Virus record (IMG/VR): IMGVR_UViG_3300045966_000097
Span: 1-37,176 of that record
Strand: one strand, 5' to 3'
Source of the DNA: a virus
DNA: 37,176 nt
In this document: positions 1-37,176 of the stretch, one piece after another
Layout: every line of letters starts with the position of its first letter
How positions within the stretch are numbered: the stretch's first letter is position 1
The notes under the pieces: model-generated
Seen by the model: only the letters and a program-made list of their open reading frames with translations
Databases searched by the model: none
What the model was told of the DNA's origin: nothing
Translations under genes and position numbers: made by a program

Positions 1-54
1 GCCCGCCGCGATCTTGATCACATTGCGGCACACGGTTCCCGCGTCAGTCAATAA
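1..54 (+). CDS. Partial 3' end of excisionase-like gene
   Basis: The window opens on a codon boundary in the frame of the gene at 36460-36936 and reads its last 17 residues to a TAA at 52-54. The rest of the gene lies upstream of this window, or, if the genome is circular, at the right end. On the circular reading this small DNA-binding gene lies about 310 bp from the integrase stop and converges on it, a plausible xis/int neighbourhood. Confidence 0.7.
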   Translation, partial: ARRDLDHIAAHGSRVSQ

Positions 55-111
55 GCTTACGTACTCCGGGTGTTTTCCTCCATCTCGGAGTTGTCTGAGG
101 GGTGATGCAGG
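1..111. repeat. Left copy of 111-bp direct repeat
   Basis: Positions 1-111 are identical to 36883-36993, and the copies diverge at 112 versus 36994. The repeat holds the last 17 codons and stop of the two-HTH gene at 36460-36936 plus 57 bp of non-coding DNA. It is either the overlap of a circular or circularly permuted phage genome (unit length then 36,882 bp) or the attL/attR pair of a prophage. The integrase lies just inside this copy, which suits both readings. Confidence 0.95.
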
Positions 112-216
112 ACTAAAGTAGAAACGCTGTAACCCTTCGGCTGAGCGTTTGCGCCACCAACCGCGCCTGGCTGGTGAGTGTTCCCGCGGAGGAAAACGGC
201 ACACCGGAGAACGTTT

Positions 217-348
217 GTGTGCTATGATGCAAGCGCTCGGTTGATCCACGAGCAATTTGGATTTGGATATGGCGGCCGCCTGCGCCCCAAAACGCAGGGT
301 TCTACCGGTCGCCATTCCAAGCCGTCCTCTGTAGAACGAGGGAGTTAA
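217..348 (+). CDS. Candidate small protein, 43 aa
   Basis: A GTG-started reading frame of 43 codons with a possible ribosome binding site (GGAGA) about 7 bases upstream. An extended -10-like element (TGC TATGAT at 220-228) overlaps the start. The product is Gly/Arg/Ser-rich with no domain I recognise. It fills most of the gap between the repeat and the integrase stop codon, where an attP site would also be expected, so it may be a chance frame. A perfect 6-bp hairpin (CCTGCG/CGCAGG, 279-298) lies inside it. Confidence 0.22.
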   Translation: MCYDASARLIHEQFGFGYGGRLRPKTQGSTGRHSKPSSVERGS

Positions 349-364
349 GGCTACGAACTTCCGG

Positions 365-1372
365 TCACAATCCGAGCATCATTGCCGCATTGCCGGACCA
401 GAGCCGTCTCCTCCGAAAATAGAACCTCAAGGACTGCACGGACCTGTGACCGGTGTGCGAGGCGATCAGGGTATCGCTCACTCCCCGCTCCGCGGCCTCT
501 GTGACGAATCCAGCCCGCAGGGAATGCGCCCCGTACAGCTTCGGGTCGAGTCCGATCAGCTCCACGCAACGCTTGACGATCTTGGCGACGGCCTCCGCGT
601 CCATCGCCAAACCGATTCCGCCACGATCCAACCGAGTGAACAATCGGTCGGATTCTCTCGTGCCTGCTCGGCGGCTTGGTTGCCGAGACACCCGGCTGGA
701 CCGCGGCAGGTTGCCCCGTTCCACCAGCCAGGCCCGCAAACAGGTCGACACGCACGTCCTCGGATCGTTCCCCTTCGGCAGGGCTACGTAGCGCCCGATG
801 CCCTCCTGGTCCTGCTTCTCCTTCCGAATGCTCAGAACGACCCCCTGATCGGTGAACTCGACGTCGTCCAGGTTCAGGGCTACGATGTTCGACCGGCGCA
901 GGGCCGAGACGAAGCCCGTCACCAGGATGGCGAGGTCCCGCGCCGCGGCCGGCGTGTCCCGCCGCCGCAGGACGTCTGCGATCGCCCGGATCTGCTCGAC
1001 CTGCAACGGCTCTTTCTGCGCCGGGCGCTCGGTTCGCTGGCGCCGCGCCCCGATCAGCAGGCTCCTGACCTCCTCGGAGAGCGGAGAGGCGAAACCGGCC
1101 TTCCGGTGATAATGCGCGATCGCGCATATTCGACGACGGGCGGTCTTGATGGTCTTGCCGCAATCGAGGACGTGGGCGATATACAAGCCCAGCGTGTCTG
1201 CGCTCGCCGGCAACGACGGCCGGCTGATCTCGTTGCAAAAGGCCGAGAATATCGACCAGTCGTAGCGGTAGCTCGTGATCGTGTTCTCGGCGAGAACGGC
1301 TTGACTCAGGTAGGTACGAATCGTCTGGAGCTTCTCGATCTCGTGTGCGTGAAAAAGATGCCGTTGGTCCAC
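365..1372 (-). CDS. int: Tyrosine-family site-specific recombinase (phage integrase)
   Basis: A 335-aa tyrosine recombinase with a GTG start, of normal length for phage integrases. Residues about 10-110 form a SAM-like core-binding domain and about 125-330 the catalytic domain. Visible active-site residues are the box I arginine in SALRRSN, the box II motif HSLRAG (H283, R286), HTGHRS (H309), and the nucleophile Y318 in RFYFRR. The set looks complete, so the enzyme is probably active. It would integrate and, with an accessory factor, excise the phage. It is transcribed leftward away from the early operon. It lies next to the 111-bp repeat and, on a circular map, near the two-HTH excisionase-like gene. 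The GTG sits close to a CATAAT element (about 1380-1385), so its mRNA may have a very short leader. Confidence 0.95.
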   Translation of the reverse strand: MDQRHLFHAHEIEKLQTIRTYLSQAVLAENTITSYRYDWSIFSAFCNEISRPSLPASADTLGLYIAHVLDCGKTIKTARRRICAIAHYHRKAGFASPLSEEVRSLLIGARRQRTERPAQKEPLQVEQIRAIADVLRRRDTPAAARDLAILVTGFVSALRRSNIVALNLDDVEFTDQGVVLSIRKEKQDQEGIGRYVALPKGNDPRTCVSTCLRAWLVERGNLPRSSRVSRQPSRRAGTRESDRLFTRLDRGGIGLAMDAEAVAKIVKRCVELIGLDPKLYGAHSLRAGFVTEAAERGVSDTLIASHTGHRSVQSLRFYFRRRRLWSGNAAMMLGL

Positions 1373-1610
1373 AACGGCCTATTATGCCCCTCCGAGGGCG
1401 GTAGAACACTACATTCTAGCAATGCTATGCCGACCCTCGGACGGTCGCCTCCTGGCTGCTGGAAGACTCATAGCAGGGTACACATCCGGCAAGATTTGAT
1501 TCCCTGCGACGAGTTGCTGAACGCCCCAGAAGGCTTCCGACTTCAGCATATAGCCTTCCTTGGCGTTCATTCAATTCCCCAATTGTTCGTGACTGCACAC
1601 TGGAGGGTTG
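1373..1610. promoter_or_regulatory. Divergent control region between integrase and early operon
   Basis: Gene-free stretch between the leftward integrase and the rightward early genes. It is rich in inverted repeats. TCCGAGGG (1391-1398) pairs with CCCTCGGA (1434-1441). TAGAA and TTCTA flank 7 bases between 1402 and 1418. CAATT-CCCC-AATTG lies at 1572-1585. A CATAAT element (about 1380-1385) could serve the integrase. I see no convincing -35/-10 pair for the rightward operon. The symmetry suggests operator sites for a repressor or excisionase that I could not identify. Confidence 0.5.
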
Positions 1611-1718
1611 ATGGACGACGCGAAACAGGACAAAGTTAGAGCGGATCACCGAACAGATGCCCCGGGAAGGGGAACAAAAGTTGCGCACTCCCGCAACTTT
1701 TATAGGGTGAATCCCTGA
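1611..1718 (+). CDS. Leader-like small protein, 35 aa, first gene of the early operon
   Basis: ATG preceded by a very good ribosome binding site (GGAGGG, 5 bases upstream). It encodes 35 mostly charged, basic residues with no recognised domain. Its TGA overlaps the ATG of the replication gene (TGATG at 1716-1720), the usual mark of translational coupling. Codons 22-31 run through the perfect palindrome at 1676-1701, so translation of this short frame could also open that hairpin. Function unknown. It could be a coupling leader for the initiator or a small DNA-binding peptide. Confidence 0.55.
   Translation: MDDAKQDKVRADHRTDAPGRGTKVAHSRNFYRVNP
1676..1701. promoter_or_regulatory. Perfect palindrome upstream of the replication gene
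   Basis: AAAAGTTGCG and its exact complement CGCAACTTTT are separated by six bases (CACTCC). The half-site AAAGTTGC recurs three times inside the downstream replication gene at 33-bp intervals. This palindrome is therefore probably a binding site of the same protein (initiator autoregulation), though an A-tract/T-tract hairpin could also terminate transcription in either direction. Confidence 0.55.
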
Positions 1719-2830
1719 TGCCGCGGCCGCAGAAGGATCCGCCGCCGATCAGCAAGGCGGGCCTTTACGCTGAATTTGAGGCCGCTACCAAACCTCCCTT
1801 CAAATTCACCAAGTACTCCAATGCCAGCCTCGAAGCGATCATGCGCGACGAGATGGCCACCATCGGCCAGCGCTTCCTCGCCTGGCTAATGCGCCGGTCC
1901 TGGGGCGAGTACCGGCTATTTGCAGTTCAGGAAGACGGGGTGACGCCGGCGATCCAGAGGAACTGCTGCGCCGATCTCGGCATCGACAAGACGTCGTTGT
2001 CCCGCACGGTTGCGTACTACGAGAAACGCGGGTACATCCGCTGCGAGGGGAAACTGCTAATCCCGGTGCTTGTTCCGGACCTCGAAACAAAGCCGTCCGC
2101 TGTCGAGAATTCCGAAGGTTTCGCGACGTTTTTGGAGGAGTGGAAAGTTGCAAACAGCGCCGACTTTGACGAGCTAAAAGTTGCGCGAGCCACGCTAAAA
2201 CGGCTCAATAAAGTTGTCCTCTCCGACTACAAAAAGTGGCGAGCATCCCGGAATAACGCCGGCGCTTCCTTATTAGAGATCGACAAGACGCCCAAAGCGG
2301 AGACCCCCCCCAAGACGGCGCCCCCCGCCAGTCGTCGTCAACCAGAAGCTATTAACAAGAGAGAAGAGCCGGAACCGAAGAAGGAAAACTCAAGGAAGGC
2401 GACGACGACAAAACCTCCTGATGAGGTCCCGGCCGGCGGATACGCCAGCGATCGCGACGAGCTGGTCGCCCTCATGAAGTCCACCCTCGGCCGTACCCCG
2501 GATCAAAAGGCCGTCCGCACCATCACCGAGGCGATCGAACTCCGCAGCGGATGCCTGCGCGAATACCTCGATGACATCCGGCCGCGGCTCGACCGGCTCC
2601 GCAACCCAGCCAAAGAGGGATTCTTCATCCGGCACGCTCAAGTCTGGGGAGGGGAAGCGACGACGCCCGCTCCCGATCCTGCTATGGCGGCCAAGAGTGC
2701 CGGCCCGTGTGAGTGCCGCGGGGTTGGCAAGATCGGGGACACCTACTGCGCCTGTCCAATGGGTGTCGACCTTCAGCGTGTCGAATCGCGCCCCGCGAAA
2801 CCTGCGACGGCGCCAAACGGAGTGCCGTGA
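1718..2830 (+). CDS. Replication initiator, lambda-O-like with winged-helix N-terminus
   Basis: A 370-aa protein. Residues about 28-125 look like the winged-helix DNA-binding domain of phage O-type replication proteins, with a predicted recognition region around IDKTSLSRTVAYYEKRGYI (residues 89-107). A Lys/Glu/Pro-rich linker covers about 175-235. A second helical domain (about 240-310, with a TLGRTPDQKAVRTI-like segment) follows. The C-terminus is Cys-rich (CECRG...CAC, about residues 332-349) and may bind zinc. In lambda, O binds iterons inside its own gene and recruits the helicase. Here three repeats at exact 33-bp spacing lie in codons 143-168. No helicase gene was recognised, so a host helicase is probably recruited. 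The ATG overlaps the preceding stop and the TGA overlaps the next ATG. Confidence 0.72.
   Translation: MPRPQKDPPPISKAGLYAEFEAATKPPFKFTKYSNASLEAIMRDEMATIGQRFLAWLMRRSWGEYRLFAVQEDGVTPAIQRNCCADLGIDKTSLSRTVAYYEKRGYIRCEGKLLIPVLVPDLETKPSAVENSEGFATFLEEWKVANSADFDELKVARATLKRLNKVVLSDYKKWRASRNNAGASLLEIDKTPKAETPPKTAPPASRRQPEAINKREEPEPKKENSRKATTTKPPDEVPAGGYASDRDELVALMKSTLGRTPDQKAVRTITEAIELRSGCLREYLDDIRPRLDRLRNPAKEGFFIRHAQVWGGEATTPAPDPAMAAKSAGPCECRGVGKIGDTYCACPMGVDLQRVESRPAKPATAPNGVP
2143..2217 (+). repeat. Iteron-like array, probable replication origin
   Basis: AAAGTTG occurs at 2144, 2177 and 2210, exactly 33 bp apart (about three helical turns). Each is preceded by an A-rich base and the first two continue as AAAGTTGC. 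The same sequence forms both arms of the palindrome at 1676-1701. In the protein this gives Lys-Val every 11 residues. Iterons inside the initiator gene are the known arrangement of lambdoid origins, so this is the best candidate for the phage origin. An A/purine-rich stretch follows at about 2340-2415. Confidence 0.55.
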
Positions 2831-3045
2831 TGCAATGCCCAAACTGCGGAGCGCTTCTAAAAGTTTCCATATGCCCCGAGCAGCCCGCGCCCGTCCTGCG
2901 TGACACCGGGCGAATGCTGCGCTCGTATGATCCGGTCGTGCGGGTCGAGGCTGCGAATGCAATCTTGAACGACCCCGAATCTACGCCTGAGCAACGGGTC
3001 GAAGCGGTGACCGTGCTCTCGGCTCTCAAGGAAGTTGCTGCATGA
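2830..3045 (+). CDS. Small zinc-ribbon protein, 71 aa
   Basis: It starts at the ATG overlapping the replication gene stop (TGATG) and ends in an ATGA overlap with the next frame. The N-terminus has a CPNC motif (residues 3-6) and a further Cys at 15, compatible with half of a zinc ribbon. The rest (about 30-71) is helical and acidic, with a repeated-looking pattern VRVEAANAILND...EQRVEAVTVLS. Function unknown. Its place right after the initiator suggests a role in early DNA metabolism or regulation. Confidence 0.7.
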   Translation: MQCPNCGALLKVSICPEQPAPVLRDTGRMLRSYDPVVRVEAANAILNDPESTPEQRVEAVTVLSALKEVAA

Positions 3046-3212
3046 TCCCCCAAACCTTCGCTGTCGATGCCGATCACCCCTGCTACCAGATCAGGCCTGA
3101 GTTTCACTGGGCTGCGCTGTTGATCGCCAAACTCCACCATGCCGAGGACGTGGCTGCCGGCGAGATCTGCCAGTGCCGGTGCTGTGAGTGGGCCAGGAAT
3201 CATGACGCCTAG
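3042..3212 (+). CDS. Small Cys-rich protein, 56 aa
   Basis: It overlaps both neighbours (ATGA with the upstream gene, 11 bases with the downstream gene), which argues for translation as part of the operon. The C-terminal part contains CQCRCCEW, a tight cysteine cluster that may bind a metal. The central segment is helical (HWAALLIAKLHHAEDVAAG). I do not recognise the family. Confidence 0.6.
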   Translation: MIPQTFAVDADHPCYQIRPEFHWAALLIAKLHHAEDVAAGEICQCRCCEWARNHDA

Positions 3213-3387
3213 CGAAATCATTCGCGAGATCGAGCGCTGCGATCGGCAGATTGCCGAGTACGAGGCCCAGCCTATCGGCGCACCAGCCTACCTCACCACT
3301 CTTGGAATTGAAGACTGGCGGGGGGAGAAGAGGATCTTGGAGAAAATGCTATGTCAATCACAAAGCTCGTCAGTTGTGCGCCCGTGA
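3202..3387 (+). CDS. Small helical protein, 61 aa
   Basis: Short early-operon protein. Residues about 3-20 form a charged amphipathic helix (IIREIERCDRQIAEYEAQ) followed by a short conserved-looking TLGIEDWRGEKRILEKML segment. The start sits 11 bases before the end of the previous frame and the stop lies within the next gene, so all are probably co-translated. Short coiled-coil proteins of this kind are common in phage early regions. Function unknown. Confidence 0.6.
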   Translation: MTPSEIIREIERCDRQIAEYEAQPIGAPAYLTTLGIEDWRGEKRILEKMLCQSQSSSVVRP

Positions 3388-3584
3388 TCCGCGAGACCCA
3401 AACCACCCAGGACCACGAACCGATCATCGTCGCCCTCCACCCGAACCACATGACCATGCGACTCCGCGGTCAACGGGAGAGCGAAGAGATCAAACTCAAC
3501 TACGATGCGGTCTACCGGTTGGGCAAGATGTATGACAAGTACTACTACCGCCGCCGCCCCAAGATCGTGAAGGCTGCATCGTGA
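3351..3584 (+). CDS. Hypothetical protein, 77 aa
   Basis: Overlaps the preceding gene by 37 bases and the following GTG-started gene by four (GTGA at 3581-3584). The product has a probable beta-strand segment (IIVALHPNHMTMRLRG, about 25-40) followed by a basic, tyrosine-rich tail (KLNYDAVYRLGKMYDKYYY then RRRPK), which could contact nucleic acid. No family recognised. Confidence 0.65.
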   Translation: MSITKLVSCAPVIRETQTTQDHEPIIVALHPNHMTMRLRGQRESEEIKLNYDAVYRLGKMYDKYYYRRRPKIVKAAS

Positions 3585-3721
3585 TCCTTCCCCACCATGA
3601 CGACTACCGGCCGCCGCGGGGATCCCGGGCCCAGCTCTGGGTGGAGCGGATCATTCTGATCGTGGGCGCCGCCGCCGGGATCGGCGTCATCTACTTGTTC
3701 GGAGACGCCCTCCTGCGGTAA
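3581..3721 (+). CDS. Tiny single-pass membrane protein, 46 aa
   Basis: GTG start overlapping the stop of the preceding gene (GTGA). A charged N-terminus with several Arg/His residues is followed by one strong hydrophobic helix, about residues 24-40 (IILIVGAAAGIGVIYLF), and a short tail. The layout is that of a one-helix inner-membrane protein with the basic side cytoplasmic. It could be holin-like, antiholin-like or a superinfection-exclusion protein; the sequence does not decide. Confidence 0.6.
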   Translation: MILPHHDDYRPPRGSRAQLWVERIILIVGAAAGIGVIYLFGDALLR

Positions 3722-3731
3722 TACTGCCTGA

Positions 3732-4730
3732 GTGAGCCTCCTCGCCCAGCGTAGAGCCTTCATCGCGGCATACCGAAAGACCGGATCGATTGAGGCTGCG
3801 GCCGCCGAGCTGGGCCTCGACCCCTCGATTCACGAGGAATGGTCGAAGGACTGGCTGTACCGCGGCGCCTTCGCGGAGACCGTGAAGGAGATGAAGCTCG
3901 AGGCCGAGGGCAAGCTGCCACCTCCACCCCCGCCCAGGAGACCTCCCGGCCGGCCGAAGAAGGTGCTCGCCGGCCCGCCGCCGCCGAAGAGACCGCCCGG
4001 CCGGCCGCGGAAGACGCCCGGCCCGGGTACTGGACCTCACAAGGCTGAAAAATCGGCCGAGGCTGGAAAATCAGCGGCTGAATTTTCAGCCCGTGTGGAA
4101 ACATCCCAGGAACCCCTGCCACTGAGCCCAGAGCCGGCCCAGGAGCCATCCGTCGCCGCCGTGCCGCCCGTCGACACCCCCCAACTCCAAGAACACGTCT
4201 TCCCCGGGCAGAAGGGCTATGTGAAGTTGTTTGTGCCCGAGGGGGAAGTCCCCGCGCCGCCGGCGGAGCCCGAGAGGCCGAAGCGCCAGGTCCAGCAGCC
4301 CGCGCCCGATCCCGTCCTCGAGGTCACTGTCGCGACAGACGAGCAGCAGAAAGCGCTCGTTGACGAGTACGGCGAACTGGATCGGCGGATGCAGTTGAGG
4401 GCAACGGACACGGCGCGGTATGAATCGCTGAAGAAGGGGATCAAGAATTGGTTCGCCAACGTGCCGCCGGATGCGGACGGAACCGTCGAAGGCGACGTCT
4501 ACCTGCTGCACCTCTCAGCGTGTGAGAGGGAGAGGAAGATCCGGAGCGTGCGCGAGCTGGTGGATATGATCGGGCTCGAGAAGGTGCTCGACCTGGCTGT
4601 CGTCCCGATTGGGGCTCTCGAGAATATGCTGGGGAAGGATCGCGTGAGCGGTCTGACTGTAGAGACCAGGACCGGAAGCCGGCGGATTAAGGCGATTCCG
4701 AAGCGGCCGGCGGCAGTGCAAGTGCATTAG
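3732..4730 (+). CDS. AT-hook protein with a TerS-like N-terminal domain
   Basis: A 332-aa protein with a GTG start. Residues 5-50 (RRAFIAAYRKTGSIEAAAAE and following) resemble the N-terminal helix-turn-helix of this phage's own small terminase (34756-35226). Two AT-hooks follow (PPGRPKK at 71-77, RPPGRPRK at 87-94) in a proline-rich linker, then a Pro/Glu-rich spacer to about 215. A C-terminal helical domain (about 220-320) carries ACERERKIRSVRELVDMIGL. The design, two DNA-binding elements plus a separate C-terminal domain, suggests a DNA-bound regulator or recombination/packaging accessory protein. It ends the rightward early operon and converges with the next leftward operon, overlapping by four bases. 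Confidence 0.7.
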   Translation: MSLLAQRRAFIAAYRKTGSIEAAAAELGLDPSIHEEWSKDWLYRGAFAETVKEMKLEAEGKLPPPPPPRRPPGRPKKVLAGPPPPKRPPGRPRKTPGPGTGPHKAEKSAEAGKSAAEFSARVETSQEPLPLSPEPAQEPSVAAVPPVDTPQLQEHVFPGQKGYVKLFVPEGEVPAPPAEPERPKRQVQQPAPDPVLEVTVATDEQQKALVDEYGELDRRMQLRATDTARYESLKKGIKNWFANVPPDADGTVEGDVYLLHLSACERERKIRSVRELVDMIGLEKVLDLAVVPIGALENMLGKDRVSGLTVETRTGSRRIKAIPKRPAAVQVH

Positions 4731-4936
4731 GCGACGACGCGGGTCCACTTGCCCGTCTCCGAGTTTCCTCTCCATGCAAAAGCCGGCCGGCCGCGGTAGT
4801 AGATCCTCACTGAGGCTTGACCGTTGTCTGCCGGGGTCTCACCGCGGAGTTCCCGGGCGAGGTCTTTGGCTTCCAGCATAGAACCGCACTCGTAGGTGCG
4901 GGTGAATTTCCCGTCAGTCATCCACACTTCAATCAT
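4727..4936 (-). CDS. Hypothetical protein, 69 aa
   Basis: Start chosen at the ATG that overlaps the upstream stop (ATGA, 4933-4936) rather than an ATG four codons earlier. The product looks like a compact alpha/beta fold: IEVWMTDGKFTRTYE strand pair, an acidic helix (LEAKDLARELRGE), then SVRIYYRGRPAFAWRG and a terminal strand. Last gene of the leftward early operon. Function unknown. Confidence 0.75.
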   Translation of the reverse strand: MIEVWMTDGKFTRTYECGSMLEAKDLARELRGETPADNGQASVRIYYRGRPAFAWRGNSETGKWTRVVA

Positions 4937-5478
4937 TGATCGGTCCATCCTCTCTGTGGGGCTAGGGCCTCGTCCGAATTCAGAACCCGGCGGCCTTCAT
5001 CGATGCCGACCTTAAGACGCTTCAACCCCGGGAAGCACCAGAGCGTGTAATAGTTCGACGGATCGACCAGCCGCGACTCTGCCGGGTAGAGTTCAAAAGC
5101 CTCGCACTCCGGTCCTGCGATCTGGTTTTTGATCCCTTGAAGGTCGCGCCAGTCGTGACGAGCGGTTCCATCGTGGCTATTGACGCCGATCTGAATCATG
5201 CCGCCGTTCGTCCCGAACACTGGATCCTTCGTCCAGCGACGGACAGTCACTTGATAGACGTCGTTTACCCAGTGCTCGGGGTGTTCCTGATTATCGGGCT
5301 GCCTTCCAGTTATCATCAGGTCGAGGGTCCGGTGTGTTCCGCTGGCCGGCTCTCTTGCCGCCTCGGGGTGTGCCGCTCTCCACTCCTCGATGAGCTTCCG
5401 GCGCTCGTTGATGACGTCATGCGCTTGGTAGTCTCCCAGCCGCCGCCTGATCTCTGCCGCCAGCCGGTCTTGTATCAT
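4933..5478 (-). CDS. DUF7694-like phage protein, 181 aa
   Basis: Start set at the ATG overlapping the HNH gene stop (ATGA at 5475-5478); a longer frame upstream overlaps that gene out of phase. Residues about 1-35 form a charged helix. The core, about 70-160, carries the conserved-looking run GGMIQIGVNSHDGTARHDWR followed by DLQGIKNQIAGPECEAFELY and a terminal NYYTLWCFP strand. I recall this core from the DUF7694 family of phage and bacterial proteins, whose function is unknown. The family name is from memory and unchecked. Confidence 0.75.
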   Translation of the reverse strand: MIQDRLAAEIRRRLGDYQAHDVINERRKLIEEWRAAHPEAAREPASGTHRTLDLMITGRQPDNQEHPEHWVNDVYQVTVRRWTKDPVFGTNGGMIQIGVNSHDGTARHDWRDLQGIKNQIAGPECEAFELYPAESRLVDPSNYYTLWCFPGLKRLKVGIDEGRRVLNSDEALAPQRGWTDQ

Positions 5479-5852
5479 GCTGCCTCCTCCTGGCCGAGCT
5501 TCCATTCCCGGTTCAAGGCCTTGACCATCTCCGCGATCGTCAAACGGTGCCGCTCGACAATCCGAGCTTCGCACGCCTCACGGTCTCTGTGGTGTGAGTG
5601 CGGCGCCTGTGTATGACAGTCTGAGCAGAGGGGGATGCAGGAGCGATCAGACGCCCGTAGAGCCATTCCTCCGTCTTTCCCGGTGTGAGCGGCCTCCACG
5701 CCTTCCGATGCGCCACAGGCCGCGCAAACGAGCGTACGGACCCATTGCTTGTATTTCCAGTCCCGGACTGGGCCGCGGCCGGTACTGCGGCGGGGAGACT
5801 TCCGCTTGGGCATCTCCCCGTGGACTTGGTAGTAGAGGGAACGGGAGTTCAT
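5475..5852 (-). CDS. HNH nuclease, DUF968-like
   Basis: A 125-aa protein with a basic N-terminus (KRKSPRRSTGRG) and a zinc-supported HNH core: CAAC at about 43-46, EAAHTGKDGG with the first catalytic histidine, then IPLCSDCHTQ and HSHH. The spacing resembles the DUF968 family of phage HNH proteins encoded beside recombination genes, which probably cut branched or nicked DNA. It is coupled on both sides (ATGA downstream, and its ATG overlaps the stop of a tiny upstream membrane protein). A role in recombination or in processing replication intermediates is inferred from family and position. Confidence 0.75.
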   Translation of the reverse strand: MNSRSLYYQVHGEMPKRKSPRRSTGRGPVRDWKYKQWVRTLVCAACGASEGVEAAHTGKDGGMALRASDRSCIPLCSDCHTQAPHSHHRDREACEARIVERHRLTIAEMVKALNREWKLGQEEAA

Positions 5853-5929
5853 TTGGCGTCCAGAACGTAGAACAGAACGAACATGACGACGACCAGCACC
5901 AGGCCGAGTCCATCTAGAAGGCGTCTCAC
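5849..5929 (-). CDS. Tiny membrane peptide, 26 aa
   Basis: GTG start overlaps the stop of the upstream gene (GTGA) and its TGA overlaps the ATG of the HNH gene (ATGA). It exactly fills the gap between two real genes, which strongly supports translation. The peptide is a basic N-terminus (MRRLLDG) followed by one hydrophobic helix of about 16 residues rich in Val, Leu and Phe. It is probably an inner-membrane peptide. Function unknown. Confidence 0.6.
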   Translation of the reverse strand: MRRLLDGLGLVLVVVMFVLFYVLDAK

Positions 5930-6159
5930 TTCTTCCCCCGGGCGATAGCTACCAGTCGAGCCCTCATCACTTCCTCTGAGGGGCTGAGTGTCGATACCTG
6001 CCGCTTGTAGTTCAGTCTGTAAAGTTCTTGTTGTTGTTCATCGGTCAGAGCTGGGACGTCCGTCGCCGGAACGTCCCCCTGTGCTGCGAGCTTCTCCGGA
6101 CTCGCTCCGAGGCAGAGGAGATCAAGTCTGCCAAGCTTCGGGCGTCTGCCGTAGGGCAT
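5926..6159 (-). CDS. Hypothetical protein, 77 aa
   Basis: Starts in a TAATG overlap with the gene upstream and ends in a GTGA overlap with the tiny membrane peptide. The N-terminus is basic (PYGRRPKLGRLDLL). The middle is Pro/Ala-rich. The C-terminal half is helical and charged (LTDEQQQELYRLNYKRQ, then SPSEEVMRARLVAIARG). No family recognised. Confidence 0.7.
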   Translation of the reverse strand: MPYGRRPKLGRLDLLCLGASPEKLAAQGDVPATDVPALTDEQQQELYRLNYKRQVSTLSPSEEVMRARLVAIARGKK

Positions 6160-6389
6160 TACTTCACCTCCGCGAACAGACCGCGGTAGCGGTCACCAGA
6201 GAAGAGCCTGAAGGGATCGGAGAACGTGTGACCGTCGCGCCGCATCCGGCGAATCTTCCAGATCGCATCTTCTTTGTTCGTTCCCAGGAAAACCCGCTCG
6301 CCTTCAGCGGGGATGGCGATATACCAGCTGGCCGAGCCGAGTGCCCCTTCGATTAAGCGGCGGTCAATCTTGTAGTGTTTCTGCTCCAT
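6159..6389 (-). CDS. Hypothetical protein, 76 aa, first gene of leftward early operon
   Basis: The start is the ATG at 6387-6389. The frame stays open further upstream, but those codons overlap the promoter and the divergent gene. The product looks globular: SASWYIAIPAEGERVFLG as two strands, then a basic helix (EDAIWKIRRMRRDG) and a SDPFRLFSGDRYRGL tail. The -10 element of its promoter ends seven bases upstream of the ATG, so the transcript is probably leaderless or nearly so. Function unknown. Confidence 0.7.
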   Translation of the reverse strand: MEQKHYKIDRRLIEGALGSASWYIAIPAEGERVFLGTNKEDAIWKIRRMRRDGHTFSDPFRLFSGDRYRGLFAEVK

Positions 6390-6395
6390 GAATCC

Positions 6396-6424
6396 AGTAT
6401 AGCAATAAGCGTTTAGTGCTACAA
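6396..6424 (-). promoter_or_regulatory. Sigma70-type promoter of the leftward early operon
   Basis: On the minus strand, TTGTAG (6419-6424) and TATACT (6396-6401) are separated by 17 bases, close to the bacterial consensus. Transcription would begin near 6389, the first base of the start codon of 6159-6389. On the plus strand the same DNA holds TACAAT (6420-6425), a possible -10 for the rightward gene at 6469, but with no clear -35. Confidence 0.65.
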
Positions 6425-6468
6425 TAGAAAAGTGGAGCAAAAAGCGATTTATGGTACTGTGCGATTGG

Positions 6469-6639
6469 ATGGCAACAAAAAAGGAAGTCAAGGCCGCCGC
6501 GGCCCTCATGGGGCGGAAAGGCGGGAAGAAGAAGGTGCCTAAGGGCCTGGCAAAGATGGACCCCGAGCAGGCCCGGGCGATCCGCTCGGCCGGCGGCAAG
6601 GCCAGGTGGGCCGCCAAGAGGAAGGCGGTAAAGCGGTGA
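6469..6639 (+). CDS. Small basic protein with GRKGGK motif, 56 aa
   Basis: Very basic peptide (KKEVKAAAALMGRKGGKKK, then a helix DPEQARAIRSAGGKARW). Small proteins with GRKGGK...GGKARW repeats are widespread in bacterial and phage accessory DNA, without an agreed function that I know of. The start at 6469 is preferred to the ATG six codons earlier because the family usually begins at this point. The stop overlaps the next GTG (GTGA). Confidence 0.6.
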   Translation: MATKKEVKAAAALMGRKGGKKKVPKGLAKMDPEQARAIRSAGGKARWAAKRKAVKR

Positions 6640-6851
6640 GCATCGAAAGGGCGCGGGTGGTTTACCGGGCGCGGGTGGGCGATATGGAGGCGGAGTTTGA
6701 CTCCATGTTTGCTTTGGACCACGAGATTTGGAAGCTGCTGAAAGGCGGCTCCGCGCTGTGCAAGGAGCCGGTCAAGGCGGAGGATATCGTGATCACGCCG
6801 AGGGATGATACGGCCATGTGGCGGAAGCTGGACAACGGAGGGCTGGAATGA
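6636..6851 (+). CDS. Hypothetical protein, 71 aa
   Basis: GTG start overlapping the upstream stop. The sequence suggests two short strands (ARVVYRARVGDMEAEFDS) followed by an amphipathic helix (LDHEIWKLLKGG) and an acidic C-terminus. No family recognised. The same frame stays open after the TGA at 6849-6851 for another 40 or so codons (see 6852-6976). Confidence 0.6.
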   Translation: MSIERARVVYRARVGDMEAEFDSMFALDHEIWKLLKGGSALCKEPVKAEDIVITPRDDTAMWRKLDNGGLE

Positions 6852-6976
6852 GAGGCGCTACTGCCTCCTCGACATCCGCCACCCGAGCCGTATAACGGGT
6901 GTGCACCTGTCGAGCTGGCCGTCCGCATGATTCACCAGATCAACAACGCGATGTGCCAGGAGCACGGGAGGAAGCC
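6852..6976 (+). other. Open, protein-like frame lacking a good start
   Basis: In the frame of the preceding gene, after its stop, the sequence reads through a plausible protein segment (PYNGCAPVELAVRMIHQINN then AMCQEHGRKP) up to the next gene. The only ATG (6927) lies late. It may be a truncated gene, a frame joined by TGA readthrough, or a coincidence. Confidence 0.3.
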
Positions 6977-7315
6977 ATGCAGTTCCCAGTCATCATCCGC
7001 TGCCTCAAGGAAGGGACGCCCGTCGAAGAGAAGACCTACGACGGCGCCGACTGTTTCTGCGCCGCCGCACCTCGTGCCATAACTGATCCTCCCTTCGGTT
7101 TAGCTTACCTTGGAAGAATGAACCGTCGAGGCTTCCTGTCGATGCTGGCCGGCGCTACCCTCGACCCCGAGCGCCTGCTCTGGCGTCCTGGCGCGAAGCT
7201 CATCTCGATTCCGGAGCCAACCTCCGCGGCTTATCCGGATTTCTTCCGCTACACTGACTGGGTCGTCTACACCGAGCTGATATCGCGGCAGGAGTTTGAG
7301 AGGCGCTGGACCTAA
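6977..7315 (+). CDS. Protein with Tat-like NRRGFL motif, possible fusion, 112 aa
   Basis: The ATG at 6977 has an excellent ribosome binding site (GGGAGGAAG, 3 bases upstream). The first ~40 residues look like one small domain (FPVIIRCLKEGTPVEEKTYD). From residue 48 a new start-like sequence follows, MNRRGFLSMLAGATLDPERL, with its own GGAAG before an ATG at 7118. Small phage proteins beginning with NRR-F-LAGA then DPE-LLW are familiar to me, so 7118-7315 (65 aa) may be the real gene, with the upstream part a separate or fused frame. The twin-arginine pattern suggests, but does not prove, export or membrane association. Confidence 0.55.
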   Translation: MQFPVIIRCLKEGTPVEEKTYDGADCFCAAAPRAITDPPFGLAYLGRMNRRGFLSMLAGATLDPERLLWRPGAKLISIPEPTSAAYPDFFRYTDWVVYTELISRQEFERRWT

Positions 7316-7316
7316 T

Positions 7317-7688
7317 GTGACCCTAAAGCAGAGAGTCGATAAGCAGGACCGACAGATCAAGGCGCTCCATACCCTTCTGAAACGCGGCTTCGCTGCACAG
7401 GTGGACGCGACGATCCGGGATATCTACGACACCGCAATGCGTTCCAGGTTTGAACAATGCCTGGACAGTCCCTGGGCCAAGATCAGCGCCCGCCTGGAGG
7501 ACATTGTCGGCATGCTCAATATGAGAGGTTTGGTGAAGGGGCTTCCCTTTAAGCCCGCGGCTGGCCGCCGATGCCGCCGCTATGGGCGAAAGGTGCGGAT
7601 CACCCACCATAGCACCGCCCCCGCGATCAATAGCGCCAAGATGAGGTACAAGGTCGCCATGTATTCACCACGGGGAGCCATCCTTTAG
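7317..7688 (+). CDS. Coiled-coil protein of uncertain extent, up to 123 aa
   Basis: GTG start one base after the preceding TAA. The first ~75 residues look real: a charged coiled coil (LKQRVDKQDRQIKALHTLLK) and a helical continuation to about residue 66. The C-terminal 45 residues are Arg/Gly/Ala-rich and unnatural-looking. They cover both a membrane-peptide frame on the other strand (7580-7660) and one copy of a repeat (7521-7565). The gene may have been extended or damaged by an insertion near 7521. Confidence 0.45.
   Translation: MTLKQRVDKQDRQIKALHTLLKRGFAAQVDATIRDIYDTAMRSRFEQCLDSPWAKISARLEDIVGMLNMRGLVKGLPFKPAAGRRCRRYGRKVRITHHSTAPAINSAKMRYKVAMYSPRGAIL
7521..7565 (+). repeat. Imperfect repeat, copy 1
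   Basis: ATGAGAGGTTTGG...GAAGG...CCGCGGCTGGC also occurs, with a few substitutions and a shorter middle, at 7843-7883. Copy 1 lies inside the 3' half of the coiled-coil gene, copy 2 in the gene-free region 278 bp downstream. This suggests an old partial duplication. Confidence 0.6.
7580..7660 (-). CDS. Candidate tiny membrane peptide, 26 aa
   Basis: Minus-strand ATG to TAG frame encoding a short polar start, one strong hydrophobic helix of about 18 residues (YLILALLIAGAVLWWVI) and a basic end (RTFRP). This is classic topology for a one-helix membrane peptide. An in-frame ATG seven codons upstream is an alternative start. It lies antisense to the doubtful C-terminal part of the rightward gene at 7317, so only one is likely to be real. 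Ribosome binding site weak. Confidence 0.35.
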   Translation of the reverse strand: MATLYLILALLIAGAVLWWVIRTFRP

Positions 7689-8252
7689 GCACTACGCTCG
7701 GCCCACTCGGGTTCCAACAACTCCTGCCATTTTACTCCCCCGGGGCACCCCCCTCCGGGCACTGCCGCCTTCTGTGCCTCCCTACCATCTGGTACACTTC
7801 CAGGCACGGCCAGCCTAGCCAGCCCATCAACAGTCTCCGGTCATGAGAGGTTTGGCGAAGGGTGCCCCTTGTCCGCGGCTGGCTGTGTTCTTCTGCTTAT
7901 GGGTCATGCAGCGCTGGGCAAGCACCACCGACTAGGGCACTTGTGCCGATTGTCAGGTTCCGCCGGCGCACTTGCTGTGCGTTCTGAGGTCCGTCCTGCA
8001 AGGGTTTCAGCCCCGTTGAAGCTCGCCGCGGAACTCCTCCTCCTGGCACGCAATCGGCGCTTTTGGACAATCATATAATTCTTGCCGCTTTTCTAAACCC
8101 GCAGAAACTCAGGACTTGCCACTCAGTATGGCTCTCACGTAAATATCTAACACCACAAAACGGCGGGGGCCCCTGACGTAGAATCAATCGGATACAGAGA
8201 CTCCAATATCCGGTTTCTATAACGACCGCAAAGACGGCCCAGAAACAGCAAA
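7689..8252. other. Gene-poor region
   Basis: About 560 bp with no convincing gene on either strand. It contains copy 2 of the imperfect repeat (7843-7883), a GC-rich block of direct and inverted GGGCAC-type repeats (7740-7830), and a minus-strand 31-codon frame near 7732-7827 that I do not trust. It separates the small rightward genes from the recombinase/HNH cassette and may mark the edge of an insertion. Confidence 0.5.
7843..7883 (+). repeat. Imperfect repeat, copy 2
   Basis: Shares the frame ATGAGAGGTTTGG-GAAGGG-CCGCGGCTGGC with 7521-7565 but has diverged in the middle. Both copies start with ATG and remain open for some codons, so they may be remnants of the same short gene 5' end. Confidence 0.6.
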
Positions 8253-8288
8253 AGCGCCGCTGGAGCCATGAGACTCTCCAGCGGCGCT
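8253..8288 (-). terminator. Intrinsic terminator after the serine recombinase
   Basis: A perfect 13-bp stem (AGCGCCGCTGGAG with CTCCAGCGGCGCT) around a 10-base loop. On the minus strand it is followed by TTTTGCTGTTTCT. It lies 32 bases past the recombinase stop codon, in the right orientation to end that leftward transcript. Confidence 0.85.
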
Positions 8289-8320
8289 CTGTGCCTTACA
8301 TCAAAGGGTGGTTATGGTTA

Positions 8321-8941
8321 TTATGCCGCAGCTTGCGGCTTCTCATGCGGGATGATCGAGTGGACCGTGAACACGCTCATGCCCGTCTCCCTGCCGATCG
8401 CCCTGATGGACTTTCCGCGGAGGTGGAGTTCGATCACCTTGTCGCGCTCTGACTGGGTGAACTTCCGGCGCCGGCCGAGCTTCACGCCGCGGCGCACTGC
8501 CGCAGCCAGGCCGGCCTTCACACGCTCGCGGATCATGCTGCGCTCGAATTCGGCAAAGGCGGCCATAATATCCATCAGCAATTTCGAGCCGGGGTTCTGT
8601 TGGTCAGTGTCTATAGATTGGGAGATGCAAATAAACCTCACTCCGGCACCGTTCAACACCTGCAAGTGCTCAACGAAATTCGCGACGGATCGCCCGAATC
8701 GGTCAAGCTTCCAACACATGACCACATCGAACATGTGCTTCCGTGCCGCCGCCATCAACTTGTCGAGTTGCGGCCGCGACTTCTTTGAGCCTGACCAGCC
8801 GGTATCGACGTATTCGGCGACGATCGGCCAGCCCCTGCGCTCACAGTACTCCTTCATTTCATTGAGTTGCAGGTCGCACCTCTGATCGGAGGTCGAAACA
8901 CGCGCATACAGAGCAATCTTAAGAGTCCGGATCGGCATCAT
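8321..8941 (-). CDS. Serine recombinase, small resolvase/invertase family
   Basis: A 206-aa protein of normal length for this family. Residues about 8-150 form the catalytic domain with the nucleophile serine in LYARVSTSDQ (S16), then WKLDRFGRS, MAAFAEFERSMIRERV and GVKLGRRRKF. The last ~45 residues are the helix-turn-helix that recognises its sites (SIRAIGRETGMSVFTVHSII). It cuts and rejoins DNA through a covalent serine link and could resolve dimers or invert a segment such as tail genes. A good ribosome binding site (GAGG, 8 bases upstream) lies inside the end of the HNH gene, which overlaps it by 23 bases. A second, broken N-terminus of the same family lies beyond the HNH gene (9645-9728). 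Confidence 0.92.
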   Translation of the reverse strand: MMPIRTLKIALYARVSTSDQRCDLQLNEMKEYCERRGWPIVAEYVDTGWSGSKKSRPQLDKLMAAARKHMFDVVMCWKLDRFGRSVANFVEHLQVLNGAGVRFICISQSIDTDQQNPGSKLLMDIMAAFAEFERSMIRERVKAGLAAAVRRGVKLGRRRKFTQSERDKVIELHLRGKSIRAIGRETGMSVFTVHSIIPHEKPQAAA

Positions 8942-9572
8942 AACATCTACCTCGTGATAGATAAGCTACCGCATTTTCAAAGCGATGCGTGTCCTCAGAA
9001 AACAGCGCAATGGCTTGATTGCATTTGGCACAGAGTAATCCACGCACACATTTCGGGCAACCAAAGCGCCCGGGACAGCACCGATGGTCATGATCAATGC
9101 CCAAACTCCACATGCCACCCTTTGCGCCTCTCCTCTGCTCCGGCTGATAGCAAATACCGCAAACATGATTTTGAGCCCGCAGTAGTTCTTCGTAGCGTTC
9201 CAGGGTGATCCCGTGGCTTTTGCAGCGGCCTCTACACCAGAGGAACAGCATCCTGTCCTTACGGTTCGACTTCCAGGCCTCTCTGGTCGCCGTTCCTTCG
9301 GGCGAGCTGTAGTATTGTCGCCGTCGCGCCCGATTCCGCGTGTGAAACTCTTCGTCGGATGCATGTTTCTCTTTGTATCGGAGACTGGCTCTAACTTGTA
9401 TCGCCTTGGCGCGTTCCGGATTATCGATTCGCCACTGACGGTCTTGTGCGATGCGGCAGGTTTTGCAGCATCCCATTACGCCACCCTTTGCGCTATGGTT
9501 GGCATAAAATCCGGTCAACGGCTTCGACACTCCGCACTTGATGCATGTGCGGCTGGTATTATCGGATTGCAT
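8919..9572 (-). CDS. HNH homing-type endonuclease, endonuclease VII family
   Basis: 217 aa from the ATG at 9572, which has a strong ribosome binding site (GGAGGG, 6 bases). An in-frame ATG at 9596 lacks one. The N-terminal zinc finger (CIKCGVSKPLTGFY, then CCKTC) and the basic helical middle are typical of mobile phage HNH proteins. The C-terminal nuclease (about 130-205) shows the recombination endonuclease VII signature: GITLERYEELL, CGIC, LGIDHDH, then CPKCVRGLLCAKCNQA. The gene stands between a 27-codon stump of a serine recombinase and a complete serine recombinase, as expected for a homing endonuclease that targeted a recombinase gene. Its start lies just after an 8-bp hairpin that partly covers the ribosome binding site. 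Confidence 0.88.
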   Translation of the reverse strand: MQSDNTSRTCIKCGVSKPLTGFYANHSAKGGVMGCCKTCRIAQDRQWRIDNPERAKAIQVRASLRYKEKHASDEEFHTRNRARRRQYYSSPEGTATREAWKSNRKDRMLFLWCRGRCKSHGITLERYEELLRAQNHVCGICYQPEQRRGAKGGMWSLGIDHDHRCCPGRFGCPKCVRGLLCAKCNQAIALFSEDTHRFENAVAYLSRGRCYDADPDS

Positions 9573-9573
9573 G

Positions 9574-9608
9574 TGAGGCCCTCCAGTGGCCTTCATGTAC
9601 GGGCCTCA
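9574..9608 (-). promoter_or_regulatory. RNA hairpin masking the HNH ribosome binding site
   Basis: Perfect 8-bp arms (TGAGGCCC at 9574-9581, GGGCCTCA at 9601-9608) around a 19-base loop. On the minus-strand mRNA the arm next to the ATG at 9572 includes the last three bases of the GGAGGG ribosome binding site. Folding would therefore lower translation. Hairpins that repress homing endonuclease translation are known from T4. The role here is inferred. Confidence 0.45.
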
Positions 9609-9644
9609 CGCTGTTTCCGCAGCGCGGGGCCTATCAATACCCGC

Positions 9645-9728
9645 TTAGTTTAACATCATGAGATCGCAGCGTTGATCGTCCGTGCTCACTCGAGCGTAGA
9701 TCGCGACTGTAACGGATTTCGGTGACAT
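9645..9728 (-). pseudogene. N-terminal stump of a second serine recombinase
   Basis: ATG with a strong ribosome binding site (AAGGAG, 6 bases upstream) starts a 27-codon frame. It contains VAIYARVSTDDQRCDL, the catalytic N-terminal motif of serine recombinases including the active-site serine, then runs into four unrelated residues and a TAA. The intact recombinase at 8321-8941 has the equivalent IALYARVSTSDQRCDL but differs clearly in DNA sequence, so this is not a recent tandem copy. The rest of this gene is gone and the HNH gene starts 73 bases downstream. The natural reading is a resident recombinase cut after about codon 23 by arrival of the HNH gene plus a new recombinase. Confidence 0.85.
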
Positions 9729-9788
9729 GTTTTACTCCTTCGCGGTCTCCTCACGTCCATTGGCCTGTCTCATGCGGAGGACCATACC

Positions 9789-9938
9789 ATGCGAGTTCAA
9801 GTACAGAAAGAATTCACGCCGAAAGGCCAACAGCAACCGAAACGGAAGGGTGAGACCATCGACCTTCCTGACAATGAGGCGCGGGAACAGATCCAGCAGG
9901 GGAACGTGGTAGAGGTGGACGAGCAACGCGATAAGTGA
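9789..9938 (+). CDS. Small hydrophilic protein, 49 aa
   Basis: Excellent ribosome binding site (GGAGG about 9 bases before ATG). The product begins RVQVQKEFTPKGQQQPKRKG and continues with an acidic, helical part (TIDLPDNEAREQIQQGNVVE). The sequence looks like a genuine compact phage protein. The overlapping minus-strand frame does not. It ends one base before the stop of the convergent gene at 9940. Function unknown. Confidence 0.6.
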   Translation: MRVQVQKEFTPKGQQQPKRKGETIDLPDNEAREQIQQGNVVEVDEQRDK

Positions 9939-9939
9939 T

Positions 9940-10128
9940 TCACGATCCCGCGCCCGCCGCGGCAGCCCGCTTCGCTTCCCGGCCCAGCCACTGTTGCACG
10001 GCCCAATGAAAGTCTGCCGAGTCTCGAGACCGGTTGATCAACTCCACGTACACATCAAGCGGCAGCGTAAAGATGGTGCCCTCCTGGCGCCATCTCACCC
10101 ATGCGCCGGTCTCTGTCCATGCCACCAC
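9940..10128 (-). CDS. Hypothetical protein, 62 aa
   Basis: GTG-started frame downstream of the LuxR-type gene and probably in its operon (27-base gap). It has an aromatic, strand-rich beginning (VAWTETGAWVRWRQEGTIFT) followed by a helix (YVELINRSRDSADFHWAV) and a basic tail. No family recognised. It converges with the rightward gene ending at 9938. Confidence 0.6.
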   Translation of the reverse strand: MVAWTETGAWVRWRQEGTIFTLPLDVYVELINRSRDSADFHWAVQQWLGREAKRAAAAGAGS

Positions 10129-10155
10129 TACTTCGCCTGTCCTCTCCGCATCAGT

Positions 10156-10488
10156 TCAATCCGCCGCGGCGTGTGCGTACTGTTCGATGTCGTCATCGCT
10201 GCGGACAGGTGGGCCCACCCAGAACCGTCGCGCCAGCAGCGTCCGGTTGTTCACGCCGACCTTGCGGAAGATGCGGTTGACATATACCCTGACCGTGCCC
10301 TCGGTCAGACGTAGCATATGGGCGATCTCTTTATTAAGCTTCCCATTTGCGATGCCGGCGACGACCTGCCACTCCCGGAATGTCAGAGCCTGGCCCACCT
10401 CTCCGAGGAGCCCCCGCTTATATCGGCGTCGACATGCCTCGCACAGACGGGCTACCGGCACTGCGCCGCCGCATCGGCAACAGTTCAT
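10156..10488 (-). CDS. LuxR-type regulator with N-terminal zinc ribbon
   Basis: 110 aa, with a start overlapping the beta-helix gene stop (ATGA at 10485-10488). The N-terminus has a zinc-ribbon pattern (CCRCGG, then LCEACRRRYKRG, residues about 3-26). The body (about 36-90) is a clear LuxR/GerE helix-turn-helix: LTFREWQVVAGIANGKLNKE, then IAHMLRLTEGTVRVYVNRIF and RKVGVNNRTLLA. There is no receiver or autoinducer domain, so DNA binding is probably constitutive or controlled through the metal site. Two matching palindromes lie upstream in the same unit (11719-11735 and 11905-11921) and are candidate binding sites. Confidence 0.88.
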   Translation of the reverse strand: MNCCRCGGAVPVARLCEACRRRYKRGLLGEVGQALTFREWQVVAGIANGKLNKEIAHMLRLTEGTVRVYVNRIFRKVGVNNRTLLARRFWVGPPVRSDDDIEQYAHAAAD

Positions 10489-11696
10489 GCCACCACCACG
10501 CCATCGACTGTGATCTGTGAGCAGTTCGTTCCCACGTCGACCTGGCCCGAGTCGTCCACGGTGATCTCGTGGCAGTCGTCCTCGAGGTAGAGGATGGGAT
10601 TGGTTCCGCTGGTGAGCTGGTTGTCCTGAAACAGAGACGAGTGGAGATGCCGGGCGGCCCCCACGCTCTGGCAATTCTCGAAGCGGTTCCCCTGGATGGT
10701 TATGCCGTTGGCGTAGCTCGTGGTGTACACCGCGCCGAACGTCGTCCCCGGGCGGCCGCAGTCAGTGAATACGCAGTGCGTCACCAGGACCGCCACGCTC
10801 GCGCAGTTCTCCAACATGAGGCCTGCGCCCACTGTCCCGCGGATTTCGTTCCGTGCGAATAGAATCACGGCCGGCGCATTCTTCGGGACCGACCGGCGGC
10901 GGTAGACGCCACTGCCCCGGTAGCAGACTTTCATCCCTGTGCCCTGCACCAGCGAGTTCTCGCACACGTTGTCGGTGATGACGGCGTTCTGCCCTTCGAC
11001 GGCGATGCACGTGTGCCCGGTGTCGCTCACGTGATTCCCAACGACCACCGTGCCTCGAGAGCCCGGCACCCAGATGCCGCGGACTCCCTCTATCCCGTCT
11101 GCCCCTCCCGTGCGCTCCACCCGGTTTCGCAGCACCCGGAGGTTGACGGTGGACTGCGAGTGGATCGCCGCGCAGGGCGGCCCGGTCGGGTTGAAGGCGA
11201 TGTCATGCAGCCAGCACCCCTCGATGCGGTTGTCCGTTCCGCCGTCGAAGAACACCATCTCCCGCGCCTGGTTCTGGCCGTCGAACTCGAGGTCGAGCAG
11301 CCGGCACCGCATCGTGCCGGGCGTCGTACACAGCAGGGCGCCGTAGTGCCCGGTGAAGTTGTCGCCGCTCGGCCGTAGCCCGCTCTTCTCGTCCGGATCC
11401 CCCATCACCGTCTTGTCCGCTCCGTCGAGCCAGAGTGTGTTTGAGACCTTGAACATCCCGGACAACATGAGCGCGTACCCGGCCGGGATCTCGTTGAGCT
11501 TCGCCTGGAGGAGCTGGGTGTCGTCGCCTCCTGTGGCGGTCACCTTGATGACGTCGACCGGCGGGGGCTCCGGGTCCGGAGGCTCGGGATCCGGCGGGGT
11601 AGCGCCGGCCCCTTGCAGTTGCAGGGTGAAATTGCCAGAGGCATCTACCGCCATCGAGCCGGTCAACTCGAGTGAGTTGCTGCCTTTTGGGAACAT
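10485..11696 (-). CDS. Right-handed beta-helix protein, tailspike-like
   Basis: 403 aa. A short N-terminal beta region (1-30) and a Pro/Asp/Glu-rich linker (PPDPEPPDPEPPP, about 35-47) lead into a region with many PbH1-type repeats (patterns such as NRIEGCWLHDI, LRVLRNRVERTG, VVVGNHVSDTG, AVITDNVCENS, ITIQGNRFENC). This is the parallel beta-helix fold of phage tailspikes and pectate-lyase-like enzymes. Catalytic residues cannot be assigned. There is no recognisable virion-binding N-terminal domain, and it lies outside the main tail cluster, coupled to a LuxR-type regulator. It may be a surface-glycan depolymerase or a prophage-expressed accessory protein. GGAGAG ribosome binding site. Confidence 0.8.
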   Translation of the reverse strand: MFPKGSNSLELTGSMAVDASGNFTLQLQGAGATPPDPEPPDPEPPPVDVIKVTATGGDDTQLLQAKLNEIPAGYALMLSGMFKVSNTLWLDGADKTVMGDPDEKSGLRPSGDNFTGHYGALLCTTPGTMRCRLLDLEFDGQNQAREMVFFDGGTDNRIEGCWLHDIAFNPTGPPCAAIHSQSTVNLRVLRNRVERTGGADGIEGVRGIWVPGSRGTVVVGNHVSDTGHTCIAVEGQNAVITDNVCENSLVQGTGMKVCYRGSGVYRRRSVPKNAPAVILFARNEIRGTVGAGLMLENCASVAVLVTHCVFTDCGRPGTTFGAVYTTSYANGITIQGNRFENCQSVGAARHLHSSLFQDNQLTSGTNPILYLEDDCHEITVDDSGQVDVGTNCSQITVDGVVVA

Positions 11697-11718
11697 CCGA
11701 TACTCTCCTGGTTTGGGT

Positions 11719-11735
11719 GGCTCACCAGATGAGCC
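11719..11735. promoter_or_regulatory. Operator-like palindrome, copy 1
   Basis: GGCTCACCAGATGAGCC: outer six-base arms pair (GGCTCA/TGAGCC). Together with its flanks (GGT before, TGT after) it matches copy 2 at 11905-11921 over about 22 bases with three differences. It lies between the small ORF at 11741 and the beta-helix gene start. Probable binding site of a dimeric regulator, possibly the LuxR-type protein encoded downstream. Confidence 0.6.
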
Positions 11736-11740
11736 TGTGG

Positions 11741-11821
11741 CTACTTTTTCCGTTTTGCCTTCTGTTGCTGGAAAGCCGCTTCCGCTTCGGTCGGTGTCAT
11801 CGTGCCGGCTTCTATCGGCAT
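11741..11821 (-). CDS. Tiny protein, 26 aa
   Basis: ATG overlaps the end of the preceding tiny frame by ten bases. It encodes a helical peptide with TMTPTEAEAAFQQQKAKRKK, ending in a basic cluster. Together with its partner at 11812-11892 it could be one original gene split by a frameshift, since the two peptides join end to end. Weak evidence of translation beyond context. Confidence 0.35.
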   Translation of the reverse strand: MPIEAGTMTPTEAEAAFQQQKAKRKK

Positions 11822-11892
11822 TCTTGGCGGTTCAGCTTCCCGTCTGCCGCCTCGTTGAATGTTCCTGTCAGGCTGTAGGACCGTTCTGCCAT
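11812..11892 (-). CDS. Tiny protein, 26 aa
   Basis: ATG with a moderate GGTG element five bases upstream. The peptide AERSYSLTGTFNEAADGKLN and its tail look strand-like then helical. It starts 12 bases from operator copy 2 (11905-11921), so it would be the first gene of the regulated leftward unit. It overlaps the next tiny frame by ten bases in another phase; a single lost or gained base may have split one ~50-aa gene. Confidence 0.35.
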   Translation of the reverse strand: MAERSYSLTGTFNEAADGKLNRQECR

Positions 11893-11904
11893 ATCACCTC
11901 TGGT

Positions 11905-11930
11905 GGCTCACCTGGTGAGCCTGTTAAAAT
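11905..11930. promoter_or_regulatory. Operator-like palindrome copy 2 with rightward -10
   Basis: GGCTCACCTGGTGAGCC (11905-11921) is a perfect palindrome around one central base. It is followed at 11925-11930 by TAAAAT, a likely -10 for the rightward gene at 11939, whose ATG then falls at the predicted transcription start. The palindrome covers the spacer region, so a bound protein would block this promoter and could also control the divergent leftward unit. Confidence 0.6.
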
Positions 11931-11938
11931 GATTCTGT

Positions 11939-12184
11939 ATGCCCAGTGAGGAAGAGTTCGTATTAGACGGCGGCATCACTCTGGAACAGTTCAGGGAGAA
12001 TCCGATCGTGCTGGAACAAGCCATGACCCGCGTCCGTCATAGGCACGAGAAGGCTGGCGACACCGACAAACTCACATTCGGGGATATTGTGCGCGAGGCC
12101 CGCGAAGAAGTCGAAGCCGAATACCAACGTCTCGCCCGTGGCGAAGACTTTACAGCCCGATACTCACTTGGTAGGCGATCGTAG
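11939..12184 (+). CDS. Small helical acidic protein, 81 aa
   Basis: ATG lies eight bases past a TAAAAT element, so the mRNA is probably leaderless; no ribosome binding site is visible. The product is helical and charged (ITLEQFRENPIVLEQAMTRV, then FGDIVREAREEVEAEYQRL). The size and charge would suit an antitoxin-like or regulatory protein, but no family is recognised and no toxin partner is seen. Divergent from the beta-helix unit across a shared operator. Its 3' end overlaps the end of the virion gene at 12164 by 21 bases. Confidence 0.65.
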   Translation: MPSEEEFVLDGGITLEQFRENPIVLEQAMTRVRHRHEKAGDTDKLTFGDIVREAREEVEAEYQRLARGEDFTARYSLGRRS

Positions 12185-13681
12185 GAAGTCCTGGATCCCG
12201 TCCGACCGCTTAAAGCTTTTAGTTGGCAGCCCCAGCCTCCGGTACAGTTCCTGTTCGTAGTGCCATCCCACGCTCTGGGAATCCCTCGGCTCGATCCCAT
12301 GCTCAAGTGCTAGCCGCCGGTCTACGTTCATCTGAAGCAAGCGCTCGCCTTCCGTGCGAGGGGCCTCAATCGCGTTTCCGTGAGCATCGAATAGTCCCCC
12401 CAGCCGCCGCCGGTTCTGGCGCATCATCCATACATCGACCACCGTCTCCGGTTGGGGCCAGCCCATCACCTCATTGAAATATGGCCCGATCTTTGGCCCT
12501 AATACTCTGCTGCCACGGTACAGTTCGCCTAAACGAATTTCCTTAGCGTTCGGAACGAAGTACTTGATATCTCGTCCACTCACGTGAGACTTGAGAAAAT
12601 CTGCAACGCCCTTCTCTCCCAACTCATTTAGCATTCGGTTTAGCTTCAGGATCTGGCTGGTGACCCCTTGCGCCGGCCAGAACCTTCCCGATGGTTGAGT
12701 GATCGGGAATCGGCCCTCGGCGCGGTACGGCATCCAAATCCGGGCGCCGTTGAAGGCCTCGGCCCGCGGGTTTGAGTTGTTGCTCATGGTCGAACTCATG
12801 GCCTTCTGCACAGTGTCCTTCACCGGGTCTTCCAACTCCGGATAAACCGTTCGCAGAAGCTGGTCGCCCAATGCAGTGTCAGGCCCATACCAGTCGATGC
12901 CGCTGTAGGGCTGGGTCAGTTGGTCCGCGAATTCCTTGCGGCCGAGGTTCATCAGACGCCGCATCTTGATATGGTCCGGAGCTGAATCGGGAATCTCGCC
13001 TAAGTGTCTCCGCACCATCTCCTGCATATAACGCTGCGCGTCTGGCACCTCCAGCCTTTTGCCGGCCTTCGGGATGAAGTTCTTGATGGCTGGATCGATC
13101 TCTGCGAGTTTCATTCCCGGCCGCCACCCCAGCACCCCCTGCATCACCCTCGGATCCGGATTGTCGAACGGCGCGAGTAATGCTTCTGTTGCGGCCAAAG
13201 GCATCCCTTGCGCTCCACCGACCAAGCCCAAGACGAGCGGTAGCGCCGACTTCATAGCGATACCGGCCGCTTTCCCGAGAGCTGCATCGACCAGTCGCGG
13301 GTCATCCTGGTGAATGAGCGGACGTGCCGGTGTCGGCCGCAGATCGAACAGAGAGCCGAATGTCGGAGGTCCTGGTGGGAGTTGCGCCTGCTGCTCGCGC
13401 CTTCGCCACGCTTCCACCTGTTGCGGAATTGTCGAATCTGGCATGTATGATGCGCCGAGGTCGCTGAGCGCATTGATGCCCCATCCCAACGCGCCGCCAA
13501 CTAGCTGGTCCCATGCGCTGGGTGGAGTCTGCTCGCTTGCAGCTAGCGCTCTCTGCACTGGTCCGAGCATCGCCCGGGCGTCCCGCGGCGGCAGGCGCTT
13601 CTGCAACAAAAGGTACTGCTCGATCTGTGCGTCTGACCAACCTGCCAACCGAGCGCCCTCAATGTCGAAGTCTGCCATCAC
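12164..13681 (-). CDS. Putative virion/ejection protein, 505 aa
   Basis: Last gene of the virion operon; its ATG overlaps the stop of the large protein upstream. The N-terminal ~110 residues are helical with a GWSDAQIEQYLLLQKRLPP segment. About 140-175 is a hydrophobic, Gly/Ala-rich stretch (AAGIAMKSALPLVLGLVGGA) that could insert into membranes. The C-terminal half (about 180-505) is mixed and Trp/Arg-rich, with VVDVWMMRQNRRRLGG. Position after two other ejection-type proteins and the membrane-like segment suggest injection into the host with the DNA. A domain from polyvalent phage proteins is possible but not certain. Confidence 0.6.
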   Translation of the reverse strand: MMADFDIEGARLAGWSDAQIEQYLLLQKRLPPRDARAMLGPVQRALAASEQTPPSAWDQLVGGALGWGINALSDLGASYMPDSTIPQQVEAWRRREQQAQLPPGPPTFGSLFDLRPTPARPLIHQDDPRLVDAALGKAAGIAMKSALPLVLGLVGGAQGMPLAATEALLAPFDNPDPRVMQGVLGWRPGMKLAEIDPAIKNFIPKAGKRLEVPDAQRYMQEMVRRHLGEIPDSAPDHIKMRRLMNLGRKEFADQLTQPYSGIDWYGPDTALGDQLLRTVYPELEDPVKDTVQKAMSSTMSNNSNPRAEAFNGARIWMPYRAEGRFPITQPSGRFWPAQGVTSQILKLNRMLNELGEKGVADFLKSHVSGRDIKYFVPNAKEIRLGELYRGSRVLGPKIGPYFNEVMGWPQPETVVDVWMMRQNRRRLGGLFDAHGNAIEAPRTEGERLLQMNVDRRLALEHGIEPRDSQSVGWHYEQELYRRLGLPTKSFKRSDGIQDFLRSPTK

Positions 13682-16056
13682 CTGCTCCTGTCGAAACTGG
13701 AGAGCGGAGGTCTCTCGCCCTGCTTCGGCGCCGGGGTCAATGCCTGCGTGGGGATCGAACGCATGATATGCCGGAATAATCCTGAAGCTCTGGCGCTCTG
13801 CGTGAGCGGCGTGTCCATTGCTTGAGTCAACTTCCGGGCGAATCCCGGCGAGTACAGCATCTTTGCCAACGCACCCATGCCGAGGACGTATGCCGAGCCG
13901 CCGATCGGGTCCGCCAGGAGCAGCCCCGGCGTGCCGGCCGCGACGGCGACCAATGCGCTGCCTGAGGGGTTCGGGTTCTCGGCGAGCTTCTTGATCCCCA
14001 GGAAGAACTCGTCCAACTCTGCCCGCAGTTGCGGGTCCTTGAAGAGGATCTTCTTGGTTTCATCCCCGAGGGTGCGCCAGTCGGCGAACATCCCGGCCGC
14101 CCGGTTCAGCGTGAATCCGCCGCCCTCGGTCGCCTTTTTGAAGACGTTCTCGAGGGTGGCTCGCCCGAGCCTCGGCATCTCTTCCGGGGCTTCCTTGGCT
14201 ACCTGACGCAGGAGGTGAATGTTCTGATCGTTGCCGAATGTCAGCCGGCTTGCGGTCCCGACCGGCGAAGTGGTGGCCAGCTTCCCGATCGCCTCGGCTC
14301 CCTCGCCGGCTTGCTCAAACATTCCGTCGAGAGCCCGCCCCAATTCCGGCTTGTTGCCCAGTATCAGCTTCTTGGTTTCCGGCCCCAACTTCCGCCAGGT
14401 GTTCCGCGCCGCCCCGAAGCTGTCCGCGTCCAGGGCCTTCTGCCAGAGGTCGTCCACCAACGCCCGCCCGATCTTAGTGAGTTCCCCGGGAGTCTCCTGC
14501 GCCAGCCTCCGCAGGAGGTTGATGTTCTGGTCCCCCGGCATGATCAGTTTTCCGTATGCCTTGACGGGTTCGACCACGGATTCCGCCTTGTTGAATCCAC
14601 GGCCGAGGACCTTCTCGGCTACCCGCTCCGTCCGTCCCTGATGGAAGCGGGCCAGACGCCCGGCCTTCAGAGACTCGAGCACCCCTTCCCCGGCCTGGTA
14701 GGCAGCGTCATCGATCTCCTTCTGGAGCTGCTTCACTGTCAGCTTCAGGATTGATGAGCTTTGTCCATCATCGATCTCTCGCAGCAGCTCCTTCAGCGGG
14801 CCGAGGTTCTCTTCCGCCAGGGTGGCCGGTATGTGATCGGCGTCATCCATGATGCTCTTGAGCGTAGGCAATGCCGCCGAAGCGTCCTTTTGGGTTTGTG
14901 ACCAGGAACGCCGGATGCGGTCGTAGACCGGTTTCAACTGCTTCTTCACGAACCGGATGTCGACCGGCATGGCGACATCTTCCATGATCGCTTCGACCGT
15001 CCCGTCCTTGAGCTCCCGCGTCCCGGTTTGGACGCTCCGCACGTTCCACGGGTCCGCTTCGGCCTTCCGGAAGACGTCGTATGCCGTATCGGCTGCCGCC
15101 TTGGACTGCTTCGCGCTCGTTGTGAGAGCCTCCCCAACCCCGGCTCCAGCCTGCTCTGCCGTCACCGGGACGGGATGCACCTGCTTGGCGAGCCATTCCT
15201 TGCCGGCCTGCTCGGCTTCAGTGACCGCGCCGGCCCGCCCCTGCATGGCGGTCTGCAATCCCGCCCCTGCTTCTTCGGCCGTCACCGGGGTGAGATGCGC
15301 CTGTTCCAGGAGCTGCTGGGCACTGCGGCTCAGGGCCTGCTCTGTCCGGCGGGAAGCGGTCCTCGCCACCATTGCGCCGAACGGAGTGTATGCGCTGATC
15401 TTCTCGAGAGCCCGCACGTAGGGCGATCCGGTGCGCACACCCGCCGGAACTACCGCTCCCCTCTTTGCAAGGTAATCGAGGCCGGCCGCATCAGCCGGCG
15501 TCAGGGCCGCGGCCGCGGCGCGTCGTTCCAGGTAGCCGCCCAGTCCTGCCCCCGCCCCGCCAGTCACCACGCCCAAGCCTGTCGCGAAAGGATCCCCACC
15601 CGTCTGCAGTGCGGCCTGCCCTCCACCGAGCGCCGCCTCTGCTCCGATGCGTGTGAGCAGCGGAGCCCCCTTCAGGCCTTTGGTGAGGGCCGTCCCGGGA
15701 ATCACCGCTTCTGCGATCTGCTCTCCGACCTTGCCGACCGTGCCCATTGGTGAAGGCGGGGCCGTCATGGCCCGCTGGACTTCCGGGCGGTCAATGATCC
15801 GCTCCTCGCCCGTGAGCCGCCGCACGAGATCCCCCCCGTGATATACCGTGCTCGCTGCGCCGGCCGCCATGCCCTCAGCCAAGTCCAGCATTCCGGTGAC
15901 TCGAGGGTCGGTGAATCCGAGGCGTTGCGCCCAGGTTTGGGGCTTCGCTGCCGATGTCGCGGCACTGCGGATTGCCGCCCCGATCTGCTCATCGCTCATC
16001 GAATCGGGAAATTCGACGTTGCCGACCCCTGGAATCTCCACGATCTTCGCAGGCAT
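13678..16056 (-). CDS. Large internal virion (ejection) protein, 792 aa
   Basis: The N-terminus is the motif VEIPGVGNVEFPDSMSDEQI (residues 6-25), common at the start of large phage internal or tail proteins. Next come Gly/Ala-rich, possibly membrane-active regions (about 120-190) and long helical, coiled-coil stretches. There are two internal duplications: PVTAEEAGAGLQTAM versus PVTAEQAGAGVGEAL (about residues 255 and 300), and a ~100-residue unit starting GDQNINLLRRLAQETP (about 510) repeated as GNDQNIHLLRQVAKEAP (about 605). A hydrophobic segment lies near 705-740. Such proteins are packed in podovirus heads and released to form the DNA channel. Operon-coupled to both neighbours. Confidence 0.7.
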   Translation of the reverse strand: MPAKIVEIPGVGNVEFPDSMSDEQIGAAIRSAATSAAKPQTWAQRLGFTDPRVTGMLDLAEGMAAGAASTVYHGGDLVRRLTGEERIIDRPEVQRAMTAPPSPMGTVGKVGEQIAEAVIPGTALTKGLKGAPLLTRIGAEAALGGGQAALQTGGDPFATGLGVVTGGAGAGLGGYLERRAAAAALTPADAAGLDYLAKRGAVVPAGVRTGSPYVRALEKISAYTPFGAMVARTASRRTEQALSRSAQQLLEQAHLTPVTAEEAGAGLQTAMQGRAGAVTEAEQAGKEWLAKQVHPVPVTAEQAGAGVGEALTTSAKQSKAAADTAYDVFRKAEADPWNVRSVQTGTRELKDGTVEAIMEDVAMPVDIRFVKKQLKPVYDRIRRSWSQTQKDASAALPTLKSIMDDADHIPATLAEENLGPLKELLREIDDGQSSSILKLTVKQLQKEIDDAAYQAGEGVLESLKAGRLARFHQGRTERVAEKVLGRGFNKAESVVEPVKAYGKLIMPGDQNINLLRRLAQETPGELTKIGRALVDDLWQKALDADSFGAARNTWRKLGPETKKLILGNKPELGRALDGMFEQAGEGAEAIGKLATTSPVGTASRLTFGNDQNIHLLRQVAKEAPEEMPRLGRATLENVFKKATEGGGFTLNRAAGMFADWRTLGDETKKILFKDPQLRAELDEFFLGIKKLAENPNPSGSALVAVAAGTPGLLLADPIGGSAYVLGMGALAKMLYSPGFARKLTQAMDTPLTQSARASGLFRHIMRSIPTQALTPAPKQGERPPLSSFDRSR

Positions 16057-17417
16057 TATTTGGCCTCGATCCTGCCGGTCGCCGGATTGTACTTATGTGT
16101 CGCCGGTTTGTCGGTCACTGTGGGGGAGGGTCCGCCGGGTCTCAGGTTGTCACTGACGCTCTTGGCCTCCGAGCTGTAACGATCGAGCGCCGCGAGCGCC
16201 GCGTCGAGACGCCCTACCACCAGATCGGACCTGCTGGCGATCTGATCCATGAAGCGCTTCTCCTCGCTCGGATTCACCGCACCGCCCGAACGCAGGCGCC
16301 CGACCTGGTCCGCGACGTTGGCGGCCAATTTGGCAAGCTCCGGATCGGTGCCCAGAACGATACCGCGCAGGGCGCCGCCGTAGTCCTTCTTGAAGGCCTG
16401 ACGGAGCTGCTCGAGGCCCGGCTGGAGATTGCTGGCGATCGAGTACACCTTGGCGGCATCCCCGCTCATTGCCTTACTGATATTGGTCTGGTTCTGTAGT
16501 TCGAGTTCTCGCTTCTTGATGTCGAGATCCTGCTGGATTTTCTCGGGCGATTGTAGGACGTTGACGCGTGCCCCCGCCAGCGCCTGGGCCTCTTCGACCC
16601 TCTGCGCCTGCACCTCGGGCGGATACGCCACGTCGCGTCCCGGGACGGCCTGCGTCGGCTTGAGCCCATACTGCCTGACTAGCTGATAGCCGGCTGGAGA
16701 GTGGTTCAGGGGTATCAGCGGTTGCACAGACGGCGGCATTTTCGCCCGCCACTCAGCCCATGCCGCGGGATCGTCCGGAACCGTGAGAGCCGCTTGCTCG
16801 AGCCCGCGGAGACGTTCCTGCGCTTGCTCGCTCGCCACACGCGCCGCGGATTCTTCGGCCTCCCTCTTGGCTCTGGATTGGGCCAGACCATAATCCGCCT
16901 GTTCCTTACCCTTCATCGCGAAGAGCAGGTGCTGCTGGACGTTCCCGGCATCGTAGCCCTGCTCGATATATTGCCGCGCCTGTTCCGGTGAGACCAGGCC
17001 TCGCCCGTGCGCCTGGATCACGGCATTGTTCCAACTCTTCGTGTCCTTTGCCGTGCCGAGGAGTTGATACATCTCACCGTAGATCTTCGATTGCCGGTCG
17101 AAGTTCTTCTCTGCGATCTCCTGCTGGGTCTTCAGGTACTCGACGCCGGTCTTCGGCCCCAAGATCCCCACCGTCTGCCCGGCCGTGAGATCTTCGCCGG
17201 CTGTCATGCGGCGCCGGAACTCCATCTGGCCGGCATTCGCCTCGCGCAGAGCGTCCAGCTTCATCCGCTCCTGTTCCATCTCCATCTTGCGGATCTGCTG
17301 CGTGTCCATCAACTGGCGCAAGGTGAGCATCTGCCCGAACTGCTGGATGGGCGAAGGGATGTCGAGGTTGATCTGCGGGACGCGGACTCCGAGGCTGATT
17401 TCCGGATTCAGAGCCAT
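16056..17417 (-). CDS. Internal virion protein, coiled-coil rich, 453 aa
   Basis: Almost entirely helical. Residues about 30-120 and 170-215 are charged coiled coil (RQLMDTQQIRKMEMEQERMK; AKREAEESAARVASEQAQER). About 215-260 is a Pro/Trp spacer. About 280-420 is helical again. It ends with the KYNPATGRIEAK motif seen at the C-terminus of many phage internal proteins. The middle of three consecutive ejection-type genes, it corresponds by position to P22 gp16/gp20-type or T7 gp15-type proteins, with no sequence identity claimed. Its stop and the next ATG overlap. Confidence 0.65.
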   Translation of the reverse strand: MALNPEISLGVRVPQINLDIPSPIQQFGQMLTLRQLMDTQQIRKMEMEQERMKLDALREANAGQMEFRRRMTAGEDLTAGQTVGILGPKTGVEYLKTQQEIAEKNFDRQSKIYGEMYQLLGTAKDTKSWNNAVIQAHGRGLVSPEQARQYIEQGYDAGNVQQHLLFAMKGKEQADYGLAQSRAKREAEESAARVASEQAQERLRGLEQAALTVPDDPAAWAEWRAKMPPSVQPLIPLNHSPAGYQLVRQYGLKPTQAVPGRDVAYPPEVQAQRVEEAQALAGARVNVLQSPEKIQQDLDIKKRELELQNQTNISKAMSGDAAKVYSIASNLQPGLEQLRQAFKKDYGGALRGIVLGTDPELAKLAANVADQVGRLRSGGAVNPSEEKRFMDQIASRSDLVVGRLDAALAALDRYSSEAKSVSDNLRPGGPSPTVTDKPATHKYNPATGRIEAK

Positions 17418-17606
17418 TTACTTCCCCACCCGAATGTCGGTCAACCCCGGGAATAACGCACTCAAGAGCCAGAGGATCAGCACCAGGATGACCACCACGT
17501 TTAGAATCGTCTTCACGGCCTGCTGCATCGGCACATAGGTATTGATCAGCCAGAGCAGCACTCCCACAATCACCAGCACCAAAATCAGAGTCAGAATGGG
17601 CATCAC
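17418..17606 (-). CDS. Small two-helix membrane protein, Thivi_2564-like
   Basis: 62 aa with two hydrophobic helices: about residues 3-22 (ILTLILVLVIVGVLLWLIN) and 35-54 (LNVVVILVLILWLLSALF), joined by a short polar turn YVPMQQAVK. This matches my memory of the Thivi_2564 family of small phage and bacterial membrane proteins. Size and topology fit a class II holin, making it the best holin candidate here. No endolysin lies beside it, and it sits between virion genes, so a role in injection is also possible. Confidence 0.7.
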   Translation of the reverse strand: MMPILTLILVLVIVGVLLWLINTYVPMQQAVKTILNVVVILVLILWLLSALFPGLTDIRVGK

Positions 17607-17616
17607 TTCCTCCGCT

Positions 17617-18807
17617 TTAGTAGATATACGGGGGGCGTGGGGGCGGCGCTATTGATCCCGCCCCGTAGAGGTCTCCGTACCCGGGCCCGCGATAGGCCGG
17701 CATCCCGGGATTCGGCATGTACGTCGATGGCTGCGGGTAGTACGTCTTCGACGCCGCGGCGTATGGCGTGAATCCCCCGGGTGTCATGTAGTCGTTCAGG
17801 AGCTGCTTCTGCTGGTAGTAGCCCCCGACCTGGTTGGCCGCGCCGGCGATCCCCCCGAGCATCCCGGACCATGCATTCGCCGAGCCTATCTTCCCGGCCG
17901 CTTGGGCCGCTGCTCCGCTCGTCATCAGATCCGCGATCGACCGCTGCGAGTTGAAGGCGTTGGCTGACTGCTGCGCCATCGCATTCTGCATGGCATTCCC
18001 GCCGTACTCCGCGGCGCCAACATTCCAGCCTCCCGCGGTCTGGTTCGCCCCGATGTTCCACCCGCCTGCGGTCTGAGCCGCTCCCGTTCGCATCGCTGCG
18101 GCCTGCTGCGCCGCAGTCATCAGATTTCCGCCGGCGAGAGCGCCGGTGCGAACCCCCATATCCATCAAGTTGCCGAACCGGCTGAATCGGTCGTTCTGCT
18201 GGCTTCTAAAGCGGTCGAAGGCCGCGCCATACTCGCTCGCAGCCATGTTCTGCGAGAGATTCATTGCGGCCTTCAAGGCGCCCCCTCCGAGCGCTCCCCC
18301 ACGCGCTGCCGCCGATCCCGCCAGCGCCCGGTTCGCCTGGTCGAGCCGGAACTGGTAGCCCGGGTCGAACTTCTTCATGTCCTCGTAGGTGAAGTCCTTG
18401 GTTCCTGCGCCTCCCGGTCCCATGAATTCCGCCATGCTCTTGGCGGCCTGTGTTCCCACGCCAAGGTATGGCTCGAGGTACTGGTTGGCCTCGGTGGCCG
18501 CGCCGGTGATCCCGGTCGCGCCGCGCTCGGCGACGTCGACCAGATTCCCGGCCGCATCTCGAGCGACTCCGGTCAGGTTTGTTCCTGCCGTGTTTGCCGC
18601 GTTGAGCACATCCTGACGCGCCTGCTCGGCCGTCGCCTGGATACGCGGGTTGTACTCGGCTGTGACGTCGCGGAACCCCTGAGCCTGGCGCTGCGCCTCC
18701 TCCTGCTGGATCTGTGCTGCGCTCTTGGCTGCTCGAGAGCCCAGGACCCCGCCGATGATCGAACTTCCGGCCGAGATCGCCGCCGGAATCGCTACTGCTG
18801 CCGGCAC
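17617..18807 (-). CDS. DNA transfer/internal virion protein, P22 gp7 or T7 gp14-like role
   Basis: 396 aa, very rich in Ala, Gly, Gln and Asn. The N-terminus is hydrophobic (AAVAIPAAISAGSSIIGGVL). The central block FDPGYQFRLDQANRALAGSA, continuing to a GGALKAAMNLSQNMAASEYG segment, is a hallmark of a widespread class of phage DNA-transfer proteins. The C-terminus is Pro/Tyr-rich. Repeated AGGWNIGANQTAGGWNVGA units are visible. Such proteins are ejected first and form the channel across the envelope. Strong ribosome binding site (AGGAGGTG). First of the three ejection genes. Confidence 0.8.
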   Translation of the reverse strand: MPAAVAIPAAISAGSSIIGGVLGSRAAKSAAQIQQEEAQRQAQGFRDVTAEYNPRIQATAEQARQDVLNAANTAGTNLTGVARDAAGNLVDVAERGATGITGAATEANQYLEPYLGVGTQAAKSMAEFMGPGGAGTKDFTYEDMKKFDPGYQFRLDQANRALAGSAAARGGALGGGALKAAMNLSQNMAASEYGAAFDRFRSQQNDRFSRFGNLMDMGVRTGALAGGNLMTAAQQAAAMRTGAAQTAGGWNIGANQTAGGWNVGAAEYGGNAMQNAMAQQSANAFNSQRSIADLMTSGAAAQAAGKIGSANAWSGMLGGIAGAANQVGGYYQQKQLLNDYMTPGGFTPYAAASKTYYPQPSTYMPNPGMPAYRGPGYGDLYGAGSIAPPPRPPYIY

Positions 18808-18841
18808 ATTGCACCTCCTGACTGATAAACTAGAGAGATAA

Positions 18842-18858
18842 GCCGGACATCATCCGGC
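18842..18858. other. Short hairpin between divergent genes
   Basis: GCCGGA-CATCA-TCCGGC forms a perfect 6-bp stem with a five-base loop. On the minus strand it precedes the ribosome binding site of the DNA transfer gene and is followed by TTATC, making a weak terminator or 5' leader hairpin. On the plus strand it lies directly before the AGGAG of the gene at 18872. Confidence 0.35.
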
Positions 18859-18871
18859 AGGAGAAAACTAA

Positions 18872-19093
18872 TTGACCGATATCCAAATCCTCACGATTGC
18901 AATCAGCATCGTGATTCCCGTTGGCGTGATGCTTTACTCGAACAGTCGCGTCAGCGACGTGAGTAAACGAATCGATGACACGAAGGCTGATCTCAATCGG
19001 CGCATCGACGAACTGAAGAGCCATATCGACAATGGCTTCGACCATATGGCGCTCCTGCTCAAACTTCACGAAGCTGAACACCACAAGAAATAG
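18872..19093 (+). CDS. Membrane-anchored coiled-coil protein, 73 aa
   Basis: TTG start with AGGAG eight bases upstream. Residues about 5-22 (ILTIAISIVIPVGVMLYS) form one membrane helix. The remainder (25-73) is a long amphipathic coiled coil (VSDVSKRIDDTKADLNRRID and on). The layout, an N-terminal anchor plus coiled coil, resembles inner-membrane spanins and many small phage proteins of unknown role. It is the only rightward gene in this part of the virion operon apart from the HNH-type gene, and its end overlaps the acetyltransferase-like gene by 35 bases. Confidence 0.65.
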   Translation: MTDIQILTIAISIVIPVGVMLYSNSRVSDVSKRIDDTKADLNRRIDELKSHIDNGFDHMALLLKLHEAEHHKK

Positions 19094-19673
19094 GGCTCCG
19101 TCGCGCCCTCTCCGGGCCAACGGCGCGTTCTCCGGGTGATGCCGGGGCATGGGCGGCTACGTCAAGGCCGCCCGCAAGTTCCGCCCTGCGAATGGCCTCT
19201 TCTTCCGGTGGGCTGATCCCAAGGCACACCTGATCGCACAACTTCCCGTCCTTGAGGTAGCTCCCCCGATTGCAGCCAAAGATGGTCATCCCCGCCTTGA
19301 TGGCGAAGTGCAACGCGAGTCGGTTCGTCGATGGCACGTTGCTCACGATGCGCCGACACGGGGTGTGCTCCCAGATCCAGGCCGGCAGCAGGCGAGCTGC
19401 CTCGAGCCCCGGCTCGCCCCATGCCACCGGCATCAACGCCGTATGGACTTCCCAACAGATGCTGTTGAGTGGGTGAAACATCCACAGGCCCAGCAGGTCA
19501 TGGCCCTCCGGGTAAACGTCCCGCGCCACCACGTACCAGATCGCCTCATGCTGGATAGGCTGGTAGTCCTCGCGCCGCGGGGAGTTGTCGTCCGAGATCT
19601 TGTCCCAAATTCTCGGATGCGTGATGATTCTGCGGATAAGTTCAAAGTCAAATGACCTCTCAAAAGTAATCAT
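19059..19673 (-). CDS. GNAT-like acetyltransferase, DUF2824 type
   Basis: 204 aa. It starts ITFERSFDFELIRRIITHPR and continues with WYVVARDVYPEGHDLLGLWM and IVSNVPSTNRLALHFAIKAG, the pattern of the small GNAT-fold proteins (DUF2824) found in P22-like and related phages. In the ordinary fold these bind acetyl-CoA; substrate unknown. The last ~40 residues look extended and low-complexity, overlapping the convergent small gene, so the C-terminus may be shorter in function. Ribosome binding site GAGGAT. A separate stump of the same N-terminus lies at 20676-20738, with an HNH-type gene in between on the other strand. Confidence 0.75.
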   Translation of the reverse strand: MITFERSFDFELIRRIITHPRIWDKISDDNSPRREDYQPIQHEAIWYVVARDVYPEGHDLLGLWMFHPLNSICWEVHTALMPVAWGEPGLEAARLLPAWIWEHTPCRRIVSNVPSTNRLALHFAIKAGMTIFGCNRGSYLKDGKLCDQVCLGISPPEEEAIRRAELAGGLDVAAHAPASPGERAVGPERARRSPISCGVQLREV

Positions 19674-19718
19674 TTGATCCTCAAATATTCTGGGGTTTTG
19701 TCACTGACTAATGGGATA

Positions 19719-20675
19719 ATGAATACAGACCGCATGGCACACCCAAGACACGGAAAGAGCCGATCTCCCGAATATTCAAGTTGGCGGGCAATGTTAGAAC
19801 GATGTGGCAAGCCGACACATCCTGCTTATTTTCTCTATGGCGGCCGCGGAATCACGGTTTCCCCTGAACTGCAAACGTTTGAAGGGTTTTACGCAGTACT
19901 CGGCCCGCGCCCAACAGGGGGTAGCCTTGATCGTGTCGATGTCAATGGGAATTACACTCGCGACAATGTCAGATGGTCTACCGCCAAAACTCAAACCCGG
20001 AACCGTCAGAACAACCGCTGGATTACCTATAAAGGCGTGAGGAAAACTCTCGCCGAATGGAGCGAGATCCTGAAGATTCCATATGACCGTTTGAGTGCTC
20101 GCTTGCTTCGGTATGGCTGGTCGACCGAACGTGCGCTGGAAATGCCCCGCTATGAGCGGGGTGATCCACGGGTCGAAAGCCTTTCCCGTCACGTTCCGAC
20201 AGAACGGCAACCGCGAGCGGAGGTCCCCGATCGAGACAAGCGCTGGACTCATGGGCGAACGAAGACCCGCGAATATAGAGCATGGGCGGGTATGATTGAT
20301 CGCTGTGAGAATACGGCGAGACCTGAATATGCAGATTATGGCGGGCGGGGGATCAAAATAGCGCCTGAGTTGCGGGCATTCGAAGGATTCCTTGCTGTTC
20401 TTGGCCCTTGTGCGCCTGGTTTGAGTTTGGATCGCATCAATGTAAACGGCGATTATGCGCCGGGAAATGTGCGCTGGGCTGATGCCAAAACTCAGGCGAG
20501 GAACCGCAGGACGAGTCGGTTCATCGCGCACAACGGCAAAACGCAGACGCTGAAGGAATGGAGCATCGCACTGGCCATTCCATACCCGCGGCTTGGATTT
20601 CGTATTCGTTCCGGATGGCCGGTCGAAAGGGCATTTGCCGCGCCTCGATATGGATGGCGCGATCGCAAGGTTTGA
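19719..20675 (+). CDS. Duplicated HNH-type mobile endonuclease, 318 aa
   Basis: Two full copies of the same ~135-residue unit in one frame (about residues 6-143 and 176-310). Each contains HGxxxxxEYxxW, a Cys in xxRC, YGGRGI, SLDRxxVNGxYxxxNVRW, AKTQxRNR and a C-terminal KTLAEWS/LKEWS plus GWxxERA module. Single-unit relatives are common mobile HNH/AP2-type proteins in phages. A tandem fusion is unusual. The frame is open upstream to 19674, but the ATG at 19719 fits the family start. It is antisense to the virion operon. Its TGA (20673-20675) directly abuts a 21-codon stump of a GNAT-like gene whose intact homologue begins on the other side. This placement suggests a homing element. Confidence 0.8.
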   Translation: MNTDRMAHPRHGKSRSPEYSSWRAMLERCGKPTHPAYFLYGGRGITVSPELQTFEGFYAVLGPRPTGGSLDRVDVNGNYTRDNVRWSTAKTQTRNRQNNRWITYKGVRKTLAEWSEILKIPYDRLSARLLRYGWSTERALEMPRYERGDPRVESLSRHVPTERQPRAEVPDRDKRWTHGRTKTREYRAWAGMIDRCENTARPEYADYGGRGIKIAPELRAFEGFLAVLGPCAPGLSLDRINVNGDYAPGNVRWADAKTQARNRRTSRFIAHNGKTQTLKEWSIALAIPYPRLGFRIRSGWPVERAFAAPRYGWRDRKV

Positions 20676-20738
20676 GCGAGGGTGGGTCAGGATCGATCGA
20701 ATCAGCTCGTAATCGGTCGAGCGCTCAAAGGCGATCAA
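20676..20738 (-). pseudogene. N-terminal stump of a GNAT-like (DUF2824) gene
   Basis: A TTG start overlaps the stop of the tail gene upstream (TTGA, 20735-20738) and opens a frame IAFERSTDYELIRSILTHPR. This is clearly homologous to IT-FERSFDFELIRRIITHPR at the start of the intact gene at 19059-19673. Homology stops after codon 21, exactly where the HNH-type gene's stop codon lies on the opposite strand. The DNA of the two copies differs at many positions, so this is the resident allele's 5' end, not a fresh duplicate. Confidence 0.85.
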
Positions 20739-21760
20739 AACACCACCTTCACATTGCCCGCGCCATCAGTGTAGAAATCGCCGGCCGTCAGCCCTCCACC
20801 GGTTGCCGCTGCATTCGAGGCGAATGTCGGTAAACCCCCTACGGCGAATGTCGAGCCTGGGTTGACCTTGTTGATTCCCACTCGTGTCTGCTGCCGAAGG
20901 ACAGACATAACCAAAGTTCTTGTGCCGGCATTCACCCGGTAAAGGTCCAATCGGCCGATCGATGTTGACTCAATATCCCAATCGAACCCATAGGCTGGGG
21001 CGAATTGGCTCCGGAGCGAAAGAGCCGGCAACGACGTCGTATCAAGACACCCTATAGACAGAGTGCCGATCGCAGTCGATAGGCCGCCAATTGCCATGTT
21101 GCCGACATTCGTGAGTTGGAAGCCCCCTCCGTTGATATTGCTTAACCAGGGAGTCTGGGTGGCCGGCGTTGTCCACTTGATACCGAGCGCCTGCGTCGAA
21201 TCGGCCGTCACTACTTGACCGTTCGTTCCAACCGCAAGTCGTGTCGGAGGCCGTTGCGCTCCGCGGACGATCAGATCGCCTTTTGTCGTCGTCGGGTCAA
21301 CTACCGGCGTGGTTTCGATCCAGGCCGAGCCACTCCAGACAAACTTTCTCTGGGCGTCTGCCGGCGCGGTGTCGATCGAGAAGAACTCAAATCCGATATC
21401 GTTGATCGGCCCGAGATCTGCCGGCCGCTCGTCCGGACTGAGCGTGCCCCACATGATGCCTGAGACGTACACCCACTCCCCGTCCTGATACTGGTAGAGA
21501 ACACTCCCGCGGTCCTCCTCGAAATAGATGGCGCCTTCAGGAGGGGGAGGCAGGCTGGTCGAATCGGGCCGGGCCGAGTGAGGGCCAAAGGTGACCAGCC
21601 CATCCAGTTTCTGGGTGTTTGCGTTCGACTGCTCGCCGAGACGGTCCCAGTAGAAGTACCACTCCTTGGCCGTCTGGCTCGCTGCATTGCGGCCGCCCTC
21701 GCTCCGCTGGGGGCCGTCGTCCAGCCTGGTCCGGATTGGAGGGGCCTGCAATCTATCCAT
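20735..21760 (-). CDS. Tail fibre-like protein, 341 aa
   Basis: The N-terminal ~100 residues are helical then Pro-rich. The middle carries PTTTKGDLIVRGAQRPPTRL and AVGTNGQVVTADSTQALGIKWT-type elements, the repeated TTKGDL-VGTNGQVL module typical of phage tail fibres and fibre-like virion proteins. The C-terminal part is beta-rich, Gly/Asn/Thr-rich (GGFQLTNVGNMAIGG). It follows the gp10-like gene with a one-base overlap. It probably forms part of the tail tip or a side fibre that contacts the host. No chaperone domain recognised. Confidence 0.7.
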   Translation of the reverse strand: MDRLQAPPIRTRLDDGPQRSEGGRNAASQTAKEWYFYWDRLGEQSNANTQKLDGLVTFGPHSARPDSTSLPPPPEGAIYFEEDRGSVLYQYQDGEWVYVSGIMWGTLSPDERPADLGPINDIGFEFFSIDTAPADAQRKFVWSGSAWIETTPVVDPTTTKGDLIVRGAQRPPTRLAVGTNGQVVTADSTQALGIKWTTPATQTPWLSNINGGGFQLTNVGNMAIGGLSTAIGTLSIGCLDTTSLPALSLRSQFAPAYGFDWDIESTSIGRLDLYRVNAGTRTLVMSVLRQQTRVGINKVNPGSTFAVGGLPTFASNAAATGGGLTAGDFYTDGAGNVKVVF

Positions 21761-23523
21761 CAGGCTATCTCCGATGGCGTGGCCTCAAGGAATGCGTCCG
21801 TCAGCGCAACTTTCGCCTTGCCCTGCACGCCGATCCGGTAGACGCGATCGCGCGAGCAGCCGAGCCGGCGCCAGACGATCCTCTTGCTGTAATTGCCCGA
21901 AAGGCCAGAGGTCTGTGTGACAGTACGGCCGGTAGGGAAGGTGTGCCCCCGGTCACTGCTCCAGTCGAGCGCGACGGCCATCTCCGGGTTCGGCGCTACG
22001 ACCGTCCCCGTCTCCATGTACAGTTCAAAGCGGTGATGGAACAGATACCGGTCCTCATCGAGCAAGTGCGGAAATGTGCGGATGTACTGGATCGGAACTC
22101 CGTCGTCGTCGTAGAAGTCAAGGCTCTGCTCGTACAACTTTCCCGTGGACGGGTCGCCGACAATGTGCTTGCCCCCCTGGCCCCATTCCGGGATGAAGAC
22201 GTGATACCACGGCTGGTAACGGATGAACGCCCCCGGCGCCGGCGACGGGTTGAACCCGTAGCGTTGATGCCAGAGATTCTCGGTGACGTCGTAGACCCAC
22301 GTCTGCTGCTGTGCCCAGAAATTGACGACCCAGAACAGGTGGCCCGCATCGAGGTACGAGTAAGACACTGCGTCCCGCGCATTGAACCCCGGCGCATTCC
22401 AGGCTTGTTCCTGCGCGAACGTCGAGATGCGCTGCGGCTGCAACCCCCGGGCCATATAGGCCACCGTCTGCCCATTGGGCGAGCCGGCCAGCGCACATAC
22501 TCCCAGTGCTACCGAACACGGCGCATATGTGGAGACCGACCCCTCATGGATGAACGCCCCGCCCATGCGCTGGAACGGAAAGTTGGGGTCGCCGACATTC
22601 GACCAGATATCCGTTGTCTCCGTGCCCAGAAGCCATAACTCCTCGTGGTCGCAGAGGATGGACCGTATGTAGTCCGAGTGCCCTTCCTTCACGCCGAAAT
22701 CGAGCGGATTCCATACCGTGAAGTCGTTAATGTCGCTGATATTGAATTGGCGCCCGGGGTCTGCCGGCTCTTCCACCCCGGCTCGATTCCGGAGCAGCCG
22801 CCTGGTGACAACCCCCGGCCCCGGCGGATTCGGCGGTCGGTTCGTGATGCCATACCCGTCGAGGAATCCGCCCGTGACGCCCGTCACCTGATCGCCCGAC
22901 CGAGGGACGCTGTACGGCAGGTCTGAACCCGCCGGCACCGGACTCGAGACGGCAATCACTGCGTCGTTGATGAAAGAGGTGACAAGATAGTCGATATCGC
23001 CGATCCGCATCAGTTGCCCGACCATCAGAGCGTTGAACTTGTCCGAGGTTTCCGGCGTTGCGCCGCTGGGCGTCCAGTAGACGTTCACTGAGCCGTCCGT
23101 ATCGACCATGCCGAATACGGTGAAGCGGGCCGGTTCCGGTCCCGCGCCATTGTTCACATAGACCAGCCCTCCCGAGACGATCATGAGCTGGTGCCCGTTG
23201 GAGAAGATCTGCGCCGGGTCAGGCGAGACGGCCGGCGTGCTCTCGGCGACGGTCTGTGACGCCGTTGTAATCGTTCCGGCCTCGGTGATCTCCGACTGCT
23301 TGTTGCCGTGGATGGCGAAGAGCCGGCCGCCGCCGGCCCAGAGGCACCTGATCTTTGCCGGCGAGAGTGTAGCGAACAGCTTCAGGCCGGGTCTCCCGAT
23401 GAGCACCTGGCGCCGTGGCTCGTCCCCCGCGGCGAGCGTCTCCGGATACCAGTTGATTGTCTCCTGCGTTGCCGCGACTACGCTTTTCGATGTGTAGGAG
23501 GGTCCAGCCAGAGAGATCTTCAT
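21760..23523 (-). CDS. P22 gp10-like packaged-DNA stabilisation/tail protein
   Basis: 587 aa, normal for this family. The N-terminus MKISLAGPSYTSKSVVAATQ and TINWYPE, then a KLFATL and GGRLFAIHG segment, match the phage packaged-DNA stabilisation family related to P22 gp10. These proteins close the portal/gp4 channel after packaging. The body is rich in beta-propeller-like strands with repeated Trp/Tyr (LWLLGTETTDIWSNVGD, LFWVVNFWAQQQTWVYD). In order it lies after the second gp4-like adaptor, as expected for portal-gp4-gp10 stacking. Confidence 0.8.
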   Translation of the reverse strand: MKISLAGPSYTSKSVVAATQETINWYPETLAAGDEPRRQVLIGRPGLKLFATLSPAKIRCLWAGGGRLFAIHGNKQSEITEAGTITTASQTVAESTPAVSPDPAQIFSNGHQLMIVSGGLVYVNNGAGPEPARFTVFGMVDTDGSVNVYWTPSGATPETSDKFNALMVGQLMRIGDIDYLVTSFINDAVIAVSSPVPAGSDLPYSVPRSGDQVTGVTGGFLDGYGITNRPPNPPGPGVVTRRLLRNRAGVEEPADPGRQFNISDINDFTVWNPLDFGVKEGHSDYIRSILCDHEELWLLGTETTDIWSNVGDPNFPFQRMGGAFIHEGSVSTYAPCSVALGVCALAGSPNGQTVAYMARGLQPQRISTFAQEQAWNAPGFNARDAVSYSYLDAGHLFWVVNFWAQQQTWVYDVTENLWHQRYGFNPSPAPGAFIRYQPWYHVFIPEWGQGGKHIVGDPSTGKLYEQSLDFYDDDGVPIQYIRTFPHLLDEDRYLFHHRFELYMETGTVVAPNPEMAVALDWSSDRGHTFPTGRTVTQTSGLSGNYSKRIVWRRLGCSRDRVYRIGVQGKAKVALTDAFLEATPSEIA

Positions 23524-23541
23524 GCTATAGTTCGGCCAGGA

Positions 23542-23811
23542 ATGCCCGGCCTAATCCGATCCAAAGTCTCAGCAATCGCACCGGACGCGCAGAGCCACGG
23601 GTTCGACGTCACCCTCAGTTGTGGACATTCGTTATGGATGAGAGAGCGCCCAGATGAGCCCGTGCTGTGCATGGCCTGCTCCCTTGCGGAGTTCCCTGAT
23701 AGCGTGCATGGCCGGCATTGCGCGTCCGTCAGGAGCAATCGTTCCGTATGTCATATCCGCATCCGCAACTCAGAGCCTCCGAAGTATCGGCGATCGGCCG
23801 CGGCGCGTTGA
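23542..23811 (+). CDS. Candidate small zinc-binding protein, 89 aa
   Basis: Plus-strand frame in the 205-bp gap between two leftward virion genes. From the ATG at 23542 it contains FDVTLSCGHSLWMRERPD then EPVLCMACSLAEF. A CGH...CxxC pattern like this is typical of tiny metal-binding phage proteins. The last 83 bases overlap the end of the leftward adaptor gene, and the residues there are low-quality, so it may end functionally near residue 60. A rival minus-strand frame (23520-23738) looks less protein-like. No clear ribosome binding site. Confidence 0.4.
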   Translation: MPGLIRSKVSAIAPDAQSHGFDVTLSCGHSLWMRERPDEPVLCMACSLAEFPDSVHGRHCASVRSNRSVCHIRIRNSEPPKYRRSAAAR

Positions 23812-24517
23812 TCGATTCCAGACGCATAAGCGAGAGCTGCGCTTCCCGTCTGACATCCGGATCTACTACCCGCTGGAAATGCGGAGCGAGACGGATCGCG
23901 AGATTCAAAACGATTGCGTCCTCATAGCCCGGCGGCAGGAGCACGGCATCATCGATCGACACGAACGCCGGCGCCATCTGCCAGGAGTGCAGCTCGAGGA
24001 TCCCGTCTGTCGGCGAACCCGAAAGGTAAAGCGTCGAGATCGGATACGCCCGATCGTTGTAAAGCCATCCGACACCGGCCGAACAATTGCACTGCGCCGT
24101 CCATACGTCCGAGGGAACGACCGCAAGAGACGCACAGCCGCCCTGCGAACCCGTGATGCCCGCGGCCTCGATCATCACCGGCCGCGGCGTGTCGAAGTCC
24201 GCAATGGTCTCACCTGATGGATCCTGGCCGATCGTGTAGCTGCCCGCTCCCGTAAGCGGGAACGAGGACTTCGTGATCGAGTAGATGTTCAGCCGGTCGC
24301 AGCTCAAGGATCCCACCAGCCGGTTCAGCTCCTCGAGCCCGTCCTGGTATTGCGCCGGCGACGGTGTGCGCTGCGGGCCGAGCGTCACGCCGGCCTTGCG
24401 GAGGGCCGGGTAAATCAGACCCTTGCCGGCCAGTATGATTGCCGCGCCCGTAGGAACCGAGCCGCCGAAGGCGCCCTGGTTCCAGAGGATATTGTCGAAA
24501 AGAGATTCTTTCGCCAT
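23729..24517 (-). CDS. Second gp4-family head-tail adaptor, 262 aa
   Basis: Shows the gp4 plan: an N-terminal helical part (ALRKAGVTLGP...QYQDGLEELNRLVGSL), then a strand region (SFPLTGAGSYTIGQ, TPRPVMIEAAGI), then a helical end (PPGYEDAIVLNLAIRLAPHF). It aligns by eye with the adaptor at 26687-27364 (DAFAALNQLVSSWN, GGGNSYTL, LPEGYEMALRFNLALALLPE). P22 gp4 forms the ring below the portal. This phage has two, with the fibre/spike gene between them. The paralogue has a distinctive 30-residue N-terminal extension. Confidence 0.75.
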   Translation of the reverse strand: MAKESLFDNILWNQGAFGGSVPTGAAIILAGKGLIYPALRKAGVTLGPQRTPSPAQYQDGLEELNRLVGSLSCDRLNIYSITKSSFPLTGAGSYTIGQDPSGETIADFDTPRPVMIEAAGITGSQGGCASLAVVPSDVWTAQCNCSAGVGWLYNDRAYPISTLYLSGSPTDGILELHSWQMAPAFVSIDDAVLLPPGYEDAIVLNLAIRLAPHFQRVVDPDVRREAQLSLMRLESINAPRPIADTSEALSCGCGYDIRNDCS

Positions 24518-24520
24518 CGC

Positions 24521-26683
24521 TCAACTCACCGGAACGACGAGAACCTCTTCGACGTTCACTCCGCTTGGGATAAAGTTGACCCGAAGACTTCCACCCAGCG
24601 TTTCGCCGGCTGGAATCGAGAAGTTGGCGGAAGTCTGAACGGAAGTTTCAGCCGTGGTAGTGAACGTCAGCACGTAGTTGCCGAGAGACGTCGTGGCGTT
24701 TCCCTCATATGTCACATTGATCGCACAAGTGCCGGCCCCCCCTGTCTTCCTGGCGCTCATCAAGAGGTTGAACGTCCGATAGAGTCTCCCCGTCTGGCGG
24801 AACCACGCGCCGAAACCGTTGGCCGCGATTGCCGCGTCACCGGCATTGACTACATATCGCTGGGTGGTCGTGTCCAGAACCCAAGGGTACGCTGTGCTGT
24901 TATAGGCCCAGTCAGACGGATTGTTGGACGCATTCAAGACCAACGAATTCGGCTGCCCGACCAGCACGCCGGGAATCATCGGCCAGACTTGATGCTTGCC
25001 GCCCGCAAGCCAATTCCGGTTGCCCGGTTGCGGGAAATAAGACCCGTTGCCCCACATTCGCACGATATTTGGGTATTTAGCCTGGTACTGGTGATAGTCC
25101 ATTTCTATCTGCCCGGGAAGAACCGCCCCCTGTAGCATCGAGTTGTTGTGAATCAATGCTTCGCCCTGAAGATCAAGGTGAAAACTAGGGCACGATCCGG
25201 CACTGAGAGGAGCCTGCACCCAATTGTTGGGGCCGAACGTAAAAGTCTGGCCGTTGGTCACTCTCGCGTATTGACTGATGTTTCCGCTTCCGGGCTCGAA
25301 ATAGCAGTTTTCAACGTAGCCTCCTCCGCACCAATCAATCCAGATTGTGGGCAGGCGCGTCTGGCCTTGAAATTTCACATGGCGGATGACGTTCTTGTTG
25401 CCATACATCACGGCGTTGCTGTCCGGATCTTTGCCCTCGAGGAACATACCGATGCTGGACTGGCTGCACAAGCAGGCGTCAATCAGGTTCTCGTCGCCAT
25501 AAATCAGGAATGGAACGCCCACAAGATAAATGCCGCAGTCGAGAACCCTGGCCCGGAACACAAGCGTAAGATTGATACCGACTCCATATGTCTTCAAAGT
25601 TCCCAGGCTGGGTACGGTATTGGTATTGTTGCCGGGATCAGACAGATACTGACTAGCCCCGTAAATGTTGACGTTCTCGATCACTACGTTGTCGGTAAGG
25701 AATGCCTGATTGCTGGCTCCTGTGGGCATGGTGTCGTTGTTGAGGCGGATCCCGTTCAGCCCTGTCTTGATCGAGAAATCGCGGAACACAAACGCCGAAC
25801 TCATTCCGTAAGGTGACGCCTGAACCGGGCTCAGGTAATCGAACACGTAGCCGGCGGTTACGGCGGTAGCATCGATCATCGTTCCGCCGGTAAACGTGGC
25901 CGGCAGAATATCGGCCTTCCCGCTCCCCTGAATCACGGTGCCAGTCCTTACGCTGATCGTGCCCTGCACGACGTATGTTTTCGCTTTAAGCGTCACCGTC
26001 CCGTTATTTGCGGCGACGTTGATCGCCTCCTGAATGCCGTCGCTCGCGCTCGAGATTGTCCAGGCGCCCGAATGGGTATTCGCGCAATTGATGATTGCCA
26101 CACCCGTAGCCGGGTTCCAGGAGGAGATTGGCACTGCTTCCGCCGCTCCCGTTCCACCGCTTATGTAAAGATACGATCCGGCCGCAATGCCGGCGGGGAT
26201 CGGCGAGAGCGTAATGGTATTGAGCCCAACGATCAAAGAGCCGCCCGGCGTGCGCGTGAAGTCATAGCCGTCCGGAACGTAGATCGCCGCTCCCGATCCA
26301 CTGATGTTCTGGCCGTTCGGCCCCAGGAATGACTCGATCGCCTTCACTTCCGCGGCGAGCGCGTTATGGTGCCAGGCGTCGATGTACATCGATACCTTCG
26401 CGCCGGTCGCATGAGTCGCCGCAGCAGTCCCGTCGAACCCGCGGCCGCCGGTCGCCACGATCAGGGCCGGGTTCGGGGCGCCGATGACGCTCTCGACTGC
26501 GACGATCTCCTTGTCGATCGAGACCAGGCAATGGGGTGTAAAGCCGGTGCTCGCATTGACAAACAGGATCGTATTGCTGCCATCGATCCCCACCTTCAAC
26601 GTCGTCTGGATCAGGTTGTTCGCCAGCTTGAGGTGGGCGTCGGTCGCGATTGCTCCGGGAAAAACAGGCGTCGGTGTAGACAT
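24521..26683 (-). CDS. Tail spike/fibre with beta-helix domain, 720 aa
   Basis: The N-terminal ~130 residues (VFPGAIATDAHLKLANN; IDGSNTILFVNASTGF) resemble capsid/tail-attachment modules of phage fibre proteins. From about 210 (SDGIQEAINVAANNGTVTLK) to 560, repeats such as VVIENVNIYGAS, VLDCGIYLVGV, ENLIDACLCSQSS and KNVIRHVKFQGQ mark a right-handed parallel beta-helix. The C-terminal ~150 residues form a beta-sandwich-like end. Likely host-surface recognition and possibly glycan cleavage. It sits between two gp4-like adaptors. Confidence 0.75.
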   Translation of the reverse strand: MSTPTPVFPGAIATDAHLKLANNLIQTTLKVGIDGSNTILFVNASTGFTPHCLVSIDKEIVAVESVIGAPNPALIVATGGRGFDGTAAATHATGAKVSMYIDAWHHNALAAEVKAIESFLGPNGQNISGSGAAIYVPDGYDFTRTPGGSLIVGLNTITLSPIPAGIAAGSYLYISGGTGAAEAVPISSWNPATGVAIINCANTHSGAWTISSASDGIQEAINVAANNGTVTLKAKTYVVQGTISVRTGTVIQGSGKADILPATFTGGTMIDATAVTAGYVFDYLSPVQASPYGMSSAFVFRDFSIKTGLNGIRLNNDTMPTGASNQAFLTDNVVIENVNIYGASQYLSDPGNNTNTVPSLGTLKTYGVGINLTLVFRARVLDCGIYLVGVPFLIYGDENLIDACLCSQSSIGMFLEGKDPDSNAVMYGNKNVIRHVKFQGQTRLPTIWIDWCGGGYVENCYFEPGSGNISQYARVTNGQTFTFGPNNWVQAPLSAGSCPSFHLDLQGEALIHNNSMLQGAVLPGQIEMDYHQYQAKYPNIVRMWGNGSYFPQPGNRNWLAGGKHQVWPMIPGVLVGQPNSLVLNASNNPSDWAYNSTAYPWVLDTTTQRYVVNAGDAAIAANGFGAWFRQTGRLYRTFNLLMSARKTGGAGTCAINVTYEGNATTSLGNYVLTFTTTAETSVQTSANFSIPAGETLGGSLRVNFIPSGVNVEEVLVVPVS

Positions 26684-26686
26684 TGT

Positions 26687-27364
26687 TTAACTCGCTGGAG
26701 GTTGGGCCGTCGCCATCGCCTGCGCCGGCGAGCTGGCCTGAGACCGCATGTGGTTGCTCGCGTTGAGTTGCATGATGGCCGCTTTGTACTGCTGCGCCTG
26801 CGGAACAAGCGTAGGGTCGACCTGAGACCGCGGATACTCAGGCAGCAGAGCGAGCGCCAGGTTGAACCGAAGCGCCATCTCGTAGCCCTCCGGAAGATCG
26901 ATAATTTGATCCACCGCGGCGAATGCGGGAATCACCACATAGATCCACACCTCGAGCGTTCCGCCGAGCCGCGGAATCGGCGCTATGTACACCGTAGCTG
27001 TCGGATAGCCGTAGTCGCAGAAGAGCTTCTTGACGTAGACCGACTGCGCCGCCTTTTCAGGGGTGGACTCCCACCCGACCGAGTCAACGATCTCCAGGGG
27101 CGAATCGATGCCACCGGACTGAACGGATGCCGACTCGACCTTTACCGGGCGTTCCGAGAGCGTGTAGCTGTTTCCGCCGCCTACGGAAACCAGGAGACGC
27201 TTACGCCCTACGATCGAAGCGCCTTCGGTGTTCCAGCTCGAGACGAGCTGGTTCAGCGCCGCGAACGCATCAGTCAGCTCGTTCGCCTCGAGCGTCTCTC
27301 CCGAGGCAATCGCCCCGATCAACCGGAACGAGGAATGGATTAATTGCGTTACGGTGGTAGGCAT
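26687..27364 (-). CDS. P22 gp4-like tail accessory factor (head completion)
   Basis: 225 aa. TTVTQLIHSSFRLIGAIASG, then EANELTDAFAALNQLVSSWN, then strands around GRKRLLVSVGGGNSYTL and the helix YEMALRFNLALALLPEYPRS, match the gp4 family that docks under the P22-type portal and continues the DNA channel. The C-terminal ~50 residues are Ala/Gln/Ser-rich. Located in the usual place just after coat-associated genes. Confidence 0.82.
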   Translation of the reverse strand: MPTTVTQLIHSSFRLIGAIASGETLEANELTDAFAALNQLVSSWNTEGASIVGRKRLLVSVGGGNSYTLSERPVKVESASVQSGGIDSPLEIVDSVGWESTPEKAAQSVYVKKLFCDYGYPTATVYIAPIPRLGGTLEVWIYVVIPAFAAVDQIIDLPEGYEMALRFNLALALLPEYPRSQVDPTLVPQAQQYKAAIMQLNASNHMRSQASSPAQAMATAQPPAS

Positions 27365-27431
27365 ACGGCAAAGTACCTATGCGATCCACCTTGCGGCAGT
27401 GCTGCAATGTGCCGCGGGGTGGTAAATCGTG

Positions 27432-27707
27432 TTACGCCCGCCGTTTGGCCGGCGCCAATGCCTTCTTCGGCCGGCCCGGCGGCCGCCGCACGGTTTCCGG
27501 CTCGTCCGGTTCCTGCCCGGGATCGGGCTGCTCGCCAGGATCGGGGACGTCCGGAAGGTCTGGCGGCGGCGCCGCGGGCTCGATATCGGGCTGCGGAATG
27601 GTCCGAGACCATTCCGCGCCTAGCGCAGCCTCTTCTTCCTCGGACTGCACAACTGCCGGCTCCAGCCGCCGGTGGAAGAGCATCCGCGGATAATCGGCCG
27701 TGCTCAT
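27432..27707 (-). CDS. Small head-region protein with AT-hook-like tail, 91 aa
   Basis: ATG overlaps the stop of the previous gene (ATGA, 27704-27707). Residues 5-40 hold one copy of a motif (YPRMLFHRR...EEEEAALGAEW) found twice in the neighbouring protein at 27704-28045. Then comes an acidic, Pro/Asp-rich region and a basic end RRPPGRPKK that matches the AT-hooks of the early protein at 3732-4730. Probably a minor capsid or DNA-contacting head protein. Function unknown. Confidence 0.7.
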   Translation of the reverse strand: MSTADYPRMLFHRRLEPAVVQSEEEEAALGAEWSRTIPQPDIEPAAPPPDLPDVPDPGEQPDPGQEPDEPETVRRPPGRPKKALAPAKRRA

Positions 27708-28045
27708 TTGGTCGCCGGTTTCGGCAGCTTGAATTCCACCCACGCAGAGCCGAGCTGCGCGGCCGCGGCCTCGTCAGCCACCCACATTGGCAGGTTGTTG
27801 ACGTTGGCGTATAGCTTCGGCCATGTGGGCTTCTCCTTGGGTTCGACCGGCGGAATCTGCGTCCACTGGTGGGGATCGAGCGCCGCCAACTCAGCATCGT
27901 TGTTCACGATCTTTGGCGGCACGCGATCGGTCTTGCTGTAGAGGACCTTCGGGTATCCGGGCGCCGGGTACGGCTCCGGTGGGGGAGGGGGAGGCGCGAC
28001 TGCTACCGCGGCGTCGTCCTTCTCGTTGTTCTTTTTGGCGTCCAT
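27704..28045 (-). CDS. Head-associated protein with two repeat modules, 113 aa
   Basis: After a polar N-terminus and a proline run (PPPPPPEPYPAPG) there are two related modules: YPKVLYSKTDRVPPKIVNND with AELAALDPHQW, and WPKLYANVNNLPMWVADEAA with AAQLGSAWVEF. The order is aromatic-Pro-Lys, spacer, Ala-rich helix, Trp. The next gene carries a third copy. The gene lies one base after the coat gene. Small repeated proteins in this place are often head decoration or completion proteins, an inference from position. Confidence 0.65.
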   Translation of the reverse strand: MDAKKNNEKDDAAVAVAPPPPPPEPYPAPGYPKVLYSKTDRVPPKIVNNDAELAALDPHQWTQIPPVEPKEKPTWPKLYANVNNLPMWVADEAAAAQLGSAWVEFKLPKPATK

Positions 28046-28046
28046 G

Positions 28047-29258
28047 CTAGCTCACCAGCCTTACTGCCCATTCGGGCCTCTGCGCTGCGTGCCCGTAGAG
28101 GACATCGCATCTCGTGATGAATAAATCGTTGATCACGTCGTAGTCGCTGACACAGCGGATTGCGACACCCGTATCCGGGTCCTGCTGGGATGCGGCGTAA
28201 TGCGCTCCCTTCGGGACCTCGAGCGGCGCCATGCCAATCACGAAGGCGTGCTGGTGGAACGCGATCGACTGCGCCGCGAGCTGGTTCGCCGTGCCCAGGA
28301 TGGTCAGCGGAGTCCCGCCCGCCGGCGAAGCGGAGACGGTCTTATTCGCGCCTGTAGTTGTGATCGGCGGATAGATCGGGATCGAGGCCGCGCCGGCGCC
28401 GTCTGAACTTACATCCGCAGTGACAACGAACCTCTGAAGGTCAGAAGAGACTGCGCCCGAGACCGGATTGACCGCATACACGCTAGCGAGCGTGAATGTG
28501 TCGCCCTTCTTGAGCCTCGCCGCGGCCGCCGCAGTGAACCCGGTTACCGCAAGCGTTGATCCCGTCTGGCCGGCCGCCCCAACTGCTGGAGCGCCGCCCA
28601 GCGGACCCGTGGTGTGGACCTGGCAATTTTGGTCCATGACCCACTCGAACCCACCCATGACCCCCATGCGGCCGCGCTCGTACTGCTGCTTCACCTGGGT
28701 GGAGCTTTGGAACAGGCCCTGCGCGGCCTTGAGAGCAATCGTCTGCACTTTGGGCGAGAGCACTAAGGTCCGCTTGCCGTCCATCGGAGCAGAGTTCTCA
28801 TCGAGGACTTGGCCGGCCGTCCATGCGGCGTCGAGCATTGTCAGAGGCGTGCCCGGGGTGCCGATCGCGTTGGCCGTCGACTGATAGGCCATCGTCAGGC
28901 CGTCGACGTCCACCTGATTGGCGAGCGCGACGGCGGCCGAGTCGAGGTATCTATCGCGGAAGGCGTCGATCGAGAGCGTCAGCTCCGCGGAGCTGAACTG
29001 AAACGAGACGTTTGCCTGCGTGTTCAGGGTGAGCGTCTTCGCGGTTTCGATGACATCCACCGGGCTTGCCACCCGGCTCTTTACGGCGACGAACCGCACG
29101 GGATCGCGAAGTCTCAGCGTGTCGCCGATCTTCGCGCCCGAGACGGCGAATTTGTCGTCCCAGGTGTGCGCGATCGCGCCCGAAAAGCCTAGATTATTTT
29201 TGAAGCGCATCAGGAGTTCGTTGGTGATGGCCTGGTGCGTCAGAAGCGTATTTGGCAC
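28047..29258 (-). CDS. Major coat protein, P22 gp5 family
   Basis: 403 aa, close to the usual ~430 for P22-type coat proteins. The N-terminal section LTHQAITNELLMRFKNNLGF, DDKFAVSGAKIGDTLRLRDP and SFQFSSAELTLSIDAFRDRY is characteristic of the gp5 family (HK97 fold with an inserted domain). The middle contains FQSSTQVKQQYERGRMGVMG. It forms the icosahedral shell, guided by the scaffold encoded immediately upstream (three-base gap). Confidence 0.9.
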   Translation of the reverse strand: MPNTLLTHQAITNELLMRFKNNLGFSGAIAHTWDDKFAVSGAKIGDTLRLRDPVRFVAVKSRVASPVDVIETAKTLTLNTQANVSFQFSSAELTLSIDAFRDRYLDSAAVALANQVDVDGLTMAYQSTANAIGTPGTPLTMLDAAWTAGQVLDENSAPMDGKRTLVLSPKVQTIALKAAQGLFQSSTQVKQQYERGRMGVMGGFEWVMDQNCQVHTTGPLGGAPAVGAAGQTGSTLAVTGFTAAAAARLKKGDTFTLASVYAVNPVSGAVSSDLQRFVVTADVSSDGAGAASIPIYPPITTTGANKTVSASPAGGTPLTILGTANQLAAQSIAFHQHAFVIGMAPLEVPKGAHYAASQQDPDTGVAIRCVSDYDVINDLFITRCDVLYGHAAQRPEWAVRLVS

Positions 29259-29261
29259 TGC

Positions 29262-30182
29262 TTACCGATCCGTTTTCTGCGCCGATCTCACCTTCACCCA
29301 GCGGCGGTAATCCGCCTGCACTGCCGGGTCATCGAGCGAGTCTGAGACTCCTCTCGCCGGCCGGGTAGAGCCGGGCGGAGGCTTGGGCGCGGCTGTAATG
29401 CGTCTGCCGTTGGCAGGTTCGGATGAACGCGAAAGAGTGGCCGATAAACGCCCGATTGCACGCACTGCCGCAACGGGCTGCATTGCCGCAATGCGCTTAA
29501 TCTCATCGGGGTGCTTGGCGAGCCAATAGAGAATCTCTGCGCCGGCCTCGTCCTCGAGCATTGCCTGCCGCGCCGCGAACACTCCCGGCCCTTCCGGCGC
29601 CGGGATCGCTTCGATCGCGTCGTCGTAGTCCTGGTGCAGTTTGCGGGCTGCCTGCTGTCTCGAGTCCCACTCGGTCTGGAGTTTTTCTATTGCCTTCTGC
29701 TGCTCGGCCTGGTCCGCTTCCGCTTTCCGTTTGGCGTCTCGCTGGTCGAAGATCCAATCGGAGAGAGCTTCCTGGTATGCCTCGAGCGTCTCGAAATTCT
29801 CGAGCTTCGGCTTCCCGGTCTGCTCTTGCTTGGGCGGTTCGGCCGGCCTCGGCTGGCTCGCGGCGGCGAGTCTCTCACGGAGCTGCTCGTTCTCGCGAAT
29901 CAGCTTCGTAATCTTCCGCTGCCGCGATCCGCCCTTGCCCGGCTGCTCGTGCTCTTCCTCTTCTTCCGGTTCCTGCGGTGGTTGGTCCGTGCCTGTGTCC
30001 GGTGCGGGTTCAGTCGCCGGTGGCGTGTCACTCGCCGGCGGCTCAGGCTTTTCTGCTGCCGCTTCCGCAGGAGGGTCACCAGACTTGCGCCACTTCACAT
30101 ACTCACGGAAGTCCGTGGCTTCGCTCGGTGGAGCTTGTTCCGTCGACTCACTGCCCTGTGGAGCGGTCTCTTCTGTGGTCAT
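29262..30182 (-). CDS. Scaffolding protein, P22 gp8-like
   Basis: 306 aa, very rich in Glu, Pro, Ala and Gln. It carries a short FREYVKWRKSGD segment near the start (about 27-38), a disordered acidic region to about 80, coiled coil at about 90-180 (IRENEQLRERLAAA, QAEQQKAIEKLQTEW), and a basic C-terminus. These features and its place between portal and coat define a podovirus scaffold, which binds the coat inside the procapsid and leaves before packaging. The stop/start overlap with the portal gene (ATGA) suggests co-translation. Confidence 0.8.
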   Translation of the reverse strand: MTTEETAPQGSESTEQAPPSEATDFREYVKWRKSGDPPAEAAAEKPEPPASDTPPATEPAPDTGTDQPPQEPEEEEEHEQPGKGGSRQRKITKLIRENEQLRERLAAASQPRPAEPPKQEQTGKPKLENFETLEAYQEALSDWIFDQRDAKRKAEADQAEQQKAIEKLQTEWDSRQQAARKLHQDYDDAIEAIPAPEGPGVFAARQAMLEDEAGAEILYWLAKHPDEIKRIAAMQPVAAVRAIGRLSATLSRSSEPANGRRITAAPKPPPGSTRPARGVSDSLDDPAVQADYRRWVKVRSAQKTDR

Positions 30183-32344
30183 AGAGCTTGTGGTTCCATT
30201 GGGGGCACCGCCGGCGGCTGCTCGGCTGGGCCGCCGGCCGGCGGCGCCCCGGGAACGGTGGGAGGTGGCCCGACAGACTCCTCCGCGGCCGCTCCACTCG
30301 CCATCTGCGCTATCTGGAGCTTCAGCATGGCGAGTTCTTCACGAAGTCCTGCAATGTTTTCCGTGGACGTTAGCTTGGCCTCGGCCGTCACCAGCTCGAC
30401 CTGCGCCTTCAGGGCCGCCTGGCGATCGGAACTCTCGATCTTGGCCTGCTCCATCCGCTCCTTCGATTCCATCTCGGCCCGTTTGATCCGGATCTCTTCG
30501 GTCGCCTGCTGCAACGCCATCTGCATCTGCTCGAGCTGTTGCGCCATCTGCTGGTTCTGGGCGACGAGCATCTCCTGAGGCTTCGCGTCCTGGTCCTGCA
30601 AGTGAGGAGGCAGAGACCGGCGCAGGCGCTCCGCGATTTCGTCCGAGCCCTTGAAGTTCAGGTTCTTGAACACCAGGTCGCCGGCCACCTGCATCAGCGG
30701 CGGGTACGCCTGCGCGAGCTGCGTGATCGTCTCTGCTGCCTGCTCCTGCTGCGTCTTGAACGCCGGCCCGATCTTGAGACGGACATCGTATTTGCCGCTT
30801 GAGAGGTCGTAAATCTGAGATTGATTCCACTCGTTGGTGAAGGTCTCGTTGACCCGGACAATCTGCTCCTCCATGTCCTCGCCGAGGATCCGGACCTCCC
30901 GCGCCGTGTCGTAGATCTTCGGGATCAGGTCGCAGAGGATCGTCCCGCAGTGGAGGATTGCCCGGTTCAAATTGTCGACGAAGTGGAAGTTGGTGAATCC
31001 ACCTTGGCTCTGACGCTGGCGGATCGCCACGCCCGAGGTCTCGTTCGACATTGCGCCGAGGCTCGCGTCGTAAATATTCGTGGTCGCCTTGATGTCGTCC
31101 GAGGCCTGCGCCGCGCCAATTGAGAGCGCCTGAATCGGAGGCTCGGCCAGGTTGCGCTGCGGGGGGGGCGCAGGATTGCCGGCAATGTCGAGAGGCTCGT
31201 ACTCGAGGTAGGCCCACGGCACTGTGTTTGCCGTCGCCCACCTCGGATCCTTGAAGACGCCCTTTACCCCCACCCACGGGGCCTTCGTGCCGAGCATGAC
31301 CGTCTCGGCCTCGGAGCTGCGGTAGAAGTTATAGAGCTTCTGAGGGTCTCTCGCGAATCGGATCAGGCTGAAGACGTGCCGCTCGTTCTCGATGTACATC
31401 TCCTCGCCGAGCACGATCAGAATCGGAATCCACTGCCCCTTCCACTCCGTTTTGTCGAGGACCTCGACCCCGTTCAGACGGCACATGCGGACGTGCCGGA
31501 TCTCGTCGTCGCGCTCTAATCGGTCGCCGTTCTCGTCCGTCACGTACTGGACGCCCGGCGGCAATTCATCCGGCAGGTCGCCCGAGTACTCGTTGGTGAC
31601 CTTGCCGTCGGGCCACTGGATCGCCACCAGCTTGCGCGTCTCGATCTCCACGTACCAGTACCGGGCGATCTGGATCCCCTCTTTGCCGATCCAGTCCGGC
31701 GCGGGGTTTACTCCACCGTCGTAATAGTTGGCCTTCGTGAGTTCAGTCTCGTCGCCGAATTCCGCCTCGTACTCTTCGCGAGATAACCACTCCAGCTCGA
31801 CGGCCCACGTCATGTCGGACTTGTCCGCGGCCGTCGCGAACGGATCGCAGTAGACGCTGAACGGGTTGACGATGCGCTCGATCCGCAATTCCTGGTCGAA
31901 CGTCTTGTTGCCGCAGTACCGCGTGGTGACCTTGAACGCGCCGATCGCGCCCTTTGTCGACTGCTCGAGCGCCGTCTCGTAGACCTGCTCGGCCTTCGAC
32001 GCCTGCTCGATGTGGCGGATCATGCCCTCGATCACCTGGGCCGTTTCCTTGTCGCCCGTCGAGTCCACCGGCAGGGCTTGCAGGCCCGGCTTGTTCATCC
32101 GGGCCTCGTTCGCCACCATGCACAATGGGCCCGTGAGCTTGTTGAACGTGAGGCAGGGCCGCTTCCCCCCGGCTCCGGTCGCGTTGCGACGTCGCGCATC
32201 GTCCGAGTCCCACTGATCGCCCGCGGCGAATTGCAGGTCTATCAGGGCCTCGGCGCGAATCTTCTGCTCCGCCGTCTGTGCCAGCGTCAACCGCTTGCGG
32301 CACGTTGCGACAATGTCTTCGTCGGACGTCTTCTTACGCGCCAC
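30179..32344 (-). CDS. Portal protein, P22 gp1 family
   Basis: 721 aa, matching the ~725 residues of P22 gp1. It has an N-terminal helical wing (RAEALIDLQFAAGDQWD, PCLTFNKLTGPLCMVANEAR), MIRHIEQASKAEQVYETALE, NPFSVYCDPFATAADKSDMT, and a KAPWVGVKGVFKDPRW segment. The last ~120 residues are a long Gln-rich coiled coil (LVAQNQQMAQQLEQMQMALQ), as in the barrel of P22-type portals, ending in a Pro-rich tail. Twelve copies would form the packaging and ejection gate. Confidence 0.92.
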   Translation of the reverse strand: MARKKTSDEDIVATCRKRLTLAQTAEQKIRAEALIDLQFAAGDQWDSDDARRRNATGAGGKRPCLTFNKLTGPLCMVANEARMNKPGLQALPVDSTGDKETAQVIEGMIRHIEQASKAEQVYETALEQSTKGAIGAFKVTTRYCGNKTFDQELRIERIVNPFSVYCDPFATAADKSDMTWAVELEWLSREEYEAEFGDETELTKANYYDGGVNPAPDWIGKEGIQIARYWYVEIETRKLVAIQWPDGKVTNEYSGDLPDELPPGVQYVTDENGDRLERDDEIRHVRMCRLNGVEVLDKTEWKGQWIPILIVLGEEMYIENERHVFSLIRFARDPQKLYNFYRSSEAETVMLGTKAPWVGVKGVFKDPRWATANTVPWAYLEYEPLDIAGNPAPPPQRNLAEPPIQALSIGAAQASDDIKATTNIYDASLGAMSNETSGVAIRQRQSQGGFTNFHFVDNLNRAILHCGTILCDLIPKIYDTAREVRILGEDMEEQIVRVNETFTNEWNQSQIYDLSSGKYDVRLKIGPAFKTQQEQAAETITQLAQAYPPLMQVAGDLVFKNLNFKGSDEIAERLRRSLPPHLQDQDAKPQEMLVAQNQQMAQQLEQMQMALQQATEEIRIKRAEMESKERMEQAKIESSDRQAALKAQVELVTAEAKLTSTENIAGLREELAMLKLQIAQMASGAAAEESVGPPPTVPGAPPAGGPAEQPPAVPPMEPQAL

Positions 32345-32618
32345 CTGTCAGGGTCTCGTACCATTCGGGCTTCGGTGTGCCGGCGTAATGGTGCATGAGG
32401 TAGTCGACAATCGCCTGCGGCCGGTTGTCGACGCCGGTGACCGTCGCGCCCGCGAATTCGAGCATGTCGTTCATCTCTTTTATGAGAGACGGGCCTTTAT
32501 TGACCGGATCTGCGCCGCCGTAGATGGTCTCGTACACCGGGATCATGACCCGCAGCATGTCGCGCATCTCTTCCTGGTAGTTGCGGCCGGATACGTCCGT
32601 CTCGAGAGGCTGGTACAT
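32334..32618 (-). CDS. Small protein upstream of portal, 94 aa
   Basis: Helical protein (NYQEEMRDMLRVMIPVYETI; GPSLIKEMNDMLEFAGATV; RPQAIVDYLMHHYAGTP) lying between the terminase and portal genes and overlapping the portal start by 11 bases. No family recognised. Position suggests a head-assembly or packaging accessory protein. Confidence 0.7.
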   Translation of the reverse strand: MYQPLETDVSGRNYQEEMRDMLRVMIPVYETIYGGADPVNKGPSLIKEMNDMLEFAGATVTGVDNRPQAIVDYLMHHYAGTPKPEWYETLTGGA

Positions 32619-32619
32619 C

Positions 32620-32802
32620 TCAGTTGCCCTCCATCATGTCGCCCAGCGAGCGCTTCGGATTTTTCTTGGGGACCTTCGCGCCGGCCTTCCGGGCTGTGTC
32701 GAGCGCAATCGCGACGGCTTGCTTCGGTTTGTAGCCTTCGCCCCGGAGCTTCGAGATGTTCTCGCTTACCGCGGCTTTGCTTTTCCCTTTGTTCAGAGGC
32801 AT
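32620..32802 (-). CDS. Small basic phage protein, DUF6496-like, 60 aa
   Basis: MPLNKGKSKAAVSENISKLR, then YKPKQAVAIALDTARKAG: this form (PLxKGKSxxxxSxNIxxL...QAxAIALxxAR) is common in phage head/packaging clusters. Ribosome binding site GAGG five bases upstream supports this start. The frame continues upstream without a stop to a GTG at 32928, adding 42 residues with a dense Cys cluster (MCRACRCCEV...GECAGAC), which may be a separate or fused metal-binding segment. Function unknown. Confidence 0.7.
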   Translation of the reverse strand: MPLNKGKSKAAVSENISKLRGEGYKPKQAVAIALDTARKAGAKVPKKNPKRSLGDMMEGN

Positions 32803-32934
32803 TGCCTCACCCCCTCGCTCGACGTAACGTGATCCGCTGATATGATCCCGATTGCCGGCGCAGGCGCCCGCGCATTCGCCTTCCGGCGTCACTTCGCAGC
32901 ACCGGCACGCCCGGCACATTCGCGCCACGGATAA

Positions 32935-34437
32935 TCAGGCCATCCAGGAGCCCGCGCCGCTGCGGCTCCACCTCTCCTCCGGATCCTCTGCGGCAATGGG
33001 CGGCACATGCGCGGCAAAGGTCAGCGCTAGAGCATCGGCCCGGTCGGGGCTCGCTACGCCGCGCTTCTGCATGTCCTCTTTCGATTCCAGGACGAGCTGG
33101 TCCCGCCGGTTGAGGTGTGATCCCGGCGCCGTGAGATCGGTCTCGAGCACCACGTCATCGGCCGGGATCGCGCCGCGGTCCAGCCACTCCTTCATCCGGT
33201 GCCACATGTAGGCCCGCATGTTGGCCTGGTGCCTGTCCGGGCTCGCGCCTCCGAAATTCACCTCGACCACGTTGTCGTGGCCCATCGCCCGCAGGCGCTC
33301 GACGTATGGAGCGCCGTAGGCGGAATCCACGAACATCATGGAGACGCGCCGGCCGGCTCGCTTGTCCCCCAGGACCTCGGAGAGCTTCGCCAGGATGCCC
33401 GAACGCTCTTTTGCATGTTCCCCTGGGATGCAGATCGGGGGTATGCTCCTGGCATCCGCTCCGCGGCGGAACCAGACCACATTCCAGGCCTGGCCCCCGC
33501 CTGATACGTCGAAGCCAGCCACGAGCGGATCGTCCGGAAATACCTGCGGCCCTGTGCGGCGCTTTGCCGCATCCACCCGATCCTGGTCAATGAACTGAAG
33601 GTCGCCGGCCCGCGGCGCGATTCCCATCACACGGACGCGGATGTAATCGTGGTCCTCGCCGTAGTCCTTGATCCATTCGTCGATCAGCTCTTTGTTGGTG
33701 AAGCGGCTGTTGCGGCTGTCGATGCACCGCACGTTCCAGCGGTCGCGGAACCGGCCGAAGCAAATCTCGTAGAAGCGGCCCGACTTTCGCGCCGGTTGCC
33801 CCCAGCAGAAGAACATCGGCTCGCCGTCTGTCAGACCGCCCTGCGCGACATCCCAGATCCCATCGGGGATATGGCTCGCCTCGTCGAACATGTACCAGGA
33901 GGTCGAGGTTCTCGCGTGCTGGCCGGCGAAGCTCTGCGCGGCCTCCTCCTTGCAAGTCTGGGCCACCACTTTCCACGCCTCGGGAAACTCTTTGTGGTAA
34001 ATGCCCTGCGCCCGAATGTGGAACCAGTGCCCGGTGATGCACAGGCGCGTCCACTTCTGGATTTGCGCCCAGGTGCGGCTCTCGAGCTGCGGATAGGTGT
34101 TTGCTGTGACGGTCCCGATCGAGTACGGCCTGGTCGACAGTATCCAATCGGTAATCCACGCTCCCATGACCGACTTGCCTGTGCCGTGGCCGCTCGAGGC
34201 CGCCATCAGAATCGGCATGACCGGATTGCTGCCGTCGAAGCGCCGGCGTGCCACCTCGACGCCCAAGTCCCGCAGGAACTCGATCTGGTTGGCGTCCGGA
34301 CCGGGCTCATTCGCCAACTCGCTGTTCGGCTCGCCCCACGGATAGGCGTAGCGGACGAAGCCCAGCGGGTCCGCGTAGTACGCCATGATGTCATCCGCCA
34401 GCTCGAGATCAGCCGGCTGCGCTAATATCGTCGTCAT
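32935..34437 (-). CDS. terL: Terminase large subunit
   Basis: 500 aa. The ATPase domain has Walker A SSGHGTGKS (81-89) and Walker B WYMFDEASH (181-189, catalytic Glu in DE). The C-terminal RNase-H-like nuclease has acidic residues in VAGFDVSGGG (D310), MMFVDSAYG (D371) and SPDRADALAL (D465/D468). All key residues are present, so the motor/nuclease is probably functional. It pumps DNA into the procapsid through the portal and cuts it. Downstream of the small subunit and a winged-helix-like small gene. Confidence 0.95.
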   Translation of the reverse strand: MTTILAQPADLELADDIMAYYADPLGFVRYAYPWGEPNSELANEPGPDANQIEFLRDLGVEVARRRFDGSNPVMPILMAASSGHGTGKSVMGAWITDWILSTRPYSIGTVTANTYPQLESRTWAQIQKWTRLCITGHWFHIRAQGIYHKEFPEAWKVVAQTCKEEAAQSFAGQHARTSTSWYMFDEASHIPDGIWDVAQGGLTDGEPMFFCWGQPARKSGRFYEICFGRFRDRWNVRCIDSRNSRFTNKELIDEWIKDYGEDHDYIRVRVMGIAPRAGDLQFIDQDRVDAAKRRTGPQVFPDDPLVAGFDVSGGGQAWNVVWFRRGADARSIPPICIPGEHAKERSGILAKLSEVLGDKRAGRRVSMMFVDSAYGAPYVERLRAMGHDNVVEVNFGGASPDRHQANMRAYMWHRMKEWLDRGAIPADDVVLETDLTAPGSHLNRRDQLVLESKEDMQKRGVASPDRADALALTFAAHVPPIAAEDPEERWSRSGAGSWMA

Positions 34438-34750
34438 CGCTCACGCAGACAGGAATCGAGCGGGCGTGCGCCGGCGGACGCCTGGAGTTTTCCCGCGCCA
34501 CCGTGTGACACAAGCCGAGTTGGCGTGCGATACGGATCGCCGCGCCCCATGCGTTGGGGTGGGTCGGTGTGATCGTCACCATCGATCGCACTTCATTAAT
34601 CGTCCACGCTCCGGGCTTTAGCCGGCGGATCACCGCGCAAACCTCGAGGATGAAGTCGACGTTGCTCCGTGCGACGGAAACGATACCCGCGTCCCGCAGG
34701 TTCTCCCCAACGAACAAGAGCCCCTGGTTGGGATCCCGGTAATACTTCAT
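34409..34750 (-). CDS. Small winged-helix-like DNA-binding protein, 113 aa
   Basis: The core (about 28-85) reads SNVDFILEVCAVIRRLKPGA, INEVRSMVTITPTHPNAWGA, AIRIARQLGLC. This resembles the small winged-helix proteins of phages whose signature is an HPNAxGA turn followed by a helix and a Ser/Arg/Pro-His-Arg end (RPPAHARSIPV). It overlaps the start of the large terminase by 29 bases and lies five bases after the small terminase. Likely DNA-binding, perhaps regulating or assisting packaging. Confidence 0.65.
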   Translation of the reverse strand: MKYYRDPNQGLLFVGENLRDAGIVSVARSNVDFILEVCAVIRRLKPGAWTINEVRSMVTITPTHPNAWGAAIRIARQLGLCHTVARENSRRPPAHARSIPVCVSDDDDISAAG

Positions 34751-34755
34751 CGCTT

Positions 34756-35226
34756 TTACCCTGCGGCCTGCTCAGTCTTCTGCATCTCGATCACCCGCCG
34801 CCTGGCGGCCTGTAATCGATCCACAATCTCGACGGAGCCCGTGACCTCGGTCATGGTGCGCTCGCGGTATAGAGCGGGCCGGAAGCGCTTCAGGAGAGCG
34901 ATCAGGAGCTGGTCCGAGTACTCGGTCTCATAGGCAATGCGGGATTTGCCGCGGCCTGTTCGGATCGGCTTCCCCTTGTAGTACAGCGTCTTCTTGACGC
35001 CCTCGTGCGCCCGCCGGAGCGCCTCATCCTCGAGCGTCTGGCCGATCGCCTCGAGTTCATCTTCCCAGGCCTTCCTGTAGACCTCGTCCCTCTGGAGCCA
35101 CATGCGGTGCTGGTTCGTATCGACCTTCGCCGCGGCCGCCGCGGACGACGTATTGTGGGTCACCTTGAACGCCGCAATGAAGGCGCGTTGCTGGAGGTAC
35201 GTTGCGGGGGTTCGTTTACGCGGCAC
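34756..35226 (-). CDS. terS: Terminase small subunit
   Basis: 156 aa from the GTG at 35226, inside the end of the upstream gene (11-base overlap). In-frame codons further upstream belong to that gene in another phase. The N-terminal helix-turn-helix (YLQQRAFIAAFKVTHNTSSA and on to about 52) is typical of the phage terminase small subunit. A central helical oligomerisation part (LEDEALRRAHEG) and the RPALYRER / VDRLQAARRRVIEM end match the pattern of this family. It recognises the packaging site. Its first 50 residues resemble the N-terminus of the early AT-hook protein. Confidence 0.85.
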   Translation of the reverse strand: MPRKRTPATYLQQRAFIAAFKVTHNTSSAAAAAKVDTNQHRMWLQRDEVYRKAWEDELEAIGQTLEDEALRRAHEGVKKTLYYKGKPIRTGRGKSRIAYETEYSDQLLIALLKRFRPALYRERTMTEVTGSVEIVDRLQAARRRVIEMQKTEQAAG

Positions 35227-35497
35227 AGTGCGACACCTTGCGGAAGGTCCAGACGCCCCGCGGATTGTCCTCGGTCTCGCGGTTGTGACTTTCTGGCCGG
35301 CCGGTGGGCGGGCGCGAGAGCCGCAGCCATGCGGTCGCATCTCCGCACACTGCGATCAATGCCCGCACCCGATGCTTCGTTCCCACTGGCCGCACGCGCC
35401 CCGATTCGAGCAGACGCGGAACGCTCCCGATCGGCGCGTGATACAGAAGTTCATGGTCCGGTGAATACACCGGCAGGCAGTTGCTGGGGGAAGGCAT
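35216..35497 (-). CDS. Hypothetical protein, 93 aa, first gene of the virion operon
   Basis: Begins about 100 bases downstream of the late promoter. The first half looks strand-rich (NCLPVYSPDHELLYHAPIGS, then VPRLLESGRVRPVGT) and the second is basic with a short helix and Trp. No family recognised. The RBS is weak (CAGG). Its end overlaps the small-terminase GTG. Confidence 0.65.
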   Translation of the reverse strand: MPSPSNCLPVYSPDHELLYHAPIGSVPRLLESGRVRPVGTKHRVRALIAVCGDATAWLRLSRPPTGRPESHNRETEDNPRGVWTFRKVSHCAA

Positions 35498-35605
35498 GGG
35501 AAAACCTGCAGGAAAGTTTGGGAGTTACTTTTTTAACGTCGCATCCTGACGACGCAGCCGCTCCCATGTGAACGGCAGAACGAAATGCGAGGATTCTGTT
35601 TCCCG

Positions 35606-35633
35606 ATTATAATCGATCCGCTATGACAGTCAA
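35606..35633 (-). promoter_or_regulatory. Probable late promoter of the leftward virion operon
   Basis: On the minus strand, TTGACT (35628-35633) and a perfect TATAAT (35606-35611) are spaced by 16 bases, near-consensus sigma70. Transcription would start around 35599 and run through the terminase, portal, coat and tail genes. The symmetric ATTATAAT also gives a perfect TATAAT on the plus strand (35608-35613), ten bases before the rightward ATG at 35623, so the two directions share and probably compete for this site. Confidence 0.7.
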
Positions 35634-35811
35634 CGAGTTGCTCGAATTGCTCGAGCCCGAGAAGAGAGGCGAGCTGCCGGTCCGCGTGAGATGCTCCTGG
35701 CACGGAGAGGCGCCGGCGCACTCCGAATTCGAGATCTCCTACGTGGCCGAGGTCATGGAATCTGACACCGGCGAGGACGTGATCGTCCTCGAGTGCCGTC
35801 AGGACGGGTGA
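35623..35811 (+). CDS. Small acidic protein, 62 aa
   Basis: Begins with a helix (MTVNELLELLEPEKRG), then strands (LPVRVRCSWHGE, FEISYVAEVMES, DVIVLECRQDG): a small alpha/beta protein rich in Glu and Asp. Similar TVNELIELL...-started proteins are familiar from phages and bacteria without assigned function. The ATG lies at the predicted transcript start, so the mRNA is probably leaderless. Divergent from the virion operon. Confidence 0.75.
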   Translation: MTVNELLELLEPEKRGELPVRVRCSWHGEAPAHSEFEISYVAEVMESDTGEDVIVLECRQDG

Positions 35812-35819
35812 TGCCGTAG

Positions 35820-36062
35820 TCAGTTCGGCAGGTCTAGTTTTTGGGGTCGAATCATCATCGACGGGTCCGTCCCGAAGCGGACGAAGCGCCGGTCTGGTGG
35901 TTCGTCGAGAAACTCCATCTCGACGGTGTGCAGGGGATGCGCCGCCAGAATTTTCGCGTGCTCCTCGGCGATCGATGCGGTGAACGGACCGCCGGGCTCC
36001 GCGTCGATGGTCTCTTCGAATAGCAGCTCATGCCCTACGAAGCAGCGTATCGTTACCGTCAT
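35820..36062 (-). CDS. Hypothetical protein, 80 aa
   Basis: Start chosen at the ATG overlapping the upstream stop (ATGA, 36059-36062). Strand-rich start (TVTIRCFVGHELLFEETIDA), a helix (ASIAEEHAKILAAHP), then TVEMEFLDEPPDRRFVRFG and TDPSMM. The FLDEP...RFxRFGTDPS ending is one I associate with small Acidobacteriota proteins (from memory). Its 3' part (35870-35913) is repeated exactly in inverted orientation at the right end of the window. Converges with the gene at 35623. Confidence 0.75.
   Translation of the reverse strand: MTVTIRCFVGHELLFEETIDAEPGGPFTASIAEEHAKILAAHPLHTVEMEFLDEPPDRRFVRFGTDPSMMIRPQKLDLPN
35870..35913. repeat. Inverted repeat arm A, 44 bp
   Basis: Exactly complementary to 36994-37037, and coding for FLDEPPDRRFVRFG within the gene at 35820-36062. 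The two arms enclose 1,080 bp holding the gene at 36059, the excisionase-like gene and the right copy of the 111-bp repeat. Confidence 0.95.
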
Positions 36063-36367
36063 AGTGGGTCCATCCCGAGATCGACCGCAAGCTGAATGCA
36101 TCCGTCGAGTTGCGCCAGCGTGTTCGCCTGGCGCTCGTTGTTCCGGAGGAGTGAGAGCGCAAACCTGTCATCGGGGCCCGCGTGCGGGTTCTCGTCCCAT
36201 GCCGACGACTCGACCCACTGTTGTAGGTATGCCTTCAGGAGCCCCACCTGGCGAATCGTCAGGCTCTCGTCCCTCAAATAGCGCTGGACCGCCGGCGTCA
36301 GCTCGCCGCCCGTCTCATATCTCCAGAACTTCGGCGTATCTGCGGAATGCGGCACAGTGCGGCGCAT
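36059..36367 (-). CDS. Hypothetical helical protein, 102 aa
   Basis: The ATG at 36367 with AAAGAG upstream is preferred to an ATG 11 codons earlier. Helical: LTPAVQRYLRDESLTIRQVG, LLKAYLQQWVESSAWDENP, then DDRFALSLLRNNERQANTLA and a GMDPL end. The shape YLRQW...W...DP...LR..., ending in GMDPL, is familiar from small proteins near phage and island borders, without known function. Coupled to the next gene by ATGA. Confidence 0.7.
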   Translation of the reverse strand: MRRTVPHSADTPKFWRYETGGELTPAVQRYLRDESLTIRQVGLLKAYLQQWVESSAWDENPHAGPDDRFALSLLRNNERQANTLAQLDGCIQLAVDLGMDPL

Positions 36368-36393
36368 TGTTAACTCTTTAACAGTGCTAAAAT
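36367..36393 (+). promoter_or_regulatory. Probable promoter of the excisionase-like gene
   Basis: TTGTTA (36367-36372) and TAAAAT (36388-36393) with a TGC extended -10, spaced 15 bases (short, offset by the extended -10). An inverted repeat GTTAA-CTCT-TTAAC (36369-36382) lies in it, a possible operator. It overlaps the start of the divergent gene at 36059-36367. Confidence 0.4.
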
Positions 36394-36459
36394 CCTCCAT
36401 GCGCGGGAAGGCCCCTCACCTCCCCAGGTTCGAGCCTGCCCGGCTGGAGAACTCAGACC

Positions 36460-36936
36460 ATGTCACGCTCAGAATACATCACCAAGGAAGTCGCTGCCAA
36501 TCGGAGCGGTCGCAGCGTGCGCCGGCTGCTCGAATTGGCCTCCACAGGCCGAATCAGGAAGCAAATTGTCCGCGACGAGCGAAACGCCGGCCGGGCCCTC
36601 GCCCTGTTTCATGCCGGCGACATTGCCAAACTGGCCCAGACGGCAAAGGGGGAAATTCCAACCCCTGGATCTGTGCAAATCGTTCGGCCAGTGCGGCCTA
36701 TTGCAGCATTGCCGCAGGGTGAAGGCGCAACCGTACTTTCACCGAACCCGCGCCCCTGGCTCACCTTAGCCGAGGCGGCCGACTATACCGGCCTGCCTGA
36801 GTCGTTCCTCTTGGCCCGAATCACCGCCCGGAAACTGCCGGCCCTGGACGTTGGCGTCCGGCCTGGAGGGAGGTGGCGCGTGGCCCGCCGCGATCTTGAT
36901 CACATTGCGGCACACGGTTCCCGCGTCAGTCAATAA
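36460..36936 (+). CDS. Excisionase-like protein with two helix-turn-helix domains
   Basis: 158 aa with two MerR/Xis-type winged helix units. The first, about 5-60, is ITKEVAANRSGRSVRRLLEL then STGRIRKQIVRDE. The second, about 98-150, is WLTLAEAADYTGLPESFLLA then ITARKLPALDVGVRPGGRWR with VARRDLDHI, the classic excisionase-family recognition pattern. They are joined by a Pro-rich linker. Small HTH proteins of this kind act as recombination directionality factors or repressors. On a circular genome it lies beside the integrase. Its 3' end (last 54 bases) lies within the 111-bp repeat, so recombination or circularisation happens at its end. Confidence 0.78.
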   Translation: MSRSEYITKEVAANRSGRSVRRLLELASTGRIRKQIVRDERNAGRALALFHAGDIAKLAQTAKGEIPTPGSVQIVRPVRPIAALPQGEGATVLSPNPRPWLTLAEAADYTGLPESFLLARITARKLPALDVGVRPGGRWRVARRDLDHIAAHGSRVSQ

Positions 36937-36993
36937 GCTTACGTACTCCGGGTGTTTTCCTCCATCTCGGAGTTGTCTGAGGGGTGATGCAGG
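36883..36993. repeat. Right copy of 111-bp direct repeat
   Basis: Identical to 1-111 (see that entry). Here the repeat is inside an intact gene end plus 57 bases of downstream DNA, and is followed not by the phage sequence found after copy 1 but by the tail described at 36994. Confidence 0.95.
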
Positions 36994-37037
36994 GTTTCTC
37001 GACGAACCACCAGACCGGCGCTTCGTCCGCTTCGGGA
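36994..37037. repeat. Inverted repeat arm B, 44 bp
   Basis: Exact reverse complement of 35870-35913, starting at the very base where the 111-bp repeat ends. A junction this abrupt points to recombination, an inversion breakpoint or a chimeric join. Confidence 0.95.
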
Positions 37038-37176
37038 AGGTCGCCGGTCGTCAGCATCGGCAAGACTGCCGCGGATTTCTACCGGGTGTCCAACAGAATA
37101 CCCACACGACCCCGGGGGCACGCTATTTAAAACTGTTATTTCCCCTGGGCTGCTCTTATTGCAGAACAATCGTGAC
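36994..37176. other. Right-end tail not collinear with the phage
   Basis: After the 111-bp repeat the sequence no longer follows 112 onward. It begins with the 44-bp inverted copy, then 139 bp with no match I could find elsewhere in the window. A 47-codon frame starts at an ATG inside the repeat (36987, GAGGGG upstream) and ends at about 37130, but I do not trust it. Possible readings: host DNA flanking attR, the other orientation of an invertible segment, or an assembly/amplification chimera. Confidence 0.7.

Follow-up and report, generated by a model that had tools for sequence, protein, structure and literature searches.

In phage lambda, iterons within the initiator gene and dimers of the O protein are established (PMC7466680, PMC3985674), and the iterons are 19-bp imperfect inverted repeats (PMC7466680). 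In plasmid F, an inverted operator between the promoter and repE is bound by dimeric RepE, which autoregulates there (PMC13028717). Among the phage genes compared here, in-gene repeats begin at about +340 to +430 in lambda O, P22 18, phi80 15 and Tuc2009 rep, and follow one another at steps of 15-24 bp in these four genes and in TP901-1 rep. None of the five is preceded by a dyad of the same motif, unlike the locus described below; again unlike that locus, the 150 bp upstream of lambda O, P22 18 and phi80 15 do not contain the repeat word at 0-1 mismatch, and TP901-1 rep has one word with one mismatch at -86. An in-gene origin and an operator of inverted half-sites are each already known. Here we describe a phage locus at which a putative origin and a putative operator of these two kinds occur together.

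The window, i.e., the whole stretch of 37,176 nucleotides that was analysed, from a soil phage (IMG/VR record IMGVR_UViG_3300045966_000097), carries late genes (terminase, portal and a phrog_283 major head protein) that match P22-like podoviruses. A second contig joins position 36993 to position 1 with a 111-base overlap and so closes the record into a circle. The last 183 bases (36994-37176) lie outside the circle and probably represent an assembly junction; one portion repeats another phage stretch in inverted orientation, and positions 37078-37176 match positions 8862-8960 of the contig L030. A tyrosine integrase (365-1372, - strand) is divergent from the gene considered here. Its closest cellular relatives were found in Bryobacterales MAGs (44-46%), and the host is therefore probably an acidobacterium. 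The GC skew of the window, suggested in the sequence-only reading as a check for the origin, is without a clear origin signature.

The gene at 1718-2830 (+ strand), which codes for a probable replication initiator of 370 aa, contains AAAGTTG at 2144, 2177 and 2210 on the + strand (+426, +459 and +492 from the start codon), exactly 33 bp apart, as the sequence-only reading had reported. The same reading had placed the three sites on the same face of the helix. This is approximate only: since 33 bp corresponds to 3.14 turns at 10.5 bp per turn, with a drift of about 50 degrees per step, the sites lie roughly, not exactly, on one face. The three copies encode K143-V144, K154-V155 and K165-V166, which are the only KV pairs of the protein, and all three pairs are written AAA-GTT. 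In the 13 other genes of the window phage, AAA makes up 44 of 259 Lys codons (17%) and GTT 32 of 387 Val codons (8%), and AAAGTT spells one of 16 KV pairs; at the codon rates of the phage, the probability of finding AAA-GTT at three of three KV pairs is about 3e-6, considering codon choice alone. Three copies of AAAGTTG were reached in 90 of 20,000 synonymous codon permutations of the gene and in none of 3000 Markov shuffles. Regarding the whole window, nine copies are present versus 1.70 expected from dinucleotide shuffles, and the five copies within 541 bp exceed the maximum of any A/T-containing 7-mer in 60 window shuffles. Because each of the three Lys-Val pairs is spelled AAA GTT, two codons of low frequency in this phage, chance does not explain the in-gene repeats; they are real and detectable at synonymous positions. 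Further copies occur in the late region at 21807, 22135, 22579 and 24572, where no arrangement is apparent.

Upstream of the gene lies a putative operator (1676-1701), a perfect 10-bp inverted repeat with an N6 spacer, AAAAGTTGCG-CACTCC-CGCAACTTTT, which ends 16 nt before the start codon at 1718. In it the in-gene site occurs twice, in opposite orientations, with AAAGTTG at 1677 (+) and 1694 (-). Significance of this repeat on its own was rejected, 0.83 inverted repeats of 10 bp being expected per window by chance (shuffles), and its weight therefore comes from its match to the iterons. Iteron 1 (2144-2167, +) doubles as a degraded dyad, AAAGTTG-N10-CGACTTT, which has the geometry of the operator and one mismatch, an arrangement reached in none of 3000 shuffles. 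Iteron 2 (2175-2189, +; TAAAAGTTGCGCGAG) agrees with the right half-site of the operator in 14 of 15 bases, which was reached in none of 300 shuffles. Iteron 3 (2210-2216, +) is the plain AAAGTTG; it is overlapped and followed by a weak candidate unwinding region (2198-2257, +), in which the A+T content over 60 bp reaches its maximum for the gene (53% A+T versus 39% for the gene as a whole). The two operator copies, the dyad at iteron 1 and the parallel layout in the related phage described next were overlooked in the sequence-only reading. The inverted repeat was also considered as an intrinsic terminator and rejected, as it was not flagged as such and no recognised rightward gene lies directly upstream. 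A search for sigma-70 promoters gave none close to the operator, although promoters of this host may be of another form.

A second phage, L032 (IMG/VR 3300045947_000082, 36 kb), shows the same layout with another motif. It is 83% identical to the window phage in the terminase, 74% in the integrase and 73% in the gene at 3732-4730. In the DNA comparison, similarity ends at position 1587 of the window and is regained at 3582; on visual inspection, L032 already has a counterpart of the ORF at 3042. The swapped segment includes a small zinc-ribbon-like ORF (2830-3045, +) that overlaps the stop codon of the initiator gene. In L032 the syntenic gene codes for an initiator-like protein of 351 aa, which has no detectable similarity to the window initiator (best BLASTP E 0.35) and gave only weak matches in a search of Acidobacteriota genomes. 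One copy of the motif GTTGACAGTACTGTCAAC lies 17 nt upstream of the start codon (-35 to -18); the identical palindrome recurs at +399, followed by GTTGACAGTACTTT at +468. GTAC cores are found at +475 (within the +468 copy), +508 and +541, i.e., at exact 33-bp steps, the last two sites being degenerate; the +399 palindrome precedes the next core by 69 bp, not 66. Elsewhere in the 36-kb record, the 18-bp palindrome was not found within 3 mismatches. Without functional DNA sites that the protein encoded there reads, it would be difficult to account for the same place, layout and pitch with a different motif.

The comparison bears on a reading in which the motif is the site of some other regulator, either a phage repressor or a host factor of the MarR or Lrp type, that represses the early gene from the dyad and the in-gene sites while the gene product binds elsewhere. 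Looping repressors also show an upstream dyad with downstream auxiliary operators, and the window does contain a candidate in a separate small HTH gene at 36460-36936. However, with flanking genes 73-83% identical, the motif in L032 is wholly different and this gene changes along with it, the 33-bp step is retained, and a host factor would be expected to keep its motif between phages so close; we consider such a regulator unlikely.

The codons of the motif are rare in the other genes of L032 as well (GTT in 5 of 80 Val, AGT in 4 of 59 Ser and ACT in 1 of 59 Thr codons), so that selection at the DNA level, as claimed in the earlier reading, is borne out by rare synonymous codons in both phages. 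If the in-gene repeats were instead a side effect of a helical repeat with an 11-residue period in the linker, i.e., a protein-level duplication and not DNA-binding sites, Lys-Val every 11 residues in a segment predicted to be helical would fit, but the use of rare third codon positions (AAA, GTT) would not, nor would the identical half-site outside the coding region, and the 33-bp step of L032 codes for Ser-Thr/Arg-Thr rather than Lys-Val. This origin of the repeats appears very improbable.

Both leaders fold into hairpins, that of the window with a 10-bp stem beside the start codon (-22.5 kcal/mol) and that of L032 with a z of -4.65. The upstream repeat might accordingly act as an RNA hairpin by the ribosome-binding site that controls translation or mRNA stability, the in-gene match being due to RNA pairing or chance. 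Palindromic DNA operators, however, all fold in this way, the overall stability of the window leader is unremarkable (z -1.26), and a hairpin leaves the 33-bp direct repeats and the matching in-gene copies of both phages unexplained. Control at the RNA level is thus regarded as distinctly improbable.

The protein encoded at 1718-2830 is predicted to comprise a helix-turn-helix with wing at about residues 78-116, a helical linker that encodes the iterons, and a C-terminal domain in common with an O-like protein. In the AlphaFold model, helices at 78-87 and 91-103 and strands at 107-110 and 113-116 have a pLDDT of about 64-70, the model overall being poor (mean 41.6); the iteron-coded segment forms a long helix in this weak model. 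No initiator family was matched, Pfam giving only MarR_2 at E 0.016 and PHROGs none, and no homologues were found in phages, plasmids or solved structures. Regarding whole-protein homologues, searches of phages, plasmids, 84,980 species genomes and IMG/VR yielded only the identical record and a partial relative, L069 (70%), the sole close relative, which ends before the iteron region. The C-terminal 164 residues match a protein from an acidobacterial genome, L063, with a BLASTP E of 6e-13 pairwise and 2.9e-10 in the search. The N-terminus of L063 in turn matches PF04492 Phage_rep_O at 5e-5 (below the curated cut-off) and phrog_678, the PHROG 'replication initiation O-like', at 5e-13. A three-row alignment including L063, compared with lambda/P22/phi80 using hhalign, gave an E of 5e-5 and a probability of 67%, whereas the window protein alone gave nothing. 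The term lambda-O-like, used in the sequence-only reading for this gene, is therefore supported in part: the C-terminal half is homologous to a protein whose N-terminus is O-like, the window protein itself has no match to PF04492 or to an O-like PHROG, and membership of the lambda-O family is supported solely through the C-terminal domain. The C-terminal half is also homologous to L061 and L070. L063 and L061 have palindromic motifs of their own in the gene, with no upstream copy; in the distant initiator relative L061:582-1889 (+) and L070, the in-gene palindromes resemble ACTCTGTACAGAGT and lie at +400, +670 and +697 to +715.

By analogy, the protein is probably an initiator that works like lambda O. 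As in lambda O, P22 18 and phi80 15, the initiator-like early gene holds its repeats in the middle of the coding sequence, and the C-terminal domain is tied via L063 to an O-like protein; unlike the lambda O family, the protein has no PF04492 match. The resemblance to the lambda origin noted earlier extends to repeats inside a probable initiator gene but not to their form: the window has direct and mostly single half-sites at 33 bp, only iteron 1 having a degraded dyad, where lambda has 19-bp inverted repeats at steps of 20-24 bp. The rep genes of the lactococcal phages Tuc2009 and TP901-1 also contain repeats inside a replication gene, and the Tuc2009 record places an origin within rep; unlike the window gene, they are of the helicase-loader type, with 15-22 bp repeats, and lack a same-motif dyad operator. 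With RepE of plasmid F, the locus shares direct half-sites together with an inverted half-site pair directly before the initiator gene, a pair that L032 has, in its own motif, at -35 to -18. Unlike in plasmid F, where the iterons lie outside repE, they lie inside the gene in the window, and unlike RepE, the window initiator has no Rep-family Pfam match and no plasmid homologue and is found in a phage context.

In the mechanism proposed here, the protein would recognise AAAGTTG(CG) half-sites via its predicted N-terminal winged helix. On the three direct in-gene sites (2144-2216) it would nucleate an origin complex, as lambda O does in gene O. As a dimer on the inverted half-sites (1676-1701), it would switch off transcription of its own gene, in the manner of RepE in plasmid F. 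Acting at both sets of sites, one protein would couple initiation to its own supply; the shared half-sites suggest that it triggers the origin and also restrains its own synthesis. We infer DNA binding, repression, origin function and the monomer/dimer split at the window locus from the analogous systems. Because protein, operator and iterons must match, the module would be exchanged whole between related phages. We therefore regard as likely, on sequence comparison and analogy, a lambda-O-like in-gene origin with a plasmid-RepE-like operator that is swapped between phages as one module. The broader proposal, that a P22-like temperate lineage, probably of Acidobacteriota, has self-contained initiator modules whose operator, in-gene iterons and DNA-binding domain shift in specificity as a set, with a constant 33-bp pitch, is put forward tentatively, at slightly less than an even chance.

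One stretch of 540 bp would thus unite the in-gene origin of lambda with the operator of inverted iteron halves of F and similar plasmids. The comparison with L032 amounts to a natural specificity swap, in which phage backbone, layout and pitch are shared and the motif differs, and it makes testable whether this class of initiator needs the 33-bp pitch and how a protein-coding site drifts in step with its reader. If the proposal is true, module exchange would give a conserved phage new replication specificities, much like immunity regions.

The specificity of the layout, defined as an inverted repeat at most 70 bp upstream with an arm that recurs three times, clustered inside the ORF, was assessed in 608 ORFs of at least 180 aa from 635 kb of de-duplicated loci fetched for other reasons, a sample that serves as a specificity control and not as a phage survey. 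Only the window initiator and the L032 gene showed the layout (2 of 608), and it was absent from five displaced controls with windows shifted by 300 to 1500 bp. In IMG/VR, a scan for the operator and the L032 palindrome gave matches beyond these two phages in unrelated contexts, and among the contigs with the three-site pattern none encodes a relative of the initiator except the identical record. The chimeric contig L030, which also carries the initiator of the window, was left out of the count of 608 ORFs; it may hold a third instance of in-gene copies combined with a dyad at the start codon. There, a gene for a 211-aa HTH protein (L030:8963-9598, +) has the palindrome TTGGACAC-N10-GTGTCCAA directly before its start codon and the same motif twice near its 3' end (TTTGGACAGGTGTCCAAAGTGTCC and TTCGGACACATGTCCAAAGTGTCGG). 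Several of the PF04492 genes in Acidobacteriota genomes have in-gene repeats, with no dyad operator of the same motif. One PF04492-type gene from an acidobacterial genome (L088:802-2073, -) contains an unusually large array, in which a GGTCAA motif occurs about ten times within the gene over about 500 bp.
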